A stretch of DNA of 64,000 bases, taken from the NCBI GenBank assembly GCA_016786585.1, contig JAEUUI010000030.1, positions 1 through 64,000 on the forward strand. Direction: 5' to 3'. Of the stretch, positions 1 to 64,000 are shown one piece after another (position 1 is the first letter of the stretch; each line of letters starts with the position of its first letter). Both the position numbers and the translations under genes were made by a program. The notes under the pieces are model-generated. The model saw only the letters and a program-made list of their open reading frames with translations. It had not been told where the DNA came from and searched no databases. The DNA is from Cyclobacteriaceae bacterium (GTDB lineage: Bacteria > Bacteroidota > Bacteroidia > Cytophagales > Cyclobacteriaceae).

Positions 1-1
1 T

Positions 2-187
2 GAAGAATCTGAGGTTACTCCTGAAGCAAGCTTTACAAACGACCTTGGCGCTGACTCTCTTGATACAGTAGAGTTGATCATGGAGTTTGAAAAGGAATTC
101 AACCTTTCTATTCCTGACGATCAGGCTGAAAACATTTCTACGGTAGGCCAGGCGATTTCTTACCTGGAAGCTAACGTGAAGAAATAA
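2..187 (+). CDS. acpP: Acyl carrier protein, C-terminal part (cut by window edge)
   Basis: This is the last 61 codons of acyl carrier protein, which carries growing fatty acyl chains on a phosphopantetheine arm. The attachment motif [10 protein letters not shown] is present, with the modified serine at codon 56-58, followed by the acidic helix II that docks partner enzymes and a normal ending. The N-terminal ~15-20 residues lie outside the window. fabF starts 40 bp downstream, the usual acpP-fabF order. The DSL motif makes the identity clear; only the missing start is uncertain. Confidence 0.95.
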
Positions 188-227
188 TCTTCGAACGACT
201 TTTCTTTTTCATTCCACCCCTTTAAGC

Positions 228-1475
228 ATGACTTTAAAGCGAGTTGTAGTCACAGGAATTGGTGCACTCACCCCCATCGGCAATACCGCCCCTGAATATT
301 GGGAAGGTTTAAAAGCCGGTAAAAGCGGTGCCGCGCCAATAACCCGCTTCGATGCCTCGCTCTTCAAAACGAAATTCGCCTGCGAAGTGAAAAACTTCGA
401 CATCGGCAATTTTATGGATCGCAAGGAGGCGCGCAAGATGGACCCCTTCGCACAATACGCCATGGTGGTGGCCGATGAAGCCATAAAAGATTCAAACCTT
501 CCGCTGTCAGAACTTAACCCGCACCGCATTGGTGTGATCTGGGGTTCGGGCATCGGAGGGTTGTTTACTTTTCAGGAAGAAGTTAAGTCGTACGCGAAAG
601 GAGACGGTACCCCCCGCTTCAATCCTTTCTTTATCCCTAAAATGATCCCCGATCTTAGTGCGGGTCATATCTCTATCAAGTATGGTTTCCGTGGTCCGAA
701 CTTCGTAACCGTTTCGGCCTGCGCATCTTCAACCAACGCGATTTATGATGCATTTACCTACCTGCGTTTAGGCAAGGCGGATGTGATTATTTCTGGCGGA
801 TCGGAAGCTGCGGTAACGGAAGCCGGTGTTGGCGGATTTAACGCCATGAAAGCACTTTCTGAACGCAACGATTCACCGGAAACAGCCTCCCGTCCGTACG
901 ATAAAGATCGCGATGGTTTTGTACTCGGTGAAGGCGCTGGCGCCCTGGTGCTGGAAGAATACGAGCACGCGAAAAAACGCGGAGCTAAAATTTATGCAGA
1001 AGTTATCGGTGGCGGTATGTCGGCCGATGCCTATCACATCACGGCTCCTCACCCTGACGGAGCCGGTATCACGCAGGTAATGATTAACGCATTGGAAGAT
1101 GCAAACATCAAAGCCTCAGACGTTGACTACGTGAACACACACGGTACCTCTACCCCGCTCGGAGATGTGGGTGAAATCCGTGCCATCGAAAAAGTGTTCG
1201 GTGATCACGCTTACAAAATGAACATCAGCTCAACGAAATCAATGACCGGCCACCTGCTAGGTGCTGCCGGAGCCATTGAAGCAATCGCTTGTTTGCTGGC
1301 AATAAACGAATCTGTCGTTCCCCCTACGATCAATCACTTCACTGATGATGACGGCCTGGACAAGCGCCTGAATCTGACATTCAACCAAGCGCAGAAACGC
1401 GAAGTGAAGGTTGCCTTGAGCAACACATTCGGCTTTGGCGGTCACAATGCGTCAATCATCCTGAAGAAAATCTAG
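228..1475 (+). CDS. fabF: 3-oxoacyl-ACP synthase II (KAS II)
   Basis: This condensing enzyme joins malonyl-ACP to acyl-ACP in the elongation cycle of type II fatty acid synthesis. At 415 residues it has full family length. The Cys-His-His triad reads as Cys165 in VSACASSTNAI, His305 in NTHGTSTPLGD and His342 in SMTGHLLGAAGA. The two histidines separate it from the Cys-His-Asn KAS III (FabH) type. It lies just after acpP and before rnc, an order common in bacteria. The ATG start gives the expected N-terminus RVVVTGIGALTPIG. Confidence 0.97.
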   Translation: MTLKRVVVTGIGALTPIGNTAPEYWEGLKAGKSGAAPITRFDASLFKTKFACEVKNFDIGNFMDRKEARKMDPFAQYAMVVADEAIKDSNLPLSELNPHRIGVIWGSGIGGLFTFQEEVKSYAKGDGTPRFNPFFIPKMIPDLSAGHISIKYGFRGPNFVTVSACASSTNAIYDAFTYLRLGKADVIISGGSEAAVTEAGVGGFNAMKALSERNDSPETASRPYDKDRDGFVLGEGAGALVLEEYEHAKKRGAKIYAEVIGGGMSADAYHITAPHPDGAGITQVMINALEDANIKASDVDYVNTHGTSTPLGDVGEIRAIEKVFGDHAYKMNISSTKSMTGHLLGAAGAIEAIACLLAINESVVPPTINHFTDDDGLDKRLNLTFNQAQKREVKVALSNTFGFGGHNASIILKKI

Positions 1476-1583
1476 TTCGCTATCCGTTACCGTTATCCGG
1501 GCTTCGCTATTCGGCAACTGCACGAAGACGATTAACTAATAACTTTTAGCTAAATTTCGCAGAAACACAAATCAGGCATACGC

Positions 1584-2330
1584 GTGGTGTGGGACATACT
1601 CAAGCTTCCAAAACGTAAACCGGCATCTGACAAAAAGATCATCAGCGCACTGGAGACCATTGCAGGCTTCACTCCTAAAAATCTTGAGCTTTACCGGTTA
1701 GCTACACTGCACAGTTCCATCGCCAAAGAAAACCAGAACGGATTTAAAGAAAGCAACGAACGCCTTGAGTACCTGGGCGATGCAATCCTTGGAGCCGCTG
1801 TTGCAGACTTCCTGTTCAAAAAGTTTCCATTCAAAGACGAAGGCTTTCTTACCGAAATCCGTTCCCGCATTGTAAACCGCGAGTCGTTGAACCTGCTCGC
1901 CAAGAAGATCGGCATTGGCAGCATTGTCCAGTTCGATCAGAAGAACGCACAGCTACAACAGGTTATTCTTGGAAATACGCTTGAGGCGCTGGTAGGCGCT
2001 ATCTACCTCGATAAAGGCTACCTGAAATGCAAGCATTTCGTAATCAATAAACTTATTGTGCCGCATTATGATCTTGATCAATTGATCAATGTGAGCAGTA
2101 ACTTCAAGAGCAAGCTGATCGAGTGGGGTCAGCGCGAAGGAAAGGAAGTGCGGTTTGAAATCGTAAGCGTTCAGAAAGGCAAGCTTCACAAAGAGTTTAC
2201 GGCACAAGTCTTCGTGGCCGATCAGGAAATGAGTACCGGTTTCGGCAACAGCAAGAAAAAAGCAGAGCAGGATGCTGCCTTTAAAACCTGCGAGAAACTG
2301 AACATTATTCAGAAAGTTGAGGTTAAGTAG
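1584..2330 (+). CDS. rnc: Ribonuclease III
   Basis: This double-strand-specific endoribonuclease processes rRNA precursors and structured mRNAs. It has 248 residues. The signature ERLEYLGD lies at 59-66 and the second catalytic glutamate in NTLEALVGAIYLDKGY near 134. A C-terminal double-stranded RNA-binding domain (about 170-240) includes the GNSKKKAEQDAA motif. The start appears to be GTG at 1584; a second GTG follows at 1587, and no ATG precedes the conserved region. The stop is one base before the nadE ATG, so the two genes are probably translated together. Confidence 0.95.
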   Translation: MVWDILKLPKRKPASDKKIISALETIAGFTPKNLELYRLATLHSSIAKENQNGFKESNERLEYLGDAILGAAVADFLFKKFPFKDEGFLTEIRSRIVNRESLNLLAKKIGIGSIVQFDQKNAQLQQVILGNTLEALVGAIYLDKGYLKCKHFVINKLIVPHYDLDQLINVSSNFKSKLIEWGQREGKEVRFEIVSVQKGKLHKEFTAQVFVADQEMSTGFGNSKKKAEQDAAFKTCEKLNIIQKVEVK

Positions 2331-2331
2331 T

Positions 2332-4203
2332 ATGGCGCAACGCTCAGCTTCTCCCCTTCCCGGCACCGTGATCATCGGGGGTGCAACCGTTAATCAAATT
2401 CCGATGGATTGGCGGAACAACACGGCCAACATCATCGATGCCATTGAAGAAGCTATTCAAAACGGAGTAAAAATTCTTTGTCTTCCCGAGCTGTGTATTA
2501 CCGGCTATGGTTGTGAAGACATGTTTCTCAGCGACTGGCTTTCCGAGAAAGCGTGGGAAGAGTTGCTGAAAATCAAACCGCATTGTAACAATGTTACTGT
2601 GTCGGTTGGATTGCCCGTAAGGATCAACGGCATTACCTACAACGGTGCGTGTGTTATCAGCAACGGGAAAATTCTGGGAATAACGTTTAAGCAAAATCTC
2701 GCGCGCGATGGTGTTCATTACGAGCCCCGATGGTTTGATGCGTGGATTCCGAACAAAATCATCACACTCGAACGCAACGGAGAAACAATTCAGGCGGGCG
2801 ATCTGATTTATGAAACAAACGGCATTCGGTTCGGGTTTGAAATCTGTGAAGACGCCTGGCGGAAAACGCTACGCCCGGGCTACCGGTTAAAAGAACGTGG
2901 TGTTGACCTCATCCTAAATCCAAGTGCGAGTCATTTCGCCATGGGAAAAAGCCTGCTGCGCGAAGAAGAGATTGCACGAATCGGCTCGGAATTGTTTGAC
3001 TGCGTGTACCTGTATGCGAACCTGCTCGGCAACGAAGCGGGCCGAATGATTTACGATGGCGATGTGGTGATCGCACAAAAGGGAACGTTAGTTGCCGTTA
3101 ACACGCGACTGATTTTTAAAAAGACTGACCTGCTTTGTCACGAGATTGATTTCAACAACGCAGCAAATACAAAAATAGCCCCCGTAAAAGACAACAAAGA
3201 AAAGAACGAAGAACTGGTACGTGCAACATCGCTCGCCCTGTTCGATTATCTGCGCAAGAGTAAATCAAAGGGTTTTGTATTGTCGCTGAGTGGTGGTGCC
3301 GATTCTTCTATGTGTGCGGTATTGGTTGCTGAAATGGTAAGGCGCGCTTCTGCGGAACTGGGCTGGGAAATTTTTTGCAAGGAAGTTGGGATCGAACTTG
3401 TTTGGGATATCAAATCGGCTGTCAGTAAACTTCTCACTACCGCATACCAGGGAACGGATAACTCTTCATCATCAACATTAAATTCTGCCAAGAAGCTTGC
3501 CGAATCGATCGGTGCTGAATTTCATCATTGGAACATCCAGCCGGAAGTTGACAGCTACGTTAACAAAATCGAAACAGCACTTAAGCGTGATACAAGTTGG
3601 GAAACAGACGACATCAGCTTACAAAATATTCAGGCCCGTGCACGTTCACCGATTATCTGGCTGCTGGCAAACATTAAGCGCTCCATCCTTTTAACGACAT
3701 CCAACCGAAGTGAAGGCGATGTGGGGTACGCAACAATGGATGGTGACACAAGCGGTAGCCTCGCTCCCATTTCCGGCATTCACAAAACATTCATCTTACA
3801 ATGGTTGAGATGGGCTGAGAAAGAACTTGGATATACCGGTTTAAATCCGGTAAACAATCTGCAACCCACCGCAGAGTTACGCCCTTTGGAACGGAATCAA
3901 ACCGATGAAACTGATCTGATGCCGTACACGGTTCTTGCCGAAATCGAGCGTCTTGGCATTTACGAACGTAACACGCCAGGCGACATCTACCAGAAAATGA
4001 AAGCTGATTTCGGGGATCAGCAACACCTTAAAAACTATATCCGGAAATTCTTCAAACTGTGGTCCATTAACCAATGGAAGCGCGAACGGTATGCACCTGC
4101 ATTCCACCTGGACGACATGAATGTCGATCCGCGTAGCTGGTGTCGCTTCCCGATCCTTTCGTCAGGGTTTACGGAAGAACTCGAAGCGCTCGACAGGCTA
4201 TAA
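2332..4203 (+). CDS. nadE: Glutamine-dependent NAD+ synthetase
   Basis: This enzyme amidates deamido-NAD to NAD+ using glutamine, the last step of NAD synthesis. The N-terminal nitrilase-type glutaminase domain (1-280) carries Glu53 in CLPELC and the nucleophile Cys172 in FEICEDAW. The C-terminal synthetase domain has the PP-loop SGGADSS at 320-326. I chose ATG 2332 (623 residues), one base after the rnc stop. An upstream in-frame TTG at 2317 would lie inside rnc and adds nothing conserved. The two-domain form uses glutamine directly rather than free ammonia. Confidence 0.95.
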   Translation: MAQRSASPLPGTVIIGGATVNQIPMDWRNNTANIIDAIEEAIQNGVKILCLPELCITGYGCEDMFLSDWLSEKAWEELLKIKPHCNNVTVSVGLPVRINGITYNGACVISNGKILGITFKQNLARDGVHYEPRWFDAWIPNKIITLERNGETIQAGDLIYETNGIRFGFEICEDAWRKTLRPGYRLKERGVDLILNPSASHFAMGKSLLREEEIARIGSELFDCVYLYANLLGNEAGRMIYDGDVVIAQKGTLVAVNTRLIFKKTDLLCHEIDFNNAANTKIAPVKDNKEKNEELVRATSLALFDYLRKSKSKGFVLSLSGGADSSMCAVLVAEMVRRASAELGWEIFCKEVGIELVWDIKSAVSKLLTTAYQGTDNSSSSTLNSAKKLAESIGAEFHHWNIQPEVDSYVNKIETALKRDTSWETDDISLQNIQARARSPIIWLLANIKRSILLTTSNRSEGDVGYATMDGDTSGSLAPISGIHKTFILQWLRWAEKELGYTGLNPVNNLQPTAELRPLERNQTDETDLMPYTVLAEIERLGIYERNTPGDIYQKMKADFGDQQHLKNYIRKFFKLWSINQWKRERYAPAFHLDDMNVDPRSWCRFPILSSGFTEELEALDRL

Positions 4204-4288
4204 ATCAAGCAACACACGTAGTGTTTTGTGGCTGAGATTCAGGCTCTTAATTTATTGTTAAATGCACCGCCTAATGCCGCGAGCCTGT

Positions 4289-4296
4289 TATATTTG
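4289..4296 (+). promoter_or_regulatory. Possible -7 box upstream of lgt
   Basis: The octamer TATATTTG matches the Bacteroidota -7 consensus TAnnTTTG exactly and ends five bases before the lgt ATG. No TTTG -33 element is visible at the expected distance, so this is only a fair candidate. If it is used, the lgt transcript would have almost no leader. Confidence 0.4.
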
Positions 4297-4301
4297 CGGT
4301 T

Positions 4302-5402
4302 ATGACTACCTTAAATTTCATCATCTGGAACGCCAGTCCGGAAATCTTTACGCTTCCCATCCCCTTTATCGATAAAGAATTAACACTTCGCTGGTACGGA
4401 CTTTTCTTTGCGCTTGGCTTTCTCATCAGTCAGCAAATCCTGTACTATATCTTCAAAAAAGAAGGTAAACCCGAAAAAGACGTGGATACCCTGACCATCT
4501 ACATGGTGGTGGCAACTGTTATTGGAGCAAGGCTCGGTCATGTATTGTTTTATGAACCCGAAAAATACCTTGCTCATCCAATCGATATCCTGAAAGTTTG
4601 GGAAGGTGGTTTGGCAAGTCATGGTGGTGCGATCGGGATTTTGTTTGCTTTGTGGTTATACAGTCGCAAGAAATTCGCTGGCCAAAATTATTTGCAGACG
4701 CTGGACCGCATCGTAATACTTGTTGCATTAACAGGCGCGCTGATTCGTTTCGGAAACCTGATGAATTCAGAGATCATCGGAAAGCCAACCGGATCGGACT
4801 ATGGAGTTGTATTTGCGCGGAACGTAACGGAAGTACTAACAAGTGACGGAACCGTTTCACATGTTCAATATGTAAAAAACGATTCTCTGCCTGCACAAGG
4901 TGACTATCAGCCGATTAAAATCTTGCTGGAGTTTGATAAAAACAACAATAACGACTACTCGACCATTGACGACTATTTGCGCAGCTCGGTTGCAACAGAA
5001 CTACGTGGTAACGGATACGTGGGTGAGCACATCTATCAAACCGGCCCGCTGGACTATAAGCTTGCACAGGATGAAAGCGGAACGTTCTACGCGATCATTA
5101 ACACGTATGCCATTCCGCGTCATCCGGGACAATTGTATGAGTCTATTTCATGCCTCTTCCTTTTTGCGTTCCTTCTGTGGCTATGGTTCAAACATCAACG
5201 CAATCTGCCCGAAGGCCGCCTGTTTGGAATTTTCCTGATCGTTTGTTTTGGTCTGCGGATTGTGTGGGAATTCTTCAAAGAAAACCAGGTTGATTTTGAA
5301 AACGGAATGGCATTGAACATGGGTCAATTGCTGAGTATTCCGCTTGTACTGGCAGGTTTCTACTTCCTGATCCGTTCATACCGTAAGCCACAGCCTGAAT
5401 AA
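4302..5402 (+). CDS. lgt: Prolipoprotein diacylglyceryl transferase
   Basis: This inner-membrane enzyme moves diacylglycerol from phosphatidylglycerol to the lipobox cysteine of prelipoproteins, the first step of lipoprotein maturation. Multiple membrane segments are present. The conserved blocks are EGGLASHGGAIG, the signature region RFGNLMNSEIIGKP and PRHPGQLYE. At 366 residues it is longer than the usual 260-300. The extra length is a hydrophilic, Asn/Asp-rich stretch (roughly residues 175-265) between the signature and PRHPGQLYE, probably in an extracytoplasmic loop. Confidence 0.95.
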   Translation: MTTLNFIIWNASPEIFTLPIPFIDKELTLRWYGLFFALGFLISQQILYYIFKKEGKPEKDVDTLTIYMVVATVIGARLGHVLFYEPEKYLAHPIDILKVWEGGLASHGGAIGILFALWLYSRKKFAGQNYLQTLDRIVILVALTGALIRFGNLMNSEIIGKPTGSDYGVVFARNVTEVLTSDGTVSHVQYVKNDSLPAQGDYQPIKILLEFDKNNNNDYSTIDDYLRSSVATELRGNGYVGEHIYQTGPLDYKLAQDESGTFYAIINTYAIPRHPGQLYESISCLFLFAFLLWLWFKHQRNLPEGRLFGIFLIVCFGLRIVWEFFKENQVDFENGMALNMGQLLSIPLVLAGFYFLIRSYRKPQPE

Positions 5403-5418
5403 ACAGTTCATCTCCGTT

Positions 5419-6882
5419 GTGCGACACTGCTTAACAATATTTTTTATTGCCTGCAGTGTCGTACTCACGGGTTCTTCCGTGGCTGCGTTCAGCCATTTCC
5501 CGGCCGATACTATTCACCGGAGCAAACGTAAAATGATAGTCGACACGAGTCGCTATGTTCAGGTAGATCAGATCATTATTGCCGGCAACAAACGTACGCA
5601 CAATACGATCATTCTGCGCGAACTGGCGCTCAAGCGGGGAGATTTTGTCCAACTCGGTTATCTTCCGGAAGTTCTTGAAAAAGATAAACGCAAGCTTTTC
5701 AACCTTCACCTGTTTCACACCGTTCAGATTTACTCGCTGGATGCCGGTAACGGAAAGATCAATCTTTTAGTTGAAGTAGATGAACGATGGTTTACCTTCC
5801 CAGTTCCGATATTCAGACTGTCCGACAGGAACTTTAATGAGTGGTGGGAAAACTATAATCACGACTTCAGCCGCGTTAATTACGGATTGAAGTTGTACCA
5901 ATATAATTTATGGGGTCGCAATCATACCATGACGTTCACCTCGCAATTTGGTTTCCAGAGACGCTTCGATCTGATGTATCGCATTCCTTACATCAACAAG
6001 AAGCAAAAGCAGGGCCTTACATTCGAACTGGATTATATAGAAGCCAAAAATGTTGCCGACAGCACCATCAACCATAAACTTAATTTTATCAAGTACGATC
6101 GCGTACTCAGACGTACAAACGGCATCGGACTCACCTATACGTATCGAAACAATTTTTATAACTATCACCGCCTGAAATACGAATTCCGGCAAACCGTTAT
6201 AGCTGACACACTTCATGAATTAAATCCTAACTACCTGGGCGGTGATCGGGTGCGGCAAAAGTATGACGCGGTAACGTACGAATTCATCTCCGATCACCGT
6301 GACGTGATCGCTTATCCGCTTCGGGGTCATATTTTTTCCCTGCACCTTCAGAAGTATGGCGTTGGCCTTCATAACGATCTTAATAAAACAGATGCATCGT
6401 TATACTTTGCCCTCTTCCGGGAGGTCAGCAAAGGATTCTTCTTCTCAAACCTGTCGTTTGCCTATGTCAGCACGCCAGATAAACTTCCGTATTTCAACTA
6501 TGGAGCGATGGGTTATGATAAAATCTTCGTACGGGGCTATGAAGTGTATGTTATTGAAGGCCCGCAATACTTCCTGAATAAAACTACGTTCAAGAAAAGA
6601 ATCTTTTCCCGCAATTGGGACTTGAACTTCTGGGCAAAAGATCAATTCAATTATTTCCCGCTTGCGATTTATTTAAAAGCTTTCGCTGATGCAGGGTATG
6701 TGAATAATTATTCGGCCTATACGAAGTCGGGAGTCAATACGATGTTATCCGATAAGTTTATCAGTGGTGCCGGAGTTGGCCTTGACATTGCCACCGCCTA
6801 TGACGTAGTTGTACGGTTTGAATACACGTTTACAAGTCAAAATACAAACGGATTTTTTCTGCACATCAAAAAAGAATTCTAA
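5419..6882 (+). CDS. POTRA-domain outer-membrane barrel protein (BamA/TamA-like)
   Basis: This predicted outer-membrane protein has 487 residues. A signal peptide (about 1-23) is followed by one POTRA-like domain (about 45-125) beginning VDQIIIAGNKRTHNTIILRE. The remainder is rich in alternating aromatic and polar strands and ends in phenylalanine (IKKEF), as barrel proteins often do. It is too short and has too few POTRA repeats to be BamA itself, so it is a smaller relative of the BamA/TamA/ShlB superfamily. The start is probably GTG 5419, 16 bp after lgt, suggesting cotranscription. Its substrate is unknown. Confidence 0.8.
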   Translation: MRHCLTIFFIACSVVLTGSSVAAFSHFPADTIHRSKRKMIVDTSRYVQVDQIIIAGNKRTHNTIILRELALKRGDFVQLGYLPEVLEKDKRKLFNLHLFHTVQIYSLDAGNGKINLLVEVDERWFTFPVPIFRLSDRNFNEWWENYNHDFSRVNYGLKLYQYNLWGRNHTMTFTSQFGFQRRFDLMYRIPYINKKQKQGLTFELDYIEAKNVADSTINHKLNFIKYDRVLRRTNGIGLTYTYRNNFYNYHRLKYEFRQTVIADTLHELNPNYLGGDRVRQKYDAVTYEFISDHRDVIAYPLRGHIFSLHLQKYGVGLHNDLNKTDASLYFALFREVSKGFFFSNLSFAYVSTPDKLPYFNYGAMGYDKIFVRGYEVYVIEGPQYFLNKTTFKKRIFSRNWDLNFWAKDQFNYFPLAIYLKAFADAGYVNNYSAYTKSGVNTMLSDKFISGAGVGLDIATAYDVVVRFEYTFTSQNTNGFFLHIKKEF

Positions 6883-6920
6883 AAGATTATTCTTTATGTT
6901 GAGTAAGGTTATCAATCGCT

Positions 6921-7643
6921 GTGAGACTTTACTTTCTCTGTGCCGTACTATTTTGTTTCACTTCAACACTTGCACAAAGTGTATCCCCCCAGATTGGTTC
7001 TCGGGCAAATGGCATCGGCTATGCATCGGCCGCACTTGTTGATGCCTGGGGATTATTCAATAACCCGGCCGCAACTGCTCAGCAGAAACACATTACCACA
7101 GGCTTTACATACGATTTGCGTCCCTCGATTTCAGGAGCAAACAGAACCGCTGCGGTAGTTAACATTCCGGTTGGCATTGGTGTGACAGGCATAGGTGCAT
7201 ACCGGTTTGGCGACGACTTGTACAACGAACACATTTTGTCAATCGGATTTGCCAACAAGTTTGGACTCGCTTCATTAGGCGCGCAGGTAAACTATTTACA
7301 ATACACAGCTACCGGCTTCGGCAATAAAGGAGTTGTCAGCATAAACTTGGGCGGTATAGCCGAACTCACACCCCAGCTTTCCGTGGGCGCTTATGTTGTG
7401 AATGTTAATCAGCCGGCGTTAAGCAGTGACGAAAAACTTCCTACCCGACTCGTGGCAGGTGTCGCGTTTAAACCCATTGAAAAAATATTTATTGCGATTG
7501 AGGTTGACAAAGATCTTGACTTCGATCCGTTATGGAAATTGGGGTTGGAGTACTTCGTTCACAAAAAATTTGCAGTCCGAACTGGATATAACTTAAATCC
7601 AAACACCGGCTTTTTCGGCCTTGGATTTAAGACGCGAAAATAA
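6921..7643 (+). CDS. PorV/PorQ-like outer-membrane protein
   Basis: This 240-residue protein has a cleavable signal peptide (MRLYFLCAVLFCFTSTLAQ) and glycine-rich beta-strand sequence throughout. Near the N-terminus, GSRANGIGYASAALVDAWGL and the following FNNPAAT match the conserved opening of PorV/PorQ-type barrels (usually G..MGGA..A..D......NPA). Members of this family help type IX secretion at the outer membrane in some Bacteroidota. This one is shorter than PorV and may be only a structural relative. It starts with GTG, 38 bp after the POTRA protein. Confidence 0.65.
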   Translation: MRLYFLCAVLFCFTSTLAQSVSPQIGSRANGIGYASAALVDAWGLFNNPAATAQQKHITTGFTYDLRPSISGANRTAAVVNIPVGIGVTGIGAYRFGDDLYNEHILSIGFANKFGLASLGAQVNYLQYTATGFGNKGVVSINLGGIAELTPQLSVGAYVVNVNQPALSSDEKLPTRLVAGVAFKPIEKIFIAIEVDKDLDFDPLWKLGLEYFVHKKFAVRTGYNLNPNTGFFGLGFKTRK

Positions 7644-7724
7644 TGATCGACTATGCGTTTCAATACAACGTACTGTTAAAAATGAGTCAACAGGCTTCCG
7701 TGTCTTTTCAGTTTGCGAAATAAA

Positions 7725-9785
7725 ATGAAGTACCGGGTTCCCTGCATCATCACCTCACTTTTACTTTCCTGCACACTTGTCTTCGCACAGGAGTTTCCTC
7801 AACGGGACGTGGATCTTGAAGTGTTAGCTGATGAAATATTCGGCTTTCAGGATCAGGATTTGAACTACCAGGAATTGTATGAAACCATGGCCCAGCTGCT
7901 CGCAAACAAAGTCGACCTGAACACGGCCAGTCCGGAAGAATTGCGGTTCCTGAATCTGCTTACCGAACAGCAGGTTCAGAACTTGGTTGCATATCGGAAT
8001 GAAACCGGGAAGTTGCTGTCGGTTTATGAACTTCAGGCAGTTCCCGGGTTTGATTCGGAAATCATTCAGAAAATCATTCCATTCGTACGTGTTGATGGAG
8101 TTGAACAGGGAAATTTGTTCAGACGCATTCTTTCCGAGCCGAATAACTATCTGATCACCCGGTACGATCGTGCCATACAAACAAAACGCGGATTCAAGTC
8201 CTCTGAATCGTCCGACACCAAATTCAAGGGTGACAACAGTGACTTATACATTCGGTTCCGCACGAGTAAGCCCGGAGATTTTAGTATGGGTTTTACGCTA
8301 GAAAAAGATGCGGGCGAACAGGTAACATGGAGTCCAGCAGGCAAACAATACGGGTTTGACTTTATGTCGTTTCATGGTCAGGTACTTAATAAGGGCCGGT
8401 TAAAAAATCTAATCGTAGGAGATTACCAGACTCAGTTTGGACAGGGCTTACTGCTTGGAGGAAGTTTTGGATTCGGCAAAGGCTCGGAAGCTGTTACAAC
8501 GGTGCGAAGAAGCAACCTTGGCTTTCTTCCCTACACCTCGGCCAATGAAACAGGATATAAACGCGGAGCAGCACTTACCTATCAAATAATCCGAAATGTT
8601 TACTTCTCAGCGTTTTACTCCAATGCGCCCCGCGATGCTACGGTAACCAGCGATTCACTTGAGGACACATCGGTAACGTCATTTCAAACAACGGGTTTAC
8701 ACCGGAACGAAAATGAACTGAGCGGCAGATCCTCACTTCGTGAACAGAACTATGGTGCAGTCGTCAACTTTAAAAAAGGTGCAGTTGACGCTGGCCTCAT
8801 TTACAATACAATTGATTACAGTATCCCGGTTAACCACGTACCACGCCCGTACAATCAGTTTACGTTTTCCGGAAATTCTCTATCGAATGCCGGAGCATTC
8901 ATGAATTATACATTGCACAACTTCACTTTTTTCAGTGAGGCAGCACGTACAATAAACAATGGCTATGGTTTTACAGGCGGTGTACTTGGAAGCCTTACAC
9001 CTAAACTTGACGTAGCGATTCATCTCAGAAACTATCAGCGAAGTTTTCAAAGCCCGTATGCCAACGCATTATCTGAAAACAGCAACGCTCAAAATGAATC
9101 TGGCGTTTATTGGGGGTGGAAATACCGCTGGAGTAAAAAGTTAAGTCTATCGGGCTACACCGACTTATTTCAGTTTCCCTGGCTACGGTACAGAAGCTAT
9201 GCGCCTTCCGAAGGGCATGAATGGTTGTTACGCGTTACCTGTCAACCTTCCCGCAACGTAGTGATTTTCGTACAAGCACGGGAAGAATCGAAAGTCAGAA
9301 ACCTGAGCGATGCGGAAGCAACTTTGTATCGCACAGCGACCGGGGTAAAACGGAACTATTGCCTGAACTTCGACTACCCGGTTTCTGATAAAATAAAAAT
9401 GAAAACACGCGCTCAATTCAGCACCTACGAAATCGAAGGTAATTTCACCAAAGGCATGATCATTCTTCACGACATCCATGCCGACTTAGGCAAGCTTGCG
9501 TTAACTGCACGGTACGCGATTTTTGATACCCAGGATTTCGATAACCGGCAATACGTTTATGAACGAGATGTTTGGCTCGCTTATTCGCTGCCCGCGTATT
9601 ACGGAACCGGTTTAAGAAGTTTCATACTTGTCGAATATGCATTCAGCAAACAAGTCACGCTCTGGCTGCGATATGCTCACACGCGATATACCGACCGGGA
9701 TGCGATCGGATCGGGTGTGGATCAAATCGCAGGGAAAGAAAAAGATGATCTTCGCATTCAGGCAAGGATTAAAATCCTAAATTGA
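7725..9785 (+). CDS. Helix-hairpin-helix (ComEA-type) protein with C-terminal barrel-like region
   Basis: This 686-residue secreted protein has a signal peptide (1-21) and then two helix-hairpin-helix repeats at about 60-130. They include the ComEA-like KVDLNTASPEEL and the second hairpin ELQAVPGF. The rest (about 140-686) is strand-rich, with GFTLEKDAGE and repeated aromatic girdle patterns typical of outer-membrane barrels. HhH domains usually bind DNA without sequence specificity. Here they would sit in the periplasm, attached to a barrel. ATG 7725 is preferred to an in-frame TTG at 7713 because it gives a compact signal peptide. The function is unproven. Confidence 0.75.
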   Translation: MKYRVPCIITSLLLSCTLVFAQEFPQRDVDLEVLADEIFGFQDQDLNYQELYETMAQLLANKVDLNTASPEELRFLNLLTEQQVQNLVAYRNETGKLLSVYELQAVPGFDSEIIQKIIPFVRVDGVEQGNLFRRILSEPNNYLITRYDRAIQTKRGFKSSESSDTKFKGDNSDLYIRFRTSKPGDFSMGFTLEKDAGEQVTWSPAGKQYGFDFMSFHGQVLNKGRLKNLIVGDYQTQFGQGLLLGGSFGFGKGSEAVTTVRRSNLGFLPYTSANETGYKRGAALTYQIIRNVYFSAFYSNAPRDATVTSDSLEDTSVTSFQTTGLHRNENELSGRSSLREQNYGAVVNFKKGAVDAGLIYNTIDYSIPVNHVPRPYNQFTFSGNSLSNAGAFMNYTLHNFTFFSEAARTINNGYGFTGGVLGSLTPKLDVAIHLRNYQRSFQSPYANALSENSNAQNESGVYWGWKYRWSKKLSLSGYTDLFQFPWLRYRSYAPSEGHEWLLRVTCQPSRNVVIFVQAREESKVRNLSDAEATLYRTATGVKRNYCLNFDYPVSDKIKMKTRAQFSTYEIEGNFTKGMIILHDIHADLGKLALTARYAIFDTQDFDNRQYVYERDVWLAYSLPAYYGTGLRSFILVEYAFSKQVTLWLRYAHTRYTDRDAIGSGVDQIAGKEKDDLRIQARIKILN

Positions 9786-9795
9786 ACCTGAAATT

Positions 9796-9900
9796 ATGCA
9801 CGCTGTTAAATTCATTACGCCCGAAGTTCTGCTGGTCATGTGCATTGGAGGCATAGCCTTTATTGTGATCATGAAACTCATCTTTCGCCAAAAAAGGTGA
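9796..9900 (+). CDS. 34-residue predicted membrane peptide
   Basis: A complete small reading frame starts 10 bp after the HhH-barrel gene. It encodes 34 residues: a short polar N-terminus, one hydrophobic helix (VLLVMCIGGIAFIVIMKLI) and a basic tail FRQKR, the pattern of a single-span peptide with its C-terminus inside. Nothing identifies a function. Chance occurrence cannot be excluded from one sequence. The tight spacing and well-formed transmembrane segment favour a real gene. Confidence 0.4.
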   Translation: MHAVKFITPEVLLVMCIGGIAFIVIMKLIFRQKR

Positions 9901-10006
9901 TAAAGGGCCCTGGCAGCAGGTTATAAGCCAAATTTTGCCGGCTAAACGGTTCTGGAAGTATCCTGCAAAAGCACTAATTTTCAGTACTTAAGTAAACAAA
10001 TCCTCT

Positions 10007-10732
10007 ATGAAAAAGTTAGTCACAAGCTGTGTTGTATTGCTGGTTTCATTAACCGCGTTCGCACAGACCACCAAAAAAACACTTGAACTTGGTGAGTTTA
10101 AATCGATTTACAATAACTCCAACTACACCGTATACCTGAAGCAGACCAACAAGCAGGAGGTTAACGTAGAAGCTGAAAGCGACATCTACGCACTTACGTC
10201 AATCGTTGTAGAAAACGGAGTTCTGATGATCAATGTCGACCGTAAGCCCGATAATCCAAACAAAAGTGTTTGGGCTAAAATTGATAACATCAAGCTAAAT
10301 CCGGTTATGAAGGTATATGTGAGCGTAAAAAATATCAACGAACTTCAGGTTAACGGACTGGGTAAAATCATTTCTGAAAATTCTTTGTCTGCACCGGCAT
10401 TAAACCTTTCGGTTAGCGGAAGCGGCAGCATGGATCTTGATCTTAAGGGAGACTATTTGAAAGCTGAAGTAAGCGGGTCAGGAAAAATTATGCTAAAAGG
10501 TTACGCAACATCCATTGATGCATTGGTAAGCGGAAGCGGATCCATCCAGGCATTCAATTGTACGCTGGACAATGCAAAAGTTAAGGTAAGTGGATCGGGG
10601 GATTGCGAAGTAAATGTGGCGAATTCGATCGAGGCGCTGGTGCTTGGAAGCGGTAACATCAAGCACAAAGGCAACACGAAAACCACAACGAAGAAAATCT
10701 ACGGATCAGGTACCGTGGAGCGGGCGTATTAA
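10007..10732 (+). CDS. GIN-domain (DUF2807) secreted protein
   Basis: This 241-residue exported protein has a signal peptide ending AFAQ near residue 20. The body matches the putative auto-transporter adhesin head GIN domain (DUF2807) common in Bacteroidota: short strands separated by G-S-G turns. From residue ~115 the motif xGSGx recurs about every 20 residues (NGLGKI, SGSGSM, SGSGKI, SGSGSI, SGSGDC, LGSGNI, YGSGTV), as expected for a stacked beta-solenoid. Its cellular role is not established. It appears to be a single gene. Confidence 0.85.
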   Translation: MKKLVTSCVVLLVSLTAFAQTTKKTLELGEFKSIYNNSNYTVYLKQTNKQEVNVEAESDIYALTSIVVENGVLMINVDRKPDNPNKSVWAKIDNIKLNPVMKVYVSVKNINELQVNGLGKIISENSLSAPALNLSVSGSGSMDLDLKGDYLKAEVSGSGKIMLKGYATSIDALVSGSGSIQAFNCTLDNAKVKVSGSGDCEVNVANSIEALVLGSGNIKHKGNTKTTTKKIYGSGTVERAY

Positions 10733-10841
10733 CAATAAAACTGCTTAAACAGCCTGTTTTATAGGTAAATGACGGGTTGTGGAATGATATGAATTTTTAT
10801 CCTTACATTTAATCTTTATTCAACTTTATTTAATTAGTACA

Positions 10842-11162
10842 ATGAACATTTATGTTGCCAACATTCCTTTCAAATCGACCGAAGCGGAATTGAAAGGATT
10901 ATTTGAACAATATGGCGAAGTAAGCTCAGCGAAAATTATCCTGGATAAGTTCACTCAGCGCAGTCGCGGATTTGGGTTTGTGGAAATGGCTGATGATTCA
11001 GCTGCACAACAGGCGATCAGCTCACTCAACGGGCAGGATTTCATGGGAAAAATTCTTGTGGTAAACGAGGCACGGCCGAAGACAGACGCTCCACGCAGCG
11101 GAGGCTTTAACCGTGGTGGTGGCGGTGGTGGTTACAACCGCAGAAGCAACAACGATTATTAA
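10842..11162 (+). CDS. RRM-type RNA-binding protein with glycine-rich tail
   Basis: This small cytoplasmic RNA-binding protein has 106 residues. One RNA recognition motif spans about 1-80, with RNP2 IYVANI at 3-8 and RNP1 RGFGFVEM at 42-49 carrying the aromatic residues that stack on RNA bases. The tail is Gly/Arg/Asn-rich (GGFNRGGGGGGYNRRSNN) and probably disordered. Such proteins are abundant in cyanobacteria and Bacteroidota and are often cold- or stress-linked. The ~110 bp A/T-rich leader and a strong terminator mark it as a one-gene unit. Confidence 0.93.
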   Translation: MNIYVANIPFKSTEAELKGLFEQYGEVSSAKIILDKFTQRSRGFGFVEMADDSAAQQAISSLNGQDFMGKILVVNEARPKTDAPRSGGFNRGGGGGGYNRRSNNDY

Positions 11163-11186
11163 TCGGAGTAGCCCGTACAAAGAATC

Positions 11187-11215
11187 AACCCTGACATAAA
11201 CCTCAGGGTTTTTTT
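11187..11215 (+). terminator. Rho-independent terminator after the RRM gene
   Basis: AACCCTGA (11187-11194) pairs perfectly with TCAGGGTT (11203-11210) around an 8-base loop and is followed by a T run. The stop codon of the convergent metallophosphoesterase gene lies within the T run, so the hairpin can serve both strands. Confidence 0.85.
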
Positions 11216-12464
11216 ATGCCCGTTTCAATTCAATGATGGTTAGCTCAGGGGGTATACCAATCCTTCCGGGATATCCGATGTATCCGAAGCCACGGTTGAC
11301 ATATAAGTACTGATTGTCTTGCTGATATAATCCCGCCCATTGCTTGTACGCATATTGTGATGGGCTCCATTTAAAGTCACCAATCTCTACTCCGAATTGA
11401 AAGCCGTGGGTATGCCCGGCAAACATCACATCAATATCCGGGTACAGTTTTCTTACCTGCGCATCCCAGTGACTGGGATCGTGCGAAAGTAACAGTTTAA
11501 CACTCGCTTCGTCTGTTCCGGCATACGCCTGATCGAGCTTTCCGTATTTTGCAAACCTCCCTCCGCCCCAGTTTTCAATTCCAATGATGGCGATTTTTTC
11601 TCCACTCTGCTCAAGATATCGGTGTTCGTTCATCAGGATATCGAAACCCATTTGCTTGTGCGCATTTACCAGATTCTTAAAATTCTCCTGCTTTTCCCGT
11701 AACGAGCCCCATGCTTTGTAATCGCCATAGTCATGATTCCCGGTAACGGAATAAACACCAAGCGGAGCTTTGAGCTTATCGAAAATATTCAGGTAGTCTT
11801 TTACTTCACTTGCTTCGTTGTTTACCAAGTCGCCCGTAAAGAAAATCACATCCGGCTTTTCTTTCAGGAACTCTTCTACCCCACCCTTTACCGCAGTTTT
11901 GTTAAAGAAACTTCCGGAATGAATGTCGGATAACTGTCCGATCGTCATGCCGTCAAATGATTTCGGAAGATCAGGAAGATAAAGCGTCTTTCTGCGCACC
12001 CGATAGTCGTGGGCACCGGAGATAATTCCGTACGCCATTGCAGTAAACGGAACAGCCGTGGCGATAACCGCAGCCTTTGCTAAAAATTCAGAACGCGTAA
12101 TTCCCTCGCCGGCCGGTGCACTTTCACCTCCTTTAGTAAACAGACTTGCCAGCCATCGTACGCCACGCTGAATGTCATCTACAAACACAATGAGCACACC
12201 AAAAATCTTGGAAAGATAAATGCCCACCAGGCTGACCATAACCCATGAGCGAATGCCCGGTTTATACTTGTAGGGATCGCTCACATTCCACCAGATCAGG
12301 GCTGCCATGCTCAGCACGGTTAATGTCCAGTATCCATAGCGAATAATATCTTTTGCCGTTTGACTCCAGCCTTTACTCAGTACCAGGATAGCCTGATACA
12401 GGTAATAGTCAACCAGAAGGAAGAAAACGGTGAGAAGTAAAAAGGTCATAACGCGGGATCTCAT
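11214..12464 (-). CDS. Membrane-anchored metallophosphoesterase (YkuE/YaeI-like)
   Basis: This 416-residue calcineurin-like phosphoesterase has three to four membrane helices in the first ~100 residues. The metal-binding set is complete: Asp180/His182 in QLSDIHSG, Asp212 in FTGDLVNN, Asn243-His244 in GNHDY, His328 in LLSHDP and the pair in AGHTHG at 350-353. TRSEFLAKAAV near 123-133 resembles a Tat-type signal with only one arginine. Relatives cleave phosphoesters or UDP-sugar lipids at the envelope, but the substrate cannot be read here. Met6 (12449) is an alternative start, and would leave more room after the terminator just upstream. Confidence 0.88.
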   Translation of the reverse strand: MRSRVMTFLLLTVFFLLVDYYLYQAILVLSKGWSQTAKDIIRYGYWTLTVLSMAALIWWNVSDPYKYKPGIRSWVMVSLVGIYLSKIFGVLIVFVDDIQRGVRWLASLFTKGGESAPAGEGITRSEFLAKAAVIATAVPFTAMAYGIISGAHDYRVRRKTLYLPDLPKSFDGMTIGQLSDIHSGSFFNKTAVKGGVEEFLKEKPDVIFFTGDLVNNEASEVKDYLNIFDKLKAPLGVYSVTGNHDYGDYKAWGSLREKQENFKNLVNAHKQMGFDILMNEHRYLEQSGEKIAIIGIENWGGGRFAKYGKLDQAYAGTDEASVKLLLSHDPSHWDAQVRKLYPDIDVMFAGHTHGFQFGVEIGDFKWSPSQYAYKQWAGLYQQDNQYLYVNRGFGYIGYPGRIGIPPELTIIELKRA

Positions 12465-12470
12465 AAATAA

Positions 12471-12503
12471 AAAAAGTCGCCTTAACAGGTAAGACGACTT
12501 TTT
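12471..12503 (-). terminator. Terminator between the RND gene and the metallophosphoesterase gene
   Basis: A 14-position stem (12471-12484 with 12490-12503) has one C/A mismatch and a five-base loop. The outer pairs are A/T runs, so each strand ends in Ts. It closes the efflux operon on the minus strand and lies only six bases before the annotated start of the next minus-strand gene. Confidence 0.8.
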
Positions 12504-12520
12504 GTAAATTTTAGTTTAGC

Positions 12521-15500
12521 CTAGTGAGCAATTACCGGACTATCATCGGTTCTAAAACCAGAATCAAGCATTCCTGAATCGGCTGTTCCAGACTTTCTTT
12601 CATTCAACTTCTTACCGAAGATACGCGCCTTCAGTTTAGTTGTGAGCAGGTACAATACCGGCACCAACACCAGGGTAAGGAATGTACCGAAGATCAACCC
12701 GAAGATCATTGTCCACGACAAAGGTCCCCAGAAGGCAACGTTATCGCCTCCGAAGAAAATATGCGGATTGAATTCTGTAAACATCGTTACGAAGTCGATG
12801 TTCAATCCAACTGCCAGCGGAATCAATCCGATGGTTGCAGCGATGGTTGTCAGCAACACAGGCGTCATACGCGTTTTGGCAGCCTCAATGATTGCATCGT
12901 ACAGCGGCACATTTTGCGAAACCAGCAGGTCCGTGAATTCCACCAACAGAATACCGTTACGCACTACAAGACCGGCAAGCGCCATGATACCTACACCCGT
13001 CATGATGATTGAGATTTCCATTCTGAACAACGAGAATCCAATCAACACCCCGATAATACTAAACAGGATTTCTGAAAGAATAATGACCGGCTTTCCAATT
13101 GAGTTGAATTGGGTTACCAGGATCATAAAGATTAACGCGAATGCCAGGCTGAACGCAATCGCCAGGAATCTCATAGTCTCTGCCTGCTCTTCCTGTTCAC
13201 CCGTCATTTTAATTTGCACTCCGTCAGGTGTTTTAAATTCATTCAATTTAGCCTGAATCTGTGCCACCACTTCGTTCGGATTGTAATCGCCGGTTACGTT
13301 CGATGAAATCGTTACTACGCGCTTTTGGTCAATTCTTCGAATACCTGCGTAGCTATTGGAGTAATCGATTTTTGCTACAGCTGACAAAGGTACGTGACGA
13401 ACCTGGCCGCCTGATGCCATATCGCGATAGGTAATTGGCATGTTCATCAGTGCGTTGATGTCGTTACGCTGATTTTGTGCGATACGAAGTTCAATCGGAT
13501 AGTCATCATTCTCATCGCGGAATTTAGAAACCTCCGCACCATACACGGCTGTGTTTATTGCGAAACCGATCTGGCGGGTTGAAATTCCCTCACGGTTAGC
13601 TTTCTCACGATCAATGGTTACAATAATCTCGGGTTTGTTGGCATGAAAATCAGATTTCAATTCTTCAACCCCTGGAATCTGCATCGCATCGAGGTAGCGC
13701 TTAACATCTTCGGATGTTTTCGCGAGCACGTCAAAGTCATCGGCAGCAATCTCAATGTTGACAGGCTTACCGGTTGGCGGCCCATTGGCCTCCTGGTTTA
13801 CGGAAATCTCCGCCCCCTTAATACCTTTAACAGCTTCACGCATTTTGTCGAGATACGGTTTAGTTGACTGGCCGTTTCGCTCTGCGAATTTTACAAAGGC
13901 CACCTGAACCTTTCCAAGATGAGGCTGCGCCTGTGTACCGCGTTCGAACTGATCTTCACTTGCTCCAATCGCCACGTTTGAAATAACCGATTCAACAACC
14001 GGATTATCTTTTCCAAGCACGTCCATTACACGGCTTTCAACTACCGAAGTAATCGAATCTGTTACACGCTGATCCGTTCCAATCGGCATACGAATGTATG
14101 CATATGCAAAGTTCGGATCACCGCTCGGGAAAAACACAACCGGAGGCTTCATGATTGCTGTGAACACCAGCGAGAAAATGAATAACACAATCACGCCTAC
14201 AAAAACTCCAATCGGTCTGTAACCGGTTAAACACCAGGTTACCAGTCTGCGATAACCCTCCTGAACCTTAGGCCAGGTTGACGTCTGGAACGTAGAGATT
14301 ACACCGGTAAGTACAAAGTGATACAGTACGTATAACAGGTAAATGAATACTACGAAGTTACCTAAACCGAAATTGATCAAATAGGATACAATAGCAACAC
14401 TGGCAAAGACAATACTTGATACTTTGAAACCTCGCGAGAATTTAGGCTTCTCATCATGATCATGATCGTGCGGAGTCATAAAGTCGGCCGCAAATACCGG
14501 GTTGATGATATAGGCTACCAGCAATGACGCCAGCAGGGCTACGATCAGCGTAATTGGCAGATACATCATAAATTTACCAATCACACCAGGCCAGAAGGCT
14601 AATGGAATGAATGGCGCCAGCACCACCATGGTTCCGGAGAACACCGGCATAAATACTTCGCCTGCAGCAATTTTAGCCGCCTTGCGAATAGGAACTTTAC
14701 CGTTATCAAACACGCGGTGCGTGTTTTCAATTACCACGATCGCGTCATCCACCACAATCCCCAGCGCGAGCAGGAACGAGAACAAGGTCATCATGTTCAG
14801 CGTAAAGCCGATACCCGGGAATACCAGGAACGCAATGAAACTGGAGATCGGAACAGAAAGACCTACGAAAATTGCGTTGGTAACACCCATGAAGAACATG
14901 AGGATGATTGTTACCAGAATAAAACCAATGATGATCGTGTTAATCAGGTCATGCAAGGTCACGCGTGTATTCTCCGATTGGTCGGCCGTTACGGTAACAC
15001 CCAGTCCTTTTGGAAGAATGTTTTGCTCATAATCGGCAATGATTGCACGAACGCCATCAGAAGCTTCGATCAGGTTTTCTCCGTTACGCTTCACGATGTT
15101 GAGCGTGATTACGTTCTTTTTATCCAGACGGGCGAAACTCTCCTGTTCTTTATGTGAATCGATAACTTCGGCAACATCTTTCAGATAAACTTTTCCGCCC
15201 GTTGTTGAGCCGATCACCGTATTACCAATACCTTCTGCGTTTGCATATTCACCTGAAATGCTCAGCGAGCGTTTCATTCCGCCAACGGCCACCTGGCCGC
15301 CCGGCACGATAACGTTTTCCGAACTGATCGCACCGCGGATATCATCGAGGCTTACGCCTGCCAATGCCGCTTTATACAGATCCACGTTGATCTGCACTTC
15401 GCGATCAAGCGCACCAACAATATCTACCCTGCGGATTTCTTTCAGCGCCTCAAACCTGTCCTGCATATCTTCTGCATACCGCTTAATGGTTTGCAGATCA

Positions 15501-15964
15501 TAGTCACCGGAAAGGTTCACAAACATGATCGGCATCTCAGAAAAGTCAATATCCTGAACGACCGGATCATCCTGCAGATCGGTTGGCAAATCGGGCTTCG
15601 CGCGATCGACCGCGTCCTTCACGTCCCGCTTGGCGGACGTGACATCGATCTCCGCTTCAAACTCAATGATTACGTTCGAATAGTCCTGAACGGAATTAGA
15701 AGAAATCTTCTTCACTCCGGAAATTGATTTAACCTGTTTCTCAATATGCTTGGTGATCAGGTTTTCAACGTCTTTCGGAGACGCGCCCGGATAAAGTGTA
15801 CCCACGAATATCTGCGGGAAAACTACTTCCGGGAAGTTCTCTTTCGGAAGTGAGAAGTAGGTTAAAACACCGCCCAGCGTAATGATTACTACCGCAACGT
15901 AAATCGCAATCTTATTATCAATGGCCCAACTGGTGGGCTTAAATTCTTTTTCTATGTCTTGCAT
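12521..15964 (-). CDS. RND efflux transporter, inner-membrane pump
   Basis: This is the proton-driven pump subunit of a tripartite efflux system (AcrB/HAE1-like), 1147 residues. It has the usual two halves, each with one TM helix, a large periplasmic domain and further TM helices. Asp406-Asp407 in GIVVDDAIVVIEN are the TM4 proton-relay pair. It is about 100 residues longer than AcrB. After TM6 comes an acidic/His cluster (HDHDHDE, about 499-505), then two additional hydrophobic segments (about 515-556). The Asp pair and lack of CusA metal residues by eye favour organic substrates. It is the last gene of the tetR-tolC-MFP-RND operon. Confidence 0.95.
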   Translation of the reverse strand: MQDIEKEFKPTSWAIDNKIAIYVAVVIITLGGVLTYFSLPKENFPEVVFPQIFVGTLYPGASPKDVENLITKHIEKQVKSISGVKKISSNSVQDYSNVIIEFEAEIDVTSAKRDVKDAVDRAKPDLPTDLQDDPVVQDIDFSEMPIMFVNLSGDYDLQTIKRYAEDMQDRFEALKEIRRVDIVGALDREVQINVDLYKAALAGVSLDDIRGAISSENVIVPGGQVAVGGMKRSLSISGEYANAEGIGNTVIGSTTGGKVYLKDVAEVIDSHKEQESFARLDKKNVITLNIVKRNGENLIEASDGVRAIIADYEQNILPKGLGVTVTADQSENTRVTLHDLINTIIIGFILVTIILMFFMGVTNAIFVGLSVPISSFIAFLVFPGIGFTLNMMTLFSFLLALGIVVDDAIVVIENTHRVFDNGKVPIRKAAKIAAGEVFMPVFSGTMVVLAPFIPLAFWPGVIGKFMMYLPITLIVALLASLLVAYIINPVFAADFMTPHDHDHDEKPKFSRGFKVSSIVFASVAIVSYLINFGLGNFVVFIYLLYVLYHFVLTGVISTFQTSTWPKVQEGYRRLVTWCLTGYRPIGVFVGVIVLFIFSLVFTAIMKPPVVFFPSGDPNFAYAYIRMPIGTDQRVTDSITSVVESRVMDVLGKDNPVVESVISNVAIGASEDQFERGTQAQPHLGKVQVAFVKFAERNGQSTKPYLDKMREAVKGIKGAEISVNQEANGPPTGKPVNIEIAADDFDVLAKTSEDVKRYLDAMQIPGVEELKSDFHANKPEIIVTIDREKANREGISTRQIGFAINTAVYGAEVSKFRDENDDYPIELRIAQNQRNDINALMNMPITYRDMASGGQVRHVPLSAVAKIDYSNSYAGIRRIDQKRVVTISSNVTGDYNPNEVVAQIQAKLNEFKTPDGVQIKMTGEQEEQAETMRFLAIAFSLAFALIFMILVTQFNSIGKPVIILSEILFSIIGVLIGFSLFRMEISIIMTGVGIMALAGLVVRNGILLVEFTDLLVSQNVPLYDAIIEAAKTRMTPVLLTTIAATIGLIPLAVGLNIDFVTMFTEFNPHIFFGGDNVAFWGPLSWTMIFGLIFGTFLTLVLVPVLYLLTTKLKARIFGKKLNERKSGTADSGMLDSGFRTDDSPVIAH

Positions 15965-15990
15965 AACAGCTTTGCTTTTGGAGTCGGAGC

Positions 15991-17106
15991 TTAGATTTTG
16001 ATATTCTCACCGTCACTCAGGCTTTGATAACCTACCGTTACCACTTTATCGCCTTTATTCAAACCTTTAACTTCAGCGCCATCGCCAAACACGCCAACCA
16101 CCTCTACTACCTTCTTGCGGGCAACGGTGTTTTTGCCGTTTGTTTCAGCGATGTAAACGATCTTCTCGTTATTAACAGTTTGCACGAGGTTAACCGGCAC
16201 AACAATCGCGTTAGGCTCAGTGTGATAGATAACTTTTATCACGGCTGTCATGTTCGGGCGCAGTGCAGGATCACTTGGTAGTTTCACTTCGATCGGAAAT
16301 GTGCGCGACAGTAAATCAATTGTTTTACCAACAAACGTTACGGTTGCCTTATACGGCTTGGCTAATTCCGCGATTGTGACCTCAACTTTATCTCCTTTTT
16401 TAACACCGGAAATAAACGCTTCGGAAATCCCCGCAACCAACTTCAGGTCAGATGTATTCACAATGTGTACAGCAGGCTGCGTAGGGCCTGCACCTTCGCC
16501 AACTTTCACGTTAATCTTGTCAATCGTTCCGCTTACAGGTGCTTTGATCCGAGCCATATCGATTTGCTCTTTTAACGCAGCTATTTGCTTCTCCAGGGTT
16601 TCTTTATTGGTTTGTGCCTGTAAGAACTGAACCTCTGTTCCGATTTTCTGGTCCCACAGATTTTTCTGACGTTCGTACACGGATGTGGCAAGTTTAAGCT
16701 GCGACTCCAAACCCTGAAGATTGCTTACCAGAACGGAATTGTCGATTTGCGCAAGAACCTGTCCTTTGGAAACACTTTGCCCTTCGGTAACATATACTGC
16801 CGTAACAACACCCTGTGCTTTCGGGGTAACAAGAATATTATACTCAGCCTCTACATGACCTTGTGTTTGCACATAGTGGTTGAACGCTCGCGGATTCAGC
16901 TCAAGCACATCAACTTCTTTCAGTTTTAAAGAATCCTTTTTAACTAACGTTGAGTCCTTTTCAAGTTCTGCAATCTTCGTATCAAGCGCAGCACGTTCTT
17001 TTTTCAGTTTTTCAAGCTCCGCTTTTTTATCTCCGCCTCCGCAAGCAGCTACCAGAACCGCCAGCGAAATTCCCAAGATGTAATGTTTGTATGTAATTGA
17101 TTTCAT
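15991..17106 (-). CDS. RND efflux membrane-fusion lipoprotein
   Basis: This periplasmic adaptor links the inner-membrane pump to the outer-membrane channel. I chose the internal ATG at 17106 (371 residues) because it gives a proper lipoprotein signal, MKSITYKHYILGISLAVLVAAC, with Cys at 22. Then come a coiled-coil stretch rich in K/E (about 28-60), the lipoyl/barrel-sandwich halves (VTPKAQGVVTAVYVTEGQSV and IKAPVSGTIDKINVKVGEG) and the beta-barrel region. The reading frame extends 20 codons further upstream without conserved features. The gap to the RND gene is 26 bp. Confidence 0.93.
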   Translation of the reverse strand: MKSITYKHYILGISLAVLVAACGGGDKKAELEKLKKERAALDTKIAELEKDSTLVKKDSLKLKEVDVLELNPRAFNHYVQTQGHVEAEYNILVTPKAQGVVTAVYVTEGQSVSKGQVLAQIDNSVLVSNLQGLESQLKLATSVYERQKNLWDQKIGTEVQFLQAQTNKETLEKQIAALKEQIDMARIKAPVSGTIDKINVKVGEGAGPTQPAVHIVNTSDLKLVAGISEAFISGVKKGDKVEVTIAELAKPYKATVTFVGKTIDLLSRTFPIEVKLPSDPALRPNMTAVIKVIYHTEPNAIVVPVNLVQTVNNEKIVYIAETNGKNTVARKKVVEVVGVFGDGAEVKGLNKGDKVVTVGYQSLSDGENIKI

Positions 17107-17131
17107 GTGAATGTATTTCAGGTTGGTTGAT

Positions 17132-18583
17132 TTATTTCTTTTCTGATTGCGGAAGTAGTTTTCCATACGCTTTATCCAAATCTACTTTTGCAATAGCTGC
17201 TGCATACAGAGCGTTGTAGTAGTTGGTCTGAGCCTGGCGGAGGTCGTCTTCTGCTTCAACAACTTCCAGGTTAGAGCCTACACCCTGCTCGTATTTGATT
17301 TTGGTAACGCGCGCTACTTTCGTTGCGAGTTCAATATTTTGCTCCTGCGCATGCAAATCCTGAACAGAATTCTGATAGGTAGTTGCAGCCTGAGCGATTT
17401 GCAAGTCAATATTCGACTTCATCATGGTAAACTGATTATTGATTTTTTGCAAACTAAGCTTCTCCTGCTGCCATTGGTGATGATTTTGGAGACCTGTAAA
17501 AATTGGCATCGATAACCGGATTCCGTAGTTAGAATAGTTATACCATTTATCAGGACCCACGCCACCCGCATCGCTGATATCAGATTCAGTCTTAAACAGT
17601 CCGGCAATCTTCGCAGACTGAGTTGAATATCCGTAGTTTAAAAACGCATTTAATTGTGGCAATGAGGCCGCACGTTTGTTACGAATGTTTAGCTCCTGAA
17701 GTCTTTTGCTGGCTTCGAGCAACTGATAATCCGGGCGTGCCTTATAATCCCAATCGTTGCTGTATGACGAGAGATCAACATTAACCTGAACGTCTTGAAT
17801 TGTTCCGACAACCTGCAATGCCTGATCCATCGGATAATTCATTTGAAACTTCAGAACTTCAATTCCGAGCTCATTTAACTTCAAAAAGTTATCGCGTTGA
17901 ACGATCAGGTTATTGAGCGCTACCTGGATTCTGTCAGCATCAATGCTTTCCGCAAATCCGTTTTGATAAAGGGCTTTGGTATTCCGCAACAGCGTATCCA
18001 GACGACCGATATTGCTGGTGAAAAGGTCGGCACGTTCCCGGTTAATCAACACAAGATAGAAGGCTTTCGTGACTGCTTCAATCGTCTGCTCTTTTGTCTG
18101 ATTGGTTGTCTTGTAGGCAAGCTCTTTATATGCTTGTGACGCCTGCAGGCCTACAATATAAGATCCGTTAAAGATGATTTGATTAACAGAAAGACCAACA
18201 TCACCGCTGCTTTTCAATTGAAAAAAATTCTCAGCAGCAACCACATCACCCGTTTTGATTCCAGGAACCCCGCTAAGATCAATGAAGCCGCCAGAACCGG
18301 TATAGGTTGTAAAAAATCTTGGCAATTTTTCGTTATGAACAACCGATGCACTCGCAGTTACCTGCGGAAGCCCGATGCCCACGGTTTCACGAACCTTCGA
18401 CTCCGCTATCTGCTCGTCAAGTTTTGCATTTTTCGTGAGTACACCGTTCTCTAATGCATAATCTATACACTGCTGCAGTGTAAACGCCTGGCCGGATGCA
18501 GTTGACTGATCCTGCGCGAAGGCATGCTGCGCGGAAAGTACCCCCGCTACTATTACTACTATCAGATATAATCTTTTTATCAT
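17132..18583 (-). CDS. TolC-family outer-membrane efflux channel
   Basis: This 483-residue protein is the trimeric outer-membrane exit duct of the efflux system. It has a signal peptide ending AFAQ near residue 24, then two repeats of long amphipathic helices, with QQCIDYALENG near the start and the family-typical YEQGVGSNLEVVEAEDDL in the second half. Its start codon overlaps the stop of the tetR-type gene by four bases (ATGA), strong evidence for one transcript and coupled translation. The MFP and RND genes follow at once. Confidence 0.94.
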   Translation of the reverse strand: MIKRLYLIVVIVAGVLSAQHAFAQDQSTASGQAFTLQQCIDYALENGVLTKNAKLDEQIAESKVRETVGIGLPQVTASASVVHNEKLPRFFTTYTGSGGFIDLSGVPGIKTGDVVAAENFFQLKSSGDVGLSVNQIIFNGSYIVGLQASQAYKELAYKTTNQTKEQTIEAVTKAFYLVLINRERADLFTSNIGRLDTLLRNTKALYQNGFAESIDADRIQVALNNLIVQRDNFLKLNELGIEVLKFQMNYPMDQALQVVGTIQDVQVNVDLSSYSNDWDYKARPDYQLLEASKRLQELNIRNKRAASLPQLNAFLNYGYSTQSAKIAGLFKTESDISDAGGVGPDKWYNYSNYGIRLSMPIFTGLQNHHQWQQEKLSLQKINNQFTMMKSNIDLQIAQAATTYQNSVQDLHAQEQNIELATKVARVTKIKYEQGVGSNLEVVEAEDDLRQAQTNYYNALYAAAIAKVDLDKAYGKLLPQSEKK

Positions 18584-19215
18584 AAAATGGTTGATGGTTG
18601 TTGGTTGTGTTCTTTGTATTTCAAATAAAGTTTTCTTCCTTTTTCAGTAACCAGTCCGAATACGAAGTGATCGAATATCTGGCTCTGTACCTCTACGATG
18701 TTGAACTTCTCTCGTGGAAAAATATCCTGATTGAACGCCATCTGCACAAATTCCACCCGAAGAATGCTCATAATCTCTTTGTTCACGGGGCGCATGTAGC
18801 CTTGTTCGATTCCCGCATCCAGGTTTTGAACAACCTGATCACGAATGAACTTGTTCTTAAAGTCAACCCACAAGTTCCAGGCTTTTATATGGAACTTCTG
18901 TAAATCAAAGAGCATGGTCGGATTTACCTCCTCCATGCTTTTCTTCATCCACAGGGAAACGCGGGCCAGCTCTTCCACCGGGTTATCGCAGCCCTGCCGG
19001 ATGTCTTCACATTGCTTATAATTCTTTTCGAGTAGTTGGCGTGTTACACTTTCAACAAGGTCATCCTTGTCGGCAAAATGCTGATAGAGTGTTTTCTTGG
19101 ACACCGACAAATGCCGGGCGATATCATCCATCGAAATGCTGCGTACTCCGTACCGCCTGAACAGTTCCTCCGCCCCTGTAACGATCTTATCTTTTATGTC
19201 TGTTTCTTCAATCAT
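18580..19215 (-). CDS. TetR/AcrR-family regulator of the efflux operon
   Basis: This 211-residue transcriptional regulator has a TetR helix-turn-helix at about 12-58 (GVRSISMDDIARHLSVSKKT then LYQHFADKDDLV). The C-terminal ligand-binding and dimer domain is divergent, as usual. It is the first gene of the operon it most likely represses. A perfect 11-bp inverted repeat lies just upstream, across the predicted promoter, which suggests self-repression and induction by a pump substrate. The inducer cannot be told from sequence. Confidence 0.92.
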   Translation of the reverse strand: MIEETDIKDKIVTGAEELFRRYGVRSISMDDIARHLSVSKKTLYQHFADKDDLVESVTRQLLEKNYKQCEDIRQGCDNPVEELARVSLWMKKSMEEVNPTMLFDLQKFHIKAWNLWVDFKNKFIRDQVVQNLDAGIEQGYMRPVNKEIMSILRVEFVQMAFNQDIFPREKFNIVEVQSQIFDHFVFGLVTEKGRKLYLKYKEHNQQPSTIL

Positions 19216-19220
19216 GGCAG

Positions 19221-19250
19221 CAAAACTATGGAAACTTTTAAGATTGCAAA
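19221..19250 (-). promoter_or_regulatory. Promoter of the tetR-tolC-MFP-RND operon
   Basis: On the minus strand, TTTG (19250-19247) and TAGTTTTG (19228-19221) are separated by 18 bases, matching the Bacteroidota TTTG / TAnnTTTG promoter. The -7 box ends five bases before the regulator ATG, so the leader would be very short or absent. Confidence 0.65.
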
Positions 19251-19258
19251 AGTTTCCA
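19229..19258. promoter_or_regulatory. Candidate TetR operator
   Basis: TGGAAACTTTT (19229-19239) and AAAAGTTTCCA (19248-19258) form a perfect 11-bp inverted repeat with an 8-bp spacer. It covers the -33 box and the spacer of the promoter, so a bound dimer would block RNA polymerase. A further half-site GTTTCC lies at 19261-19266. Symmetry, size and position fit a TetR-family operator. Confidence 0.7.
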
Positions 19259-19339
19259 ACGTTTCCCTGAACGCATAAAACGGCTCAGGGTTGGGGTTTT
19301 AAGAATATTTTTTTGTGAATTTTTCCCGGGATTTCGACT

Positions 19340-19678
19340 TCAACCGTTTGCTGAAGGCTTTTCCTGGTCAGGTCTCGGACACCACTTTTCCCGCATCCTG
19401 CGTTTGAGCCGGTCGCGATCCTCTGGTGTCATACTCTCCCACCGGTTCTTCCAGTACGGTCGCCAGGGTCCCCGGTGATGATGACCGCCTTTGCCGACAC
19501 TCCAGAATAAAATCTTCGTCAGGAGCAGCAAGCCGATCGCCTGCGAAAAGGTCACTACCGGACCATTAAACAACACCGGCACAAGCCAGTTCCAGAGTAA
19601 CATGGTAACCGTTCCGAACAAGGCAATCATTACTGCCACGAAAACGATTCCTTTTAATATCCACCAACCGCGTTTCAT
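19340..19678 (-). CDS. Small two-helix membrane protein with basic Trp/His-rich tail
   Basis: This is a 112-residue protein I cannot assign. Two hydrophobic helices (about 7-34 and 42-60) are followed by a charged tail containing GGHHHRGPWRPYWKNRW and then MTPEDRDRLKRRMREKW. It starts 34 bp after the ECF sigma factor gene on the same strand, so the two are probably cotranscribed. The position would suit a membrane regulator of the sigma factor, but no known anti-sigma domain is visible. The basic tail is probably cytoplasmic. Confidence 0.65.
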   Translation of the reverse strand: MKRGWWILKGIVFVAVMIALFGTVTMLLWNWLVPVLFNGPVVTFSQAIGLLLLTKILFWSVGKGGHHHRGPWRPYWKNRWESMTPEDRDRLKRRMREKWCPRPDQEKPSANG

Positions 19679-19712
19679 AAATTCAATGTTTTAATGTTTT
19701 TAATCAATATGT

Positions 19713-20276
19713 TTATTTGATAATGTCATCGTAAAAACTTTGCAGGCGTTTGCGAAGTGCCAGAATTGCATACCGTTTGCGGGAGAGTAATGTATTGATC
19801 GATACACCGGTTTCCTCGGCAATTTCACGGAAGCTCCGTTCTTCAATTTCATTCTGGATGAAAATTTCCCGCTGATCAGCCGGAAGTTCTTCGAGCGCAT
19901 CAGTAATCTCATCCCAAATCGCCTCGCGCAACAGCGTTGACTCAGGTGTATTATCGAAATCGGGAAGAATGTCCTGCAACGTTAGTGTTGCATCATCTTC
20001 GCTGCCCGTTACCAATTCGAAATCGGTTTTCTTAGGCCTTGCAGCATCCCTTCTGTACCGGTCGATAATCTTGTTGCGCGCCACACTGTACAGCCAGGAT
20101 GTTACCCGGTCGAGCGATTCAATGGTTTCAAAACCAGCAACAAACTGGTAGAATACATCCTGCAGGATATCTTCCGCCTCTTCGGATGACGACACCCGGT
20201 TGCGGATAAACCCCAACAGTTTGTCTTTCTCCTTCAGGAATGTGTTCTGCTTTATTTCTTGCATGGCAAGGTCCAT
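19713..20276 (-). CDS. ECF-type RNA polymerase sigma factor
   Basis: This extracytoplasmic-function sigma factor is ~187 residues from the ATG at 20276 (a second ATG lies at 20264). Region 2 includes SSEEAEDILQDVFYQF and the helix VTSWLYSVARNKIIDRYRR that binds the -10 element. Region 4 (LPADQREIFIQNEIEERSF followed by REIAEETGVSINT) holds the -35-binding helix-turn-helix. The frame stays open ~55 codons upstream, but that extension is unlike sigma region 1 and runs toward the divergent gene. Targets are unknown; the downstream membrane protein is a likely partner. Confidence 0.9.
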   Translation of the reverse strand: MDLAMQEIKQNTFLKEKDKLLGFIRNRVSSSEEAEDILQDVFYQFVAGFETIESLDRVTSWLYSVARNKIIDRYRRDAARPKKTDFELVTGSEDDATLTLQDILPDFDNTPESTLLREAIWDEITDALEELPADQREIFIQNEIEERSFREIAEETGVSINTLLSRKRYAILALRKRLQSFYDDIIK

Positions 20277-20421
20277 CGCCTGCTTGTTTTGACATGATAG
20301 TCGGCAGGATTTGGGAAATATTGTGACAAAGGTGAAAAAATCTGCGGGGAGGGAAAATTTTAAGGCGATCCGAACTTTATCTATGAAAACAGCATCTAAA
20401 TCAGCACATAACCATTCCTTT

Positions 20422-21117
20422 ATGAAACGACTCTTGCTAACCATCTATCTGTTAACCATTGTATTAGCCAGTCAGGCCCAGGAAATCCGGCCGGAACATT
20501 TTATCGAAGTTACCGGCACGGCCGAGCTGGAGATAGTACCGAATGAAATTTACCTTCTCGTGAGGCTCAAGGAATTTGAGGAAGGAAGGGTAAAAACAAT
20601 ACTCGAAACGATAGACAAATCATTTCTGAATGCGCTGAAGGAAGCTGGCATTGATACCAAAAACCTGGAGCTTGCCGATGCAGGCCTTTTGCTTGGCGGA
20701 AGAAGAAGAGACCGAAACGTGTTCCGGGAGAAAACCTATCAACTCAAGTTGTCGGCTGCAGCTGAAGTGGAAAAGTTCTTAAGTAAGATTGAAGATGTTA
20801 AGGTAGACTTTGTTGACATTGTTCGTATCAGTCACTCCGAACTCGAAAAGATTGAACTGGCCTTAAAAATCAAAGCGCTACAGGCGGCCAAAGTAAAGGC
20901 GGATGCATTGTTGAAAGGTGTTGGCGCAGAGTTAGGTAAGGCAATCAAAGTTTATGAGATTGAAATATATTCGACAGACGTGCTCCTTAGAGGAAAAATC
21001 AACCCGAAAATGAAATTTGAATCCAATTGGGGTGTTGTATCAGAACCCGAGTCGGCATTGGAGTTTAGAAAATTCAAACTTCAGGCAAAAATATCCGCCC
21101 AATTCGAAATAAAATAG
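20422..21117 (+). CDS. SIMPL-domain (DUF541) secreted protein
   Basis: This 231-residue exported protein has a signal peptide from ATG 20422 (MKRLLLTIYLLTIVLASQAQ). A SIMPL/DUF541 domain follows, opening with IEVTGTAELEIVPNEIYL, the usual G.A......PD.. pattern, then LEAGID-like text (KEAGIDTKNLEL). Relatives are periplasmic or outer-membrane-associated, sometimes in oligomeric rings, and are linked to oxidative stress in a few species. An earlier ATG at 20383 would add 13 polar residues before the signal. It is divergent from the ECF sigma gene. Confidence 0.82.
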   Translation: MKRLLLTIYLLTIVLASQAQEIRPEHFIEVTGTAELEIVPNEIYLLVRLKEFEEGRVKTILETIDKSFLNALKEAGIDTKNLELADAGLLLGGRRRDRNVFREKTYQLKLSAAAEVEKFLSKIEDVKVDFVDIVRISHSELEKIELALKIKALQAAKVKADALLKGVGAELGKAIKVYEIEIYSTDVLLRGKINPKMKFESNWGVVSEPESALEFRKFKLQAKISAQFEIK

Positions 21118-21132
21118 CAGGCGAAAAACAGT

Positions 21133-21153
21133 GGGACGCAAATGCTGCGTCCC
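21133..21153. terminator. Hairpin between convergent SIMPL and DinB genes
   Basis: GGGACGCA (21133-21140) pairs perfectly with TGCGTCCC (21146-21153) around AATGC. The minus-strand exit is T-rich (ACTGTTTTT) and fits termination of the DinB gene. The plus-strand tail is weaker. Confidence 0.7.
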
Positions 21154-21176
21154 TAAGTTTATATAAAAAAAAACAA

Positions 21177-21683
21177 TTAGTGCCTGTCCCAGAACGGAGG
21201 CGGCTCAATGCCAAGTGCCCGCAGGTAAACATACGCCTGCGCACGATGATGAATTTCGTTGTCAACGAAATAGAAATAATGCCAGGTTATCGTTCCGTCA
21301 TATGATCCAAAGGCCTTGTCGATCTGGCTCATGCGGTCCACTGTCATGTGAGGCCACATCGTGTTGATCACCTCGGTCGTGTCATCCCAAAACTTTAACA
21401 GCTCAGCTTTGGTAGCGGGCGGCTGCATCGTAAAGTTGATTTCCGGGCGGTTTGGAACAGTCCAGTTTCCGGTGGCTATTCCATACGCTCCAAGTTGAGC
21501 AATCGTAATCATCTCCATCACCAGTTGCGAGAATGGTCGCATTCCGCCCACGGAGAAGGTGAAAAGTTTATCTTCGGGATACGCCTCGATTACCCTGCGG
21601 GTCAGTCTGCGGTGTTCCTGCCAGTGATCGAGCAATGTCTTCAGGTCGATCGCGGCTTCTTCAGAAATGGTTTCGTTTTTCAT
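21177..21683 (-). CDS. DinB-family protein
   Basis: This 168-residue four-helix-bundle protein of the DinB/YfiT metal-binding superfamily has typical blocks: LLDHWQEHRRLTRRVIEAYPED at the N-terminus, then RPFSQLVMEMITIAQLGAYGI, and near the C-terminus FVDNEIHHRAQAYVYLRALG, where the histidines of the metal site sit. Family members include thiol-dependent transferases and many proteins of unknown activity. No partner gene suggests a substrate. It faces the SIMPL gene tail to tail. Confidence 0.82.
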   Translation of the reverse strand: MKNETISEEAAIDLKTLLDHWQEHRRLTRRVIEAYPEDKLFTFSVGGMRPFSQLVMEMITIAQLGAYGIATGNWTVPNRPEINFTMQPPATKAELLKFWDDTTEVINTMWPHMTVDRMSQIDKAFGSYDGTITWHYFYFVDNEIHHRAQAYVYLRALGIEPPPFWDRH

Positions 21684-21771
21684 GGCTGATTCGGTTTACA
21701 TTGAATTGATAGTTCAAAGAAAACCGCGGCTTGTGACAGCCTTATGTCAGTACGTTTCGAGAAGTGGTAAA

Positions 21772-22287
21772 TTATTTTGAGGGAAACGGAAAAATTCTCT
21801 TTTCGCGCTGAATTTCTTTTTGATAGAAAACTTCCTCGTCAACCACAAGACATGAAAGTCTTAAAACCAATCCGTTTTTCAGAAATATTTTCCAATAAAA
21901 GAAATGACCAAATCCGGCCAAGTCCATTCGGTTATCATTTTTCGGTGGGCTGAGCACACATACGATCCGATCAACTTCTGCAAGATTGAATTCCACATTG
22001 TCGTGACCGTTTCGGTATCGAAAATTTGTACCTGAGTTGTACACATCGAATCGTACACCCTTGCTGATTGCCAAGTGTCGCCAGGTCAATAAAAAGAACG
22101 GTAGCAAATGGACCAAGAAAATCCATATGCATGTCAGTCCAAGAACGAAAACGATTTTGCCCTGACCTACATCAAGCAGAACTAGAGAGGCTACTATAGC
22201 GAGAATGAAAGCTGAAATCAGTTTGAACAATGGCCAAAAGATAAATTTCTTTAGTCGGCCGTTTTCAATCTCGTATTCAGACAACAT
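21772..22287 (-). CDS. Hypothetical membrane protein with PH-like tail
   Basis: This 171-residue protein has two adjacent membrane helices (about 17-42 and 45-72). They are followed by a soluble ~95-residue domain rich in short strands (GVRFDVYNSGTNFRYRNG, VEFNLAEVDRIVCVL, GLVLRLSCLVVD), the layout of bacterial two-TM proteins with a PH-like domain. I recognise no specific family. It starts 14 bp after the GH43 stop on the same strand, so cotranscription is possible, though the two look functionally unrelated. Confidence 0.6.
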   Translation of the reverse strand: MLSEYEIENGRLKKFIFWPLFKLISAFILAIVASLVLLDVGQGKIVFVLGLTCIWIFLVHLLPFFLLTWRHLAISKGVRFDVYNSGTNFRYRNGHDNVEFNLAEVDRIVCVLSPPKNDNRMDLAGFGHFFYWKIFLKNGLVLRLSCLVVDEEVFYQKEIQREKRIFPFPSK

Positions 22288-22301
22288 TGCGCTAAGAAAA
22301 T

Positions 22302-23288
22302 CTATTTTATCGGACTGGCCTTTACACCCTCGTTGGTGATCACCACCGGCTTGATTAGTCCGTTCGCGTCAAATTCAAGCTTCTCAATGCACACCACCCG
22401 TGCGTTCCTGTCTGTTTGATCAAGCGGCCTGCGGTGGTATACGATGTAGTATTCTTCTTTTTTTGGATGCTTGATGACCGAATGATGCCCCGCACCTCTC
22501 GCAATGGCGTCATTTTGTTCGAGGATTTTCGCAACGCGTTTAAACGGTCCGAACGGTGAATCGGCAATCGCGTAAGCAACACAATAATCGGGGCCGGTCC
22601 AACCACCCTCCGACCACATGAAATAGTATTTACCGTTACGTTTGAACATGAACGGTCCTTCTACATATTGATCGGGCGTTATTTCTTTGAATATCGTACC
22701 GTCATCGAACGGTACAATTCCCGTAAAATCATTTTTCAGCTTCACGATGTTGCAATGCCGCCAGCCGCCATAAATCAGGTAATACTGGTCTCCGTCTTTA
22801 TAGATAAACTGATCGATCGGTTGCGCACCGTTATGGAATTTATCAATCAGCGGTTTACCTAGATAATCTTTAAATGGTCCGGCCGGATTATCTGCCACAG
22901 CAATACCAATTCCGCCATACTCGTTATCGTTCTGAATATCGTTCGCACCAAAGAATAAAAAGTACTTACCGTCTTTCTCAATAATCGAAGGGGCCCACAC
23001 AGCTCGTTTAGCCCACTTCACGTTGGCCGTATCGAGAATATGTTCATGCTTTGTCCAGTTCACGAGGTCAGGCGATGAAAACGCATCGAAGAATACCTGC
23101 TTATTGTAGGGCGCTGAATACGTTGGATATATCCAATACATGTTTTTAAATACAATCCCTTCGGGATCGGCATAATATCCTGGAAAAATAGGATTGCCCG
23201 ATGTAACCAAAGTGCCTTTCTGGGAGTATCCAAAGAAGGATAATGTAGTTAGTAAAAACAGTGCGCCAGCCCTCATGTTGTAAGTCAT
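22302..23288 (-). CDS. Glycoside hydrolase family 43-like secreted enzyme
   Basis: This 328-residue exported enzyme has a five-bladed propeller fold and is probably active on arabinose- or xylose-containing glycans. After the signal peptide (ending YSQ near 23) the three expected acids can be placed: base Asp41 in YYADPEG, the pKa-tuning Asp159 in QPIDQFIYKDG and acid Glu210 in YVEGPFMFKRNGKYYFMWS. The WAP motif at 98-100 is typical. ATG at 23276 is an equally good start. No SusC/SusD pair or other carbohydrate enzyme is nearby, so the substrate stays open. Confidence 0.87.
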   Translation of the reverse strand: MTYNMRAGALFLLTTLSFFGYSQKGTLVTSGNPIFPGYYADPEGIVFKNMYWIYPTYSAPYNKQVFFDAFSSPDLVNWTKHEHILDTANVKWAKRAVWAPSIIEKDGKYFLFFGANDIQNDNEYGGIGIAVADNPAGPFKDYLGKPLIDKFHNGAQPIDQFIYKDGDQYYLIYGGWRHCNIVKLKNDFTGIVPFDDGTIFKEITPDQYVEGPFMFKRNGKYYFMWSEGGWTGPDYCVAYAIADSPFGPFKRVAKILEQNDAIARGAGHHSVIKHPKKEEYYIVYHRRPLDQTDRNARVVCIEKLEFDANGLIKPVVITNEGVKASPIK

Positions 23289-23427
23289 TTTCGAACGCTA
23301 AGGTGTTCAAATTTGAGCAGTCGCGGAACTCTTTTTACTCGATTTTAAAACAAAAAATGAGCTTTTCAGCCCGGCATCTTTGTTGAATAAGGGCACGAAC
23401 AACCTGATATCGCTAAACCAAACCAGC

Positions 23428-25854
23428 ATGCTTCAAACACACATCAAGTTTTTTATCCGGGTTTTTCTCAAGGATAAATTTTTCTCCGTTCTGAATATTC
23501 TCGGCCTTGCGTTGGGAATTGCCGTAAGCATCATTCTGTTGCTGATTCTTCAGCACGATCTTACGTACGACAAGCACTTTGCCAATCATCAAAACATCTA
23601 TCGGCTCGGGGGTCACTTACAGGCTACGGGAATTGATGTTCGGGTCGCCCGTTCAGCCCGCGAGCTTGGCGCAGTGCTGAAAGAAGAGTTTCCGGAAGTG
23701 CAGGCGTTCACCCGGGCTAACGACTGGGACCATGCGCTGGTGAGATACGAGAACAATGGACAGGAGGTATCGTACTACGAAGACGATGTTATCCGCACCG
23801 ACTCAACATACTTTACTGTGTTCAAACACACCTTTCTTGCAGGCGATGAAAAAACTTGTTTGAATCTCCTCAACTCTGTTGTCATCACCGAGTCGACCGC
23901 GAAACGATATTTCGGAAGCGAAGATCCGCTCAACAAAATGTTGCTCATCGATGGACAGAAAGAAGCCTGGAAAGTTACCGGAGTAATTAAAGATTTGCCC
24001 GACAACACGCACATGAAATTCGACTTCCTACTCTCGGGGTTGGCGAAGAGCCGCGAGTGGGTACAGGAGGGCGCTCAGATTAAATCAGAGGCTTTCTGGA
24101 ATCCGGATGTGTTTACTTTCCTGGTGTTCCCCGATAACTACGATCCGAAAAATTTTTACGACAAATTCCCGGATATCTACACCAAGTACTTTAAATCGTT
24201 TGGCGACCAGGTAGGCGGTAAATACAGCGCCATTCTTCAACCGCTGGATAAAGTGCATTTCGATTCATCCCTTCAAAGCGATGAACCGACCGGAAACATT
24301 GCCTACGTGTATGCATTTACCGGTATCGGAATATTCATTATTCTGCTCGCGTGCATTAACTATATGAATTTGTCAACCGCGAAATCGGTGAAGCGCGCAG
24401 CAGAAATCGCCATGAAGAAAACCCTGGGTTCCGGCAAACGCGCACTGATATTCTCGTTCCTGGGCGAATCGGTTTTTCTGGCGTTTATCTCATTAATCGT
24501 AGCAATTGGCTTGGTTTTATTGGTAATAAACTTTACATCATTCAATTCACTGATCGATAAAAACCTGACCGCTGATTTCCTCAACAACCCGACATTGTTG
24601 CTTGGGTCGCTGGGCATTACGTTATTCATTGGAGTACTTTCCGGCTTGTACCCGGCATTCTACCTGCCGCGCGTGCCAACGCTGAGTGCACTAAAGGGTT
24701 CATTCAAAAACAACAAATCAAGTCACTTGTTGCGCAAGGTGCTTATTACAACGCAATTCGCGATCTCTATCTTTGTCGTGGTGTGTACGCTGCTGATGCA
24801 GGATCAGATTGACTTTATGCGCAACAAAGATCTTGGCTTCACAAAAGATAACGTGCTCGTTTTACCGATCCAGGATTCGCTGGTACAGAACAATCTTACC
24901 GCGATCAAGAATGAATTTGCGCAGAATCCCAAAATCCTCTCAGCCGCAACTTCGTATAGTGTACCCGGTATGGGTGTTGGCGGTCCCGTGATGTGGGCGG
25001 AAGGCGAAAATGGCGAGATGAAGCAGCAACAGTTTTCCATGATGGCTGTTGACGACAACTACCTGAAAACGATGGGCATTGATCTGGTTAAAGGACGTGG
25101 CTTCCAGCCCGGACCTAAAACCGATGTCGATAACATTTTTATGGTTAATGAAGCTGCCGCGAAATTGATGGGCTGGGGCGATGATGCAGTCGGAAAAAAG
25201 ATGCGTTGGTTTCACGGTGAAACCGATGGACAGGTCATCGCAGTAGTGAAGGATTTTAACTTCCGTTCGCTGCACAATCCGGTTGAACCGCTGATCCTCG
25301 TTAAGTCGCGAGACGAAGGTGGGTATCTTTACCTGAAAGTTGCAGGCCAGAACCTTCCGGAAACTATGGATTACATCCGCAACAAATGGGCGGGCTACGA
25401 TCCGAACCATCCTTTTGAATACTTCTTTCTCGATCAGCGCTTCAACGAGCAGTACAAAGCAGACGAAACGCAATACAAGTTACTCTCCAACCTTTCGTAC
25501 ATCTGCATTTTCATTTCACTACTCGGACTCCTCGGCCTCTCTGCGTTTACCGCAGCCCAGCGAACAAAAGAAATCGGAATTCGCAAAGTGCACGGAGCCA
25601 GCACGGGCCGAATCATTTACCTGCTTTATAAAGATGTCATGTACTTGGTGTTGATAGCAGCCATACTGATTATCCCGGCAGCGTTTTTTATGATCAACAA
25701 ATGGATGGGTAATTTTGCCTACCAGACATCGATCAACTACATCACCTTTGGTATCGTAACGATTCTGGCATTGATCTTCTCATTCTTCACGGTAGGATTC
25801 CATTCGCTTAAAACAGCAAGAACAAACCCGGTTGAATCGCTTAAGCACGAATAG
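23428..25854 (+). CDS. ABC transporter permease (MacB/FtsX type)
   Basis: This 808-residue permease of the Bacteroidota double-FtsX kind has a first TM near residues 20-41 and a MacB-like periplasmic domain. An FtsX block with three TMs follows (about 285-420), then a second periplasmic domain and a final FtsX block (about 690-805), which includes TKEIGIRKVHGAS. The matching ATPase is not in the neighbourhood. These permeases usually act on lipoproteins, peptides or antimicrobial compounds rather than importing. ATG 23428 is preferred to TTG 23380, because the latter lies in CATCTTTG, itself close to a -7 promoter box. Confidence 0.87.
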   Translation: MLQTHIKFFIRVFLKDKFFSVLNILGLALGIAVSIILLLILQHDLTYDKHFANHQNIYRLGGHLQATGIDVRVARSARELGAVLKEEFPEVQAFTRANDWDHALVRYENNGQEVSYYEDDVIRTDSTYFTVFKHTFLAGDEKTCLNLLNSVVITESTAKRYFGSEDPLNKMLLIDGQKEAWKVTGVIKDLPDNTHMKFDFLLSGLAKSREWVQEGAQIKSEAFWNPDVFTFLVFPDNYDPKNFYDKFPDIYTKYFKSFGDQVGGKYSAILQPLDKVHFDSSLQSDEPTGNIAYVYAFTGIGIFIILLACINYMNLSTAKSVKRAAEIAMKKTLGSGKRALIFSFLGESVFLAFISLIVAIGLVLLVINFTSFNSLIDKNLTADFLNNPTLLLGSLGITLFIGVLSGLYPAFYLPRVPTLSALKGSFKNNKSSHLLRKVLITTQFAISIFVVVCTLLMQDQIDFMRNKDLGFTKDNVLVLPIQDSLVQNNLTAIKNEFAQNPKILSAATSYSVPGMGVGGPVMWAEGENGEMKQQQFSMMAVDDNYLKTMGIDLVKGRGFQPGPKTDVDNIFMVNEAAAKLMGWGDDAVGKKMRWFHGETDGQVIAVVKDFNFRSLHNPVEPLILVKSRDEGGYLYLKVAGQNLPETMDYIRNKWAGYDPNHPFEYFFLDQRFNEQYKADETQYKLLSNLSYICIFISLLGLLGLSAFTAAQRTKEIGIRKVHGASTGRIIYLLYKDVMYLVLIAAILIIPAAFFMINKWMGNFAYQTSINYITFGIVTILALIFSFFTVGFHSLKTARTNPVESLKHE

Positions 25855-25880
25855 CCGATCTGCTCAAACATAAAGCACGA

Positions 25881-25906
25881 ACTCCTCCACCCCGGAGGAG
25901 TTTTTT
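25881..25906 (+). terminator. Terminator after the ABC permease gene
   Basis: ACTCCTCC (25881-25888) pairs perfectly with GGAGGAGT (25894-25901) around ACCCC and is followed by five more Ts. It is a textbook intrinsic terminator, 27 bp after the stop codon. Confidence 0.9.
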
Positions 25907-25955
25907 ATTGTCTGAATCACATCATGCTTACGCAGATCGGAATTAATTCTCATTT

Positions 25956-26798
25956 TTGAGTAAACGAGTAGTGGTGACCAAACATCAATTGCAATCCGAA
26001 CAGGCAACGCTGCATTACACCAAAACGGGTAACGGTGCACGTATGCTGATTGCTTTTCATGGATTCGGGCAAACCGGTGAAGCTTTTCATGGGTTGGCAA
26101 AGGCGCTCTCCGACTCGTATACAATTTATCTTTTCGATATATTTTTTCATGGCGACAGCACGTGGGCACTCGATGAACATCCCCTTGAAAAAGTCACGTG
26201 GGCAGCGCTGATGGAAAAATTTTTGACTCAGGAATCAATCAATACGTTTAGTCTTCTTGGGTTTAGCATGGGTGGAAAATTCGTGCTTGCGACATTGGAA
26301 GCATTTCCCGAAAAAGTTAATGAGATTTTTTTGCTGGCCCCCGATGGTATCAAAACGAGCATGTGGTACAGCCTGGCAACGTATCCTGTAGCGTTCAGGA
26401 AGTTGTTTAAAAGCATGATCGCACATCCCAACAGATTTACAACCATTGCTCGTACAGCACACCGGATCGGCTTAATCGATAAAGGCATCCTGCGCTTCGT
26501 GGAATCACAAATGAACACCGAAGAGAAACGGAAACGTGTTTACTATTCATGGGTTGTGTTCCGGCATCTGTCATTCGATATGGATACGACTTCAAAACTG
26601 ATCAATCAACACAACATCCGGCTGGTGATGATCGTTGGAAAATTTGATAAGGTCATCAGGCCACGCAACATGAACGCGTTGCTTGGCAAAGTGCCAAACG
26701 CACACCTGGAAATTCCGCATACCGGCCACAACGGAGTTATTGAAGCAGCCATTCAAATCCTGAAAAATAAAGATTACCTTCACCCAAAACCGAACTAA
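25956..26798 (+). CDS. Alpha/beta hydrolase
   Basis: This 280-residue cytoplasmic alpha/beta-fold hydrolase has an oxyanion-side motif AFHGFGQTGEAF at 33-44, the nucleophile elbow LGFSMGG with Ser104, an acid in VGKFDKVIRP and His in IPHTGHNG. The substrate is unknown; esters or lactones are typical. The start is uncertain: TTG 25956 overlaps CATTTTTG, which resembles a -7 box, and GTG codons at 25971 and 25974 are alternatives. It ends 2 bp before a second alpha/beta hydrolase, so they form a two-gene unit. Confidence 0.82.
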   Translation: MSKRVVVTKHQLQSEQATLHYTKTGNGARMLIAFHGFGQTGEAFHGLAKALSDSYTIYLFDIFFHGDSTWALDEHPLEKVTWAALMEKFLTQESINTFSLLGFSMGGKFVLATLEAFPEKVNEIFLLAPDGIKTSMWYSLATYPVAFRKLFKSMIAHPNRFTTIARTAHRIGLIDKGILRFVESQMNTEEKRKRVYYSWVVFRHLSFDMDTTSKLINQHNIRLVMIVGKFDKVIRPRNMNALLGKVPNAHLEIPHTGHNGVIEAAIQILKNKDYLHPKPN

Positions 26799-26800
26799 AC

Positions 26801-27586
26801 ATGCGCCAGCTATTCTTTTTGATTTTTATATTAATCTTAACAAGTGTCGCAGTACGTGCCCAGGATAGTAGCGACTTTAAGAAAGAGACATTCGTTTCAA
26901 GCACGGGCTTCAACTTACCGTATCGCATCCTGTTTCCTGAGAATTACGATAAAAGCAAAAAGTATCCGGTAATGGTTTTCCTTCATGGCGCAGGTGAACG
27001 CGGCAATAATAATGAAAGTCAGCTAGTGCATGGTTCGAAGCTATTCCTTGATCCGGCAAACCGGAAGGCGTATCCGGCCATTGTTATTTTTCCGCAATGT
27101 CCGGCAGAAGGATATTGGTCGAGCGTAAAAATTGATCGCGAGAAACTTCCGCTTGAACTCGACTTCGATTATTCGCAACCGATCACTCCTGCCCTGCAGG
27201 CGGCTATTGAGCTTGTGAAAAAAGTTACCAAAGACGAAGCAGTTGATAAGAAACGTATTTACATCGCAGGGTTGTCTATGGGCGGTATGGGAACATTCGA
27301 AGCCGTGTATCGTTTCGCGAAACTATTTGCCGCAGCCGTGCCGATTTGTGGTGGTGGCGATGTTGACGCCTACGACAAACGCGTGGCAAAAGTACCGTTC
27401 CGTGTTTTCCATGGCGCAAAAGATGACGTGGTTGACCCACGATGCTCGCAGGCGATGGTTGAAAAACTCAAAACACTAAAAGTTGCCGTTCAGTACAAGG
27501 AATACCCGGAAGCAAACCACAACAGTTGGGACAGCGCCTTTGCTGAGCCTGATTTTTTAAGCTGGATGTTTACAAGAAGTCGGTAA
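26801..27586 (+). CDS. Secreted prolyl-oligopeptidase/phospholipase-type esterase
   Basis: This 261-residue exported serine hydrolase has a signal peptide ending VRAQ (about 1-21). The motif VFLHGAGERGNNNE is typical of the PHB-depolymerase/phospholipase-like esterases of Bacteroidota. The nucleophile is Ser159 in IAGLSMGGMGTF, with acid in FHGAKDDVVDP and His in PEANHNSWDSAF. It follows the preceding hydrolase by 2 bp, so the pair is translated together with one member inside and one outside the cell. The substrate is unknown. Confidence 0.85.
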   Translation: MRQLFFLIFILILTSVAVRAQDSSDFKKETFVSSTGFNLPYRILFPENYDKSKKYPVMVFLHGAGERGNNNESQLVHGSKLFLDPANRKAYPAIVIFPQCPAEGYWSSVKIDREKLPLELDFDYSQPITPALQAAIELVKKVTKDEAVDKKRIYIAGLSMGGMGTFEAVYRFAKLFAAAVPICGGGDVDAYDKRVAKVPFRVFHGAKDDVVDPRCSQAMVEKLKTLKVAVQYKEYPEANHNSWDSAFAEPDFLSWMFTRSR

Positions 27587-27588
27587 AA

Positions 27589-28782
27589 CTATTCCGCATG
27601 ATACTGATGAAGGGTGAAGTAGAACTTTGACCCTTCCATCGGCACGCTTTCAACCCACATCCGGCCACCATTCTTTTCAACAAACTCCTGGCTCACCAGC
27701 AAACCAAAGCCGGAGCCGCGTTCTCCGCTTGTTCCTTTCGTACTGGTTCGTTTATCCCAATTAAACATTTTACTCACCTGCAACTGGTCCATTCCTACAC
27801 CGGTATCCGCGATGCAGATTTCCGTCATAGTGTCAACCGCAGCATTGGAAATTGTGATACGGCCATGATTGGTAAACTTGTTGGCGTTCATCAACAGGTT
27901 TCGCAATACGGTGCGGAGCATGTGTTCATCAGCAAGCACCTGGCACGTTGTATCAACCAGGTTTTCGACTTCATTATTTTTCTTGTCGAACTGCTGCTGG
28001 TTATCGGCAATGATCTGATCCACAACATACCGCAGTGAAATAATTTTACGCTTGATGCCATTATGCTCAAACTGAGATGTTGCCCACTCCAGCAGGTTAC
28101 CCAGCAAGGAGTTGGCAGCCGTAAATCCTTGTCTGACTTCCGGAAGCTTGGCTTTGAATTCCTCCGGCGGAAGGTCATACTTCTCAGAAAGTTCAAGTAA
28201 GCCGTATAATGACGTAAGCGGACTTCTTAAATCATGCCCGATAACCGAAAGCAATTTCCGGTGTGTATCATTAAGCCGTTCGAGTTCGAATACCTTTTTA
28301 CGAAGCTCCATCTGTTTAATCACTTGCTTCGACAGTACTTGCAATGCAAACAGTTGATGTGGTAACAAATTTTTAGGCTTTGTGTCTATTACGCACAACG
28401 TTCCAATGTTATATCCATCTGGCGTAACCAGGGGCATGCCGGCATAAAACCTGATATCCGGATTCCCGGTAACCAGCGGGTTGTCGTGAAAGCGATCATC
28501 TTTGCTCGCATCCGGCACAATCATCACCGAGTCCTGATTGATCACGTGTGAACAAAACGCGATATCGCGCGAGGTTTCAGGAGTGTCGAGGCCAACTTTT
28601 GCCTTAAACCATTGGCGGGCTTCGTCAATTAGTGTTACGGTTGATATGGAAGTTTCACAAATGATCGATGCTAGCTCAGCAATCTCATCGAAATCGCGTT
28701 CAGCAGGTGTGTCGAGTATATGATATTCATTTAAGGCGTTTAGCCGTTCCTGCTCATTCGCAGGTTTCGGAGCTATTTTCAT
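27589..28782 (-). CDS. GAF-domain sensor histidine kinase
   Basis: This is a soluble two-component sensor of ~397 residues from ATG 28782. A GAF domain (about 20-150) begins with LNALNEYHILDTPAERDFDE. A HisKA helix follows with phospho-acceptor His183 in VIGHDLRSPLTSL, then an HATPase domain with N-box NLLMNANKFT, G1 DTGVGM and G2 GSGFGLLV. There is no membrane segment, so the signal is probably intracellular. No response regulator is adjacent, making it an orphan. The frame extends 17 codons upstream (28833) through Cys/Leu-rich text unlikely to be translated. Confidence 0.88.
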   Translation of the reverse strand: MKIAPKPANEQERLNALNEYHILDTPAERDFDEIAELASIICETSISTVTLIDEARQWFKAKVGLDTPETSRDIAFCSHVINQDSVMIVPDASKDDRFHDNPLVTGNPDIRFYAGMPLVTPDGYNIGTLCVIDTKPKNLLPHQLFALQVLSKQVIKQMELRKKVFELERLNDTHRKLLSVIGHDLRSPLTSLYGLLELSEKYDLPPEEFKAKLPEVRQGFTAANSLLGNLLEWATSQFEHNGIKRKIISLRYVVDQIIADNQQQFDKKNNEVENLVDTTCQVLADEHMLRTVLRNLLMNANKFTNHGRITISNAAVDTMTEICIADTGVGMDQLQVSKMFNWDKRTSTKGTSGERGSGFGLLVSQEFVEKNGGRMWVESVPMEGSKFYFTLHQYHAE

Positions 28783-28905
28783 AAGTTTCACGCAAGGGTA
28801 AACCAAATAACGCAAGCAAAGCGGTAAACACAAGCAGAGTTCTGCGACTTCTTTAAATCATCGGGATAAATGCAAAAAACACTGTTAAAAAAGGGCAAAC
28901 CATAG

Positions 28906-28913
28906 TATTTTTG
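28906..28913 (+). promoter_or_regulatory. Possible -7 box of the purL promoter
   Basis: TATTTTTG matches TAnnTTTG, 26 bases before the purL ATG. The -33 position holds only a poor match (TGTT at 28883). No PurR-like or riboswitch structure was seen in the ~150 bp leader. Confidence 0.45.
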
Positions 28914-28939
28914 CTTTTCCGTTTAAGCCACTGCATTTC

Positions 28940-31900
28940 ATGATTCTTTTTTTCCGTTCAAATTCCAACACCGTTTATGCGGTTGGAACGCAACACCCTT
29001 TACAATCATCTGACATTGAGAAGCTTACCTGGCTTTTAGGGGGCGCGAAGCAGGTCGCAGAAAGCACGGTACCCGGGTCATTTATCGGGCCGCGCAAAGA
29101 GATGATTTCCCCCTGGAGTACCAACGCGGTTGAAATCACCCAGACGATGGGCATTTCCGGTATTTTCCGGATGGAAGAATTCTACGAAGTGACAGACGGT
29201 AACGCTGCGTTCGACCGCATGCTGCAGTTTCGCTATAACGGCCTTAATCAGGATTTATACACGATCGTCCACACGCCTGAACCAATTATCGGGATTGACG
29301 ACATTGCCGCTTATAATCAAAAAGAGGGTCTCGCGCTAAGCCAGGAAGAAGTTGACTATCTAAACGGTGTCAGCAAACAGCTTGGCCGCAAGCTTACGGA
29401 CAGCGAAGTGTTTGGTTTCTCTCAGGTAAACAGCGAGCACTGCCGCCACAAGATATTCAACGGAACATTTGTGATTGATGGTAAAGAAAAAGAGCTAACA
29501 CTTTTTCAACTGATCAAAAAGACGTCAAAGGAAAATCCGAACTACATCGTATCTGCATACAAAGACAACGTTGCCTTCATCAAAGGTCCGCGCGTTGAGC
29601 AGTTTGCGCCCGAGCGCCAGGATGTACCCGACTGGTTCAAGATCGAAGATTTCGATTCGGTAATTTCAGTAAAAGCCGAGACGCATAACTTCCCAACAAC
29701 CGTTGAACCTTTCAACGGAGCAGCTACCGGTGGTGGTGGCGAAATCCGCGACAGGCTTGCGGGTGGTAAGGGTTCGATTCCACTTTCCGGAACAGCAGTG
29801 TACATCACTTCCTATCCGCGATTGGAAGGTGGCAGACCATGGGAGAAAAAGTTTGCCGAGCGCAAATGGCTTTATCAAACACCCGCAGAGATTTTGATTA
29901 AAGCTTCCGATGGCGCCAGCGACTTTGGTAATAAATTCGGTCAGCCTTTGATTGGCGGAAGTGTTTTAACCTTTGAACACTTTGAAGGTGGAAAGAAATT
30001 AGGCTTCGACAAAGTGATCATGCTCGCTGGTGGTGTGGGCTACGGAAAAGAGAAGGACAGCAAGAAAGAACACTTAAAAGCCGGTGACAAGATCGTACTG
30101 ATGGGTGGCGACAATTATCGCATCGGTATGGGTGGCGCAGCGGTGTCATCTGTTACAACCGGTGAATTTGCCAATGCCCTCGAGTTGAATGCAGTTCAGC
30201 GATCCAATCCGGAAATGCAGAAGCGCGTAGCGAATGCCATTCGTGCGATGGTTGAATCGGCAGAGAATCCGATTGTATCCATTCACGATCATGGAGCAGG
30301 CGGACATCTTAACTGTTTTTCAGAATTATTGGAAGAAACCGGTGGTGTTATCGAGATTGACAAGTTGCCGGTGGGTGACTCTACCCTTTCCGACAAGGAA
30401 ATTATCAGCAACGAATCACAGGAACGGATGGGTATCGCGATTCATCCAAAAGATATCGATCTGCTCAAACGAATTTCTGAGCGCGAGCGTGCACCGATTT
30501 ATGTAGTGGGCACTGCCACGGGTGACGGTACGTTCAAATTCATTGACAACATTAAGAAAACAACACCGGTTGATCTGAAAATCAGCAACCTGTTCGGTTC
30601 CTCACCTAAGACCATTCTTCAGGATAAAACCATTCCCAATACGTTTGAAGATGTTCACTACGATGCGAACAAGTTTCAGGAATACCTCGAACAACTTCTG
30701 CAACTGGAAGCTGTTGCTTGCAAAGATTGGCTGACCAACAAAGTTGACCGGTGTGTTACAGGTCGCGTAGCAACGCAGCAAACGTGTGGTCCGATCCAGC
30801 TTCCGCTGAACAACGTGTCGGTAATGGCGCTTGACTTCATCAGCAACAAGGGGATTGCTACCGGTATCGGGCATGCACCCGGTGCAGCGCTGGTTAATCC
30901 GGCTGCCGGAAGCAAAATGGCAATCGCAGAAGCATTGCTCAACATCATCTGGGCACCGTTGACGCACGGGTTGAAAGGTGTTTCGCTTAGCGCGAACTGG
31001 ATGTGGCCTACCAAAACTGCCGGTGAGAATGCACGTTTGTATTCTGCCGTTGAAGCAGTAAGTGACTTTTCCTGCAAGCTTGGCATCAACGTACCAACGG
31101 GTAAAGACTCGCTGTCGATGACGCAAAAATACCCGAATGGTGAAACGGTCGATTCTCCGGGCACGGTAATTATCTCCGCTGTTGCGGAATGCAGTGATAT
31201 TCGTAAGACTGTATCGCCGGATCTCAAGCCGGTAACAGGAACATCATTACTTTATATCGATTTCTCGAACGATACTTTTAAACTTGGCGGAAGCAGCTTT
31301 GCGCAGATCGTCAACCAGCTTGGAACAGACGCTCCGACCATTACAGACGAAGCATATTTTATAAAAGCTTTCACAGCGGTACAGGAACTGATTAACAGCG
31401 ATAAAATTCTATCCGGTCATGATATTTCTTCCGGTGGATTGATCACTACCCTGCTCGAAATGTGCTTCCCGGTTCCGGGCGTTGGGTTAGAGGTTAGCTT
31501 GAATGAGCTTTCATCCGATCACACCAGAGCATTGTTCAGTGAAAATGCAGCGATTGTTATCCAGGTTGGCGATACAGCTGCCGTTCAGAGTTTGTTTCAA
31601 AAGAGCGGTGTGAAGTCGGTGGTGATTGGAAAGGTAGTCAACGAACGAAAACTCACGTTTACCGGCAGCGAACTGAAGCCGCTCAGTGTTGATGCCCTTC
31701 GCGAAAAGTGGTTTCATACATCTTACCTGCTCGACAAACTTCAACGTTCGAAAGGTCATGCTGAAAAACGCAGAGACAACATTTTCAAGCAAACACTTGA
31801 ATATAAGTTTCAACCGAAGTTTGACGGAAAGCTTTCAACCTACGGACTTGATCCGAAACGCAGAAAGCCAACGGGAATTAAAGCGGCTATCATCCGTGAG

Positions 31901-32626
31901 AAAGGTGTGAACAGTGATCGTGAGATGGCGTATGCACTGTATATGGCTGGCTTTGACGTAAAAGATGTTCACATGACCGACCTGATGACGGGTCGTGAGG
32001 ATCTTAGCGAAGTAAACCTGATTGTTTTTGTCGGTGGATTCTCGAACTCTGATGTGCTGGGTTCAGCAAAAGGCTGGGCCGGAGCATTCCTTTACAATCC
32101 CAAAGCAAAAGCGGCACTGGATAACTTTTACAAGCGCAACGACACATTAAGTCTCGGTGTCTGCAACGGTTGCCAGCTAATGATGGAAATGGGATTGCTG
32201 TATCCCGAGTGGAAAGAAAAGATGCACCACAACGGTTCCGGAAAATTTGAATGCTCATTTGTAAACGTGACGATCCCGAAAAACAACTCGGTGATGCTGA
32301 AGACTTATGAAGGCGCACAGATTGGAGTTTGGATGGCGCATGGAGAAGGTCAGTTTGTATTGCCAGCCGACAAATCGAAATATTCGGTAGCTGCCAGCTA
32401 CACATACGGTGAATACCCGGGCAATCCGAATGATTCAAACTTTGCCGTTGCAGCACTGAGCTCCAAAGATGGCCGGCACCTTGCTATTATGCCGCATATT
32501 GAACGCTCGCTATTCCCATGGAACTGGCCGCACTATCCTGCGAATCGCAAGACAGATGAAGTGGGGCCGTGGTTCGAAGCATTTGCGAACGCGCGCGATT
32601 GGATCAAATCTGTGAAAGGATTATAA
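28940..32626 (+). CDS. purL: Phosphoribosylformylglycinamidine synthase, single-chain form
   Basis: This enzyme makes FGAM from FGAR, ATP and glutamine, step four of de novo purine synthesis. At 1228 residues it is the long one-polypeptide type. It has an N-terminal domain and a synthetase core with QVNSEHCRHK near 167 and ETHNFPTTVEPFNGAATGGG near 240. A pseudo-repeat of the core follows, then a C-terminal class I glutamine amidotransferase with Cys in LGVCNGCQLM. It is not the split PurS/PurQ/PurL form. It stands alone, with no other pur genes nearby. Confidence 0.97.
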   Translation: MILFFRSNSNTVYAVGTQHPLQSSDIEKLTWLLGGAKQVAESTVPGSFIGPRKEMISPWSTNAVEITQTMGISGIFRMEEFYEVTDGNAAFDRMLQFRYNGLNQDLYTIVHTPEPIIGIDDIAAYNQKEGLALSQEEVDYLNGVSKQLGRKLTDSEVFGFSQVNSEHCRHKIFNGTFVIDGKEKELTLFQLIKKTSKENPNYIVSAYKDNVAFIKGPRVEQFAPERQDVPDWFKIEDFDSVISVKAETHNFPTTVEPFNGAATGGGGEIRDRLAGGKGSIPLSGTAVYITSYPRLEGGRPWEKKFAERKWLYQTPAEILIKASDGASDFGNKFGQPLIGGSVLTFEHFEGGKKLGFDKVIMLAGGVGYGKEKDSKKEHLKAGDKIVLMGGDNYRIGMGGAAVSSVTTGEFANALELNAVQRSNPEMQKRVANAIRAMVESAENPIVSIHDHGAGGHLNCFSELLEETGGVIEIDKLPVGDSTLSDKEIISNESQERMGIAIHPKDIDLLKRISERERAPIYVVGTATGDGTFKFIDNIKKTTPVDLKISNLFGSSPKTILQDKTIPNTFEDVHYDANKFQEYLEQLLQLEAVACKDWLTNKVDRCVTGRVATQQTCGPIQLPLNNVSVMALDFISNKGIATGIGHAPGAALVNPAAGSKMAIAEALLNIIWAPLTHGLKGVSLSANWMWPTKTAGENARLYSAVEAVSDFSCKLGINVPTGKDSLSMTQKYPNGETVDSPGTVIISAVAECSDIRKTVSPDLKPVTGTSLLYIDFSNDTFKLGGSSFAQIVNQLGTDAPTITDEAYFIKAFTAVQELINSDKILSGHDISSGGLITTLLEMCFPVPGVGLEVSLNELSSDHTRALFSENAAIVIQVGDTAAVQSLFQKSGVKSVVIGKVVNERKLTFTGSELKPLSVDALREKWFHTSYLLDKLQRSKGHAEKRRDNIFKQTLEYKFQPKFDGKLSTYGLDPKRRKPTGIKAAIIREKGVNSDREMAYALYMAGFDVKDVHMTDLMTGREDLSEVNLIVFVGGFSNSDVLGSAKGWAGAFLYNPKAKAALDNFYKRNDTLSLGVCNGCQLMMEMGLLYPEWKEKMHHNGSGKFECSFVNVTIPKNNSVMLKTYEGAQIGVWMAHGEGQFVLPADKSKYSVAASYTYGEYPGNPNDSNFAVAALSSKDGRHLAIMPHIERSLFPWNWPHYPANRKTDEVGPWFEAFANARDWIKSVKGL

Positions 32627-32927
32627 AATCCACTTCGGTTAAACCGCAAGTATCAGGTCGGAAGTATAAAGTCTGCATGCGATTTTTGCTGCGTAATGAT
32701 CCCGCACACGGAACTAATGCCAGCGCAAATCCGGAAAATGATCCGGAACAAAAACATTACCCTTGCCGGTAACGTTAGGTTAAAGATTTACGGATTACTG
32801 AATTGTGCTTCGGGTAAACGGATGAAAACCTCTAACCGGGTTTTCTTTTCATCTGTAAAGGATGCGCACATGAACAACTTTCGTCCGTGCGGACATTGCA
32901 TGTCAACCGAATATAAACTTTGGAAAA
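32627..32927. other. 301-bp stretch between purL and the AlkB gene, no gene seen
   Basis: Short open frames here have no conserved features or plausible starts. No hairpin with a T run was found after purL and no repeat of the 40-kb type is present. It probably contains the AlkB promoter: TATAAACTTTGG close to the ATG is one base too long for TAnnTTTG. Confidence 0.5.
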
Positions 32928-33545
32928 ATGAATTTATTCAGCAGCGACAGCAACGTTAACCTCCTCCCCTTTGACGGAATCGTGCGGTACTTCGGGAGCG
33001 TGTTTTCACCGGCAGATGCTGATGCTTACTTCGAATGCTTATGGAATACAATCGAATGGCGCAACGATGAAGCCAACAGGTTCGGGCGACATATCATTAC
33101 AAAGCGTAAAGTAGCTTGGTATGGCGATGCAAATTATCACTACACGTATTCAAATGCCACCAAGCTCGCCTTACCGTGGACAAAAGAACTGCTTGAGTTA
33201 AAGAGAGTCAGCGAAGAAAAAACGGGAGCTACCTACAACTCGTGTCTGCTTAATCTTTATCACGATGGCAGCGAAGGAATGGCCTGGCATAGCGATGACG
33301 AGAAAATGCTGGCGAAAGATTCAAGCATTGCATCGCTAACCTTTGGCGCAGAACGCAAATTCGCCTTCCGGCATAAAACCGAAGATCAAAAAGTCGAATT
33401 GGTCCTTGAGCATGGCAGCTTGCTGGAGATGGCGGGCACCACACAGGCGCGCTGGCTGCACCGGCTTCCGCCTACCAAAAAAGTTACACGTCCACGGATC
33501 AATCTCACGTTCAGGAAGATGGATATTAAAGAATCGTTACGCTGA
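32928..33545 (+). CDS. AlkB-family 2-oxoglutarate/Fe(II) dioxygenase
   Basis: This 205-residue oxidative demethylase resembles the AlkB/ALKBH2-like group that repairs alkylated bases. The iron ligands His121 and Asp123 (AWHSDDE) and His178 (RWLHRLP) are intact. The 2-oxoglutarate-binding arginines are in TRPRINLTFR (190, 196). The substrate-side loop contains ATYNSCLLNLYHDGSEGMAW, typical of the family. With the ligase cassette 1.5 kb downstream, this adds to a DNA-repair flavour on this strand, although an SDR gene lies between. Confidence 0.92.
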   Translation: MNLFSSDSNVNLLPFDGIVRYFGSVFSPADADAYFECLWNTIEWRNDEANRFGRHIITKRKVAWYGDANYHYTYSNATKLALPWTKELLELKRVSEEKTGATYNSCLLNLYHDGSEGMAWHSDDEKMLAKDSSIASLTFGAERKFAFRHKTEDQKVELVLEHGSLLEMAGTTQARWLHRLPPTKKVTRPRINLTFRKMDIKESLR

Positions 33546-33619
33546 ACTTCCCTCCACACACCCTTGTTTAAAAGGCAATAATTTTCAATCCTTATCGTCT
33601 TTTAAACCAAAAAAAAATC

Positions 33620-34384
33620 ATGACCTCTTCTAAAATAGCATTGATCACAGGCGGCAGTCGCGGCCTTGGCGAAAATATGGCCATCGCGTTAGCCAAAAAA
33701 GGACACGACATCATCATCACGTATAATTCCCAAAAAGAAAAAGCTGACGCTGTAGTAAAACAGGTTGAAGCAACTGGCCGAAAAGCTGCAGCGTTGCAGT
33801 TCGATGCGTCTCAGCCGGGATCAATCAAGAAGTTTATCACTGAACTAAAATCAATTTTGACAAAAAGCTTTGGCCGAGACAAGTTTGATTTTCTCATCAA
33901 CAATGCCGGCATTGGTGCCACCATCCCGTTCGAAAAATCAAGTGAAGCCGACTTTGATAGCTTCATGAACATTCATTTCAAAAGTGTTTACTTCCTCACG
34001 CAGCAAGCCTTGCCAGTGATGAACGATGGCGGAAGAATTATCAACATCTCCAGCGGTACAACACGATTTGTCAATCCCGGCTACTCAATCTACGCTTCCA
34101 TGAAGGGAGCCATTGAAGTGTTAACGCGTTACATCGCGAAAGAGATAGGCTCTCGTAAAATTACCGTTAACGTAGTAGCCCCCGGACCAGTAGAAACCGA
34201 TTTTAATAATGCGGGCATTCGCAATGCACCTGCTGAACGCAGAAACATGCTAGCCGCAAACACGGCTCTTGGTCGTATTGGTCAGCCCGATGACATCGGT
34301 GGTGTCGTTGCATTCCTGTGTTCCGATGAAGCGGGCTGGGTTAACGGTCAGCGGATTGAAGCCTCGGGCGGAATTAACCTGTAA
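33620..34384 (+). CDS. Short-chain dehydrogenase/reductase
   Basis: This 254-residue classical SDR oxidoreductase has the dinucleotide-binding motif TGGSRGLG at 10-17, NNAG at 94-97, catalytic Ser144/145 and YASMK with Tyr158 and Lys162. The ending GWVNGQRIEASGGINL is common among FabG-like enzymes. The coenzyme is probably NADP(H), judging from the basic loop. The substrate cannot be inferred. A strong terminator follows, so it is separate from the exonuclease gene downstream. Confidence 0.9.
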   Translation: MTSSKIALITGGSRGLGENMAIALAKKGHDIIITYNSQKEKADAVVKQVEATGRKAAALQFDASQPGSIKKFITELKSILTKSFGRDKFDFLINNAGIGATIPFEKSSEADFDSFMNIHFKSVYFLTQQALPVMNDGGRIINISSGTTRFVNPGYSIYASMKGAIEVLTRYIAKEIGSRKITVNVVAPGPVETDFNNAGIRNAPAERRNMLAANTALGRIGQPDDIGGVVAFLCSDEAGWVNGQRIEASGGINL

Positions 34385-34404
34385 AGGCTTTTAACATTTT
34401 CAGC

Positions 34405-34438
34405 AAAAAACGTGTTAGTAATCTGGCACGTTTTTTTT
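34405..34438 (+). terminator. Terminator after the SDR gene
   Basis: AAAAAACGTG (34405-34414) pairs with CACGTTTTTT (34427-34436) around a 12-base loop, with Ts continuing. It isolates the SDR from the DNA ligase cassette, which starts 14 bp later. Confidence 0.85.
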
Positions 34439-34451
34439 ACTGCCTTCTTAC

Positions 34452-35471
34452 ATGGCTGACCTGCTCACGTTCACATCGTCAAGTATATATTGTGCTGCGG
34501 CCAATGTACATATCGATCCATGGAAGCCGGTGGACTTTGCCATTATCACCCATGCGCACAGCGATCATGCGAAGCCGGGCTGTAAGCATTACCTCGCCCA
34601 CAAACATTCCGAAAGCATTTTAAAGCTCCGACTGGGTGAAAATATCTCCCTCCAGACCGTGGAGTATGGCGAGAAATTTTCCATCAACGGGGTTCAGTTT
34701 TCATTGCATCCTGCCGGGCATGTCATCGGTTCTGCACAAATCCGGGTTGAGTACAAAGGTGAGGTATGGGTAGCGAGCGGGGATTATAAAGTTCAGGACG
34801 ATCATTTCTCAGCTGCCTTCGAACCGGTTAAGTGCCATACATTCATTACCGAGTCAACGTTTGGGTTGCCGATTTATAAATGGCGTCCGCAACACGAAGT
34901 AATGACTGACATTCGCGAATGGTGGAAAGAAAATCAGATCCTCGGAAAGGCAAGCGTACTCATGGGCTATGCGCTTGGCAAGATGCAGCGCATGGTAAAA
35001 AATCTTCAGCCGTTTGACAATAAAGTTTTCGCGCATGGTGCGATCTTCAACGTGAACGAACGTTTACGGGCTGCCGGATTTGATCTGCCATACATTCCGC
35101 GCGTTACTGCAGACATCGATAAAAAAGAATATCGCGGTGCATTAATACTCGGAACATCTTCATCACTCAATACTCCATGGTTAAAGAAATTTGAGCCCTA
35201 CTCCACCGGATACTGTTCAGGCTGGATGGCCGTTCGCGGAGCGAAGAATCGAAGGTCAGTCGACCGCGGGTTTGTATTATCCGATCATGCCGACTGGAAT
35301 GAGCTTAACTGGGTAATTGCCGAAACAGGTGCAGAGCGGGTATACGTTACCCACGGTTACACCGATACGTTCGCGCGATGGCTGAACGAAAAAGGTATTG
35401 AAGCGCACGAGGTAAAAACCAAGTATGGCGATGAAGAAGAAGACGTGTTACCGGAGGAAGTTGCCGCATGA
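34452..35471 (+). CDS. Ligase-associated DNA exonuclease, MBL fold
   Basis: This 339-residue metallo-beta-lactamase/beta-CASP-type nuclease has the metal motif ITHAHSDHA with His34, His36, Asp38 and His39, a further ligand in HPAGHVIGSAQ and an Asp in WVASGDYK. The C-terminal half includes FVLSDHADW and VYVTHGYTD. It is akin to the SNM1/Artemis-like exonucleases encoded next to bacterial ATP-dependent ligases. Its stop overlaps the ligase start by four bases (ATGA), so the two are translationally coupled. It is the first gene of a four-gene operon. Confidence 0.92.
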   Translation: MADLLTFTSSSIYCAAANVHIDPWKPVDFAIITHAHSDHAKPGCKHYLAHKHSESILKLRLGENISLQTVEYGEKFSINGVQFSLHPAGHVIGSAQIRVEYKGEVWVASGDYKVQDDHFSAAFEPVKCHTFITESTFGLPIYKWRPQHEVMTDIREWWKENQILGKASVLMGYALGKMQRMVKNLQPFDNKVFAHGAIFNVNERLRAAGFDLPYIPRVTADIDKKEYRGALILGTSSSLNTPWLKKFEPYSTGYCSGWMAVRGAKNRRSVDRGFVLSDHADWNELNWVIAETGAERVYVTHGYTDTFARWLNEKGIEAHEVKTKYGDEEEDVLPEEVAA

Positions 35472-37060
35472 GACGATTCACAAACCTCTTCCTTCAGCTT
35501 GACCGCACAACCAAAACCAACGAAAAAGTTGAGTTGCTGAAAGCATATTTTTTATCCGCTCCGGAAGAAGATAAAATCTGGGCGCTCGCACTATTCACCG
35601 GAAGACGTCCGCCTCGCCCGGTCAAAAGTTCGCAGGTTCAGGAGTGGGCACTTGAGCAGGCTGGCATTCCGCAATGGCTCTATCGTGAAAGCTACAGCAG
35701 CGTGGGCGATATGGCAGAAACAATCTCACTGTTGTTACCCGCATCCGAATCAACATCTGAAAAAACACTGAACGAATGGTTCAGAGATTTCATCGCGGTC
35801 GCGAAAAAAACTGATGAAGAAAAGAAGTCATTTCTGATTAACGCCTGGAAAACACTTTCACCCTACGAAATTTTTGTTTTTAATAAGCTGATGATGGGCA
35901 GCTTCCGCATCGGTGTATCGCAAACGCTGGTAATTCGTGCAGTAAGCGAAGCAACCAACCAGGAAGCTGCCGTTGTCACACATCGTGTAATGGGAAATTG
36001 GGATCCCACCGAAACAACTTTTCAGGAGTTGATTCATGCCGAGAACCTGGCGGATCAGCACTCAAAGCCTTACCCGTTTTATCTCGCGTACGCAATCGAA
36101 GATGAGCTTGACGAACTCGGTGAGCCCAACGAATGGTTTGCCGAATGGAAATGGGACGGCATTCGTGCACAGCTTATTTATCGCAACAAAGAACTTTACA
36201 TCTGGTCGCGGGGTGAAGAACTTGTTACGGATAAATTCCCGGAGCTTCATGCATTCGCGGATTTTTTACCGGACGGCACCGTGATCGATGGAGAGATTCT
36301 GTGTTTCAGTAACGAACGTCCACTCCCATTCAATGTTTTACAGACGCGGATTGGAAGAAAAAATGTAACAAAAAAAATTCTGCAGGAAGCACCCGTTGCG
36401 CTGATCGCGTACGATTTGCTGGAACTGAATGGAGCCGATATCCGCAAGCAACCGCAGGAATTTCGAAGACGTGAACTTGAGAAACTTTATAACAACACAC
36501 AGAAACAGGAAGCCTTTCGTTTGTCGCGCCTGATCGACTTTAAACAATGGGACGATCTGAAAACTCTTCACAAGCAGTCGCGCGAAAATGTAGCCGAAGG
36601 GTTTATGATCAAACGTAAAGCTGCTGCGTATCAAACAGGCCGAAAAAAAGGTGACTGGTGGAAGTGGAAAGTTGATCCGTTAAGTGTGGACGCGGTATTG
36701 ATTTATGCGCAGAAAGGCAGTGGCCGCAGAGCTGAACTTTACACCGACTATACATTTGCCGTGTGGGATCAGGGTAAACTTATTCCTTTTGCAAAGGCAT
36801 ACTCCGGCTTGACAGATGCTGAGATCAGGCGGGTGGATCATTTCGTGAAGAACAACACCATCGAAAAATTCGGTCCGGTTCGAACGGTAAAACCCAAACT
36901 GGTGTTTGAAATCGGATTTGAGGGGATCAATGCTTCTACCCGGCACAAGTCGGGCATTGCCGTTCGCTTTCCGCGGATGCTCCGCTGGCGCGAGGATAAA
37001 CCTGTTGAAGAAGCCGATACACTCGACAACCTCCGACAAATTCTGTCGCAATACCGGTAA
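35468..37060 (+). CDS. ATP-dependent DNA ligase
   Basis: This 530-residue ligase seals nicks through an adenylated lysine. An N-terminal DNA-binding domain (about 1-200) resembles eukaryotic ligase I and archaeal ligases. The adenylation domain has nucleophile Lys228 in EWKWDGIRAQ (motif I), GEILCF (motif III region) and EGFMIKRK (motif IV). The OB domain ends in RFPRMLRWREDKP. It is additional to the NAD-dependent LigA expected elsewhere. Neighbours mark it as the ligase of the ligase-associated repair cassette, not LigD of end joining: no primase domain or Ku is present. Confidence 0.95.
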   Translation: MRRFTNLFLQLDRTTKTNEKVELLKAYFLSAPEEDKIWALALFTGRRPPRPVKSSQVQEWALEQAGIPQWLYRESYSSVGDMAETISLLLPASESTSEKTLNEWFRDFIAVAKKTDEEKKSFLINAWKTLSPYEIFVFNKLMMGSFRIGVSQTLVIRAVSEATNQEAAVVTHRVMGNWDPTETTFQELIHAENLADQHSKPYPFYLAYAIEDELDELGEPNEWFAEWKWDGIRAQLIYRNKELYIWSRGEELVTDKFPELHAFADFLPDGTVIDGEILCFSNERPLPFNVLQTRIGRKNVTKKILQEAPVALIAYDLLELNGADIRKQPQEFRRRELEKLYNNTQKQEAFRLSRLIDFKQWDDLKTLHKQSRENVAEGFMIKRKAAAYQTGRKKGDWWKWKVDPLSVDAVLIYAQKGSGRRAELYTDYTFAVWDQGKLIPFAKAYSGLTDAEIRRVDHFVKNNTIEKFGPVRTVKPKLVFEIGFEGINASTRHKSGIAVRFPRMLRWREDKPVEEADTLDNLRQILSQYR

Positions 37061-37102
37061 CACAATACGTTATTGTTTTTCGGTACTGCATATTTGTGAA
37101 CT

Positions 37103-39583
37103 GTGACACTAACGAAAGGAGAAAAAGTTATTTCAGATTGGATCGCGGCAAATGGCTGGGAACTGGCCGATTTTCAGCGTGATACCATGGCGGCTTACCT
37201 GGCAGGCAAAAGCGGGCTGCTCAACGCTCCTACCGGCTCAGGCAAAACGTACGCATTGTTTCTGCCCATCCTCGCAAAATTCATTAACGATAATCCCGAT
37301 TATCAGAATCAGAAAAAGTCGAAGCTCCGCATTCTCTGGATTACTCCGTTACGCGCACTCACCAAAGACATTCAGCGCAATCTGATCAACGCCTGCACCG
37401 GAATGAACATTCCCTGGAAGATTGGCATCCGGACGGGCGACATGAGCGCCAAAGAAAAAAATGCTCAAATCAAGGAAGCACCCGAAGTTCTTCTCATCAC
37501 ACCCGAAAGCCTGCACCTCTTCTTCGCCCAAAAAGATCATGAGGAGATGTTTAAAAATCTCGAAGCTATCGTTGTTGATGAATGGCATGAGCTTCTCAGC
37601 ACCAAACGCGGTGTGGCCACCGAACTAGGGTTAGCGCATATGCGAACACTTAATCCTGACTTGCTGGTTTGGGGAATCTCCGCAACCATCGGCAATCTGG
37701 AGCAGGCGTTGCAAACACTGATCGGCACAAAATTTAACCCCGACAAAGCAGTGATCATCCGCTCGACCATCATCAAAAAAGTCGAAGTCGAATCGATTCT
37801 TCCGGATCACATTGAAAAACTTCCGTGGGCGGGATATCTCGGCATCAATCTACTTGATAAGGTGATGCCAATCATCATGAAGAGCAAGACAACCTTGTTA
37901 TTCACAAATACGCGTTCACAAACAGAAATCTGGTTTCGCTTTGTCTCTGAAAACTATCCGGAACTGGCCGGGCAGGTTGCGTTGCATCATGGCTCGCTTG
38001 ATCGCGAGATTCGCGCGTGGGTTGAAGAAAATCTGCACCTCGGCAAACTCAAGCTTGTAATCTGCACGTCCAGTCTTGACTTGGGCGTTGACTTCCGTCC
38101 GGTTGAAACCGTTATTCAGGTAGGCAGTGCAAAAAGCATCTCACGATTTTTACAGCGGGCAGGACGAAGCGGTCACCGCCCCGGTGCGGTGAGTAAAATT
38201 TATTTCGTACCGACACACGCCATCGAACTTATCGAAGGCGTTTGCTTGCGCGATGGTGTGAAACAAAACAAAATCGAAGAGCGGGTACCGATCATTCAGG
38301 CATTCGATGTGCTGGTTCAGTACATGGTTACACTGGCCGTTGGCGGTGGTTTCAAAGAAGATGAGTTATTCCGCGAAATCAGGCTGACGTATTCGTATCA
38401 GTTGATTAATGATGACGAATGGAAGTGGCTGCTCGGATTTATCACAACCGGGGGTACTACGTTAGACGCTTATGATGAGTTCAACAGAGTAGAACGCGAA
38501 GGCGACTTATTCGTTGTAAAAAATAAACGTGTAGCTATGCGGCATCGGCTGAGCATGGGTACAATTGTATCAGACGCATCGTTGAAAGTTCAATACGTGT
38601 CCGGCAAATACATTGGTAATGTGGAAGAAAGTTTCATCGCCCGCATGAACCCGGGCGATGTGTTCTCTTTTGCAGGAATGAATCTCGAATTCATTCGGGT
38701 ACGGGAAATGACAGCACATGTTCGCAAGGCAAGCCCGAAGAAAAAAGGCATCATTCCGCGTTGGGCCGGAGGCCGGATTCCGTTGTCGTCACAACTTTCG
38801 GACTTTATCCGCGAACGGTTGTCGGGATCAGGGTATGATGTGCGCGAGCCCGAATTGGCAACCCTTCAGCCGTTGTTTGATTTGCAGCGCGAGCGTTCAG
38901 AAATTCCAAATAAAAATCAATTGTTGATCGAACAATGCCGCACCAAAGAAGGGTATCACATTTTTATTTATCCGTTTGAAGGCCGGTTAGTTCATGAAGG
39001 CATGGCTGCGCTCATTGCCTATCGCGTAAGCAAAATCAGGCCGATTACGTTTTCGATGGCGATGAACGACTACGGCTTTGAATTACTCACCGATGTGGAG
39101 ATCGCGCTTGAAGATATGCTCCAGGAACACGCGCTGTTTTCTACAGAAGACTTGCTCCTCGACATCCAGCGAAGCGTGAATGCCACCGAGATGGCAAAAC
39201 GAAAATTCCGCGAAGTGGCAGCGATCTCCGGGATGATTTTTCAAGGTTACCCGGGGCAGGGAATTAAAGCGCGTCATCTTCAGGCGTCTTCATCACTTTT
39301 GTTTGACGTAATCTCCGAGCACGAGCCGAAAAATCTGCTCATCCGTCAGGCATACCAGGAAGCGCTTGATCAGCAGCTGGAGGAACGGAGGTTGCGTATG
39401 GCATTGGAGCGCATCCGGACACAAGATGTCATAATCCGATACCCAACTACGCCTTCTCCTTTTGCTTTTCCGATAATGGTGGATAGATTGCGCGAACAAT
39501 TGTCGTCAGAAAAGCTGGAAGACCGACTTACCAAACTGGTTCGGCAATTTGAGCAGGTGAATGGAGCTACGGATAAGAAATAA
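37103..39583 (+). CDS. Ligase-associated DEXH-box DNA helicase (Lhr-like)
   Basis: This 826-residue superfamily 2 helicase has Walker A APTGSGKT at 42-49, DEWH at 159-162, SAT in WGISATIG and motif VI QRAGRSGHR. The C-terminal region resembles the Lhr core, which translocates 3' to 5' on single-stranded DNA. The start appears to be GTG 37103, 42 bp after the ligase; no earlier ATG fits. Its last 23 bp overlap the PdeM gene. Within the cassette it would supply unwinding for an exonuclease-plus-ligase repair reaction. Confidence 0.94.
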   Translation: MTLTKGEKVISDWIAANGWELADFQRDTMAAYLAGKSGLLNAPTGSGKTYALFLPILAKFINDNPDYQNQKKSKLRILWITPLRALTKDIQRNLINACTGMNIPWKIGIRTGDMSAKEKNAQIKEAPEVLLITPESLHLFFAQKDHEEMFKNLEAIVVDEWHELLSTKRGVATELGLAHMRTLNPDLLVWGISATIGNLEQALQTLIGTKFNPDKAVIIRSTIIKKVEVESILPDHIEKLPWAGYLGINLLDKVMPIIMKSKTTLLFTNTRSQTEIWFRFVSENYPELAGQVALHHGSLDREIRAWVEENLHLGKLKLVICTSSLDLGVDFRPVETVIQVGSAKSISRFLQRAGRSGHRPGAVSKIYFVPTHAIELIEGVCLRDGVKQNKIEERVPIIQAFDVLVQYMVTLAVGGGFKEDELFREIRLTYSYQLINDDEWKWLLGFITTGGTTLDAYDEFNRVEREGDLFVVKNKRVAMRHRLSMGTIVSDASLKVQYVSGKYIGNVEESFIARMNPGDVFSFAGMNLEFIRVREMTAHVRKASPKKKGIIPRWAGGRIPLSSQLSDFIRERLSGSGYDVREPELATLQPLFDLQRERSEIPNKNQLLIEQCRTKEGYHIFIYPFEGRLVHEGMAALIAYRVSKIRPITFSMAMNDYGFELLTDVEIALEDMLQEHALFSTEDLLLDIQRSVNATEMAKRKFREVAAISGMIFQGYPGQGIKARHLQASSSLLFDVISEHEPKNLLIRQAYQEALDQQLEERRLRMALERIRTQDVIIRYPTTPSPFAFPIMVDRLREQLSSEKLEDRLTKLVRQFEQVNGATDKK

Positions 39584-40232
39584 TACATTTTTATTGCTGC
39601 CGCAGAAGGCGATTTACTGGAGGGAAGCAGAAACAATTTTGCTGAGCGATCTTCACATTGGAAAGATTTCGCATTTCCGCAAGGCGGGTATTCCCGTTCC
39701 GCAAAACGGTTCAACCGATAACTTCAACCGGCTTGATGAAATCATCGCAGCTACCAATCCAAAGCAAGTGTTGTTTGTCGGAGATCTTTTCCACAGCGAT
39801 ATAAACCGCGAGTGGGATCAATTCTGTGCATGGCGTAAAAAATACCCGTCTGTCAAAATGGATATCGTATTGGGAAATCACGATTACCTGCCGGAAGATT
39901 TTTGTTCGAATTACCAGATCGACATCTACCCGACCGAGCTGGTCATCGGCCCTTTTACGTTTGCTCATCATCCGCGGGAAGAATTTAATGGCGATGAATA
40001 CGTGATTTCGGGTCACGTTCATCCCGTCATTGCGTTAAGCGGCATGGCACGACAATACGTAAAAACTCCCTGCTTTTATTTTGGAGAACAACAAGCCATT
40101 CTGCCGAGCTTCGGCTATTTCACCGGTGGCTACGCGATTGACATCCAGGAGAATGATACAGTCATTGCTGTTGCAGAAAAGAAATTATATCCCGTACAAT
40201 TGAGAATTGCCGTTACCAGTTTGGGTGTTTAA
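39561..40232 (+). CDS. pdeM: Ligase-associated DNA damage response endonuclease PdeM
   Basis: This 223-residue calcineurin-like phosphoesterase has Asp30/His32 in LLSDLHIGKISHFRK, Asp in FVGDLFHSD, the pair in LGNHDYLP and the final histidines in SGHVHPV. The opening and its position after the helicase match the PdeM family of ligase-associated endonucleases. The ATG lies inside the helicase gene (23-bp overlap, different frame), so translation is coupled. It ends the operon; no clear terminator follows before the hairpin repeats. Confidence 0.92.
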   Translation: MELRIRNNTFLLLPQKAIYWREAETILLSDLHIGKISHFRKAGIPVPQNGSTDNFNRLDEIIAATNPKQVLFVGDLFHSDINREWDQFCAWRKKYPSVKMDIVLGNHDYLPEDFCSNYQIDIYPTELVIGPFTFAHHPREEFNGDEYVISGHVHPVIALSGMARQYVKTPCFYFGEQQAILPSFGYFTGGYAIDIQENDTVIAVAEKKLYPVQLRIAVTSLGV

Positions 40233-40245
40233 ACGAATGCCGATT

Positions 40246-40312
40246 CGACCCCTTCAGGGTCGTTCATACAATCTGACGTTTTACCCTATCAACATTCGAA
40301 TCCTTCGGATTC
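40246..40312 (-). repeat. Inverted REP-like unit
   Basis: CGACCC...GGGTCG (40246-40262) and GAATCC-TTC-GGATTC (40298-40312) form two hairpins. The loop triplet reads GAA on the minus strand, whereas in the other units it reads GAA (or AAA/CAA) on the plus strand, so this unit is reversed. Its spacer differs from the others. Confidence 0.65.
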
Positions 40313-40403
40313 ATTAACCCTCAAATATTACCCACCGTGTTAATACTTACAGCCATCCGAACTTATAGAGTATTTATAAAACACAGGTTATTTTAATGCA
40401 CGA

Positions 40404-40500
40404 CCATCCCAAAGGGATGGCATCTTTGTAGCCGATATGGGATAGAAACCTACGACCCCCAAGGGGTCGAATACCAATCAGCGATAACGATTCAATTATC
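40404..40500 (+). repeat. REP-like unit 1
   Basis: First hairpin: CCATCCC (40404-40410) with GGGATGG (40414-40420). Second hairpin: CGACCCC (40453-40459) with GGGGTCG (40463-40469). A tail of 31 bases follows, nearly identical to that of unit 2. Confidence 0.75.
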
Positions 40501-40519
40501 TCTATCATCAAAAACATAA

Positions 40520-40616
40520 CCTCCCGAAGGGATGGCATGTTTATAGGCGATACGCCAGGTTCGAATTGCGACCCCGAAGGGGCCGAATAACAATCAGTGA
40601 TAACAATTCAATAATC
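40520..40616 (+). repeat. REP-like unit 2
   Basis: The first hairpin is CCTCCC-GAA-GGGATGG, with one arm base lost. The second is CGACCCC (40569-40575) with GGGGCCG (40579-40585). The spacer CATGTTTATAGGCGA is shared with unit 3 and the tail with unit 1. Confidence 0.75.
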
Positions 40617-40693
40617 CCAGAAATATGCACGTTAACCGAAACGCAAGATTGTGCAAATTAATCAAATCGAATCCAACTCATGATCACATACCA

Positions 40694-40784
40694 CCATTCC
40701 GAAGGAATGGCATGTTTATAGGCGAAACCCACGTTCGAATTACGACCCGGAAAGGGTCGAATACCAGGCTATCGACTCAATTTT
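40694..40784 (+). repeat. REP-like unit 3
   Basis: CCATTCC (40694-40700) pairs with GGAATGG (40704-40710). Compared with unit 1, both arms changed together (C to T and G to A), keeping the pairing. The second hairpin is CGACCC (40743-40748) with GGGTCG (40754-40759). The tail is diverged. Confidence 0.75.
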
Positions 40785-40871
40785 GAATCTGAGTGTGTAG
40801 CCAAATCCCCACCCGGTTCTACAGCGAAACACCCAAAATAACCCGAATTCTGCCCTGAGTAATCCTTTAAA

Positions 40872-40896
40872 GCCGTAACGAAGCGGCATTTTTTTT
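40872..40896 (+). terminator. Weak terminator-like hairpin
   Basis: GCCG (40872-40875) can pair with CGGC (40884-40887) around eight bases and is followed by eight Ts after one A. The stem is short. It lies 35 bp before the next plus-strand start and may end transcription coming from the ligase cassette. Confidence 0.45.
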
Positions 40897-40930
40897 GATC
40901 AGGGATTACAAATCTTTAAAACCAAGCATC

Positions 40931-41242
40931 ATGAAACCACTTAAAAATTTGATTCCTGTAGTGCTCATGCTTTTCCTGGCAGTTCCCGGTTTTTCAAATG
41001 ACGCAAGACCTGCTAACACTACACCTGTTACCGAAACAAATGCCCGCGCGGAAGTTTTGGTTAACCGGTTAGAAGAAATCAAGGCCATGGACCACAGCTC
41101 TATGACAAGAAAAGAAAAGCGTGCACTCCGCAAGGAAGTAAAATCAATTGAAAAGGAACTGAAGCAAATTGATGAAGGTGGTGTATATATCTCCGTTGGC
41201 GGTATTATCATCATCCTTCTATTGTTGATTCTGTTACTTTAA
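40931..41242 (+). CDS. Small secreted/membrane protein of unknown function
   Basis: This 103-residue protein starts at ATG 40931. It has a signal sequence (MKPLKNLIPVVLMLFLAVPG) and a highly charged, probably coiled-coil middle (about 42-82, with RKEKRALRKEVKSIEKELKQ). A C-terminal hydrophobic segment (ISVGGIIIILLLLILLL) ends the protein with no cytoplasmic tail. The layout suggests a periplasmic helix anchored by its C-terminus. I recognise no domain. It has its own terminator and looks monocistronic. Confidence 0.75.
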   Translation: MKPLKNLIPVVLMLFLAVPGFSNDARPANTTPVTETNARAEVLVNRLEEIKAMDHSSMTRKEKRALRKEVKSIEKELKQIDEGGVYISVGGIIIILLLLILLL

Positions 41243-41270
41243 TAGCATACCGTTCTGATGAAGAACATAA

Positions 41271-41295
41271 AAGGCGTCTTTTGACGCCTTTTTTT
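41271..41295. terminator. Bidirectional terminator between the small membrane protein and ppc
   Basis: AAGGCGTC (41271-41278) pairs perfectly with GACGCCTT (41283-41290) around TTTT. Both strands leave the stem on T-rich sequence. It ends the plus-strand gene and the convergent ppc, whose stop is two bases away. Confidence 0.9.
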
Positions 41296-41296
41296 G

Positions 41297-43867
41297 TTAC
41301 GCAGAATTTCGTGCAGCGTTGATAATTCCAAACATACACCGAATAATCAGCTTGCGATAACGTGTTTCATCTTCCGCACTCAGGTTGTTTGAAGTCCGTA
41401 AACTCATCAGCGCAAATTGCTGGATCGCGATCAGTGGCAACACAATTCGCTCCCGTAATTTCACCGAGTCTTTTATCAACGGATTATTCCCCATCAACTC
41501 CGATAATCCTGAAACTTCCAATGCCTCTTTCTTGGAGAGTTCATACTCCGCAAACATTTTTTTCCAGAAGTCTCCGAATTCAGGATCAGAACTCAGATAC
41601 GTAGTAGCTTTATAGGTCGTCTTCGTCATCGACATCATGCTATTACTCATCAGTGTGCGGAAGAACAGCGACCCTTTATACAAATTTTTTAACTGCTCAC
41701 CTTTTCCGCGTTCGATCAGTTTGCTTATAGCAGACCCCACCCCATAAAATCCCGGGATATTTTGCTTCATCTGAGCCCACGCTCCTACAAACGGAATTGC
41801 GCGCAGATCTTCAAACTTGAGCGCATCAGATGCATTACGTTTCACCGGACGTGAACCGATATTGCTATCACCAAAAAATGAGAGCGGTGTAACCTTTTCC
41901 AGGTAAGGAACAAACTTCGGATCGTGCTTGAGTTTCAGGTATGCCTGATAACCTTCTTCTGCAAGCTCATCCAGCAGCTTTTTATCTGTATCCGTTAACG
42001 GATTGTCCGAATGCTTAAATACATCCCCGATCACTCCGGCCGACAACAGTTGCTCAAGATTGTATTTACTGGACGACTCTTTTCCAAAATTTGAACTGAT
42101 CGTTTGACCCTGGATGGTTATCTGAACTTCTTCATTCTCGATGGTGTCACCCAGTGAAGCATAGAAGTCATGCGTGTTCCCGCCACCCCGTGCCGGTGGA
42201 CCTCCTCGCCCATCAAAAAACAACGCCTTGATATTGTTCTTACGTGACACTGCGGTGAGTTCTTCTTTCGCACGGAAGATCGACCAGTTCGCGCGCAGAT
42301 AGCCGCCATCTTTCGTACCATCCGAAAATCCGAGCATAATCGTTTGCTTGTTCTTTCTTCGGGTCAAATGTTCGCGGTAAACCGGAATCGCATACAACGA
42401 CTCCATAATCCCGGGTGCATGCGCGAGATCGTCAATCGTTTCAAATAATGGCACGACATCCAGGATAAAAGAATCATCCTTACCCATGAGCAGTTTGCCC
42501 AGCATAAACACTTCGATGATGTGCAATGCATGCTGGCAATTGCTAATTACATACCGATGACTCCCTCTCCTTCCGTTTGCCTGTTGAATTGTGGCGATAG
42601 CCTTTACACTATTAATCGTATCTGTAACCAGCGCATCATCAAACTTAAGTGATCCGATATCGGCCTTCAGCGAAAGCAAATGATTGATCTTTTCGGGGTC
42701 GGAAAGTTTGCTGTACGACTCGAACGAAATTCCATTCTGTTCAGCATGAAGTTTTTCAAGGATTGCTTTCCATACTGCATCATGCTTGCGACTGTCTTGC
42801 CGGATATCGAGGCTGGCGAAATAGAAGCCAAAAATTCTGACTTTAAGAATAAAGCTGTCGAGCAGATCAACGAACAATCCATCGTGGTCCTGCACCAGCG
42901 TTTTTCGGATCTCCTGAAGCTCACCCAGCAGCTCGTCAACTGTATTGTAAGCTTGTGCACGCCCGGCCACCATGTCGCCCAACTTCTGTTCGATGTCAAC
43001 CATCGGCTTATCAACTCCCCGGAATGTTAACCTTCTTCTTAAAAAGCGTGCATCGCGCGCATAGCATTTCAAAATGCCTTCGCGCAGCCGTGCAGCAACT
43101 TTCAACGTGATGTCACTGGTAACAAATGGATTACCATCCCGATCGCCTCCCGGCCAAAATCCGATAACAATCAGGCGGTCATTCTTCCATTCTGAAATCG
43201 GGAGCTGCAAACCATTCAGCAAAGCCGAAATAATTCTGGGTATCGAATGATAAAATACATTCTCCAGGTACCAGCTCAGGCTAACGGCCTCATCATAAGG
43301 TGTAGGCTTTTCTTTATTGATGAACCCGGTTTTTCCAAGTTGCTGTAACAACAAGTTGATTTGATCGAGATCGTTCTCACGGATTGACCGTTCAAGGTCC
43401 GTTAAAATTCCCAACACGTGACCGGGATAAAATTGCGTGGGGTGTGCGGTAAGCACAATGCGCAGACTAAACTTCTGCAGTTTAGCTTTTAGATCTTCTA
43501 CCTTATCCTCAAGCCTGGCCTGGAGTAATAGAGACGAAATACTTCCTTTCCCCCGAACATCATTGATCTGCAAGAATTCAGAGTCCTCAATGGAATCAAA
43601 CAACGCCACTTGCCGCTCAACATATTGAATGAAGTTGAACAACAGATCGAATTGCTCCTTTTGTGAAGCATGAGGTGCGAAGTCAGTAAAAAACTGTTGA
43701 ATAATATCGCGTGCCGATTCGCCACGGTCAAAACCAGCTTCGCAATACTGCTGCATGAGTGGCAACAATGTGCCGGTTCGGAGAATGTTATCGAACGGCA
43801 GGTTCAAAAACAAACTGTTATAGATGTGATACCGGGCCCCTACTATCTGATCGTATTTTGCTGACAT
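41297..43867 (-). CDS. ppc: Phosphoenolpyruvate carboxylase
   Basis: This enzyme fixes bicarbonate onto PEP to form oxaloacetate, refilling the TCA cycle. It has 856 residues from ATG 43867; the frame runs 16 codons further upstream without conserved text. Catalytic His142 sits in LTAHPTQFYPGHVLG, and FSDGTKDGGYLRANW matches the second signature. The mobile glycine loop reads FDGRGGPPARGGG, where many bacterial enzymes have His before GRGG; here it is Asp. The C-terminal tail ends ARNSA rather than the usual Asn-Thr-Gly. The rest looks intact. Confidence 0.94.
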   Translation of the reverse strand: MSAKYDQIVGARYHIYNSLFLNLPFDNILRTGTLLPLMQQYCEAGFDRGESARDIIQQFFTDFAPHASQKEQFDLLFNFIQYVERQVALFDSIEDSEFLQINDVRGKGSISSLLLQARLEDKVEDLKAKLQKFSLRIVLTAHPTQFYPGHVLGILTDLERSIRENDLDQINLLLQQLGKTGFINKEKPTPYDEAVSLSWYLENVFYHSIPRIISALLNGLQLPISEWKNDRLIVIGFWPGGDRDGNPFVTSDITLKVAARLREGILKCYARDARFLRRRLTFRGVDKPMVDIEQKLGDMVAGRAQAYNTVDELLGELQEIRKTLVQDHDGLFVDLLDSFILKVRIFGFYFASLDIRQDSRKHDAVWKAILEKLHAEQNGISFESYSKLSDPEKINHLLSLKADIGSLKFDDALVTDTINSVKAIATIQQANGRRGSHRYVISNCQHALHIIEVFMLGKLLMGKDDSFILDVVPLFETIDDLAHAPGIMESLYAIPVYREHLTRRKNKQTIMLGFSDGTKDGGYLRANWSIFRAKEELTAVSRKNNIKALFFDGRGGPPARGGGNTHDFYASLGDTIENEEVQITIQGQTISSNFGKESSSKYNLEQLLSAGVIGDVFKHSDNPLTDTDKKLLDELAEEGYQAYLKLKHDPKFVPYLEKVTPLSFFGDSNIGSRPVKRNASDALKFEDLRAIPFVGAWAQMKQNIPGFYGVGSAISKLIERGKGEQLKNLYKGSLFFRTLMSNSMMSMTKTTYKATTYLSSDPEFGDFWKKMFAEYELSKKEALEVSGLSELMGNNPLIKDSVKLRERIVLPLIAIQQFALMSLRTSNNLSAEDETRYRKLIIRCMFGIINAARNSA

Positions 43868-43996
43868 ATCAATGGAAAAAACTGCTGAATTTACTGCCAT
43901 TGAAGCAAATAACACGGGCTAAAAGCGATTTAAAATCAATCACTTGGTCGGGCGTGCGCAGAAGTGTATCTTCAATTTCGCGTTAAATTCTTGTGT

Positions 43997-44572
43997 ATGG
44001 GGAAGAACTACGTCTATGCAATCGTTTTAGTAGTGTGCACGTCATGTTTGGGGTATAAGGAAATGCCTGTCGAGTACGACTACAGCTACAAAGGGAATTT
44101 TAAAAAATATAAAACGTTCGACATCATGAAACCGGTTGGCACGGCCGATTCCAGCATGATCAATGCAACGATCGAACGTTCTATCCTCTCACGGATGAAG
44201 TTTTTGGGTTATAAGCAAACCGATAATAAACCGCATTTACTGGTGAGTTTTAAAATGTTCGAAGACAGCATGCGCTTTAACGGGTACAACCAGCCTGAAA
44301 TCGAGCAATGGGTTGCCGGAGGTAAGGAAGATGCGTCTTATGATCAGAAAAAACTGCAGCTCAAAACCGGGACGTTGCTCATTCAGCTGTACGACCGCAA
44401 ACAGAACCGATCGATCTGGCAGGGCTATTCAACCGATTTGTACGGTGCAATTGATTTTCACGATCACCGGACCCTGCGCAATGCAGTGATTTCCATCCTT
44501 GATAAATACCGGTTCTGGGCAGAAGGATTCATCGAAAAAGGAAACCCCGAACAGGCGGCAATGGTCAACTGA
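43997..44572 (+). CDS. DUF4136-type lipoprotein
   Basis: This 191-residue predicted lipoprotein starts at ATG 43997: MGKNYVYAIVLVVCTSC places the lipid-bearing Cys at 17, a slightly loose lipobox. The body fits DUF4136: YDYSYKGNFKKYKTFDI, then a domain with LLVSFKMFEDS, GTLLIQLYDRKQNRSIWQGY and a C-terminal helical end. Such proteins sit at the periplasmic or outer-membrane face; their role is unknown. The frame is open for 11 codons upstream without a better start. Confidence 0.8.
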   Translation: MGKNYVYAIVLVVCTSCLGYKEMPVEYDYSYKGNFKKYKTFDIMKPVGTADSSMINATIERSILSRMKFLGYKQTDNKPHLLVSFKMFEDSMRFNGYNQPEIEQWVAGGKEDASYDQKKLQLKTGTLLIQLYDRKQNRSIWQGYSTDLYGAIDFHDHRTLRNAVISILDKYRFWAEGFIEKGNPEQAAMVN

Positions 44573-44657
44573 AACTAAACTCCATAGAAACCAGTTATTT
44601 AGGGCCAATTTGGCCAGAATTTTAGGATTCGGAGGTCGGTTTTTCTGAAAAATATCC

Positions 44658-44665
44658 TACTTTTG
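44658..44665 (+). promoter_or_regulatory. Possible -7 box of the tRNA-Gln promoter
   Basis: TACTTTTG matches TAnnTTTG, 39 bases before the tRNA. The matching -33 element is not obvious. Transcription would probably continue into prs, as no terminator separates them. Confidence 0.5.
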
Positions 44666-44704
44666 CAGACCCAAAAATTGGGTTTTCGGGAAACCGGAAC
44701 GGAT

Positions 44705-44775
44705 TGTCCGATGGTGTAATGGTAACACTGCAGATTTTGGTTCTGCCTTTCAAGGTTCGAATCCTTGTCGGACAA
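44705..44775 (+). tRNA. tRNA-Gln (anticodon UUG)
   Basis: A full cloverleaf can be drawn. The acceptor is TGTCCGA (44705-44711) with TCGGACA (44768-44774). The anticodon stem GCAGA/TCTGC surrounds the loop TTTTGGT (44735-44741), whose anticodon is TTG. The T arm CAAGG-TTCGAAT-CCTTG spans 44751-44767. The discriminator is A at 44775 and CCA is not encoded. It precedes prs by ~56 bp. Confidence 0.95.
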
Positions 44776-44831
44776 CATAAAAAGCTCGAAATCCCGTCTA
44801 ATTGACGGGATTTTAGTTAAATCTTGAACCT

Positions 44832-45761
44832 ATGGCTGTTAAGATTTTCAGCGGACGCGCAACGACCTACCTGGCAGAGAAAATTGCTCATGCATATGGC
44901 GAATCGTTGGGTGAAGTGAACTACCAGCAATTCAGCGATGGCGAAATGTCGCCTTTCCTGATGAGCTCAGTCCGCGGCCACGAGGTTTTCATTATCCAGT
45001 CGACCATCCCTCCTTCTGATAACCTGATGGAGCTTTTATTGATGGTAGACGCAGCCAAACGTGCCAGCGCATCAAGCGTAAACGTGGTAATTCCGTATTT
45101 CGGCTACGCCCGGCAGGATAGAAAAGACAAGCCCCGGGTAGCGATAGCTGCCAAGCTGATTGCCAATTTGCTTTCAGCAGCGGGTACCGACAGGATTATG
45201 ACCTGCGATTTACACGCAGATCAGATTCAGGGGTTCTTTGACTTTCCGGTAGACCATCTTGATGGCGCCTACATTTTCGTTCCGTATCTCAAATCATTGG
45301 GATTGCAGAATATCATGTTCGCTTCGCCTGACGTGGGTGGTATTAAACGTGCCCGCAGCTTCGCGAAATTCTTCGATGCTGAACTGGCCGTGTGTGATAA
45401 GTACCGCAAGGAAGCCAACAAGATAGAATCGATGCGACTGATCGGTGACGTGGAAGGCAAGGATGTGATCCTGGTAGACGACCTGGTAGATACAGCCGGT
45501 ACGATTTGCAAGGCTGCCGCTTTGTTGAAAGAAAAAGGCGCTAATTCGGTGAGAGCGGTGTGTACACACCCGGTACTTTCCGGAAAAGCGTATGAAAATA
45601 TCGACTCTTCAGTGTTAGAGGAAATTGCTGTTACCGACACAATTCCATTGAAGCAAAAGAGTCCGAAGATTAAAGTGCTGACCGTTTCCGACCTGTTTGC
45701 GAAAGCAATCCGGAAGATTCACGATCATGAGTCGATCAGTTCACTTTTTATTAAACTGTAA
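44832..45761 (+). CDS. prs: Ribose-phosphate pyrophosphokinase
   Basis: This enzyme makes PRPP from ribose 5-phosphate and ATP for purine, pyrimidine, NAD, His and Trp synthesis. At 309 residues it is of normal length. It has the flexible-loop region YARQDRKDKPR, the metal site MTCDLHADQIQGFFD and the PRPP-binding loop ILVDDLVDTAGTICKAA. It lies downstream of tRNA-Gln and 23 bp before rplY, so prs-rplY are probably cotranscribed. Confidence 0.97.
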   Translation: MAVKIFSGRATTYLAEKIAHAYGESLGEVNYQQFSDGEMSPFLMSSVRGHEVFIIQSTIPPSDNLMELLLMVDAAKRASASSVNVVIPYFGYARQDRKDKPRVAIAAKLIANLLSAAGTDRIMTCDLHADQIQGFFDFPVDHLDGAYIFVPYLKSLGLQNIMFASPDVGGIKRARSFAKFFDAELAVCDKYRKEANKIESMRLIGDVEGKDVILVDDLVDTAGTICKAAALLKEKGANSVRAVCTHPVLSGKAYENIDSSVLEEIAVTDTIPLKQKSPKIKVLTVSDLFAKAIRKIHDHESISSLFIKL

Positions 45762-45784
45762 TTTTTAACTAAACAATAAGTACC

Positions 45785-46462
45785 ATGAAAACAATCGAGA
45801 TTGTAGGGTATAAAAGAGCGAATCTCGGCAAGTCTGAATCTCAGCGTTTGAGAAATGAAGGCTATGTTCCCTGCGTAGTGTATGGCGGAAATGAACAAGT
45901 GCATTTTTATGCACCGATGATTCTCTTCCGCGACCTGGTGTACACCAATGAAGCGCACTTTGTTCACCTGAATGTTGAAGGTGAAGAAAGCAAAGCGATC
46001 CTTCAGGAAGTACAATTCCACCCGGTAAGTGAAATCATCCTCCATGCCGATTTCCTGAAAATCGCGGATGACCGTAAGATCAAGATGAGCATTCCGGTGC
46101 GTCTGGTAGGCAAAGCAAAAGGTGTTGACAAAGGCGGTGCACTGGTAAGAAAAAGAGCTGCCTTGAAAGTCGCAGGTTTTGCGAAAGACATGCCTGATCA
46201 CATTGATGTAGACGTTTCAGACCTGGATTTCCACCACGCGGTTAAAGTTGGTGATATGAAAATGAATGGCCTTGAGTTCCTGGATCCAAAACAAGCAGCA
46301 ATTGCTGCAGTTGAAGTTCCTCGTGCTGCCAAGCTTGCTGCTGAAGATGCCGCTGCCGCCGCTGCAACGCCTGCTGAAGGTGCTGCGCCTGCTGCCGGTG
46401 CTGCTGCGCCTGCTGCTGATGCTAAGAAAGAAGCTCCCAAGAAGGACGAAGGCAAAAAGTAA
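45785..46462 (+). CDS. rplY: 50S ribosomal protein L25 (TL5/CTC type)
   Basis: This 225-residue 5S-rRNA-binding protein of the large subunit is the long TL5/CTC form. The N-terminal L25 domain covers about 1-92 (IEIVGYKRANLGKSESQRLR), the C-terminal beta domain about 95-185, and an Ala/Pro-rich, then Lys-rich, low-complexity tail about 190-225 (ending KKEAPKKDEGKK). It sits between prs and pth, an order seen widely. A terminator follows, so pth may have its own promoter. Confidence 0.95.
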   Translation: MKTIEIVGYKRANLGKSESQRLRNEGYVPCVVYGGNEQVHFYAPMILFRDLVYTNEAHFVHLNVEGEESKAILQEVQFHPVSEIILHADFLKIADDRKIKMSIPVRLVGKAKGVDKGGALVRKRAALKVAGFAKDMPDHIDVDVSDLDFHHAVKVGDMKMNGLEFLDPKQAAIAAVEVPRAAKLAAEDAAAAAATPAEGAAPAAGAAAPAADAKKEAPKKDEGKK

Positions 46463-46516
46463 TTTCACGATTGTTGAATTTAACAATCCGGAATTAACCT
46501 TTAATAGAATAAAAAG

Positions 46517-46544
46517 ACCCTCTGATTTTGGAGGGTTTTTTTTT
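46517..46544 (+). terminator. Terminator after rplY
   Basis: ACCCTC (46517-46522) pairs with GAGGGT (46531-46536) around eight bases, followed by a run of eight Ts. It ends the prs-rplY unit. Confidence 0.88.
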
Positions 46545-46600
46545 ATGCTTAAACAATACAACTTAAAATCAACACATCGTTAAATTGTTAAATTAAGCAC

Positions 46601-47161
46601 ATGAAATATCTGATTGCCGGACTGGGAAACGTTGGACCTGAGTATGAACTGACACGTCATAACGCAGGCTTTTTGGTCCTCGACAGACTGGCCGATGTGC
46701 ATAAGGTATCGTTCGACCTTGAGCGTCACGCAGAAAAAGCCGAACTCAGGTATAAAGGCAAGCTGTTACATTTGATCAAGCCTACCACGTACATGAACCT
46801 GAGCGGTAAGGCCATAGCATACTGGCTGCAGGAACTTGGCATTCCAAAAGAAAACCTGCTGGTTGTGGTGGATGAAATCGCACTCCCGTTTGGAACGTTA
46901 CGCATGCGTGCAAAGGGCAGCTCAGCCGGCCATAACGGATTAAAAAATATCGAGTTATTACTCCATGGGCAAGACTACAGCCGGTTGCGTTTTGGTGTCG
47001 GTAATGATTTTCACAAAGGCCAGCAAGCGAACTTCGTACTCAGTAATTTTTCAAAGCAGGAGTTTGAAGAGCTTCCGCTAATTATGGACAAAGCCTGCGA
47101 AATGATTCTGTCATTTACTACGATTGGAGTTGATCGCACGATGAGTCTTTTTAACACTTAA
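46601..47161 (+). CDS. pth: Peptidyl-tRNA hydrolase
   Basis: This 186-residue essential hydrolase frees tRNA from prematurely released peptidyl-tRNA. Family signatures are visible: [22 protein letters not shown] near 8-29, with the catalytic His in TRHNAGF, the substrate-binding [13 protein letters not shown], and [12 protein letters not shown] near 107-118. Length and ends are normal. It converges with metG, separated by ~41 bp that can form a long hairpin. Confidence 0.96.
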
Positions 47162-47163
47162 AA

Positions 47164-47201
47164 GTTAGGCTTGGCAGTTTGAATCCTGCCTAATACCTAA
47201 C
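47164..47201. terminator. Hairpin between convergent pth and metG
   Basis: GTTAGG (47164-47169) can pair with CCTAAC (47196-47201), and inside it GGCAG (47173-47177) with CTGCC (47186-47190), leaving an internal loop. It lacks a good T run, so termination is only likely, not clear. Confidence 0.45.
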
Positions 47202-47202
47202 A

Positions 47203-49293
47203 TTAACTAACAGTTGATCCCGGATTCACCACCTCGTTCGGCTGAAGCAATCTCAGCTTCCCATTCGAATCTTCTGCCATCAAAATCATGCCTTGCGATT
47301 CGATTCCCATCATCTTACGGGGCGCGAGATTTGCAATCAACGTAACTTGTTTGCCAACCATTTCTTCAGGAGTATAATGCTTCGCAATTCCGCTCAATAC
47401 AGTTCTTTGATCCACGCCTGTATCTACGGTCAGCTTTAGCAATTTATCAGACTTCTCCATTTTTTCTGCAGCAAGTACTTTACCTACACGAATGTCAAGC
47501 TTCGAAAAGTCATCGATCGTTACCTGTGCTTTCAATGGCTTAATTGCCGACTCACCTTTTTGTTCTTCCACTGCTTTTGGTTTTTTAAGTTTAGCAACCT
47601 GCCTGTCAATTTCTTCATCTTCGATATTGCGAAATAACAGTTCAGCCTTTCCCAACTGGTGATTTTGCGGAACAGGTTCAAGCAATTGTTGCTTTTTCCA
47701 AAACTCACCCCAGGTCTTATCGATCGTTGAGCTATTGAGTTGTGTTTTGATGTTCCTGGCTGTATCCGGAAGGAATGGCTCGCACGCAATTGCGATGTTT
47801 CCCACAACTGTTAATGCGTAATTCAGAATGCAACCCACTGCTTCCATGTCGTCTTTCGCAAGTTTCCATGGTTCCGTGTCTGCCAGAAATTTATTTCCAA
47901 TCCGGCACAAATTCATCATATGAAACTGGGCCTCGCGGAACCTGAAATCGTCAAGCGCGGCAATCATGTCTTTAACAGAAGCATTCAGATCGCTATGAGC
48001 CTGATTATACTTTTCCAGAACTTTCTTTCTGCGATCATCTGTGCCGGGCAATTCATGTGCAGACGGCACTTTACCATCAAAATACTTCCAGGTAAGCACC
48101 ATCACCCGGTTTACAAAGTTTCCAAGGATCGCTACCAGTTCGCTGTTGACTTTGCTTTGATAGTCTTTCCAGGTAAAGTCAGCATCTTTTGTTTCCGGCG
48201 AGATAGACGTGAGCATGTAGCGCAACTCATCGCGCCTTCCGGGAAAGTCCTGCAGATATTCGTGCAGCCACACCGCATGATTTCGTGAAGTTGAAATCTT
48301 ATCACCTTCCAGATTCAGGAACTCGTTAGCAGGAACATTGTCTGGTAATACATATCCCCCGGCAGCTTTCAGTATGGAAGGAAAAATCACGCAGTGAAAA
48401 ACAATATTATCCTTCCCGATGAAATGAATCAATCTTGAATTTTCGTCTTTCCAGTACTTTTGCCAATCGTTTGGCTTAAGTTCTTTGGTGGCTGAGATGT
48501 ATCCAATCGGCGCATCAAACCACACATATAAAACTTTTCCTTTACCATCTTCCAATGGAACCGGAACACCCCATTCCAGATCGCGTGTAATCGAACGCGG
48601 TTGGAGCCCCTGATCAATCCATGACTTGCATTGCCCGTACACGTTCGTCTTCCAGTCGTCTTTATGACCTTCAACAATCCATTCCTTCAGCCAGCTTTCA
48701 TATTTATCAAGCGGGAAGTACCAATGCTTGGTGGGTTTCAATACAGGCGTTTTCCCGGAAACAGTAGAACGCGGATTAATTAGTTCACGCGGACTTAAAC
48801 TCGTACCGCATTTCTCACACTGATCACCATACGCATTCGGATTTCCGCATTTCGGACAAGTTCCAACAATATATCGGTCAGCCAGAAAGATCTTCTCCTG
48901 TTCGTCATAATACTGATCAGATGTTTCTTCCAGGAAGATTCCCTTATCGTAAATGTTTTTGAAAAACTCCTGGGCGGTTTCGTAGTGTACCGGATTTGAC
49001 GTGCGCGAGTAAATATCAAACCCTATTCCAAAATCTTCAAAGGCCTTTTTCATCAGGCCGTGATATTTATCAACAAAAGCTTTCGGGGTTACACCTTCCT
49101 TTTTCGCGCCAAGCGTAATCGCTACACCATGTTCGTCAGAGCCGCAGATAAATACAACATCCTCTCCCTTCAGTCGTAGATAACGTACGTAAGTGTCGGC
49201 CGGGAGGTATGCACCCGCGATGTGACCGATGTGCAAAGGTCCGTTCGCATAAGGCAAAGCAGCCGTAATGGTATGGCGTTTAAAAGTCTTCAT
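47203..49293 (-). CDS. metG: Methionyl-tRNA synthetase
   Basis: This class I synthetase has 696 residues. It has the HIGH-type motif [10 protein letters not shown] near 17-24, a knuckle with two CxxC pairs ([18 protein letters not shown]) that holds zinc, and the KMSKS-type loop as [11 protein letters not shown]. The C-terminal EMAP/Trbp-like tRNA-binding domain (about 590-696) with [20 protein letters not shown] supports dimerisation and tRNA capture. The ATG start fits the family. The TPR kinase gene downstream on the same strand begins far away, so metG is probably its own unit. Confidence 0.97.
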
Positions 49294-49348
49294 AAAAATC
49301 AGGGTGTAAAGATGGTAATTGGCGGGCAGCTAAAAAAGTTCAGGCGAT

Positions 49349-51457
49349 TTAAGAAGCCTGCATTTTTAGCGGGAAAGAGACATAAAATTCTGTGTATCCT
49401 TCGGCCGTGCTGCGCAGGTTGATCTGGCCGCCAAGCTTCTCCGTGGCAAGCTTTGAAAGATAAAGGCCGATACCGCCTGTGCCCGACCGCTCGGAAGCAC
49501 GTGAAAACATCTGGAAGATTTTGTCGGGCTTCGCTTCCGCGATTCCAATTCCATTGTCGATAACGCTCACAACTACATCCTCATTGTTTTGTACGGCAAT
49601 TTTGATGTGAACAAACGGCTTAATGCGTTCGGAGTCGTTATAAAATTTGATCGAATTGTCGATAAGATTTTCAAGGATAATCCTTACAAGATCCTTGTCG
49701 GATTGGAAGTTAATCTCAGCATCAATTTCTCTTCTAATTTCCAGGCGTTCAGGCAACCCCTTCTTTTTTTCGAGAAGGAGAACATCGTCAACAATGCCAT
49801 TGAAGTCTATGTGTTCGCGCCCGACAATTGCATGATTGATTTGGTTAACAATCAGCAACCGTGTCAGAATAACATTCAGCCGGCCGGATGACACATCTAG
49901 TTTGGTGAGATAGTCGAGTGCCAACGGGTCTTTCACGTCCATGAGCGCAACACTACAAATACCTTTTAAGCTTGCCAGCGGCCCGCGAATATCGTGTGAG
50001 GTTTTATAAATGAAATTATCGAGCTCATCATTCACGCGAACAAGCGCCTTATTGGCCTTATCGAGATCTTCATTTGCCTTTTGCAGGTCGGCCGTCTTTT
50101 CCTTTACCTTGGCATCCAGTTCCCGGTTGATATTCTGCAGGCGATGGTTCTGCGTTTCAATAACACCTTTAGCATCAGAGAGTGCACTGTTTACTTTTCG
50201 GGTTATTGAATTACTTCGATAAAGAACAAACACCAGTAATCCCGCGAGCACAGCAATCAATCCGATAGCAATATTCAGATTGCGCTGACGAACAAGATCT
50301 TCTTCTTTAAGCTTGATAATATTTAAGTTATCCCGCTCTTCATAATTTGTTTGGATCCGGGAAACATTCTTAACAAGTTCTTCGCCTATCAGGCTATCTT
50401 TTAACGTAATGTATTTGTTTTGATAGATTGAACCGTTCTCAAAATCCCTGATTTGATTATATAACAAATAGAATTGTTTGTACGTATCCATCAGCAACTG
50501 GTTGTATCCACCCTGATGGGCAATATCTTCTGATAACTGGAGGTATTTCTTTGCTGCTAGGCTATCGTTCTCTTTTATAGCAATTCTTCCCAGGTACACA
50601 TAGTTCTCTGCCTGGAATCTCCTGTTCCCGGATTTAATGGCAACCCGCAACGATTCGTTAAAACGATCTTTAGCAGAGTCGTACTTAATTTCATTGTAGC
50701 ATGCTACGCCTAGTCCAAACTGACCCTCGATAATAATCTGATAATCGCAATTTTTCCCGCATTGCGCGAGGCCTTTTCTGATGTATTCGTTTGCTTTGTT
50801 AAAATTATGCAGATGAACATTTGACAGACCTATGTTAATCAGCAGTCGATCAAGATCATAGGTGTCATTAGTCTCATTTTTCAACTGCAATGACCTATAG
50901 TAGTAATCAAGAGCTTTTTCATAATTCTTCATCTTAAAATAGACGAAGCCAATATTGTTGAGCGAGATGCTTATTTGGGGCTTATCCCCGTCCTCTTCTC
51001 TTAAAATCAAAGACTGCAAATGAATATCAAGTGCCTTGTCATATTCAGCTTGAATTGTATACGCCAATGCAAGGCCATTCAAAATAACCTTATAATCATT
51101 TCTCAAATTATTTCTTTTGGCAATGGGCGCCATGCGTTTTAAAATATCAATCGCATCACGATTTTCCATTCGATTGAAAAGCTGGCCGATCAAACGGCCT
51201 GACTTTACAATTTTTGCAGTGTCTCCCATCTGGTACGCCACCGCGTTCGCACGTTGAGCAAACTTCAACGCCTCCGAGTTATTCTGTTCGGAACCGTATT
51301 GAATTACAAGACCGATCAGCGAGTTATATTCTATTGAATCAATATCACTTCCGAGTGTAGACTTTAGTGAGTCAATTTTGGCATTCTGAGCCAACGAAAT
51401 ATTTAATCCCAAAAGGCATACAACCAGGAAAACGTATGCTGATTTTATTGGGAGCAT
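49349..51457 (-). CDS. TPR-repeat sensor histidine kinase
   Basis: This 702-residue membrane sensor starts at ATG 51457 and has a signal/anchor sequence ending SLAQ. About seven tetratricopeptide repeats lie in the periplasm (about 80-380, for example NNIGFVYFKMKNYEKALDYY). A TM helix follows (LNIAIGLIAVLAGLLVFVLY), then a coiled coil, a HisKA with His488 in KTSHDIRGPLAS and an HATPase with N-box NLIDNSIKF, DNGIGI and GTGGIGLYLSK. No response regulator is adjacent. Two tiny secreted-peptide genes are divergent from it, 117 bp away. Confidence 0.9.
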   Translation of the reverse strand: MLPIKSAYVFLVVCLLGLNISLAQNAKIDSLKSTLGSDIDSIEYNSLIGLVIQYGSEQNNSEALKFAQRANAVAYQMGDTAKIVKSGRLIGQLFNRMENRDAIDILKRMAPIAKRNNLRNDYKVILNGLALAYTIQAEYDKALDIHLQSLILREEDGDKPQISISLNNIGFVYFKMKNYEKALDYYYRSLQLKNETNDTYDLDRLLINIGLSNVHLHNFNKANEYIRKGLAQCGKNCDYQIIIEGQFGLGVACYNEIKYDSAKDRFNESLRVAIKSGNRRFQAENYVYLGRIAIKENDSLAAKKYLQLSEDIAHQGGYNQLLMDTYKQFYLLYNQIRDFENGSIYQNKYITLKDSLIGEELVKNVSRIQTNYEERDNLNIIKLKEEDLVRQRNLNIAIGLIAVLAGLLVFVLYRSNSITRKVNSALSDAKGVIETQNHRLQNINRELDAKVKEKTADLQKANEDLDKANKALVRVNDELDNFIYKTSHDIRGPLASLKGICSVALMDVKDPLALDYLTKLDVSSGRLNVILTRLLIVNQINHAIVGREHIDFNGIVDDVLLLEKKKGLPERLEIRREIDAEINFQSDKDLVRIILENLIDNSIKFYNDSERIKPFVHIKIAVQNNEDVVVSVIDNGIGIAEAKPDKIFQMFSRASERSGTGGIGLYLSKLATEKLGGQINLRSTAEGYTEFYVSFPLKMQAS

Positions 51458-51520
51458 AGATATTTCGTACACAGGTAATTAAAACAAAGTGTTCACAAAA
51501 AATAAACCTAACGGAGCCTT

Positions 51521-51528
51521 CATCTTTG
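51521..51528 (+). promoter_or_regulatory. Possible -7 box for the small peptide genes
   Basis: CATCTTTG differs from TAnnTTTG only at the first base. It lies 46 bp upstream of the 46-residue lipoprotein gene and would leave an A-rich leader. No matching -33 was found. Confidence 0.35.
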
Positions 51529-51574
51529 TGCTACAATTTAAAACTAAAACATCAAAAATCTAATCCATCCAAAA

Positions 51575-51715
51575 ATGAAAAAGCTACTCTACATTACTCT
51601 TTTTGCTCTTGTTTGCGCAGGTTCATTTACAGCTTGCACGGAAGAAGAAGTTACCCCAACAACCGAACTTGACAACGGTGGTGGTGGTGGAAGTGTTGAC
51701 CCGCTTAAGCCTTAA
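51575..51715 (+). CDS. 46-residue predicted lipoprotein peptide
   Basis: A complete small gene starts at an ATG preceded by an A-rich leader. The signal sequence is MKKLLYITLFALVCAGSFTA with the lipobox cysteine at 21. The mature 26-residue peptide begins CTEEEVTPTTELDNG, has a five-glycine run and ends VDPLKP. The clean lipoprotein signal strongly supports translation. It is followed 25 bp later by a second small secreted peptide. No function is known to me. The tail could expose a short motif at the outer-membrane surface. Confidence 0.7.
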   Translation: MKKLLYITLFALVCAGSFTACTEEEVTPTTELDNGGGGGSVDPLKP

Positions 51716-51740
51716 TTTACAAACATTAAACATACAGTTT

Positions 51741-51899
51741 ATGAAAACTAAACTAATCGTGTTAGTAGCACTATGTGCTGCCGTAACATTGTCCTTCACA
51801 TTCGTTTCAGCAAAAAAAACTGAGACAAAGGAAGCCCATCAAACATCGTCTACAGGAAGTGAGCCCGCTGGAGGTTTCACATCAGAAGACAAATTCTAG
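51741..51899 (+). CDS. 52-residue predicted secreted peptide
   Basis: This small gene starts at ATG 51741. A typical signal peptide (about 1-24, MKTKLIVLVALCAAVTLSFT then FVSA) is followed by a 28-residue hydrophilic mature part rich in K, E, T and S that ends GGFTSEDKF. The longer frame upstream (from 51603) overlaps the lipoprotein gene and is not credible. Together with the previous gene and the divergent TPR kinase it makes a compact locus. A peptide signal or kinase ligand is possible, but this is speculation. Confidence 0.65.
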   Translation: MKTKLIVLVALCAAVTLSFTFVSAKKTETKEAHQTSSTGSEPAGGFTSEDKF

Positions 51900-52445
51900 T
51901 CAAAACGACTGAATTCAAAGCATTTAAGCATCAATCTGTCCATCAACAGGTTGATGCTATTGCGCTTTTGCACCTGCTTTGCAGGTAAAAATCTGATATA
52001 ACTCGTTCGACTTTGTCGGATGGTTACATCGTAGTCTTTTTATAGTGTTCACGATGTCTATGGAAGAGTCGTCCGTCTGACAAACTCCATTTACGAAGAT
52101 GAGCAAGAGCGCGCACAAGGTTATGTTAATTCCGGTCGGGATGTTACCTGCGGGTACCCTACCCGGATAAAGTTATAAATACAGTTCAATGTACCTAACG
52201 AACGAGGCGAGATGATGAACGAATAGCAGGCCTGGCGGGCCGGGAATGATCAATACCGCATACCCGGCCACACGAATCCTGCTGAAGAACGAACGATATT
52301 GAAATTTGGTAACCAGCAGCGGTTGCTACCCCTCTCATATACAGTGTAATGCCACTACCGAAAGTGCGCATAATGGATTCTTTTTTTCAAAATTTTGCAT
52401 AAATCTTACATCGATTTTAGGCGGGTTTTGGAAAATTATCATGCA
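51900..52445. other. Gene-poor 550-bp stretch before bioB
   Basis: No convincing gene is visible on either strand. Apart from the two hairpins near its left end it lacks obvious repeats, tRNA or RNA structure. The plus-strand frame from 52306 into bioB is antisense to bioB and has no conserved features. It may be decayed coding DNA or an untranslated RNA. Confidence 0.5.
51927..51958 (+). terminator. Long hairpin after the peptide genes
   Basis: A 13-position stem (51927-51939 with 51946-51958), with one T/G wobble and a six-base loop, lies 28 bp after the 52-residue peptide gene. Only four Ts follow at a distance, so it may be a terminator or an mRNA-stabilising 3' end. A second small hairpin ACCTGC-TTT-GCAGGT lies at 51972-51986. 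Confidence 0.6.
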
Positions 52446-52470
52446 TAAAAAAGGGCGATTAAATCGCCCT
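52446..52470 (-). terminator. Terminator of bioB
   Basis: On the minus strand AGGGCGATT (52470-52462) pairs with AATCGCCCT (52460-52452) around a very small loop and is followed by a T run (52452-52447). It lies 34 bp beyond the bioB stop. Confidence 0.8.
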
Positions 52471-52504
52471 GTAAATTCTGATAAACTACGTGATATTGTT
52501 GCTG

Positions 52505-53470
52505 TTAAGCGAGTTGCTCCTTATGAGCCTTCCGTGACTTTAGCTGCAGCACCTGAAACATTTCCTGATCTTTCACTACTCCCGGATTAGGTGTTGTTAA
52601 AAGCTTATCACCAGCGAAAATACTGTTCGCACCCGCCATAAAACATAACGCCTGCTCTTCAAGCGACATTCGAACACGACCAGCGCTTAACCGTACCATT
52701 GCCTTCGGCATGATAATTCGGGCTGTGGCGATCATCCTAACCATCTCCCAAACAGAAACCTTTTCCTGATCCTCGAGCGGAGTTCCTTCAACCGGCACCA
52801 GGGCGTTTACCGGTACCGACTCGGGGTGTTCCGGAAGCGTAGCCAACGTATGAAGCATACCGATGCGGTCGCTCTCGTTTTCGCCCATTCCGATGATTCC
52901 ACCGGCACATACTGATATTTTAGCCTTCCGTACATTCTCGATTGTATCCAGCCGGTCTTTGTAGTTGCGCGTGGTAATGATGTCGTTATAAAATTCCTCG
53001 CTTGTATCGAGGTTATGGTTGTACGCGTACAATCCTGCGGCTTTCAATTTCTCAGCCTGTTCGGGCGTAAGCATGCCAAGCGTGCAACAAACCTCCATAT
53101 CCATGGCATTCACACCTTTCACCATCTCAATAACTTTATCGAAGTCGCGGTTATCGCGCACCTCCCGCCACGCAGCACCCATGCAGAACCGTGTACTACC
53201 AGAGTCTTTCGCTTCTTGCGCTTTCTCCAACACTTCATCCACCTCCATCAGCTTATGGACTTTCACATTCGTGTGATATCGTGCCGCTTGCGGACAGTAC
53301 GCGCAGTCTTCCGGGCATCCTCCCGTTTTCACGGAAAGCAGGGTACAAACCTGAACTTCCTGCGGATCGTGATGTTCGCGATGCGCGGTTGCTGCACGGT
53401 AGATAAGTTCAAGAACAGGTGAGTTAAAGATTTCGGAAATCTCTTCACGGGTCCAGTCGGTTCGGATCAT
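52505..53470 (-). CDS. bioB: Biotin synthase
   Basis: This radical-SAM enzyme inserts sulfur into dethiobiotin to make biotin. It has 321 residues. The 4Fe-4S cluster cysteines Cys52, Cys56 and Cys59 lie in [16 protein letters not shown]. Further conserved blocks are [16 protein letters not shown] and the [12 protein letters not shown] substrate region, with [10 protein letters not shown] supplying the second-cluster arginine. No other bio gene is nearby. It starts 17 bp after sppA on the same strand, so the two may be cotranscribed, though functionally unrelated. Confidence 0.97.
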
Positions 53471-53487
53471 AGGGGTTCTCTTGAGAA

Positions 53488-55260
53488 TTACTGAATAACT
53501 AGTTCAAAAGGCATGCGTGCCTGTACTCCATTGCATTTCTTAACCTCCTGCCAATATTGGTAGTAGATATAGTTGCTTCCCAGTTCTTCTTTCATGGCCG
53601 ATACACGCGAATTTTCTTCAATATCTTCCATGAATTGCTGGAAGAACGGTTTCTGGTACGGGTAAAGCCGAACTTTGTAATCGTCCTCAATACCGGCTGC
53701 TTTGGCAGCAATTTCAATCGCATCATTGTAGTCTCCGAGCACATCCACCAATTTTTTCTCTTTGGCCTGAGTGCCTGTCCACACCCGACCGGAAGCAACC
53801 AGTTTAATATCATCTTGCGACATTCCCCTGCCCTCTGCGGCCTTGCGGGTAAACGTGTCGTAGATTTCCTCGGTTCGCGTCTGCCAAACGTTCTTTTCAG
53901 CATCCGTAAGCGGGCGGCTCATCGTTACCATTTCTCCATACTCACCGGTTTTAACATCATCGAATGTGATACCGAGTTTGTTGTTCAATAAACCACTGGC
54001 ATCAAACAACACGCTGAAAATACCGATCGACCCCGTGATTGTATGAGGTTGCGCGACAATGGTATCGCAGGCCATGGCGAGGTAGTAACCTCCTGACGCT
54101 GCATAGTCTGACATGGAAGCAATAACCGGTTTCTTTTCGGTTGCCAGTTTAACTTCACGCCACATCATATCGGATGCAACAAAGCTTCCGCCCGGAGAAT
54201 TAATTCGGATAACAATCGCTTTTACTTTATCGTTTTCACGCGCTTTTCTGATTTCAGCTGCAAATGCATCACCTCCGATCACGCCCCGGTCTCCGGTTCC
54301 CATCATAATCGTTCCATCGGCAACGATCACCGCAACTTCATTTGAAGAAACGGCAGTCGATTCTGTGTAGCTTTTACGATACTTGTTGTACTTGATGAAC
54401 TTCACCTTCCCGTCTTCCTTCAAATCCAGTTTGCCACGAAGTTCCGCCAACACCTGGTCGTAGTATAAAAGCGAGTCTACAAGCCCGTGCTCGACACTAA
54501 GTTTAGCATTTCGAACAAGCATCTTGTCAGAAATTTCTTTCAGCCTTGATTTTTCAATACCCCGCGAATCTGAAACACGCGTCAGTACATAATCATAAAT
54601 CGAATTGATCATTTCGGTAAGCTGAAGTTTATTCTCGGGGCTCATTTTCTCGAGCATAAAAGGCTCTACTGCACTCTTGAACTGACCTACTCTGAAAATC
54701 TCAGGTTTGATCTCAAGCTTATCAAACATCTTTTTGAAGAACGTAACCTCGACCGCCAGCCCGTTAAATTCCACATCGCCTTCCGGGTTGAGATACACTT
54801 TATCGGCAGCAGATGCCAGGTAATAAGCACCTTCTGACATCGCATCTGCGTAAGCAATCACCCATTTGCCGCTCTCGCGGAAATCAAGAATGGATTGCCG
54901 GATTTCTTCAAGGGTTGCGAAACCGGTCATCGGGTAACTTACATTGAGAAATATTCCTTCGATTTTGGGATCGTCCTTCGCTTTGCTGATCGCTTGTTTC
55001 AGCGGAAGCAAGCCTACGGTAGCCGATTCCGCTCCAGGAAATGGAAGTCCTGCAAAAGGATTCTCAGCCTGCTGTTCTGTTATCTGCACATTAAGGTCAA
55101 GTTGCAAAACTGATTTATCGCTCACAATTACCTGCTCATCCGCACCGCCTGTGAGACCAGCAACAACGCCAACGGTAAGCATAATCATGATGAAGAAAAG
55201 CGCGATCAGCGCAACCAGTGAACCCAGACAGGAAGCCAGGAATGTTTTGAAGAAATTCAT
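53488..55260 (-). CDS. sppA: Signal peptide peptidase SppA, long form
   Basis: This 590-residue membrane-bound protease degrades cleaved signal peptides. It has one N-terminal TM helix (about 12-36) and two tandem peptidase S49 domains, as in the E. coli 67-kDa form. The Lys-Ser dyad is split between halves: Lys195 in [12 protein letters not shown] and Ser389 in [11 protein letters not shown]. The oxyanion-type motif INSPGGS is at 354-360. The 66-bp gap to divergent folK holds its promoter. Confidence 0.94.
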
Positions 55261-55314
55261 ATTTAAAATACTATTAAGCTTTAAAATTACGGAATACTAA
55301 CGCTGCAAAAAACA

Positions 55315-55322
55315 TAAATTTG
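55315..55322 (+). promoter_or_regulatory. Possible -7 box of the folK promoter
   Basis: TAAATTTG matches TAnnTTTG and ends four bases before the folK ATG, so the leader would be nearly absent. No clear -33 was found at the right distance. Confidence 0.4.
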
Positions 55323-55326
55323 AGCC

Positions 55327-55812
55327 ATGAGCCGGGCGTTTCTATTGTTAGGCAGTAACCTGGGCGACAGGCAATCTGCGCTTGATGAAGCCCGGAACCA
55401 GATCAGTCGCACAGCCGGTAAAATCATTACAATTTCATCGGTGTTCCAGACAGCGGCATGGGGCGATAAACCTCAACCGGAATTTTACAACCAGGCTCTT
55501 GAGATTCAGCCATTTGCAAATCCCCTGGAAACCCTCCACGCACTGCTGGATATTGAGAGGAGTATGGGCCGGGAGCGCATCGAAAAATGGGGCACAAGAT
55601 TGATTGATATCGACATCCTGCTGTGGGATGATCAGATCATCCGGCAAGCGGATCTTAGCGTGCCTCATCCCTACCTGCACGTGAGAAGGTTTGCCCTTAC
55701 ACCACTGGCAGAAATTGCACCGGACGTTATCCATCCTGCATTTAATAAAACGATTGCCGAACTTCTTCGGGATTGCTCTGACGCGCTACCGGTAAACCAG
55801 TTGAAATTATAG
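55327..55812 (+). CDS. folK: 2-amino-4-hydroxy-6-hydroxymethyldihydropteridine pyrophosphokinase
   Basis: This HPPK of 161 residues activates the pterin alcohol with ATP for dihydropteroate synthesis in the folate pathway. Conserved features include LLLGSNLGDRQSALDEA at the N-terminus, PQPEFYNQALEIQ in the substrate region and WGTRLIDIDILLWDD, which contains the two aspartates that bind the magnesium ions. Its last six bases overlap the end of the convergent fabD gene. No other fol gene is nearby. Confidence 0.96.
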   Translation: MSRAFLLLGSNLGDRQSALDEARNQISRTAGKIITISSVFQTAAWGDKPQPEFYNQALEIQPFANPLETLHALLDIERSMGRERIEKWGTRLIDIDILLWDDQIIRQADLSVPHPYLHVRRFALTPLAEIAPDVIHPAFNKTIAELLRDCSDALPVNQLKL

Positions 55813-56679
55813 GCTACTTGCCTCCACTTCGGGCGCAATCTTTTTAACCAATCCCTGCAATACTTTTCCGGGACCACATTCAACAAATGTTTTGGCACCA
55901 TCCTTAACCATGTTTTGCACTGACTGTGTCCACCGAACCGGTGCTGTAAGTTGAGCAATCAGATTTTTCTTAATCTGCGCTACATCGGTAGAAGGTAAAG
56001 CATTTACGTTTTGATAGACCGGGCAAACGGGCTGGCTGAATTTGGTGCTTTCAATTGCTGCAGCAAGTTCTTCGCTTGCAGGCTCCATGAGCGGAGAATG
56101 GAAAGCTCCGCCTACAGGCAATGGCAACGCACGTTTCGCCCCGGCGGCTTTTAATTTTTCGCAGGCAATTTCGATGCCTCTGTTTGATCCAGAAATTACA
56201 AGTTGACCGGGGCAATTATAATTGGCAGCAACCACCACCTCATCGATTGACGCACACACCTCTTCAACAACTTTATCGTCCAGGCCTAAAATCGCAGCCA
56301 TTGCAGACGGATTGATTTCGCAGGCGCGCTGCATGGCAAGAGCACGTTTGTAAACCAAGTTCAGTGCATCGGCATATGCCAGTGTTTTATTCGCAACAAG
56401 CGCTGAAAATTCACCCAGCGAATGCCCGGCAACCATATCCGGCTTGAAGGTATCATTGGATAACGCAAGTGCTACGGAATGAATAAAAATTGCGGGTTGC
56501 GTAACCTTGGTTTGCTTAAGCTCATCGGCCGTGCCGGTAAACATGATGTCGGTAATCCGGAAACCGAGTATATCGTTCGCCTGATCTAACAGGGCTTTTG
56601 CCCTCGGGTTAGATTCGTAAATATCCTTCGCCATACCGGTGAATTGCGAACCCTGGCCGGGGAATACATATGCCTTCAT
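55807..56679 (-). CDS. fabD: Malonyl-CoA:ACP transacylase
   Basis: This 290-residue enzyme moves malonyl from CoA to ACP, feeding the FabF-type condensation steps. It has the opening FPGQGSQFTGMA, the nucleophile Ser87 in VAGHSLGEFSAL and catalytic His194 in GGAFHSPLM. Gln10 (PGQGSQ) is also expected for the oxyanion hole. The gene converges on folK and follows the DCC protein gene by 37 bp on the minus strand; the fab genes are therefore split across the window. Confidence 0.97.
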   Translation of the reverse strand: MKAYVFPGQGSQFTGMAKDIYESNPRAKALLDQANDILGFRITDIMFTGTADELKQTKVTQPAIFIHSVALALSNDTFKPDMVAGHSLGEFSALVANKTLAYADALNLVYKRALAMQRACEINPSAMAAILGLDDKVVEEVCASIDEVVVAANYNCPGQLVISGSNRGIEIACEKLKAAGAKRALPLPVGGAFHSPLMEPASEELAAAIESTKFSQPVCPVYQNVNALPSTDVAQIKKNLIAQLTAPVRWTQSVQNMVKDGAKTFVECGPGKVLQGLVKKIAPEVEASSL

Positions 56680-56716
56680 AGGTTTGTTTTTATACCCGGC
56701 AAGATAAAAGAAAGAA

Positions 56717-57139
56717 TTAATCTTTAAACCTGGATTTTAGTTCCGGAGTCGGTATCCAGCAAGCTTCCTTTTTGCCGAAAAGCTTGTAACGGTTTCTGCC
56801 AATCAAATTATAAATGCCATCGCGAATAAATCGCGGTACGATGATGAAGGCGTAAAATAAAGGCCATCCCCCATTCAGCTGACGGGCAATGCGAAGCGCT
56901 GCATCGCTGCGCTCATAAAACTTATCTCCCTGTATGAGTATGATGCTGTGAAGGGAATGAGGGTCTAAACCGAATTGTTTCAGTAGTTGCTGACCAAATT
57001 CTGACTGAAGGGAGGCGAATTTAAATTTTGCAGCGGGATCGCGTTTGATAACAAATTGCACAGCCCCGCTGCATAAGTTACATACTCCGTCAAACAGGAT
57101 GATGGACTCGTGTTCGGTTAGCGCACCAGATGCACCCAT
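56717..57139 (-). CDS. DCC-family (DUF393) thiol-disulfide protein
   Basis: This 140-residue protein has the family signature near its N-terminus: LFDGVCNLCSGAVQFV, with the redox cysteine pair Cys20 and Cys23. A second part contains PLFYAFIIVPRFIRDGIYNLIGRNRY and ends soon after CWIPTPE. Members are thioredoxin-like; many carry no proven function. The ATG overlaps the end of the upstream type B T9SS gene by 22 bp in another frame, so translation may be coupled. Confidence 0.85.
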   Translation of the reverse strand: MGASGALTEHESIILFDGVCNLCSGAVQFVIKRDPAAKFKFASLQSEFGQQLLKQFGLDPHSLHSIILIQGDKFYERSDAALRIARQLNGGWPLFYAFIIVPRFIRDGIYNLIGRNRYKLFGKKEACWIPTPELKSRFKD

Positions 57140-60039
57140 CCTTTAAATGTTTTAACACTCTTTCCCCCAGGCGCAGTAGAACTGAATGTAACATCCGCGG
57201 AATAGAAATAAATTCCGGTAGCAAGTTCCTTGCCCGACTTATCTCGTCCATCCCAGTTTATATAAATTGAGTTCTCGTTACCACGCTGACCAATATAGTC
57301 GTATACTTCGCGGCCCCAACGGTTAAATACTTTGAAATCAACCCGGTCGACAAAACGCGCGCATTTTTGCACATAATCCGGAGCAGTTGGAGTTGCGCAG
57401 TTGCCTGCAGCGCCATCAGGGTCTTCCGGAGATTCGAACTCAACGCCAAATGCACTGAAGTAGTCATTACACTTATCTCCATTGGGTGTGAATACGTTCG
57501 GCAATTCATAATACGGGCAATTCTCACTGCAAACCCTGGCGCTGAATGAACTTGCGTTACCCGACCGGTCAATCGCTTTGATACGGTAGCAGTAAGCTAA
57601 TGACGCCAGGTTGTTAATAACAGCAAAAGTATCTGGGGCTTGTACTACGGCAACGAGGTCGTAGTCGTCAGGCGCAACATTACTGGTTGAGGCCTGCCAT
57701 ACTTCGAACCGACTGATTCTGCTGGCACAATTTTCAGGCATTGACCACCGAACAACGGTACTGAATACCGATGCCGTACAACTGTACAACGAGAAATAGT
57801 CCTTGCAAGGGTCTGCAAATGCAGCAATAACCGGTGCGCATGGAGGTTCAACAATCGTAGGTGTTGCACAGTTAATCTGCGATGTATTTTCAAGCGGTTC
57901 TTCTGCGAGTACAAGCGGATCGTCATTACCATAACTGCCCCGTGTTACCACGGCATAGCAATATGTTTTGGTTGAATCGAGACCTGTATCGGAATATTTC
58001 AGACCTTCTGTCGTGACATCTATTTCGAGCGGTGGCCTTGAAGTCAGATCAGCCAGAGTTGTTGCGCCTTGCTCGCCAAAATAAACGAGGTGTTTAAAAG
58101 CTGCGCCTTCAATCTGATTGGACCACGGCACAGTTGCCCGCCAATTTAAATTGATCACCTTATTGGATGTAGTAAGCGCCAGCCAGACGGATGATGCTAT
58201 GGACGAACTATCCACCGGATTGGGATTTCCGTCTACGTACAACATGACGCGATACGAATATTGCGTAGAGAAGGTATTTAAACCATCGTCTACAAACGAT
58301 AATGCGCTACCTGTCATGTCAAGCTTGGGAGTTAGGTCAGTGAACCCTGAACCATTTACACGCTGTAACACATATTGATAATCAGCCAATGGAAACTGAG
58401 GATTCAAAGGAGGTATCCAGCGCACCGTAATCTCACCATCACTTTCTCCTGTCTTATCTACTGTTACACGTGTAATCAATGGAGCGGCAATATCGATCGG
58501 ATCAATGCAAACTTCATTCGATACCGGGCTCTCGGCTCCCCGATCGGGGAAGATGGCTACAAGCCGGTAGCAATATTTAACACCGCGCTCGAGCCCTGCA
58601 CCACCATTGGTATCGGTATACTGAATATCCGTTAACGGAACTGTTGCAAGGAGTGTAAACCCAAGTGATTCCGGCATTCCGGTTTCACAAATGCCCGGCA
58701 TATAACTCGTTTCATCCACCCGTCTCCAGATTTGCATCTTGGTATTTACGTTCGCTACCGATGAACAATCGTAATTGGTCCAGTCCAGTTTCACATACCG
58801 TTCAGGAATCTGAACCGTTGTGGTATTCAAAACCGGTGGTGGTGCAACCACTTTTATTTTCCATGTTTTAAATGTTACCAGGGAAGGTCCTGTTCCCCGG
58901 AAGTCTGAGATTTTAAAAACAACGTCATACGGCTGACCCCGAATATGGTCGCACGTTGTATTCCAATCAAATTCAATGGAAGCTGGTGAAGGCTGAAAGT
59001 CAACATTGCCATCGCGCAAAACCGGTGTGCGTGTAGCCGGTGACTTCGATGGAGGGAATTCGAAAATCTGCGAGAAAGCCTGAATCTTAATCGGGTCAGG
59101 TGGATTTCCGCCCGAAACCTGATCTTCACCGCGAATTGTTTTATGAATGTTGGCGCCCGCTACAACGCATGTGTCTGCCGGGGTTTCCAGTATCGGTCGT
59201 TCATTTTCGCAATCTCCGTTAACAATAATCTGCATGTCCCTTCGCACATACCCAATCCGCTTCCAGATGCCGCCCGTGTTACGCCACTCGACAACATTAA
59301 ATGCTACGTTATATTCTCCGGGTCGACTGGGTGCATCCCAAACCATGGTGCCGTCAATCGGATTAATGGTAAAGGTCGGTGAGCCGCCAAGTTCACTTTC
59401 ATCACTCATGTTCTCGGGAGAAATGTAGCCATTCACCGGTGTGCCACGATCGCGGAAAGGAACAACCAATTCATACGAAAGACTATCCGCTGCCCCAACA
59501 GGGTTAATATCAAACGCGCCCGGGTTATGATAGAATGCAACACCCGTACATGCCTGATCGATTGGTGGAATTCTCAATTGAGGACTGTTGTTACAACCTA
59601 ATGCTGCAAGGTCAAACAGTGTTTCGAGGTAAAATGTAGTAAAGAATGAGTCGCTCATGTTCAAAACGCCTCCGTTACGGTTTGGCTCAACATAACTGAT
59701 CAGGTAACTACCAACACCCGCATATGTATGACGAACGGTAAACGTTGCGATACCGATGTTGGTGCCTAATTGCGGTTGAGGCACGTTATCGATACCAGGA
59801 ACTATCATGTTAGTTCCGTCACCAAAATCCAGTATCCCATCCTCACCAAACTTTACTACAGAGGCAGTGTTCGTATATACCGTAATTGTAATCAACACCT
59901 CGCGGGAAGTACAGGAGTTACGAACAATCGTAATCTGGCCCGCACGAAGATGCGATGCTTGTGCACAGGTTATGGCTATAAAAAAGAGAATAAAGCTCGC
60001 CAGCAACTTCACCTTGTTCAGGCTAAAATTTTCAATCAT
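57118..60039 (-). CDS. Large secreted protein with FN3-like repeats and T9SS type B sorting domain
   Basis: This 973-residue exported protein has a signal peptide (about 9-28) and then an N-terminal domain starting SHLRAGQITIVRNS, common to Bacteroidota gliding-associated proteins. Several fibronectin-III-like domains follow (about 410-860, with YCYRLVAIF, YCYAVVTRG and YCYRIKAID strands). The C-terminal CHU_C-like domain begins ELPNVFTPNGDKCNDYFSAFG, continues with FKVFNRWGREVYDY and ends GWVHLVR, a type B signal for type IX secretion. It is probably a surface or released protein; ligand unknown. No T9SS core gene lies in the window. Confidence 0.88.
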   Translation of the reverse strand: MIENFSLNKVKLLASFILFFIAITCAQASHLRAGQITIVRNSCTSREVLITITVYTNTASVVKFGEDGILDFGDGTNMIVPGIDNVPQPQLGTNIGIATFTVRHTYAGVGSYLISYVEPNRNGGVLNMSDSFFTTFYLETLFDLAALGCNNSPQLRIPPIDQACTGVAFYHNPGAFDINPVGAADSLSYELVVPFRDRGTPVNGYISPENMSDESELGGSPTFTINPIDGTMVWDAPSRPGEYNVAFNVVEWRNTGGIWKRIGYVRRDMQIIVNGDCENERPILETPADTCVVAGANIHKTIRGEDQVSGGNPPDPIKIQAFSQIFEFPPSKSPATRTPVLRDGNVDFQPSPASIEFDWNTTCDHIRGQPYDVVFKISDFRGTGPSLVTFKTWKIKVVAPPPVLNTTTVQIPERYVKLDWTNYDCSSVANVNTKMQIWRRVDETSYMPGICETGMPESLGFTLLATVPLTDIQYTDTNGGAGLERGVKYCYRLVAIFPDRGAESPVSNEVCIDPIDIAAPLITRVTVDKTGESDGEITVRWIPPLNPQFPLADYQYVLQRVNGSGFTDLTPKLDMTGSALSFVDDGLNTFSTQYSYRVMLYVDGNPNPVDSSSIASSVWLALTTSNKVINLNWRATVPWSNQIEGAAFKHLVYFGEQGATTLADLTSRPPLEIDVTTEGLKYSDTGLDSTKTYCYAVVTRGSYGNDDPLVLAEEPLENTSQINCATPTIVEPPCAPVIAAFADPCKDYFSLYSCTASVFSTVVRWSMPENCASRISRFEVWQASTSNVAPDDYDLVAVVQAPDTFAVINNLASLAYCYRIKAIDRSGNASSFSARVCSENCPYYELPNVFTPNGDKCNDYFSAFGVEFESPEDPDGAAGNCATPTAPDYVQKCARFVDRVDFKVFNRWGREVYDYIGQRGNENSIYINWDGRDKSGKELATGIYFYSADVTFSSTAPGGKSVKTFKGWVHLVR

Positions 60040-60173
60040 ACACTCAGGACTATCGGCTTACAATATAGAGTTCAAACAAGAACCCCGGAAATTCACTTTA
60101 AAGTAACGTAAAAAATAGCTTTTTAGTCTGTTTTTAAAACTTTTAGCCCGGATTTAATACCTTTCGCGCCCAT

Positions 60174-60413
60174 ATGCGAATTATTGGAGAAATACCTCAC
60201 CCAGATTGCAGGATAACGCTATTCGCCTGGAACAATCGCTACATCATTAAACTGGAAAAAGGATACCTCGAACAAACTTTTAAAATCGACCAGTTTGACC
60301 TGTCATCCGAAAAAGACCTGAATGACCTTGTTAACGAAGGATTTATCAGGCAAGCGATGGAGCGCTTCGAAGCCATGCAGGTTTCCCTGCGAAACACGTT
60401 AGACAATCTTTGA
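60174..60413 (+). CDS. Small protein of unknown function, 79 residues
   Basis: This 79-residue cytoplasmic-looking protein has no signal or TM segment. It begins MRIIGEIPHPDCRITLFAWN and continues with YIIKLEKGYLEQTFKIDQFD and a C-terminal helix. Coding is supported by a clean ATG, normal amino-acid use and its independent position between divergent and tandem genes. I think similar small proteins occur in other Bacteroidota, but I cannot name the family. The acyltransferase gene follows 48 bp later. Confidence 0.72.
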   Translation: MRIIGEIPHPDCRITLFAWNNRYIIKLEKGYLEQTFKIDQFDLSSEKDLNDLVNEGFIRQAMERFEAMQVSLRNTLDNL

Positions 60414-60461
60414 GAATCAGCCCGTTCAGCAGAAAACGCAGAATTATAGTATTTTGTAGCC

Positions 60462-62162
60462 GTGGAAGTCATTGAAAAAAAGAACAAGAACAAGCGTTAT
60501 AAGCCCATACTCGATAAAATCCCGGATTGGCCGGTTTATCAGCTGAGTAAAAATCGCAAGGAATTTATTGAAGACGTGGCCGAACACGCCTTCAGACGCA
60601 TTAAGGAAATGCGGCCTACGCGAAAACAGCTGGTGGATGAACTGGAGGCCACGGTTTATCGCGAGCAGCAGCGCATGAAGCGCAATCGCTGGCGGGTTGA
60701 CCCACAGGACGAGCCGAAATTCTGGGCAAAGGTGAAGGAAGATTTGATCGAGCTTACTGCCCGACCGCTTGATGACAACGCCACAGACCGCAAAGAAGAT
60801 GAGATTTTAAAGCGCATCGTTCATCGCTATGCAGGCGAGATTGCCGGTAACTTTAAACCAAGTTCATACCGCTTTGCGCGGGAAATTATCCAGTTCTGGT
60901 TTGCGCGATTACTGAATGCAACGCGTGTAAAAAAATTCGGGGCGATTTTCAGAAATCAGTATACCCTTCGCGATAAAATCCAGATCGTAGGCAAAGTAAA
61001 GCAACTGCGTAACCTCGCCAAGAAAGGAACCATTGTGATGGTGCCTACACACTCGAGTAACCTCGATTCGATTTTGATCGGATGGGTGATTCATGCATTG
61101 GGCTTACCCGCATTTATTTACGGTGCCGGCCTGAATCTTTTCAACATCAAGATCATAGCCTACTTCATGAACAGTTTAGGCGCCTTTAAGGTTGATCGCA
61201 GGAAGAAGAATCTCCCCTACCTCGAAACACTAAAAATGTATTCGGGTCTGGCTATTGAAAAGGGTGCGCATAGCTTGTTCTTTCCTGGCGGAACCCGTTC
61301 ACGTTCCGGAACGATCGAGAAGATGCTGAAACTCGGATTGCTCTCCACCGCCACCGAAGCACAGCGAAACATCTATCTGAACACGGCAGAAGGTGAAACT
61401 CCGCGAAAGATTTTTGTGGTTCCTGTGACACTGAATTATCATTTTGTACTGGAAGCACCTGAATTGATTGACGACTACCTGTCTATTAAAGGTCAGGATC
61501 GATACCTGCCGGAAGATGATAAATACGGCAGTGTTCAACTGATTCAGTTCTTATTCAAGTTTTTCACGAAAGGCTCAAATATTTCTGTTTCGATTGGACG
61601 GGGCCTTGACATCATGGGCAATTATGTTGACGAAGAAGGCAACAGCCTTGATGCTCAGGGGCGCATCATCGACACGCGTGATTATTTCTTGTCAAACGGT
61701 CAGATTACAATCGATAAGCAGCGGGAGGATGAATACACCCGCATGCTTAGTCAGCGCATTGTAGCGGAGTATCATAAAATCCACCGCACATTTGCCAGCC
61801 ATCTGGTTGCCTTTGTGGCATTTGAGATGTGGCAGAAACAACATCCGAAGCTTGATCTTTTCGGATTGCTGCGATTGCCGGAAGAAGAATTATCGCTTGA
61901 CTACCCCGAGTTCCGCAAGACCTGCAAACGCGTACGTAAACAGATTTACAATCTGAAAAAAGAAGGCAAAGCAAATCACGCTACGCACTTAAAAGGAAAG
62001 ATTGACCTGGTAATCCGTCACGGACTTGAGAACGTTGGTAACTTCCATTTGAAACGGCCGCTGTTGATGGACAAGAAGGGGAACATCATTACAAAAGATC
62101 TCAACACACTGTACTTTTATCATAACCGGCTGGTAGGCTATGACCTCGAAAAGTTTATCTGA
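60462..62162 (+). CDS. Glycerol-3-phosphate/1-acylglycerol-3-phosphate acyltransferase
   Basis: This 566-residue acyltransferase of the PlsB/PlsC superfamily has the catalytic HX4D as HSSNLD with His197 and Asp202, and the substrate motif FFPGGTRSRSG at 273-283. The size and the basic ~150-residue N-terminal region point to a PlsB-like, membrane-associated enzyme more than a small PlsC. The start is GTG 60462. It overlaps gpsA by 23 bp, so glycerol 3-phosphate formation and acylation are coupled. Whether it uses acyl-CoA or acyl-ACP is not evident. Confidence 0.88.
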   Translation: MEVIEKKNKNKRYKPILDKIPDWPVYQLSKNRKEFIEDVAEHAFRRIKEMRPTRKQLVDELEATVYREQQRMKRNRWRVDPQDEPKFWAKVKEDLIELTARPLDDNATDRKEDEILKRIVHRYAGEIAGNFKPSSYRFAREIIQFWFARLLNATRVKKFGAIFRNQYTLRDKIQIVGKVKQLRNLAKKGTIVMVPTHSSNLDSILIGWVIHALGLPAFIYGAGLNLFNIKIIAYFMNSLGAFKVDRRKKNLPYLETLKMYSGLAIEKGAHSLFFPGGTRSRSGTIEKMLKLGLLSTATEAQRNIYLNTAEGETPRKIFVVPVTLNYHFVLEAPELIDDYLSIKGQDRYLPEDDKYGSVQLIQFLFKFFTKGSNISVSIGRGLDIMGNYVDEEGNSLDAQGRIIDTRDYFLSNGQITIDKQREDEYTRMLSQRIVAEYHKIHRTFASHLVAFVAFEMWQKQHPKLDLFGLLRLPEEELSLDYPEFRKTCKRVRKQIYNLKKEGKANHATHLKGKIDLVIRHGLENVGNFHLKRPLLMDKKGNIITKDLNTLYFYHNRLVGYDLEKFI

Positions 62163-63201
62163 CCTTCCTCCCGTTGGTGTTATAGGGTCAGGTAATTTTG
62201 GCACCACGGTGGCGAATCTGCTGGCCAGACATCGCAACGTATTTCTTTACGTACGCGATGAAAACACAATTGAACATATTCTCAGCAAGCGAGAAATCCG
62301 CGGACATAAACTCAACAAGCACATCACCCCGATTAACGATCTGGCGGAACTGGCGCGGCAATGCGACATCATCTTCCCGATTGTGCCCTCGGCTCACTTC
62401 CGTGAGATGATGCGGAAGCTTTCTCCGTATCTTCATCCGTATCACGTACTGATCCATGGGTCAAAAGGATTGGACATCAGCCTGCCGAAAGGCCAGACAC
62501 TCGAAACGGTAACCAAACTCAGTCGCTTGCAGGTAAAAACCATGAGCGAAGTTATCCGCGAAGAGAGTGTTGTGGTGCGTGTAGGGTGTTTAGCCGGGCC
62601 AAATCTGTCGAAAGAGTTATCTGCCCGACAGCCTGCAGCAACGGTAATTGCCAGCCCGTTTAATGAAGTAATCAGCATCGGTAAAAGATTATTGCGAAGT
62701 GATCGCTTCCAGGTATATGGAAACAACGAATTAATTGGTGTTGAACTGGCCGGAGTATTAAAAAACATTATCGCCATTGCAGCCGGTGCCTTGAATGGAA
62801 TGGGCTATGGCGAAAATGCGAGGGGATTATTGATCAGCCGCGGAGTCGTGGAAATCATTCACCTCGGAAGAGCGTTAGGCGGAAAAACAAAAGCTTTCTT
62901 AGGTGTAGCAGGCATTGGCGACCTCGTAGCAACGTGTAACAGTCCATTAAGCCGGAACTTCCAGGTAGGTTACAAGCTCGCCCAGGGCATGAAACCGGAA
63001 GAGATTTTTGAGAGCATGGACGAAGTTGCCGAAGGTGTGAATACGGTAAGGATTATGAAAAAGTGTGCCGACTTTTATAAAGTCCGCGCCCCGATCACCA
63101 GCACGCTATATAAAGTGCTGTTTGAAGATTTAACCGTAAAGGAGGCGCTCGATTACCTGATGCGGTATCCGCTTAACATTGATATTGATTTTATTGACTG
63201 A
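62140..63201 (+). CDS. gpsA: Glycerol-3-phosphate dehydrogenase [NAD(P)+]
   Basis: This 353-residue enzyme reduces dihydroxyacetone phosphate to glycerol 3-phosphate for phospholipid synthesis. It has the Rossmann motif GVIGSGNFGTTVAN near 9-22. The catalytic-lysine region is ELAGVLKNIIAIAAGALNGM, and a conserved GIGDLVATCNSPLSRN block is near 265-280. The ATG lies 23 bp inside the upstream acyltransferase gene in a different frame. It is slightly longer than the E. coli enzyme, with an extra C-terminal part. It converges on the HIT gene with no gap. Confidence 0.95.
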   Translation: MTSKSLSDLPPVGVIGSGNFGTTVANLLARHRNVFLYVRDENTIEHILSKREIRGHKLNKHITPINDLAELARQCDIIFPIVPSAHFREMMRKLSPYLHPYHVLIHGSKGLDISLPKGQTLETVTKLSRLQVKTMSEVIREESVVVRVGCLAGPNLSKELSARQPAATVIASPFNEVISIGKRLLRSDRFQVYGNNELIGVELAGVLKNIIAIAAGALNGMGYGENARGLLISRGVVEIIHLGRALGGKTKAFLGVAGIGDLVATCNSPLSRNFQVGYKLAQGMKPEEIFESMDEVAEGVNTVRIMKKCADFYKVRAPITSTLYKVLFEDLTVKEALDYLMRYPLNIDIDFID

Positions 63202-63594
63202 TCAGAATGCCTTTCTGATCTTTTCGGCAACTGACGCGAGTTCTTCCTGAGAGGGCTTCAGTTTAGGCTGCGTGAAGTTGATATCCCCTACCGAATTCAT
63301 CGGCACGAGGTGAACATGGGTATGCGGAACTTCCAATCCTATCACTGCTATACCGATCCGTTTACAGGGCACAGCTTTCTTCTGCGCCACCGCTACTTTC
63401 TTAGCAAAAACATATAACCCTGCCAGCGTATCATCGTCCAAATCAAAGATGTAATCAGTTTCCTTCTTTGGAACTACCAATACGTGGCCGTGTACCAGCG
63501 GCATTACATCAAGAAATGCTATAAACGTATCGTTTTCCGCAACAATGTGTCCCGGAATTTCGCGATTAATGATTCGGGTAAATATCGAAGCCAT
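63202..63594 (-). CDS. HIT-family hydrolase
   Basis: This 130-residue histidine-triad protein probably hydrolyses purine nucleoside phosphoramidates or dinucleotides, as HinT-like enzymes do. The triad is PHTHVHLVPM, with histidines at 91, 93 and 95. The N-terminal SIFTRIINREIPGHIVAEND is very typical. It follows greA by two bases on the same strand, a pairing I believe is common in this phylum. The stop abuts the gpsA stop from the opposite strand. Confidence 0.95.
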   Translation of the reverse strand: MASIFTRIINREIPGHIVAENDTFIAFLDVMPLVHGHVLVVPKKETDYIFDLDDDTLAGLYVFAKKVAVAQKKAVPCKRIGIAVIGLEVPHTHVHLVPMNSVGDINFTQPKLKPSQEELASVAEKIRKAF

Positions 63595-63596
63595 AC

Positions 63597-64000
63597 TTAA
63601 ACGCCGATGCTTACAATTTCAAATTCCATTTCTCCGGCAGGAGTTTTAATCTTGGCCACCTCACCTTTCGCTTTGCCAAGCAATCCTTTCCCGATAGGCG
63701 ACATGGTTGAAATCTTTCCGGCCTTCAGATCCGCTTCTTCTTCTGAAACAAGCATGTAGGTTACCGAAGCACCATTCTTTTTATTTTTGATCGTCACTTT
63801 CGACAGGATAGAAACCTTCGAAGTATCGACATTCGATTCATCCAGCAAACGTGCATTTGCCACAAGATCCTCTAATTGAGCGATCTTAGCTTCCAGGTGA
63901 CCTTGTGCATCTTTAGCCGCATCGTATTCGGCATTCTCGCTCAAGTCACCTTTGTCACGTGCTTCCGCGATTTGCTTGGCGATGTCAGCACGTCCTTTCG
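63597..64000 (-). CDS. greA: Transcription elongation factor GreA, C-terminal part (cut by window edge)
   Basis: This protein rescues backtracked RNA polymerase by stimulating transcript cleavage. The visible ~134 codons cover the end of the coiled coil (GRADIAKQIAEARDKGDLSE at the tip, with the acidic Asp/Glu pair), then NAEYDAAKDAQGHLEAKI and the FKBP-like globular domain (TMSPIGKGLLGKAKG). The ~20-25 N-terminal residues lie beyond the window. A TTG at 63944 inside the coiled coil is not the real start. Confidence 0.95.
   Translation of the reverse strand, partial: KGRADIAKQIAEARDKGDLSENAEYDAAKDAQGHLEAKIAQLEDLVANARLLDESNVDTSKVSILSKVTIKNKKNGASVTYMLVSEEEADLKAGKISTMSPIGKGLLGKAKGEVAKIKTPAGEMEFEIVSIGV

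Follow-up and report, generated by a model that had tools for sequence, protein, structure and literature searches.

Control of efflux genes by TetR-type repressors is a known kind of regulation. QacR, a multidrug-efflux repressor with a 28-bp long palindromic operator, binds as two dimers on one palindrome; compared with QacR, the locus described here adds outer half-sites in one lineage, one of them overlapping the -7 promoter box, and the QacR recognition helix differs from that of the TetR protein considered here. Closer at hand is the bmeR5-bmeABC5 system of Bacteroides fragilis, also of this phylum, in which, as at the present locus, an RND efflux operon has a TetR repressor for a neighbor. 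BmeR5 is reported to bind between bmeR5 and bmeC5, and expression of the pump to rise when the repressor is deleted (PMC4790292). The Flavobacterium johnsoniae operon FJOH_RS06575 (TetR)-tolC-adaptor-permease shares both the gene order and the phylum, and a 33-bp deletion in its tolC gene is reported to lower antibiotic susceptibility (PMC10197871). A more distant parallel is MAB_4384 of Mycobacterium abscessus, a TetR repressor of an RND-type pump for which gel shifts identified a 27-bp palindrome; unlike the operator described here, that site is described with 13-nt arms, a 1-nt spacer, and divergent genes, and it belongs to another phylum with another promoter type (PMC5895659). In a literature search of open-licence PMC papers, no description of the present operator was recognized. 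What is new is the depth of its conservation, its layout of four half-sites, and the pairing of recognition helix with operator.

The efflux operon and the promoter of its repressor gene

The window, which is the whole stretch of DNA that was analyzed (64,000 nucleotides), carries on its minus strand a tetR-type gene followed by genes for an outer membrane efflux protein (OEP), an HlyD-type adaptor, and an RND permease (Table 1). The predicted repressor has a TetR_N helix-turn-helix (PF00440) at residues 11-57, and its PDB profile matches include TetR proteins across residues 10-149 (KstR2). The tetR and OEP genes overlap by 4 nt, and the genes for HlyD and then the RND permease lie close behind. 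Related loci were taken as the best 80 of 399 stretches from named genomes, mostly Cyclobacteriaceae and other Cytophagales, found with search patterns that included SKKTLYQH; this set shares species with the set of genus genomes, and the two are not independent. Upstream sequence is readable at 79 of the 80 loci, as L130 begins inside the gene. OEP and HlyD genes follow tetR in 80/80 loci and an RND gene follows in 77/80, the three exceptions (L062, L091, and L103) being those with the shortest downstream stretches. Upstream on the same strand lie a sigma-70-like gene (19713-20444) and a gene for a 112-aa protein (19340-19678) that gave no Pfam or NCBIfam match; these neighbors are also found upstream in 66 and 67 of the 80 relatives, respectively.

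Table 1. Coordinates of the operator, promoter, and operon features in the window
Feature	Coordinates	Strand	Basis and conservation
Operator inner arm, gene-proximal (GTTTCC-type half-site as read on the minus strand)	19229-19239	none assigned	Read directly; kept in 79/79 loci
Operator inner arm, gene-distal (GGAAAC-type half-site as read on the minus strand)	19248-19258	none assigned	Read directly; kept in 79/79 loci
-7 promoter box TAGTTTTG	19221-19228	minus	Read directly; exact at its place in 52/79 loci
-33 promoter box TTTG	19247-19250	minus	18 nt before -7 box; far arm TTTG 57/79, mirror arm 19/79
Outer half-site GGAAAC	19261-19266 (AAAC part 19261-19264)	minus	3 nt outside far arm; AAAC at gap 3 in 73/79
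Outer half-site GTTT	19223-19226	minus	3 nt outside near arm, within -7 box; exact in 70/79
CGTT element upstream of outer half-site	19270-19273	minus	Per-base 62-66 of 79
tetR-type repressor gene, 211 aa, recognition helix SKKTLY	18580-19215	minus	TetR_N E 8.2e-14; orthologues in 16/17 genus genomes
Outer membrane efflux protein (OEP, TolC type)	17132-18583	minus	OEP E 1.1e-42; 80/80 loci
HlyD-type periplasmic adaptor, start codon uncertain	15991-17166	minus	HlyD_D23 E 2e-22; RND_mfp above NCBIfam cut-off
RND permease (AcrB type)	12521-15964	minus	ACR_tran E 1.4e-193

The inverted repeat at 19229-19258, TGGAAACTTTT-N8-AAAAGTTTCCA, is perfect as read from the letters of the window, with 11-nt arms separated by 8 nt as the first-pass annotation had described, and it extends imperfectly to 22-nt arms (19218-19239 and 19248-19269) that are 82% complementary. 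The span 19221-19258 is made up of the -7 box and the inverted repeat, and the minus strand of the region reads CGTT-CAG-GGAAAC-GTT-GGAAACTTTT-GCAATCTT-AAAAGTTTCC-A-TAGTTTTG-CTGCC-ATG (one further G before GGAAAC is counted in CAG). Inverted repeats that are perfect over 11 nt or more per arm, with a spacer of 0 to 20 nt, number two in the 64-kb window; five first-order Markov shuffles gave 0, 1, 0, 0, and 1, and when the 124-bp gap was itself shuffled 3000 times, a repeat of that kind appeared in 19 cases. Taken alone, the palindrome is only moderately improbable, and the strong evidence lies in its conservation. The second repeat in the window (11-bp arms, spacer of at most 20) is found at 7592-7631, CTTAAATCCAA-N18-TTGGATTTAAG.

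The promoter proposed on the minus strand, with a TTTG-N18 spacing and a -7 box ending 5 nt before the tetR ATG, can be read directly in the order TTTG (19250-19247), N18, TAGTTTTG (19228-19221), CTGCC, and ATG (19215-19213). The element TAGTTTTG matches the TAnnTTTG form of the -7 box of the Bacteroidota sigma-A factor (sigma-ABfr), and that form occupies the same place in 57/79 loci. The proposal that the -33 box forms part of an operator arm held for its TTT, which falls within the far arm, but not for its G, which is the first base of the spacer. The -33 box itself is less secure: the -33 signal is described as small in a study of F. johnsoniae (PMC6847099), and TTTG, which is present in the window, does not occur in the far arm of 22 of the 79 relatives. 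TTTG is found in the far arm in 57 loci and in the mirror arm in 19, an asymmetry that fits a -33 box and that a plain palindrome would not give.

The first-pass annotation had also predicted a nearly leaderless transcript, which agrees with the pattern among relatives, as the first in-frame ATG lies 13-19 nt past the operator in 65/79 loci; in the remaining 14, the leader is longer or no in-frame ATG stands nearby. Probable promoters of F. johnsoniae are reported to have 4-5 nt between the -7 box and the start (PMC6847099), and with this spacing the tetR leader would be 0-1 nt. For a repressor mRNA, leaderlessness that persists among relatives would stand out against the published Flavobacterium and Bacteroides figures, which put leaders longer than 10 nt at 87% in F. 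johnsoniae (PMC6847099), leaderless mRNAs at 5.5% in F. psychrophilum (PMC9723704), and 5' UTRs shorter than 10 nt at ~3.7% in B. thetaiotaomicron (PMC7366714). Near-leaderless transcripts may nevertheless be common in this lineage, as three of the five TAnnTTTG boxes before open reading frames in the window, that of tetR included, end 4-5 nt before the start. The further TAnnTTTG boxes at 4302 and 55327, both on the plus strand, end 5 and 4 nt before open reading frame starts. An argument from avoidance of G in the -7 box, which F. johnsoniae data suggested and which made the G of TAGTTTTG odd, was dropped for this organism because two of the five boxes in the window, again including that of tetR, have G there.

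Conservation of the inner arms and the outer half-sites

A strong tetR orthologue is present in 16 of the 17 genus genomes, with G014 giving a weak match only, and an element ending in ATAGTTTTG accompanies 16/16 of these orthologues. Across the wider set of relatives, a core of the form GGAAACTTT-N10/11-AAAGTTTCC lies upstream of tetR in 79/79 readable loci, with no mismatch in 46, one in 31, and two in 2; its spacer is 10 nt in 74 loci and 11 nt in 5. Among 395 shuffles serving as control, none had fewer than 4 mismatches and 4 reached that number. A more distant set of 40 hand-picked homologues at 37-48% identity, of which 37 are not among the 80 loci, carries the core at spacer 10 in 40/40 cases and always at a length of 28 bp. 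Mismatches in this set numbered 0, 1, 2, 3, and 4 in 11, 13, 11, 3, and 2 loci, so that 38/40 have at most 3, and the two loci with 4 mismatches stand at a level that shuffles also reach (4/395).

This constancy bears on the possibility that the repeat acts as an RNA hairpin, either a terminator of the upstream genes or an attenuator, rather than as an operator. Its form, a perfect inverted repeat that separates two co-directional gene groups, speaks for such a role, but both the letters and the 28-bp length are conserved beyond the need of pairing alone, the arms are AT rich with no U run after the repeat on the minus strand, and the repeat would lie outside the tetR mRNA if the -7 box is right. 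We consider a hairpin role scarcely credible.

In the window's family the operator is, judging from its conserved letters, longer than the repeat first annotated, with outer half-sites flanking the inner arms. The outer GGAAAC is a 9-bp direct repeat of the far arm. Outer boxes at other gaps (0-12) amounted to one exact copy overall in the 79 loci (AAAC, gap 12), and in the distant set the outer AAAC is found in 21/40 loci and an exact outer GTTT in 25/40. The outer GTTT lies within TAGTTTTG, and the -7 box of the window's family is best read as doubling as a half-site. Where TAnnTTTG is missing from its place, the GT of the outer box is retained in 22/22 loci of the first set and in 28/31 distant loci (3 of the 40 distant loci duplicate loci of the first set), although an old promoter that decays slowly could also leave such letters behind. 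A universal operator of four half-sites was rejected, because loci of other families have at most one of the two outer boxes as a rule: the right box is present in 9/9 and the left in 0/9 loci of set f5, the left in 18/37 and the right in 1/37 of set f7/f4, and the left in 0/20 and the right in 3/20 of the set from other classes. The partial or complete absence of outer boxes in other families points to the four-box form as a lineage elaboration of a two-box core.

The same loci speak to whether only a promoter has been conserved, the palindrome then arising from symmetrical promoter sequence and recent common ancestry. The conservation of the -7 box in the family, which is near that of the arms, is what this explanation would lead one to expect; the core nevertheless persists in the 22/79 and 31/40 loci that have no TAnnTTTG at its place. 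Loci outside the class add to this point: TAnnTTTG occurs within 16 nt downstream in 2/20 of them, yet the operator word (itself the search key) and tetR are present. Conservation of the promoter by itself is thus a very unlikely explanation.

The operator word across the phylum

The word GGAAACT-N14-AGTTTCC, searched as DNA only in 395 genomes of the phylum, was found in 85 and was absent from the other 310, whereas a reversed-word control was found in 10. One site per genome was examined for the 84 genomes besides that of the window, and a TetR was present by profile at 81 of these sites; none was detected by profile at L232, L240, and L261. The operator lies upstream of the TetR gene and in the same orientation for 82/82 TetRs (one locus has two), at a median of 30 nt; its distance to the start of the TetR domain is at most 120 nt in 73/82 and 121-800 nt in 9/82. 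All 82 TetRs at word sites carry the recognition-helix motif SKKTxY. In TetR itself, the residues at the position of K-K-T contact bases. Weaker TetR matches within the genus comprise 10 with other helices and 4 with SKKT, and these four (L018-L021, one of them a short frame) have no recognizable operator, which indicates that the helix motif is not sufficient.

This partnership weighs against a reading in which some other regulator, for example one tied to the upstream sigma-factor/112-aa pair, uses the palindrome and tetR merely lies downstream of it. That pair is indeed syntenic in many relatives (sigma gene 66/80, 112-aa gene 67/80), but at least 13/80 loci have no detected pair, some of them at contig ends, and the operator is retained wherever these loci have upstream sequence. 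The neighbor that stays the same from family to family is tetR (81/84), while a sigma-type match was obtained at only 4/29 loci, and we regard a different regulator as highly improbable.

What follows the switch varies. Matches to the OEP of the window were found in 54/62 loci within the class and in 0/22 outside it, where the next gene by Pfam in five tested loci was HlyD-like in two and OEP in three; the TetR-operator pair therefore precedes efflux operons of different make. In those loci of the 121-800 nt group that were inspected (L210, L211, L214, L217, L222, and L223), a yceI gene (Pfam YceI) lies between operator and tetR. L209, L210, L211, L223, and other f7 loci have yceI in between, and in many cases the operator is doubled in tandem at a distance of 45-51 bp. 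A protein of lipid-binding type thus seems to have joined the regulon in the f7 lineage. In L234, L235, and L236, all from one genus outside the class, TTGACA-N17-TAAATT was seen by eye to overlap the operator word with an ATG directly after, an arrangement that would place the operator over an ordinary-looking sigma-70 promoter.

Turnover of pump genes was seen within the genus itself, where RND proteins are either 70-92% or 42-44% identical to that of the window, forming two types behind the same switch. In G003 the second type lies behind tetR, and the first type is encoded elsewhere with an HlyD gene, at a locus with no tetR or OEP match and no operator nearby. Between the window and G004 (G004:C45, L225), DNA identity is 87-93% over 18601-19500, the part with tetR and its operator; between the start of the OEP gene and ~12300 it is only 59-77%, and beyond that it rises again. 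This profile suggests that pump genes have been exchanged or are fast diverging under a kept switch.

A TetR tree of 67 rows, with f7 thinned to 14 and the bootstrap not settled, groups the f5, f7, and f8 TetRs by family and leaves 29/63 inner branches open. Paralogues without SKKT stand on very long branches, and the operator-less SKKT paralogues fall inside the class set. The tree agrees with descent inside the class but does not establish one origin for all classes, given the open branches, the very long ones, and the position of those operator-less paralogues. It is tentatively possible, with the case standing somewhat short of even, that efflux operons have been under one ancestral TetR(S-K-K-T-x-Y)/GGAAACT pair from an early point in the history of the phylum, and that this pair survived pump swaps (two RND types in one genus, and HlyD- or OEP-led operons outside the class) as well as the replacement of one promoter type by another around it; in the window's Cytophagales family, the -7 element would have come to serve as a fourth half-site.

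Probable autorepression of the efflux operon

The palindromic operator lies over the promoter of the repressor's own gene, as sequence and conservation indicate, and the repressor gene adjoins pump genes, both being traits of an autorepressed local efflux repressor in the manner of AcrR, TtgR, and BmeR. The association of this operator-in-promoter with the tetR-OEP-HlyD-RND operon, proposed from the window alone, is strongly supported by comparison (core 79/79, OEP and HlyD 80/80, tetR 81/84). A genome search for other targets of the repeat did not support a wider regulon in this species: GGAAAC-N10-22-GTTTCC occurs at 5 places against 2 for the control, with N16 only at the tetR site, and the 28-bp core with at most 3 mismatches occurs at 2 places against 3 for the control. 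No matches to the window's efflux-operon or sigma proteins were found in the loci of the four other places or of the 2-mismatch place. A single such site in the genome is expected of a local autorepressor.

The efflux operon is very probably autorepressed by its own TetR through this operator, and repression, which the first-pass annotation had predicted to be tight, could be partial. The segment 19221-19266 on the minus strand would serve as both operator and core promoter of the tetR-OEP-HlyD-RND operon, with TetR binding the GGAAAC/GTTTCC half-sites spread over the -33/-7 region, and more than one dimer is suggested by the 28-bp palindrome together with the outer boxes. Bound TetR would exclude RNA polymerase and so repress its own gene and the downstream pump, and it would leave the DNA in response to a ligand, either a substrate of the pump or a stress compound. 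The transcript would begin at the ATG or 1 nt upstream.

To our knowledge, TetR operators are usually hard to predict from sequence. Here a search with nothing but the 14-base word ended at a TetR gene for 81/84 sites, so that in many genomes of the phylum the repressor, its site, and the pump it likely regulates can be assigned in one step, and the specificity of helix for operator becomes testable by mutation. The segment could also serve as a combined promoter and operator part in a phylum whose promoters follow rules of their own, and it gives a route to asking which signal induces these widespread efflux operons. Its recurrence in distantly related members of the phylum makes the switch appear to be an ancient and widely used means of turning efflux on and off.
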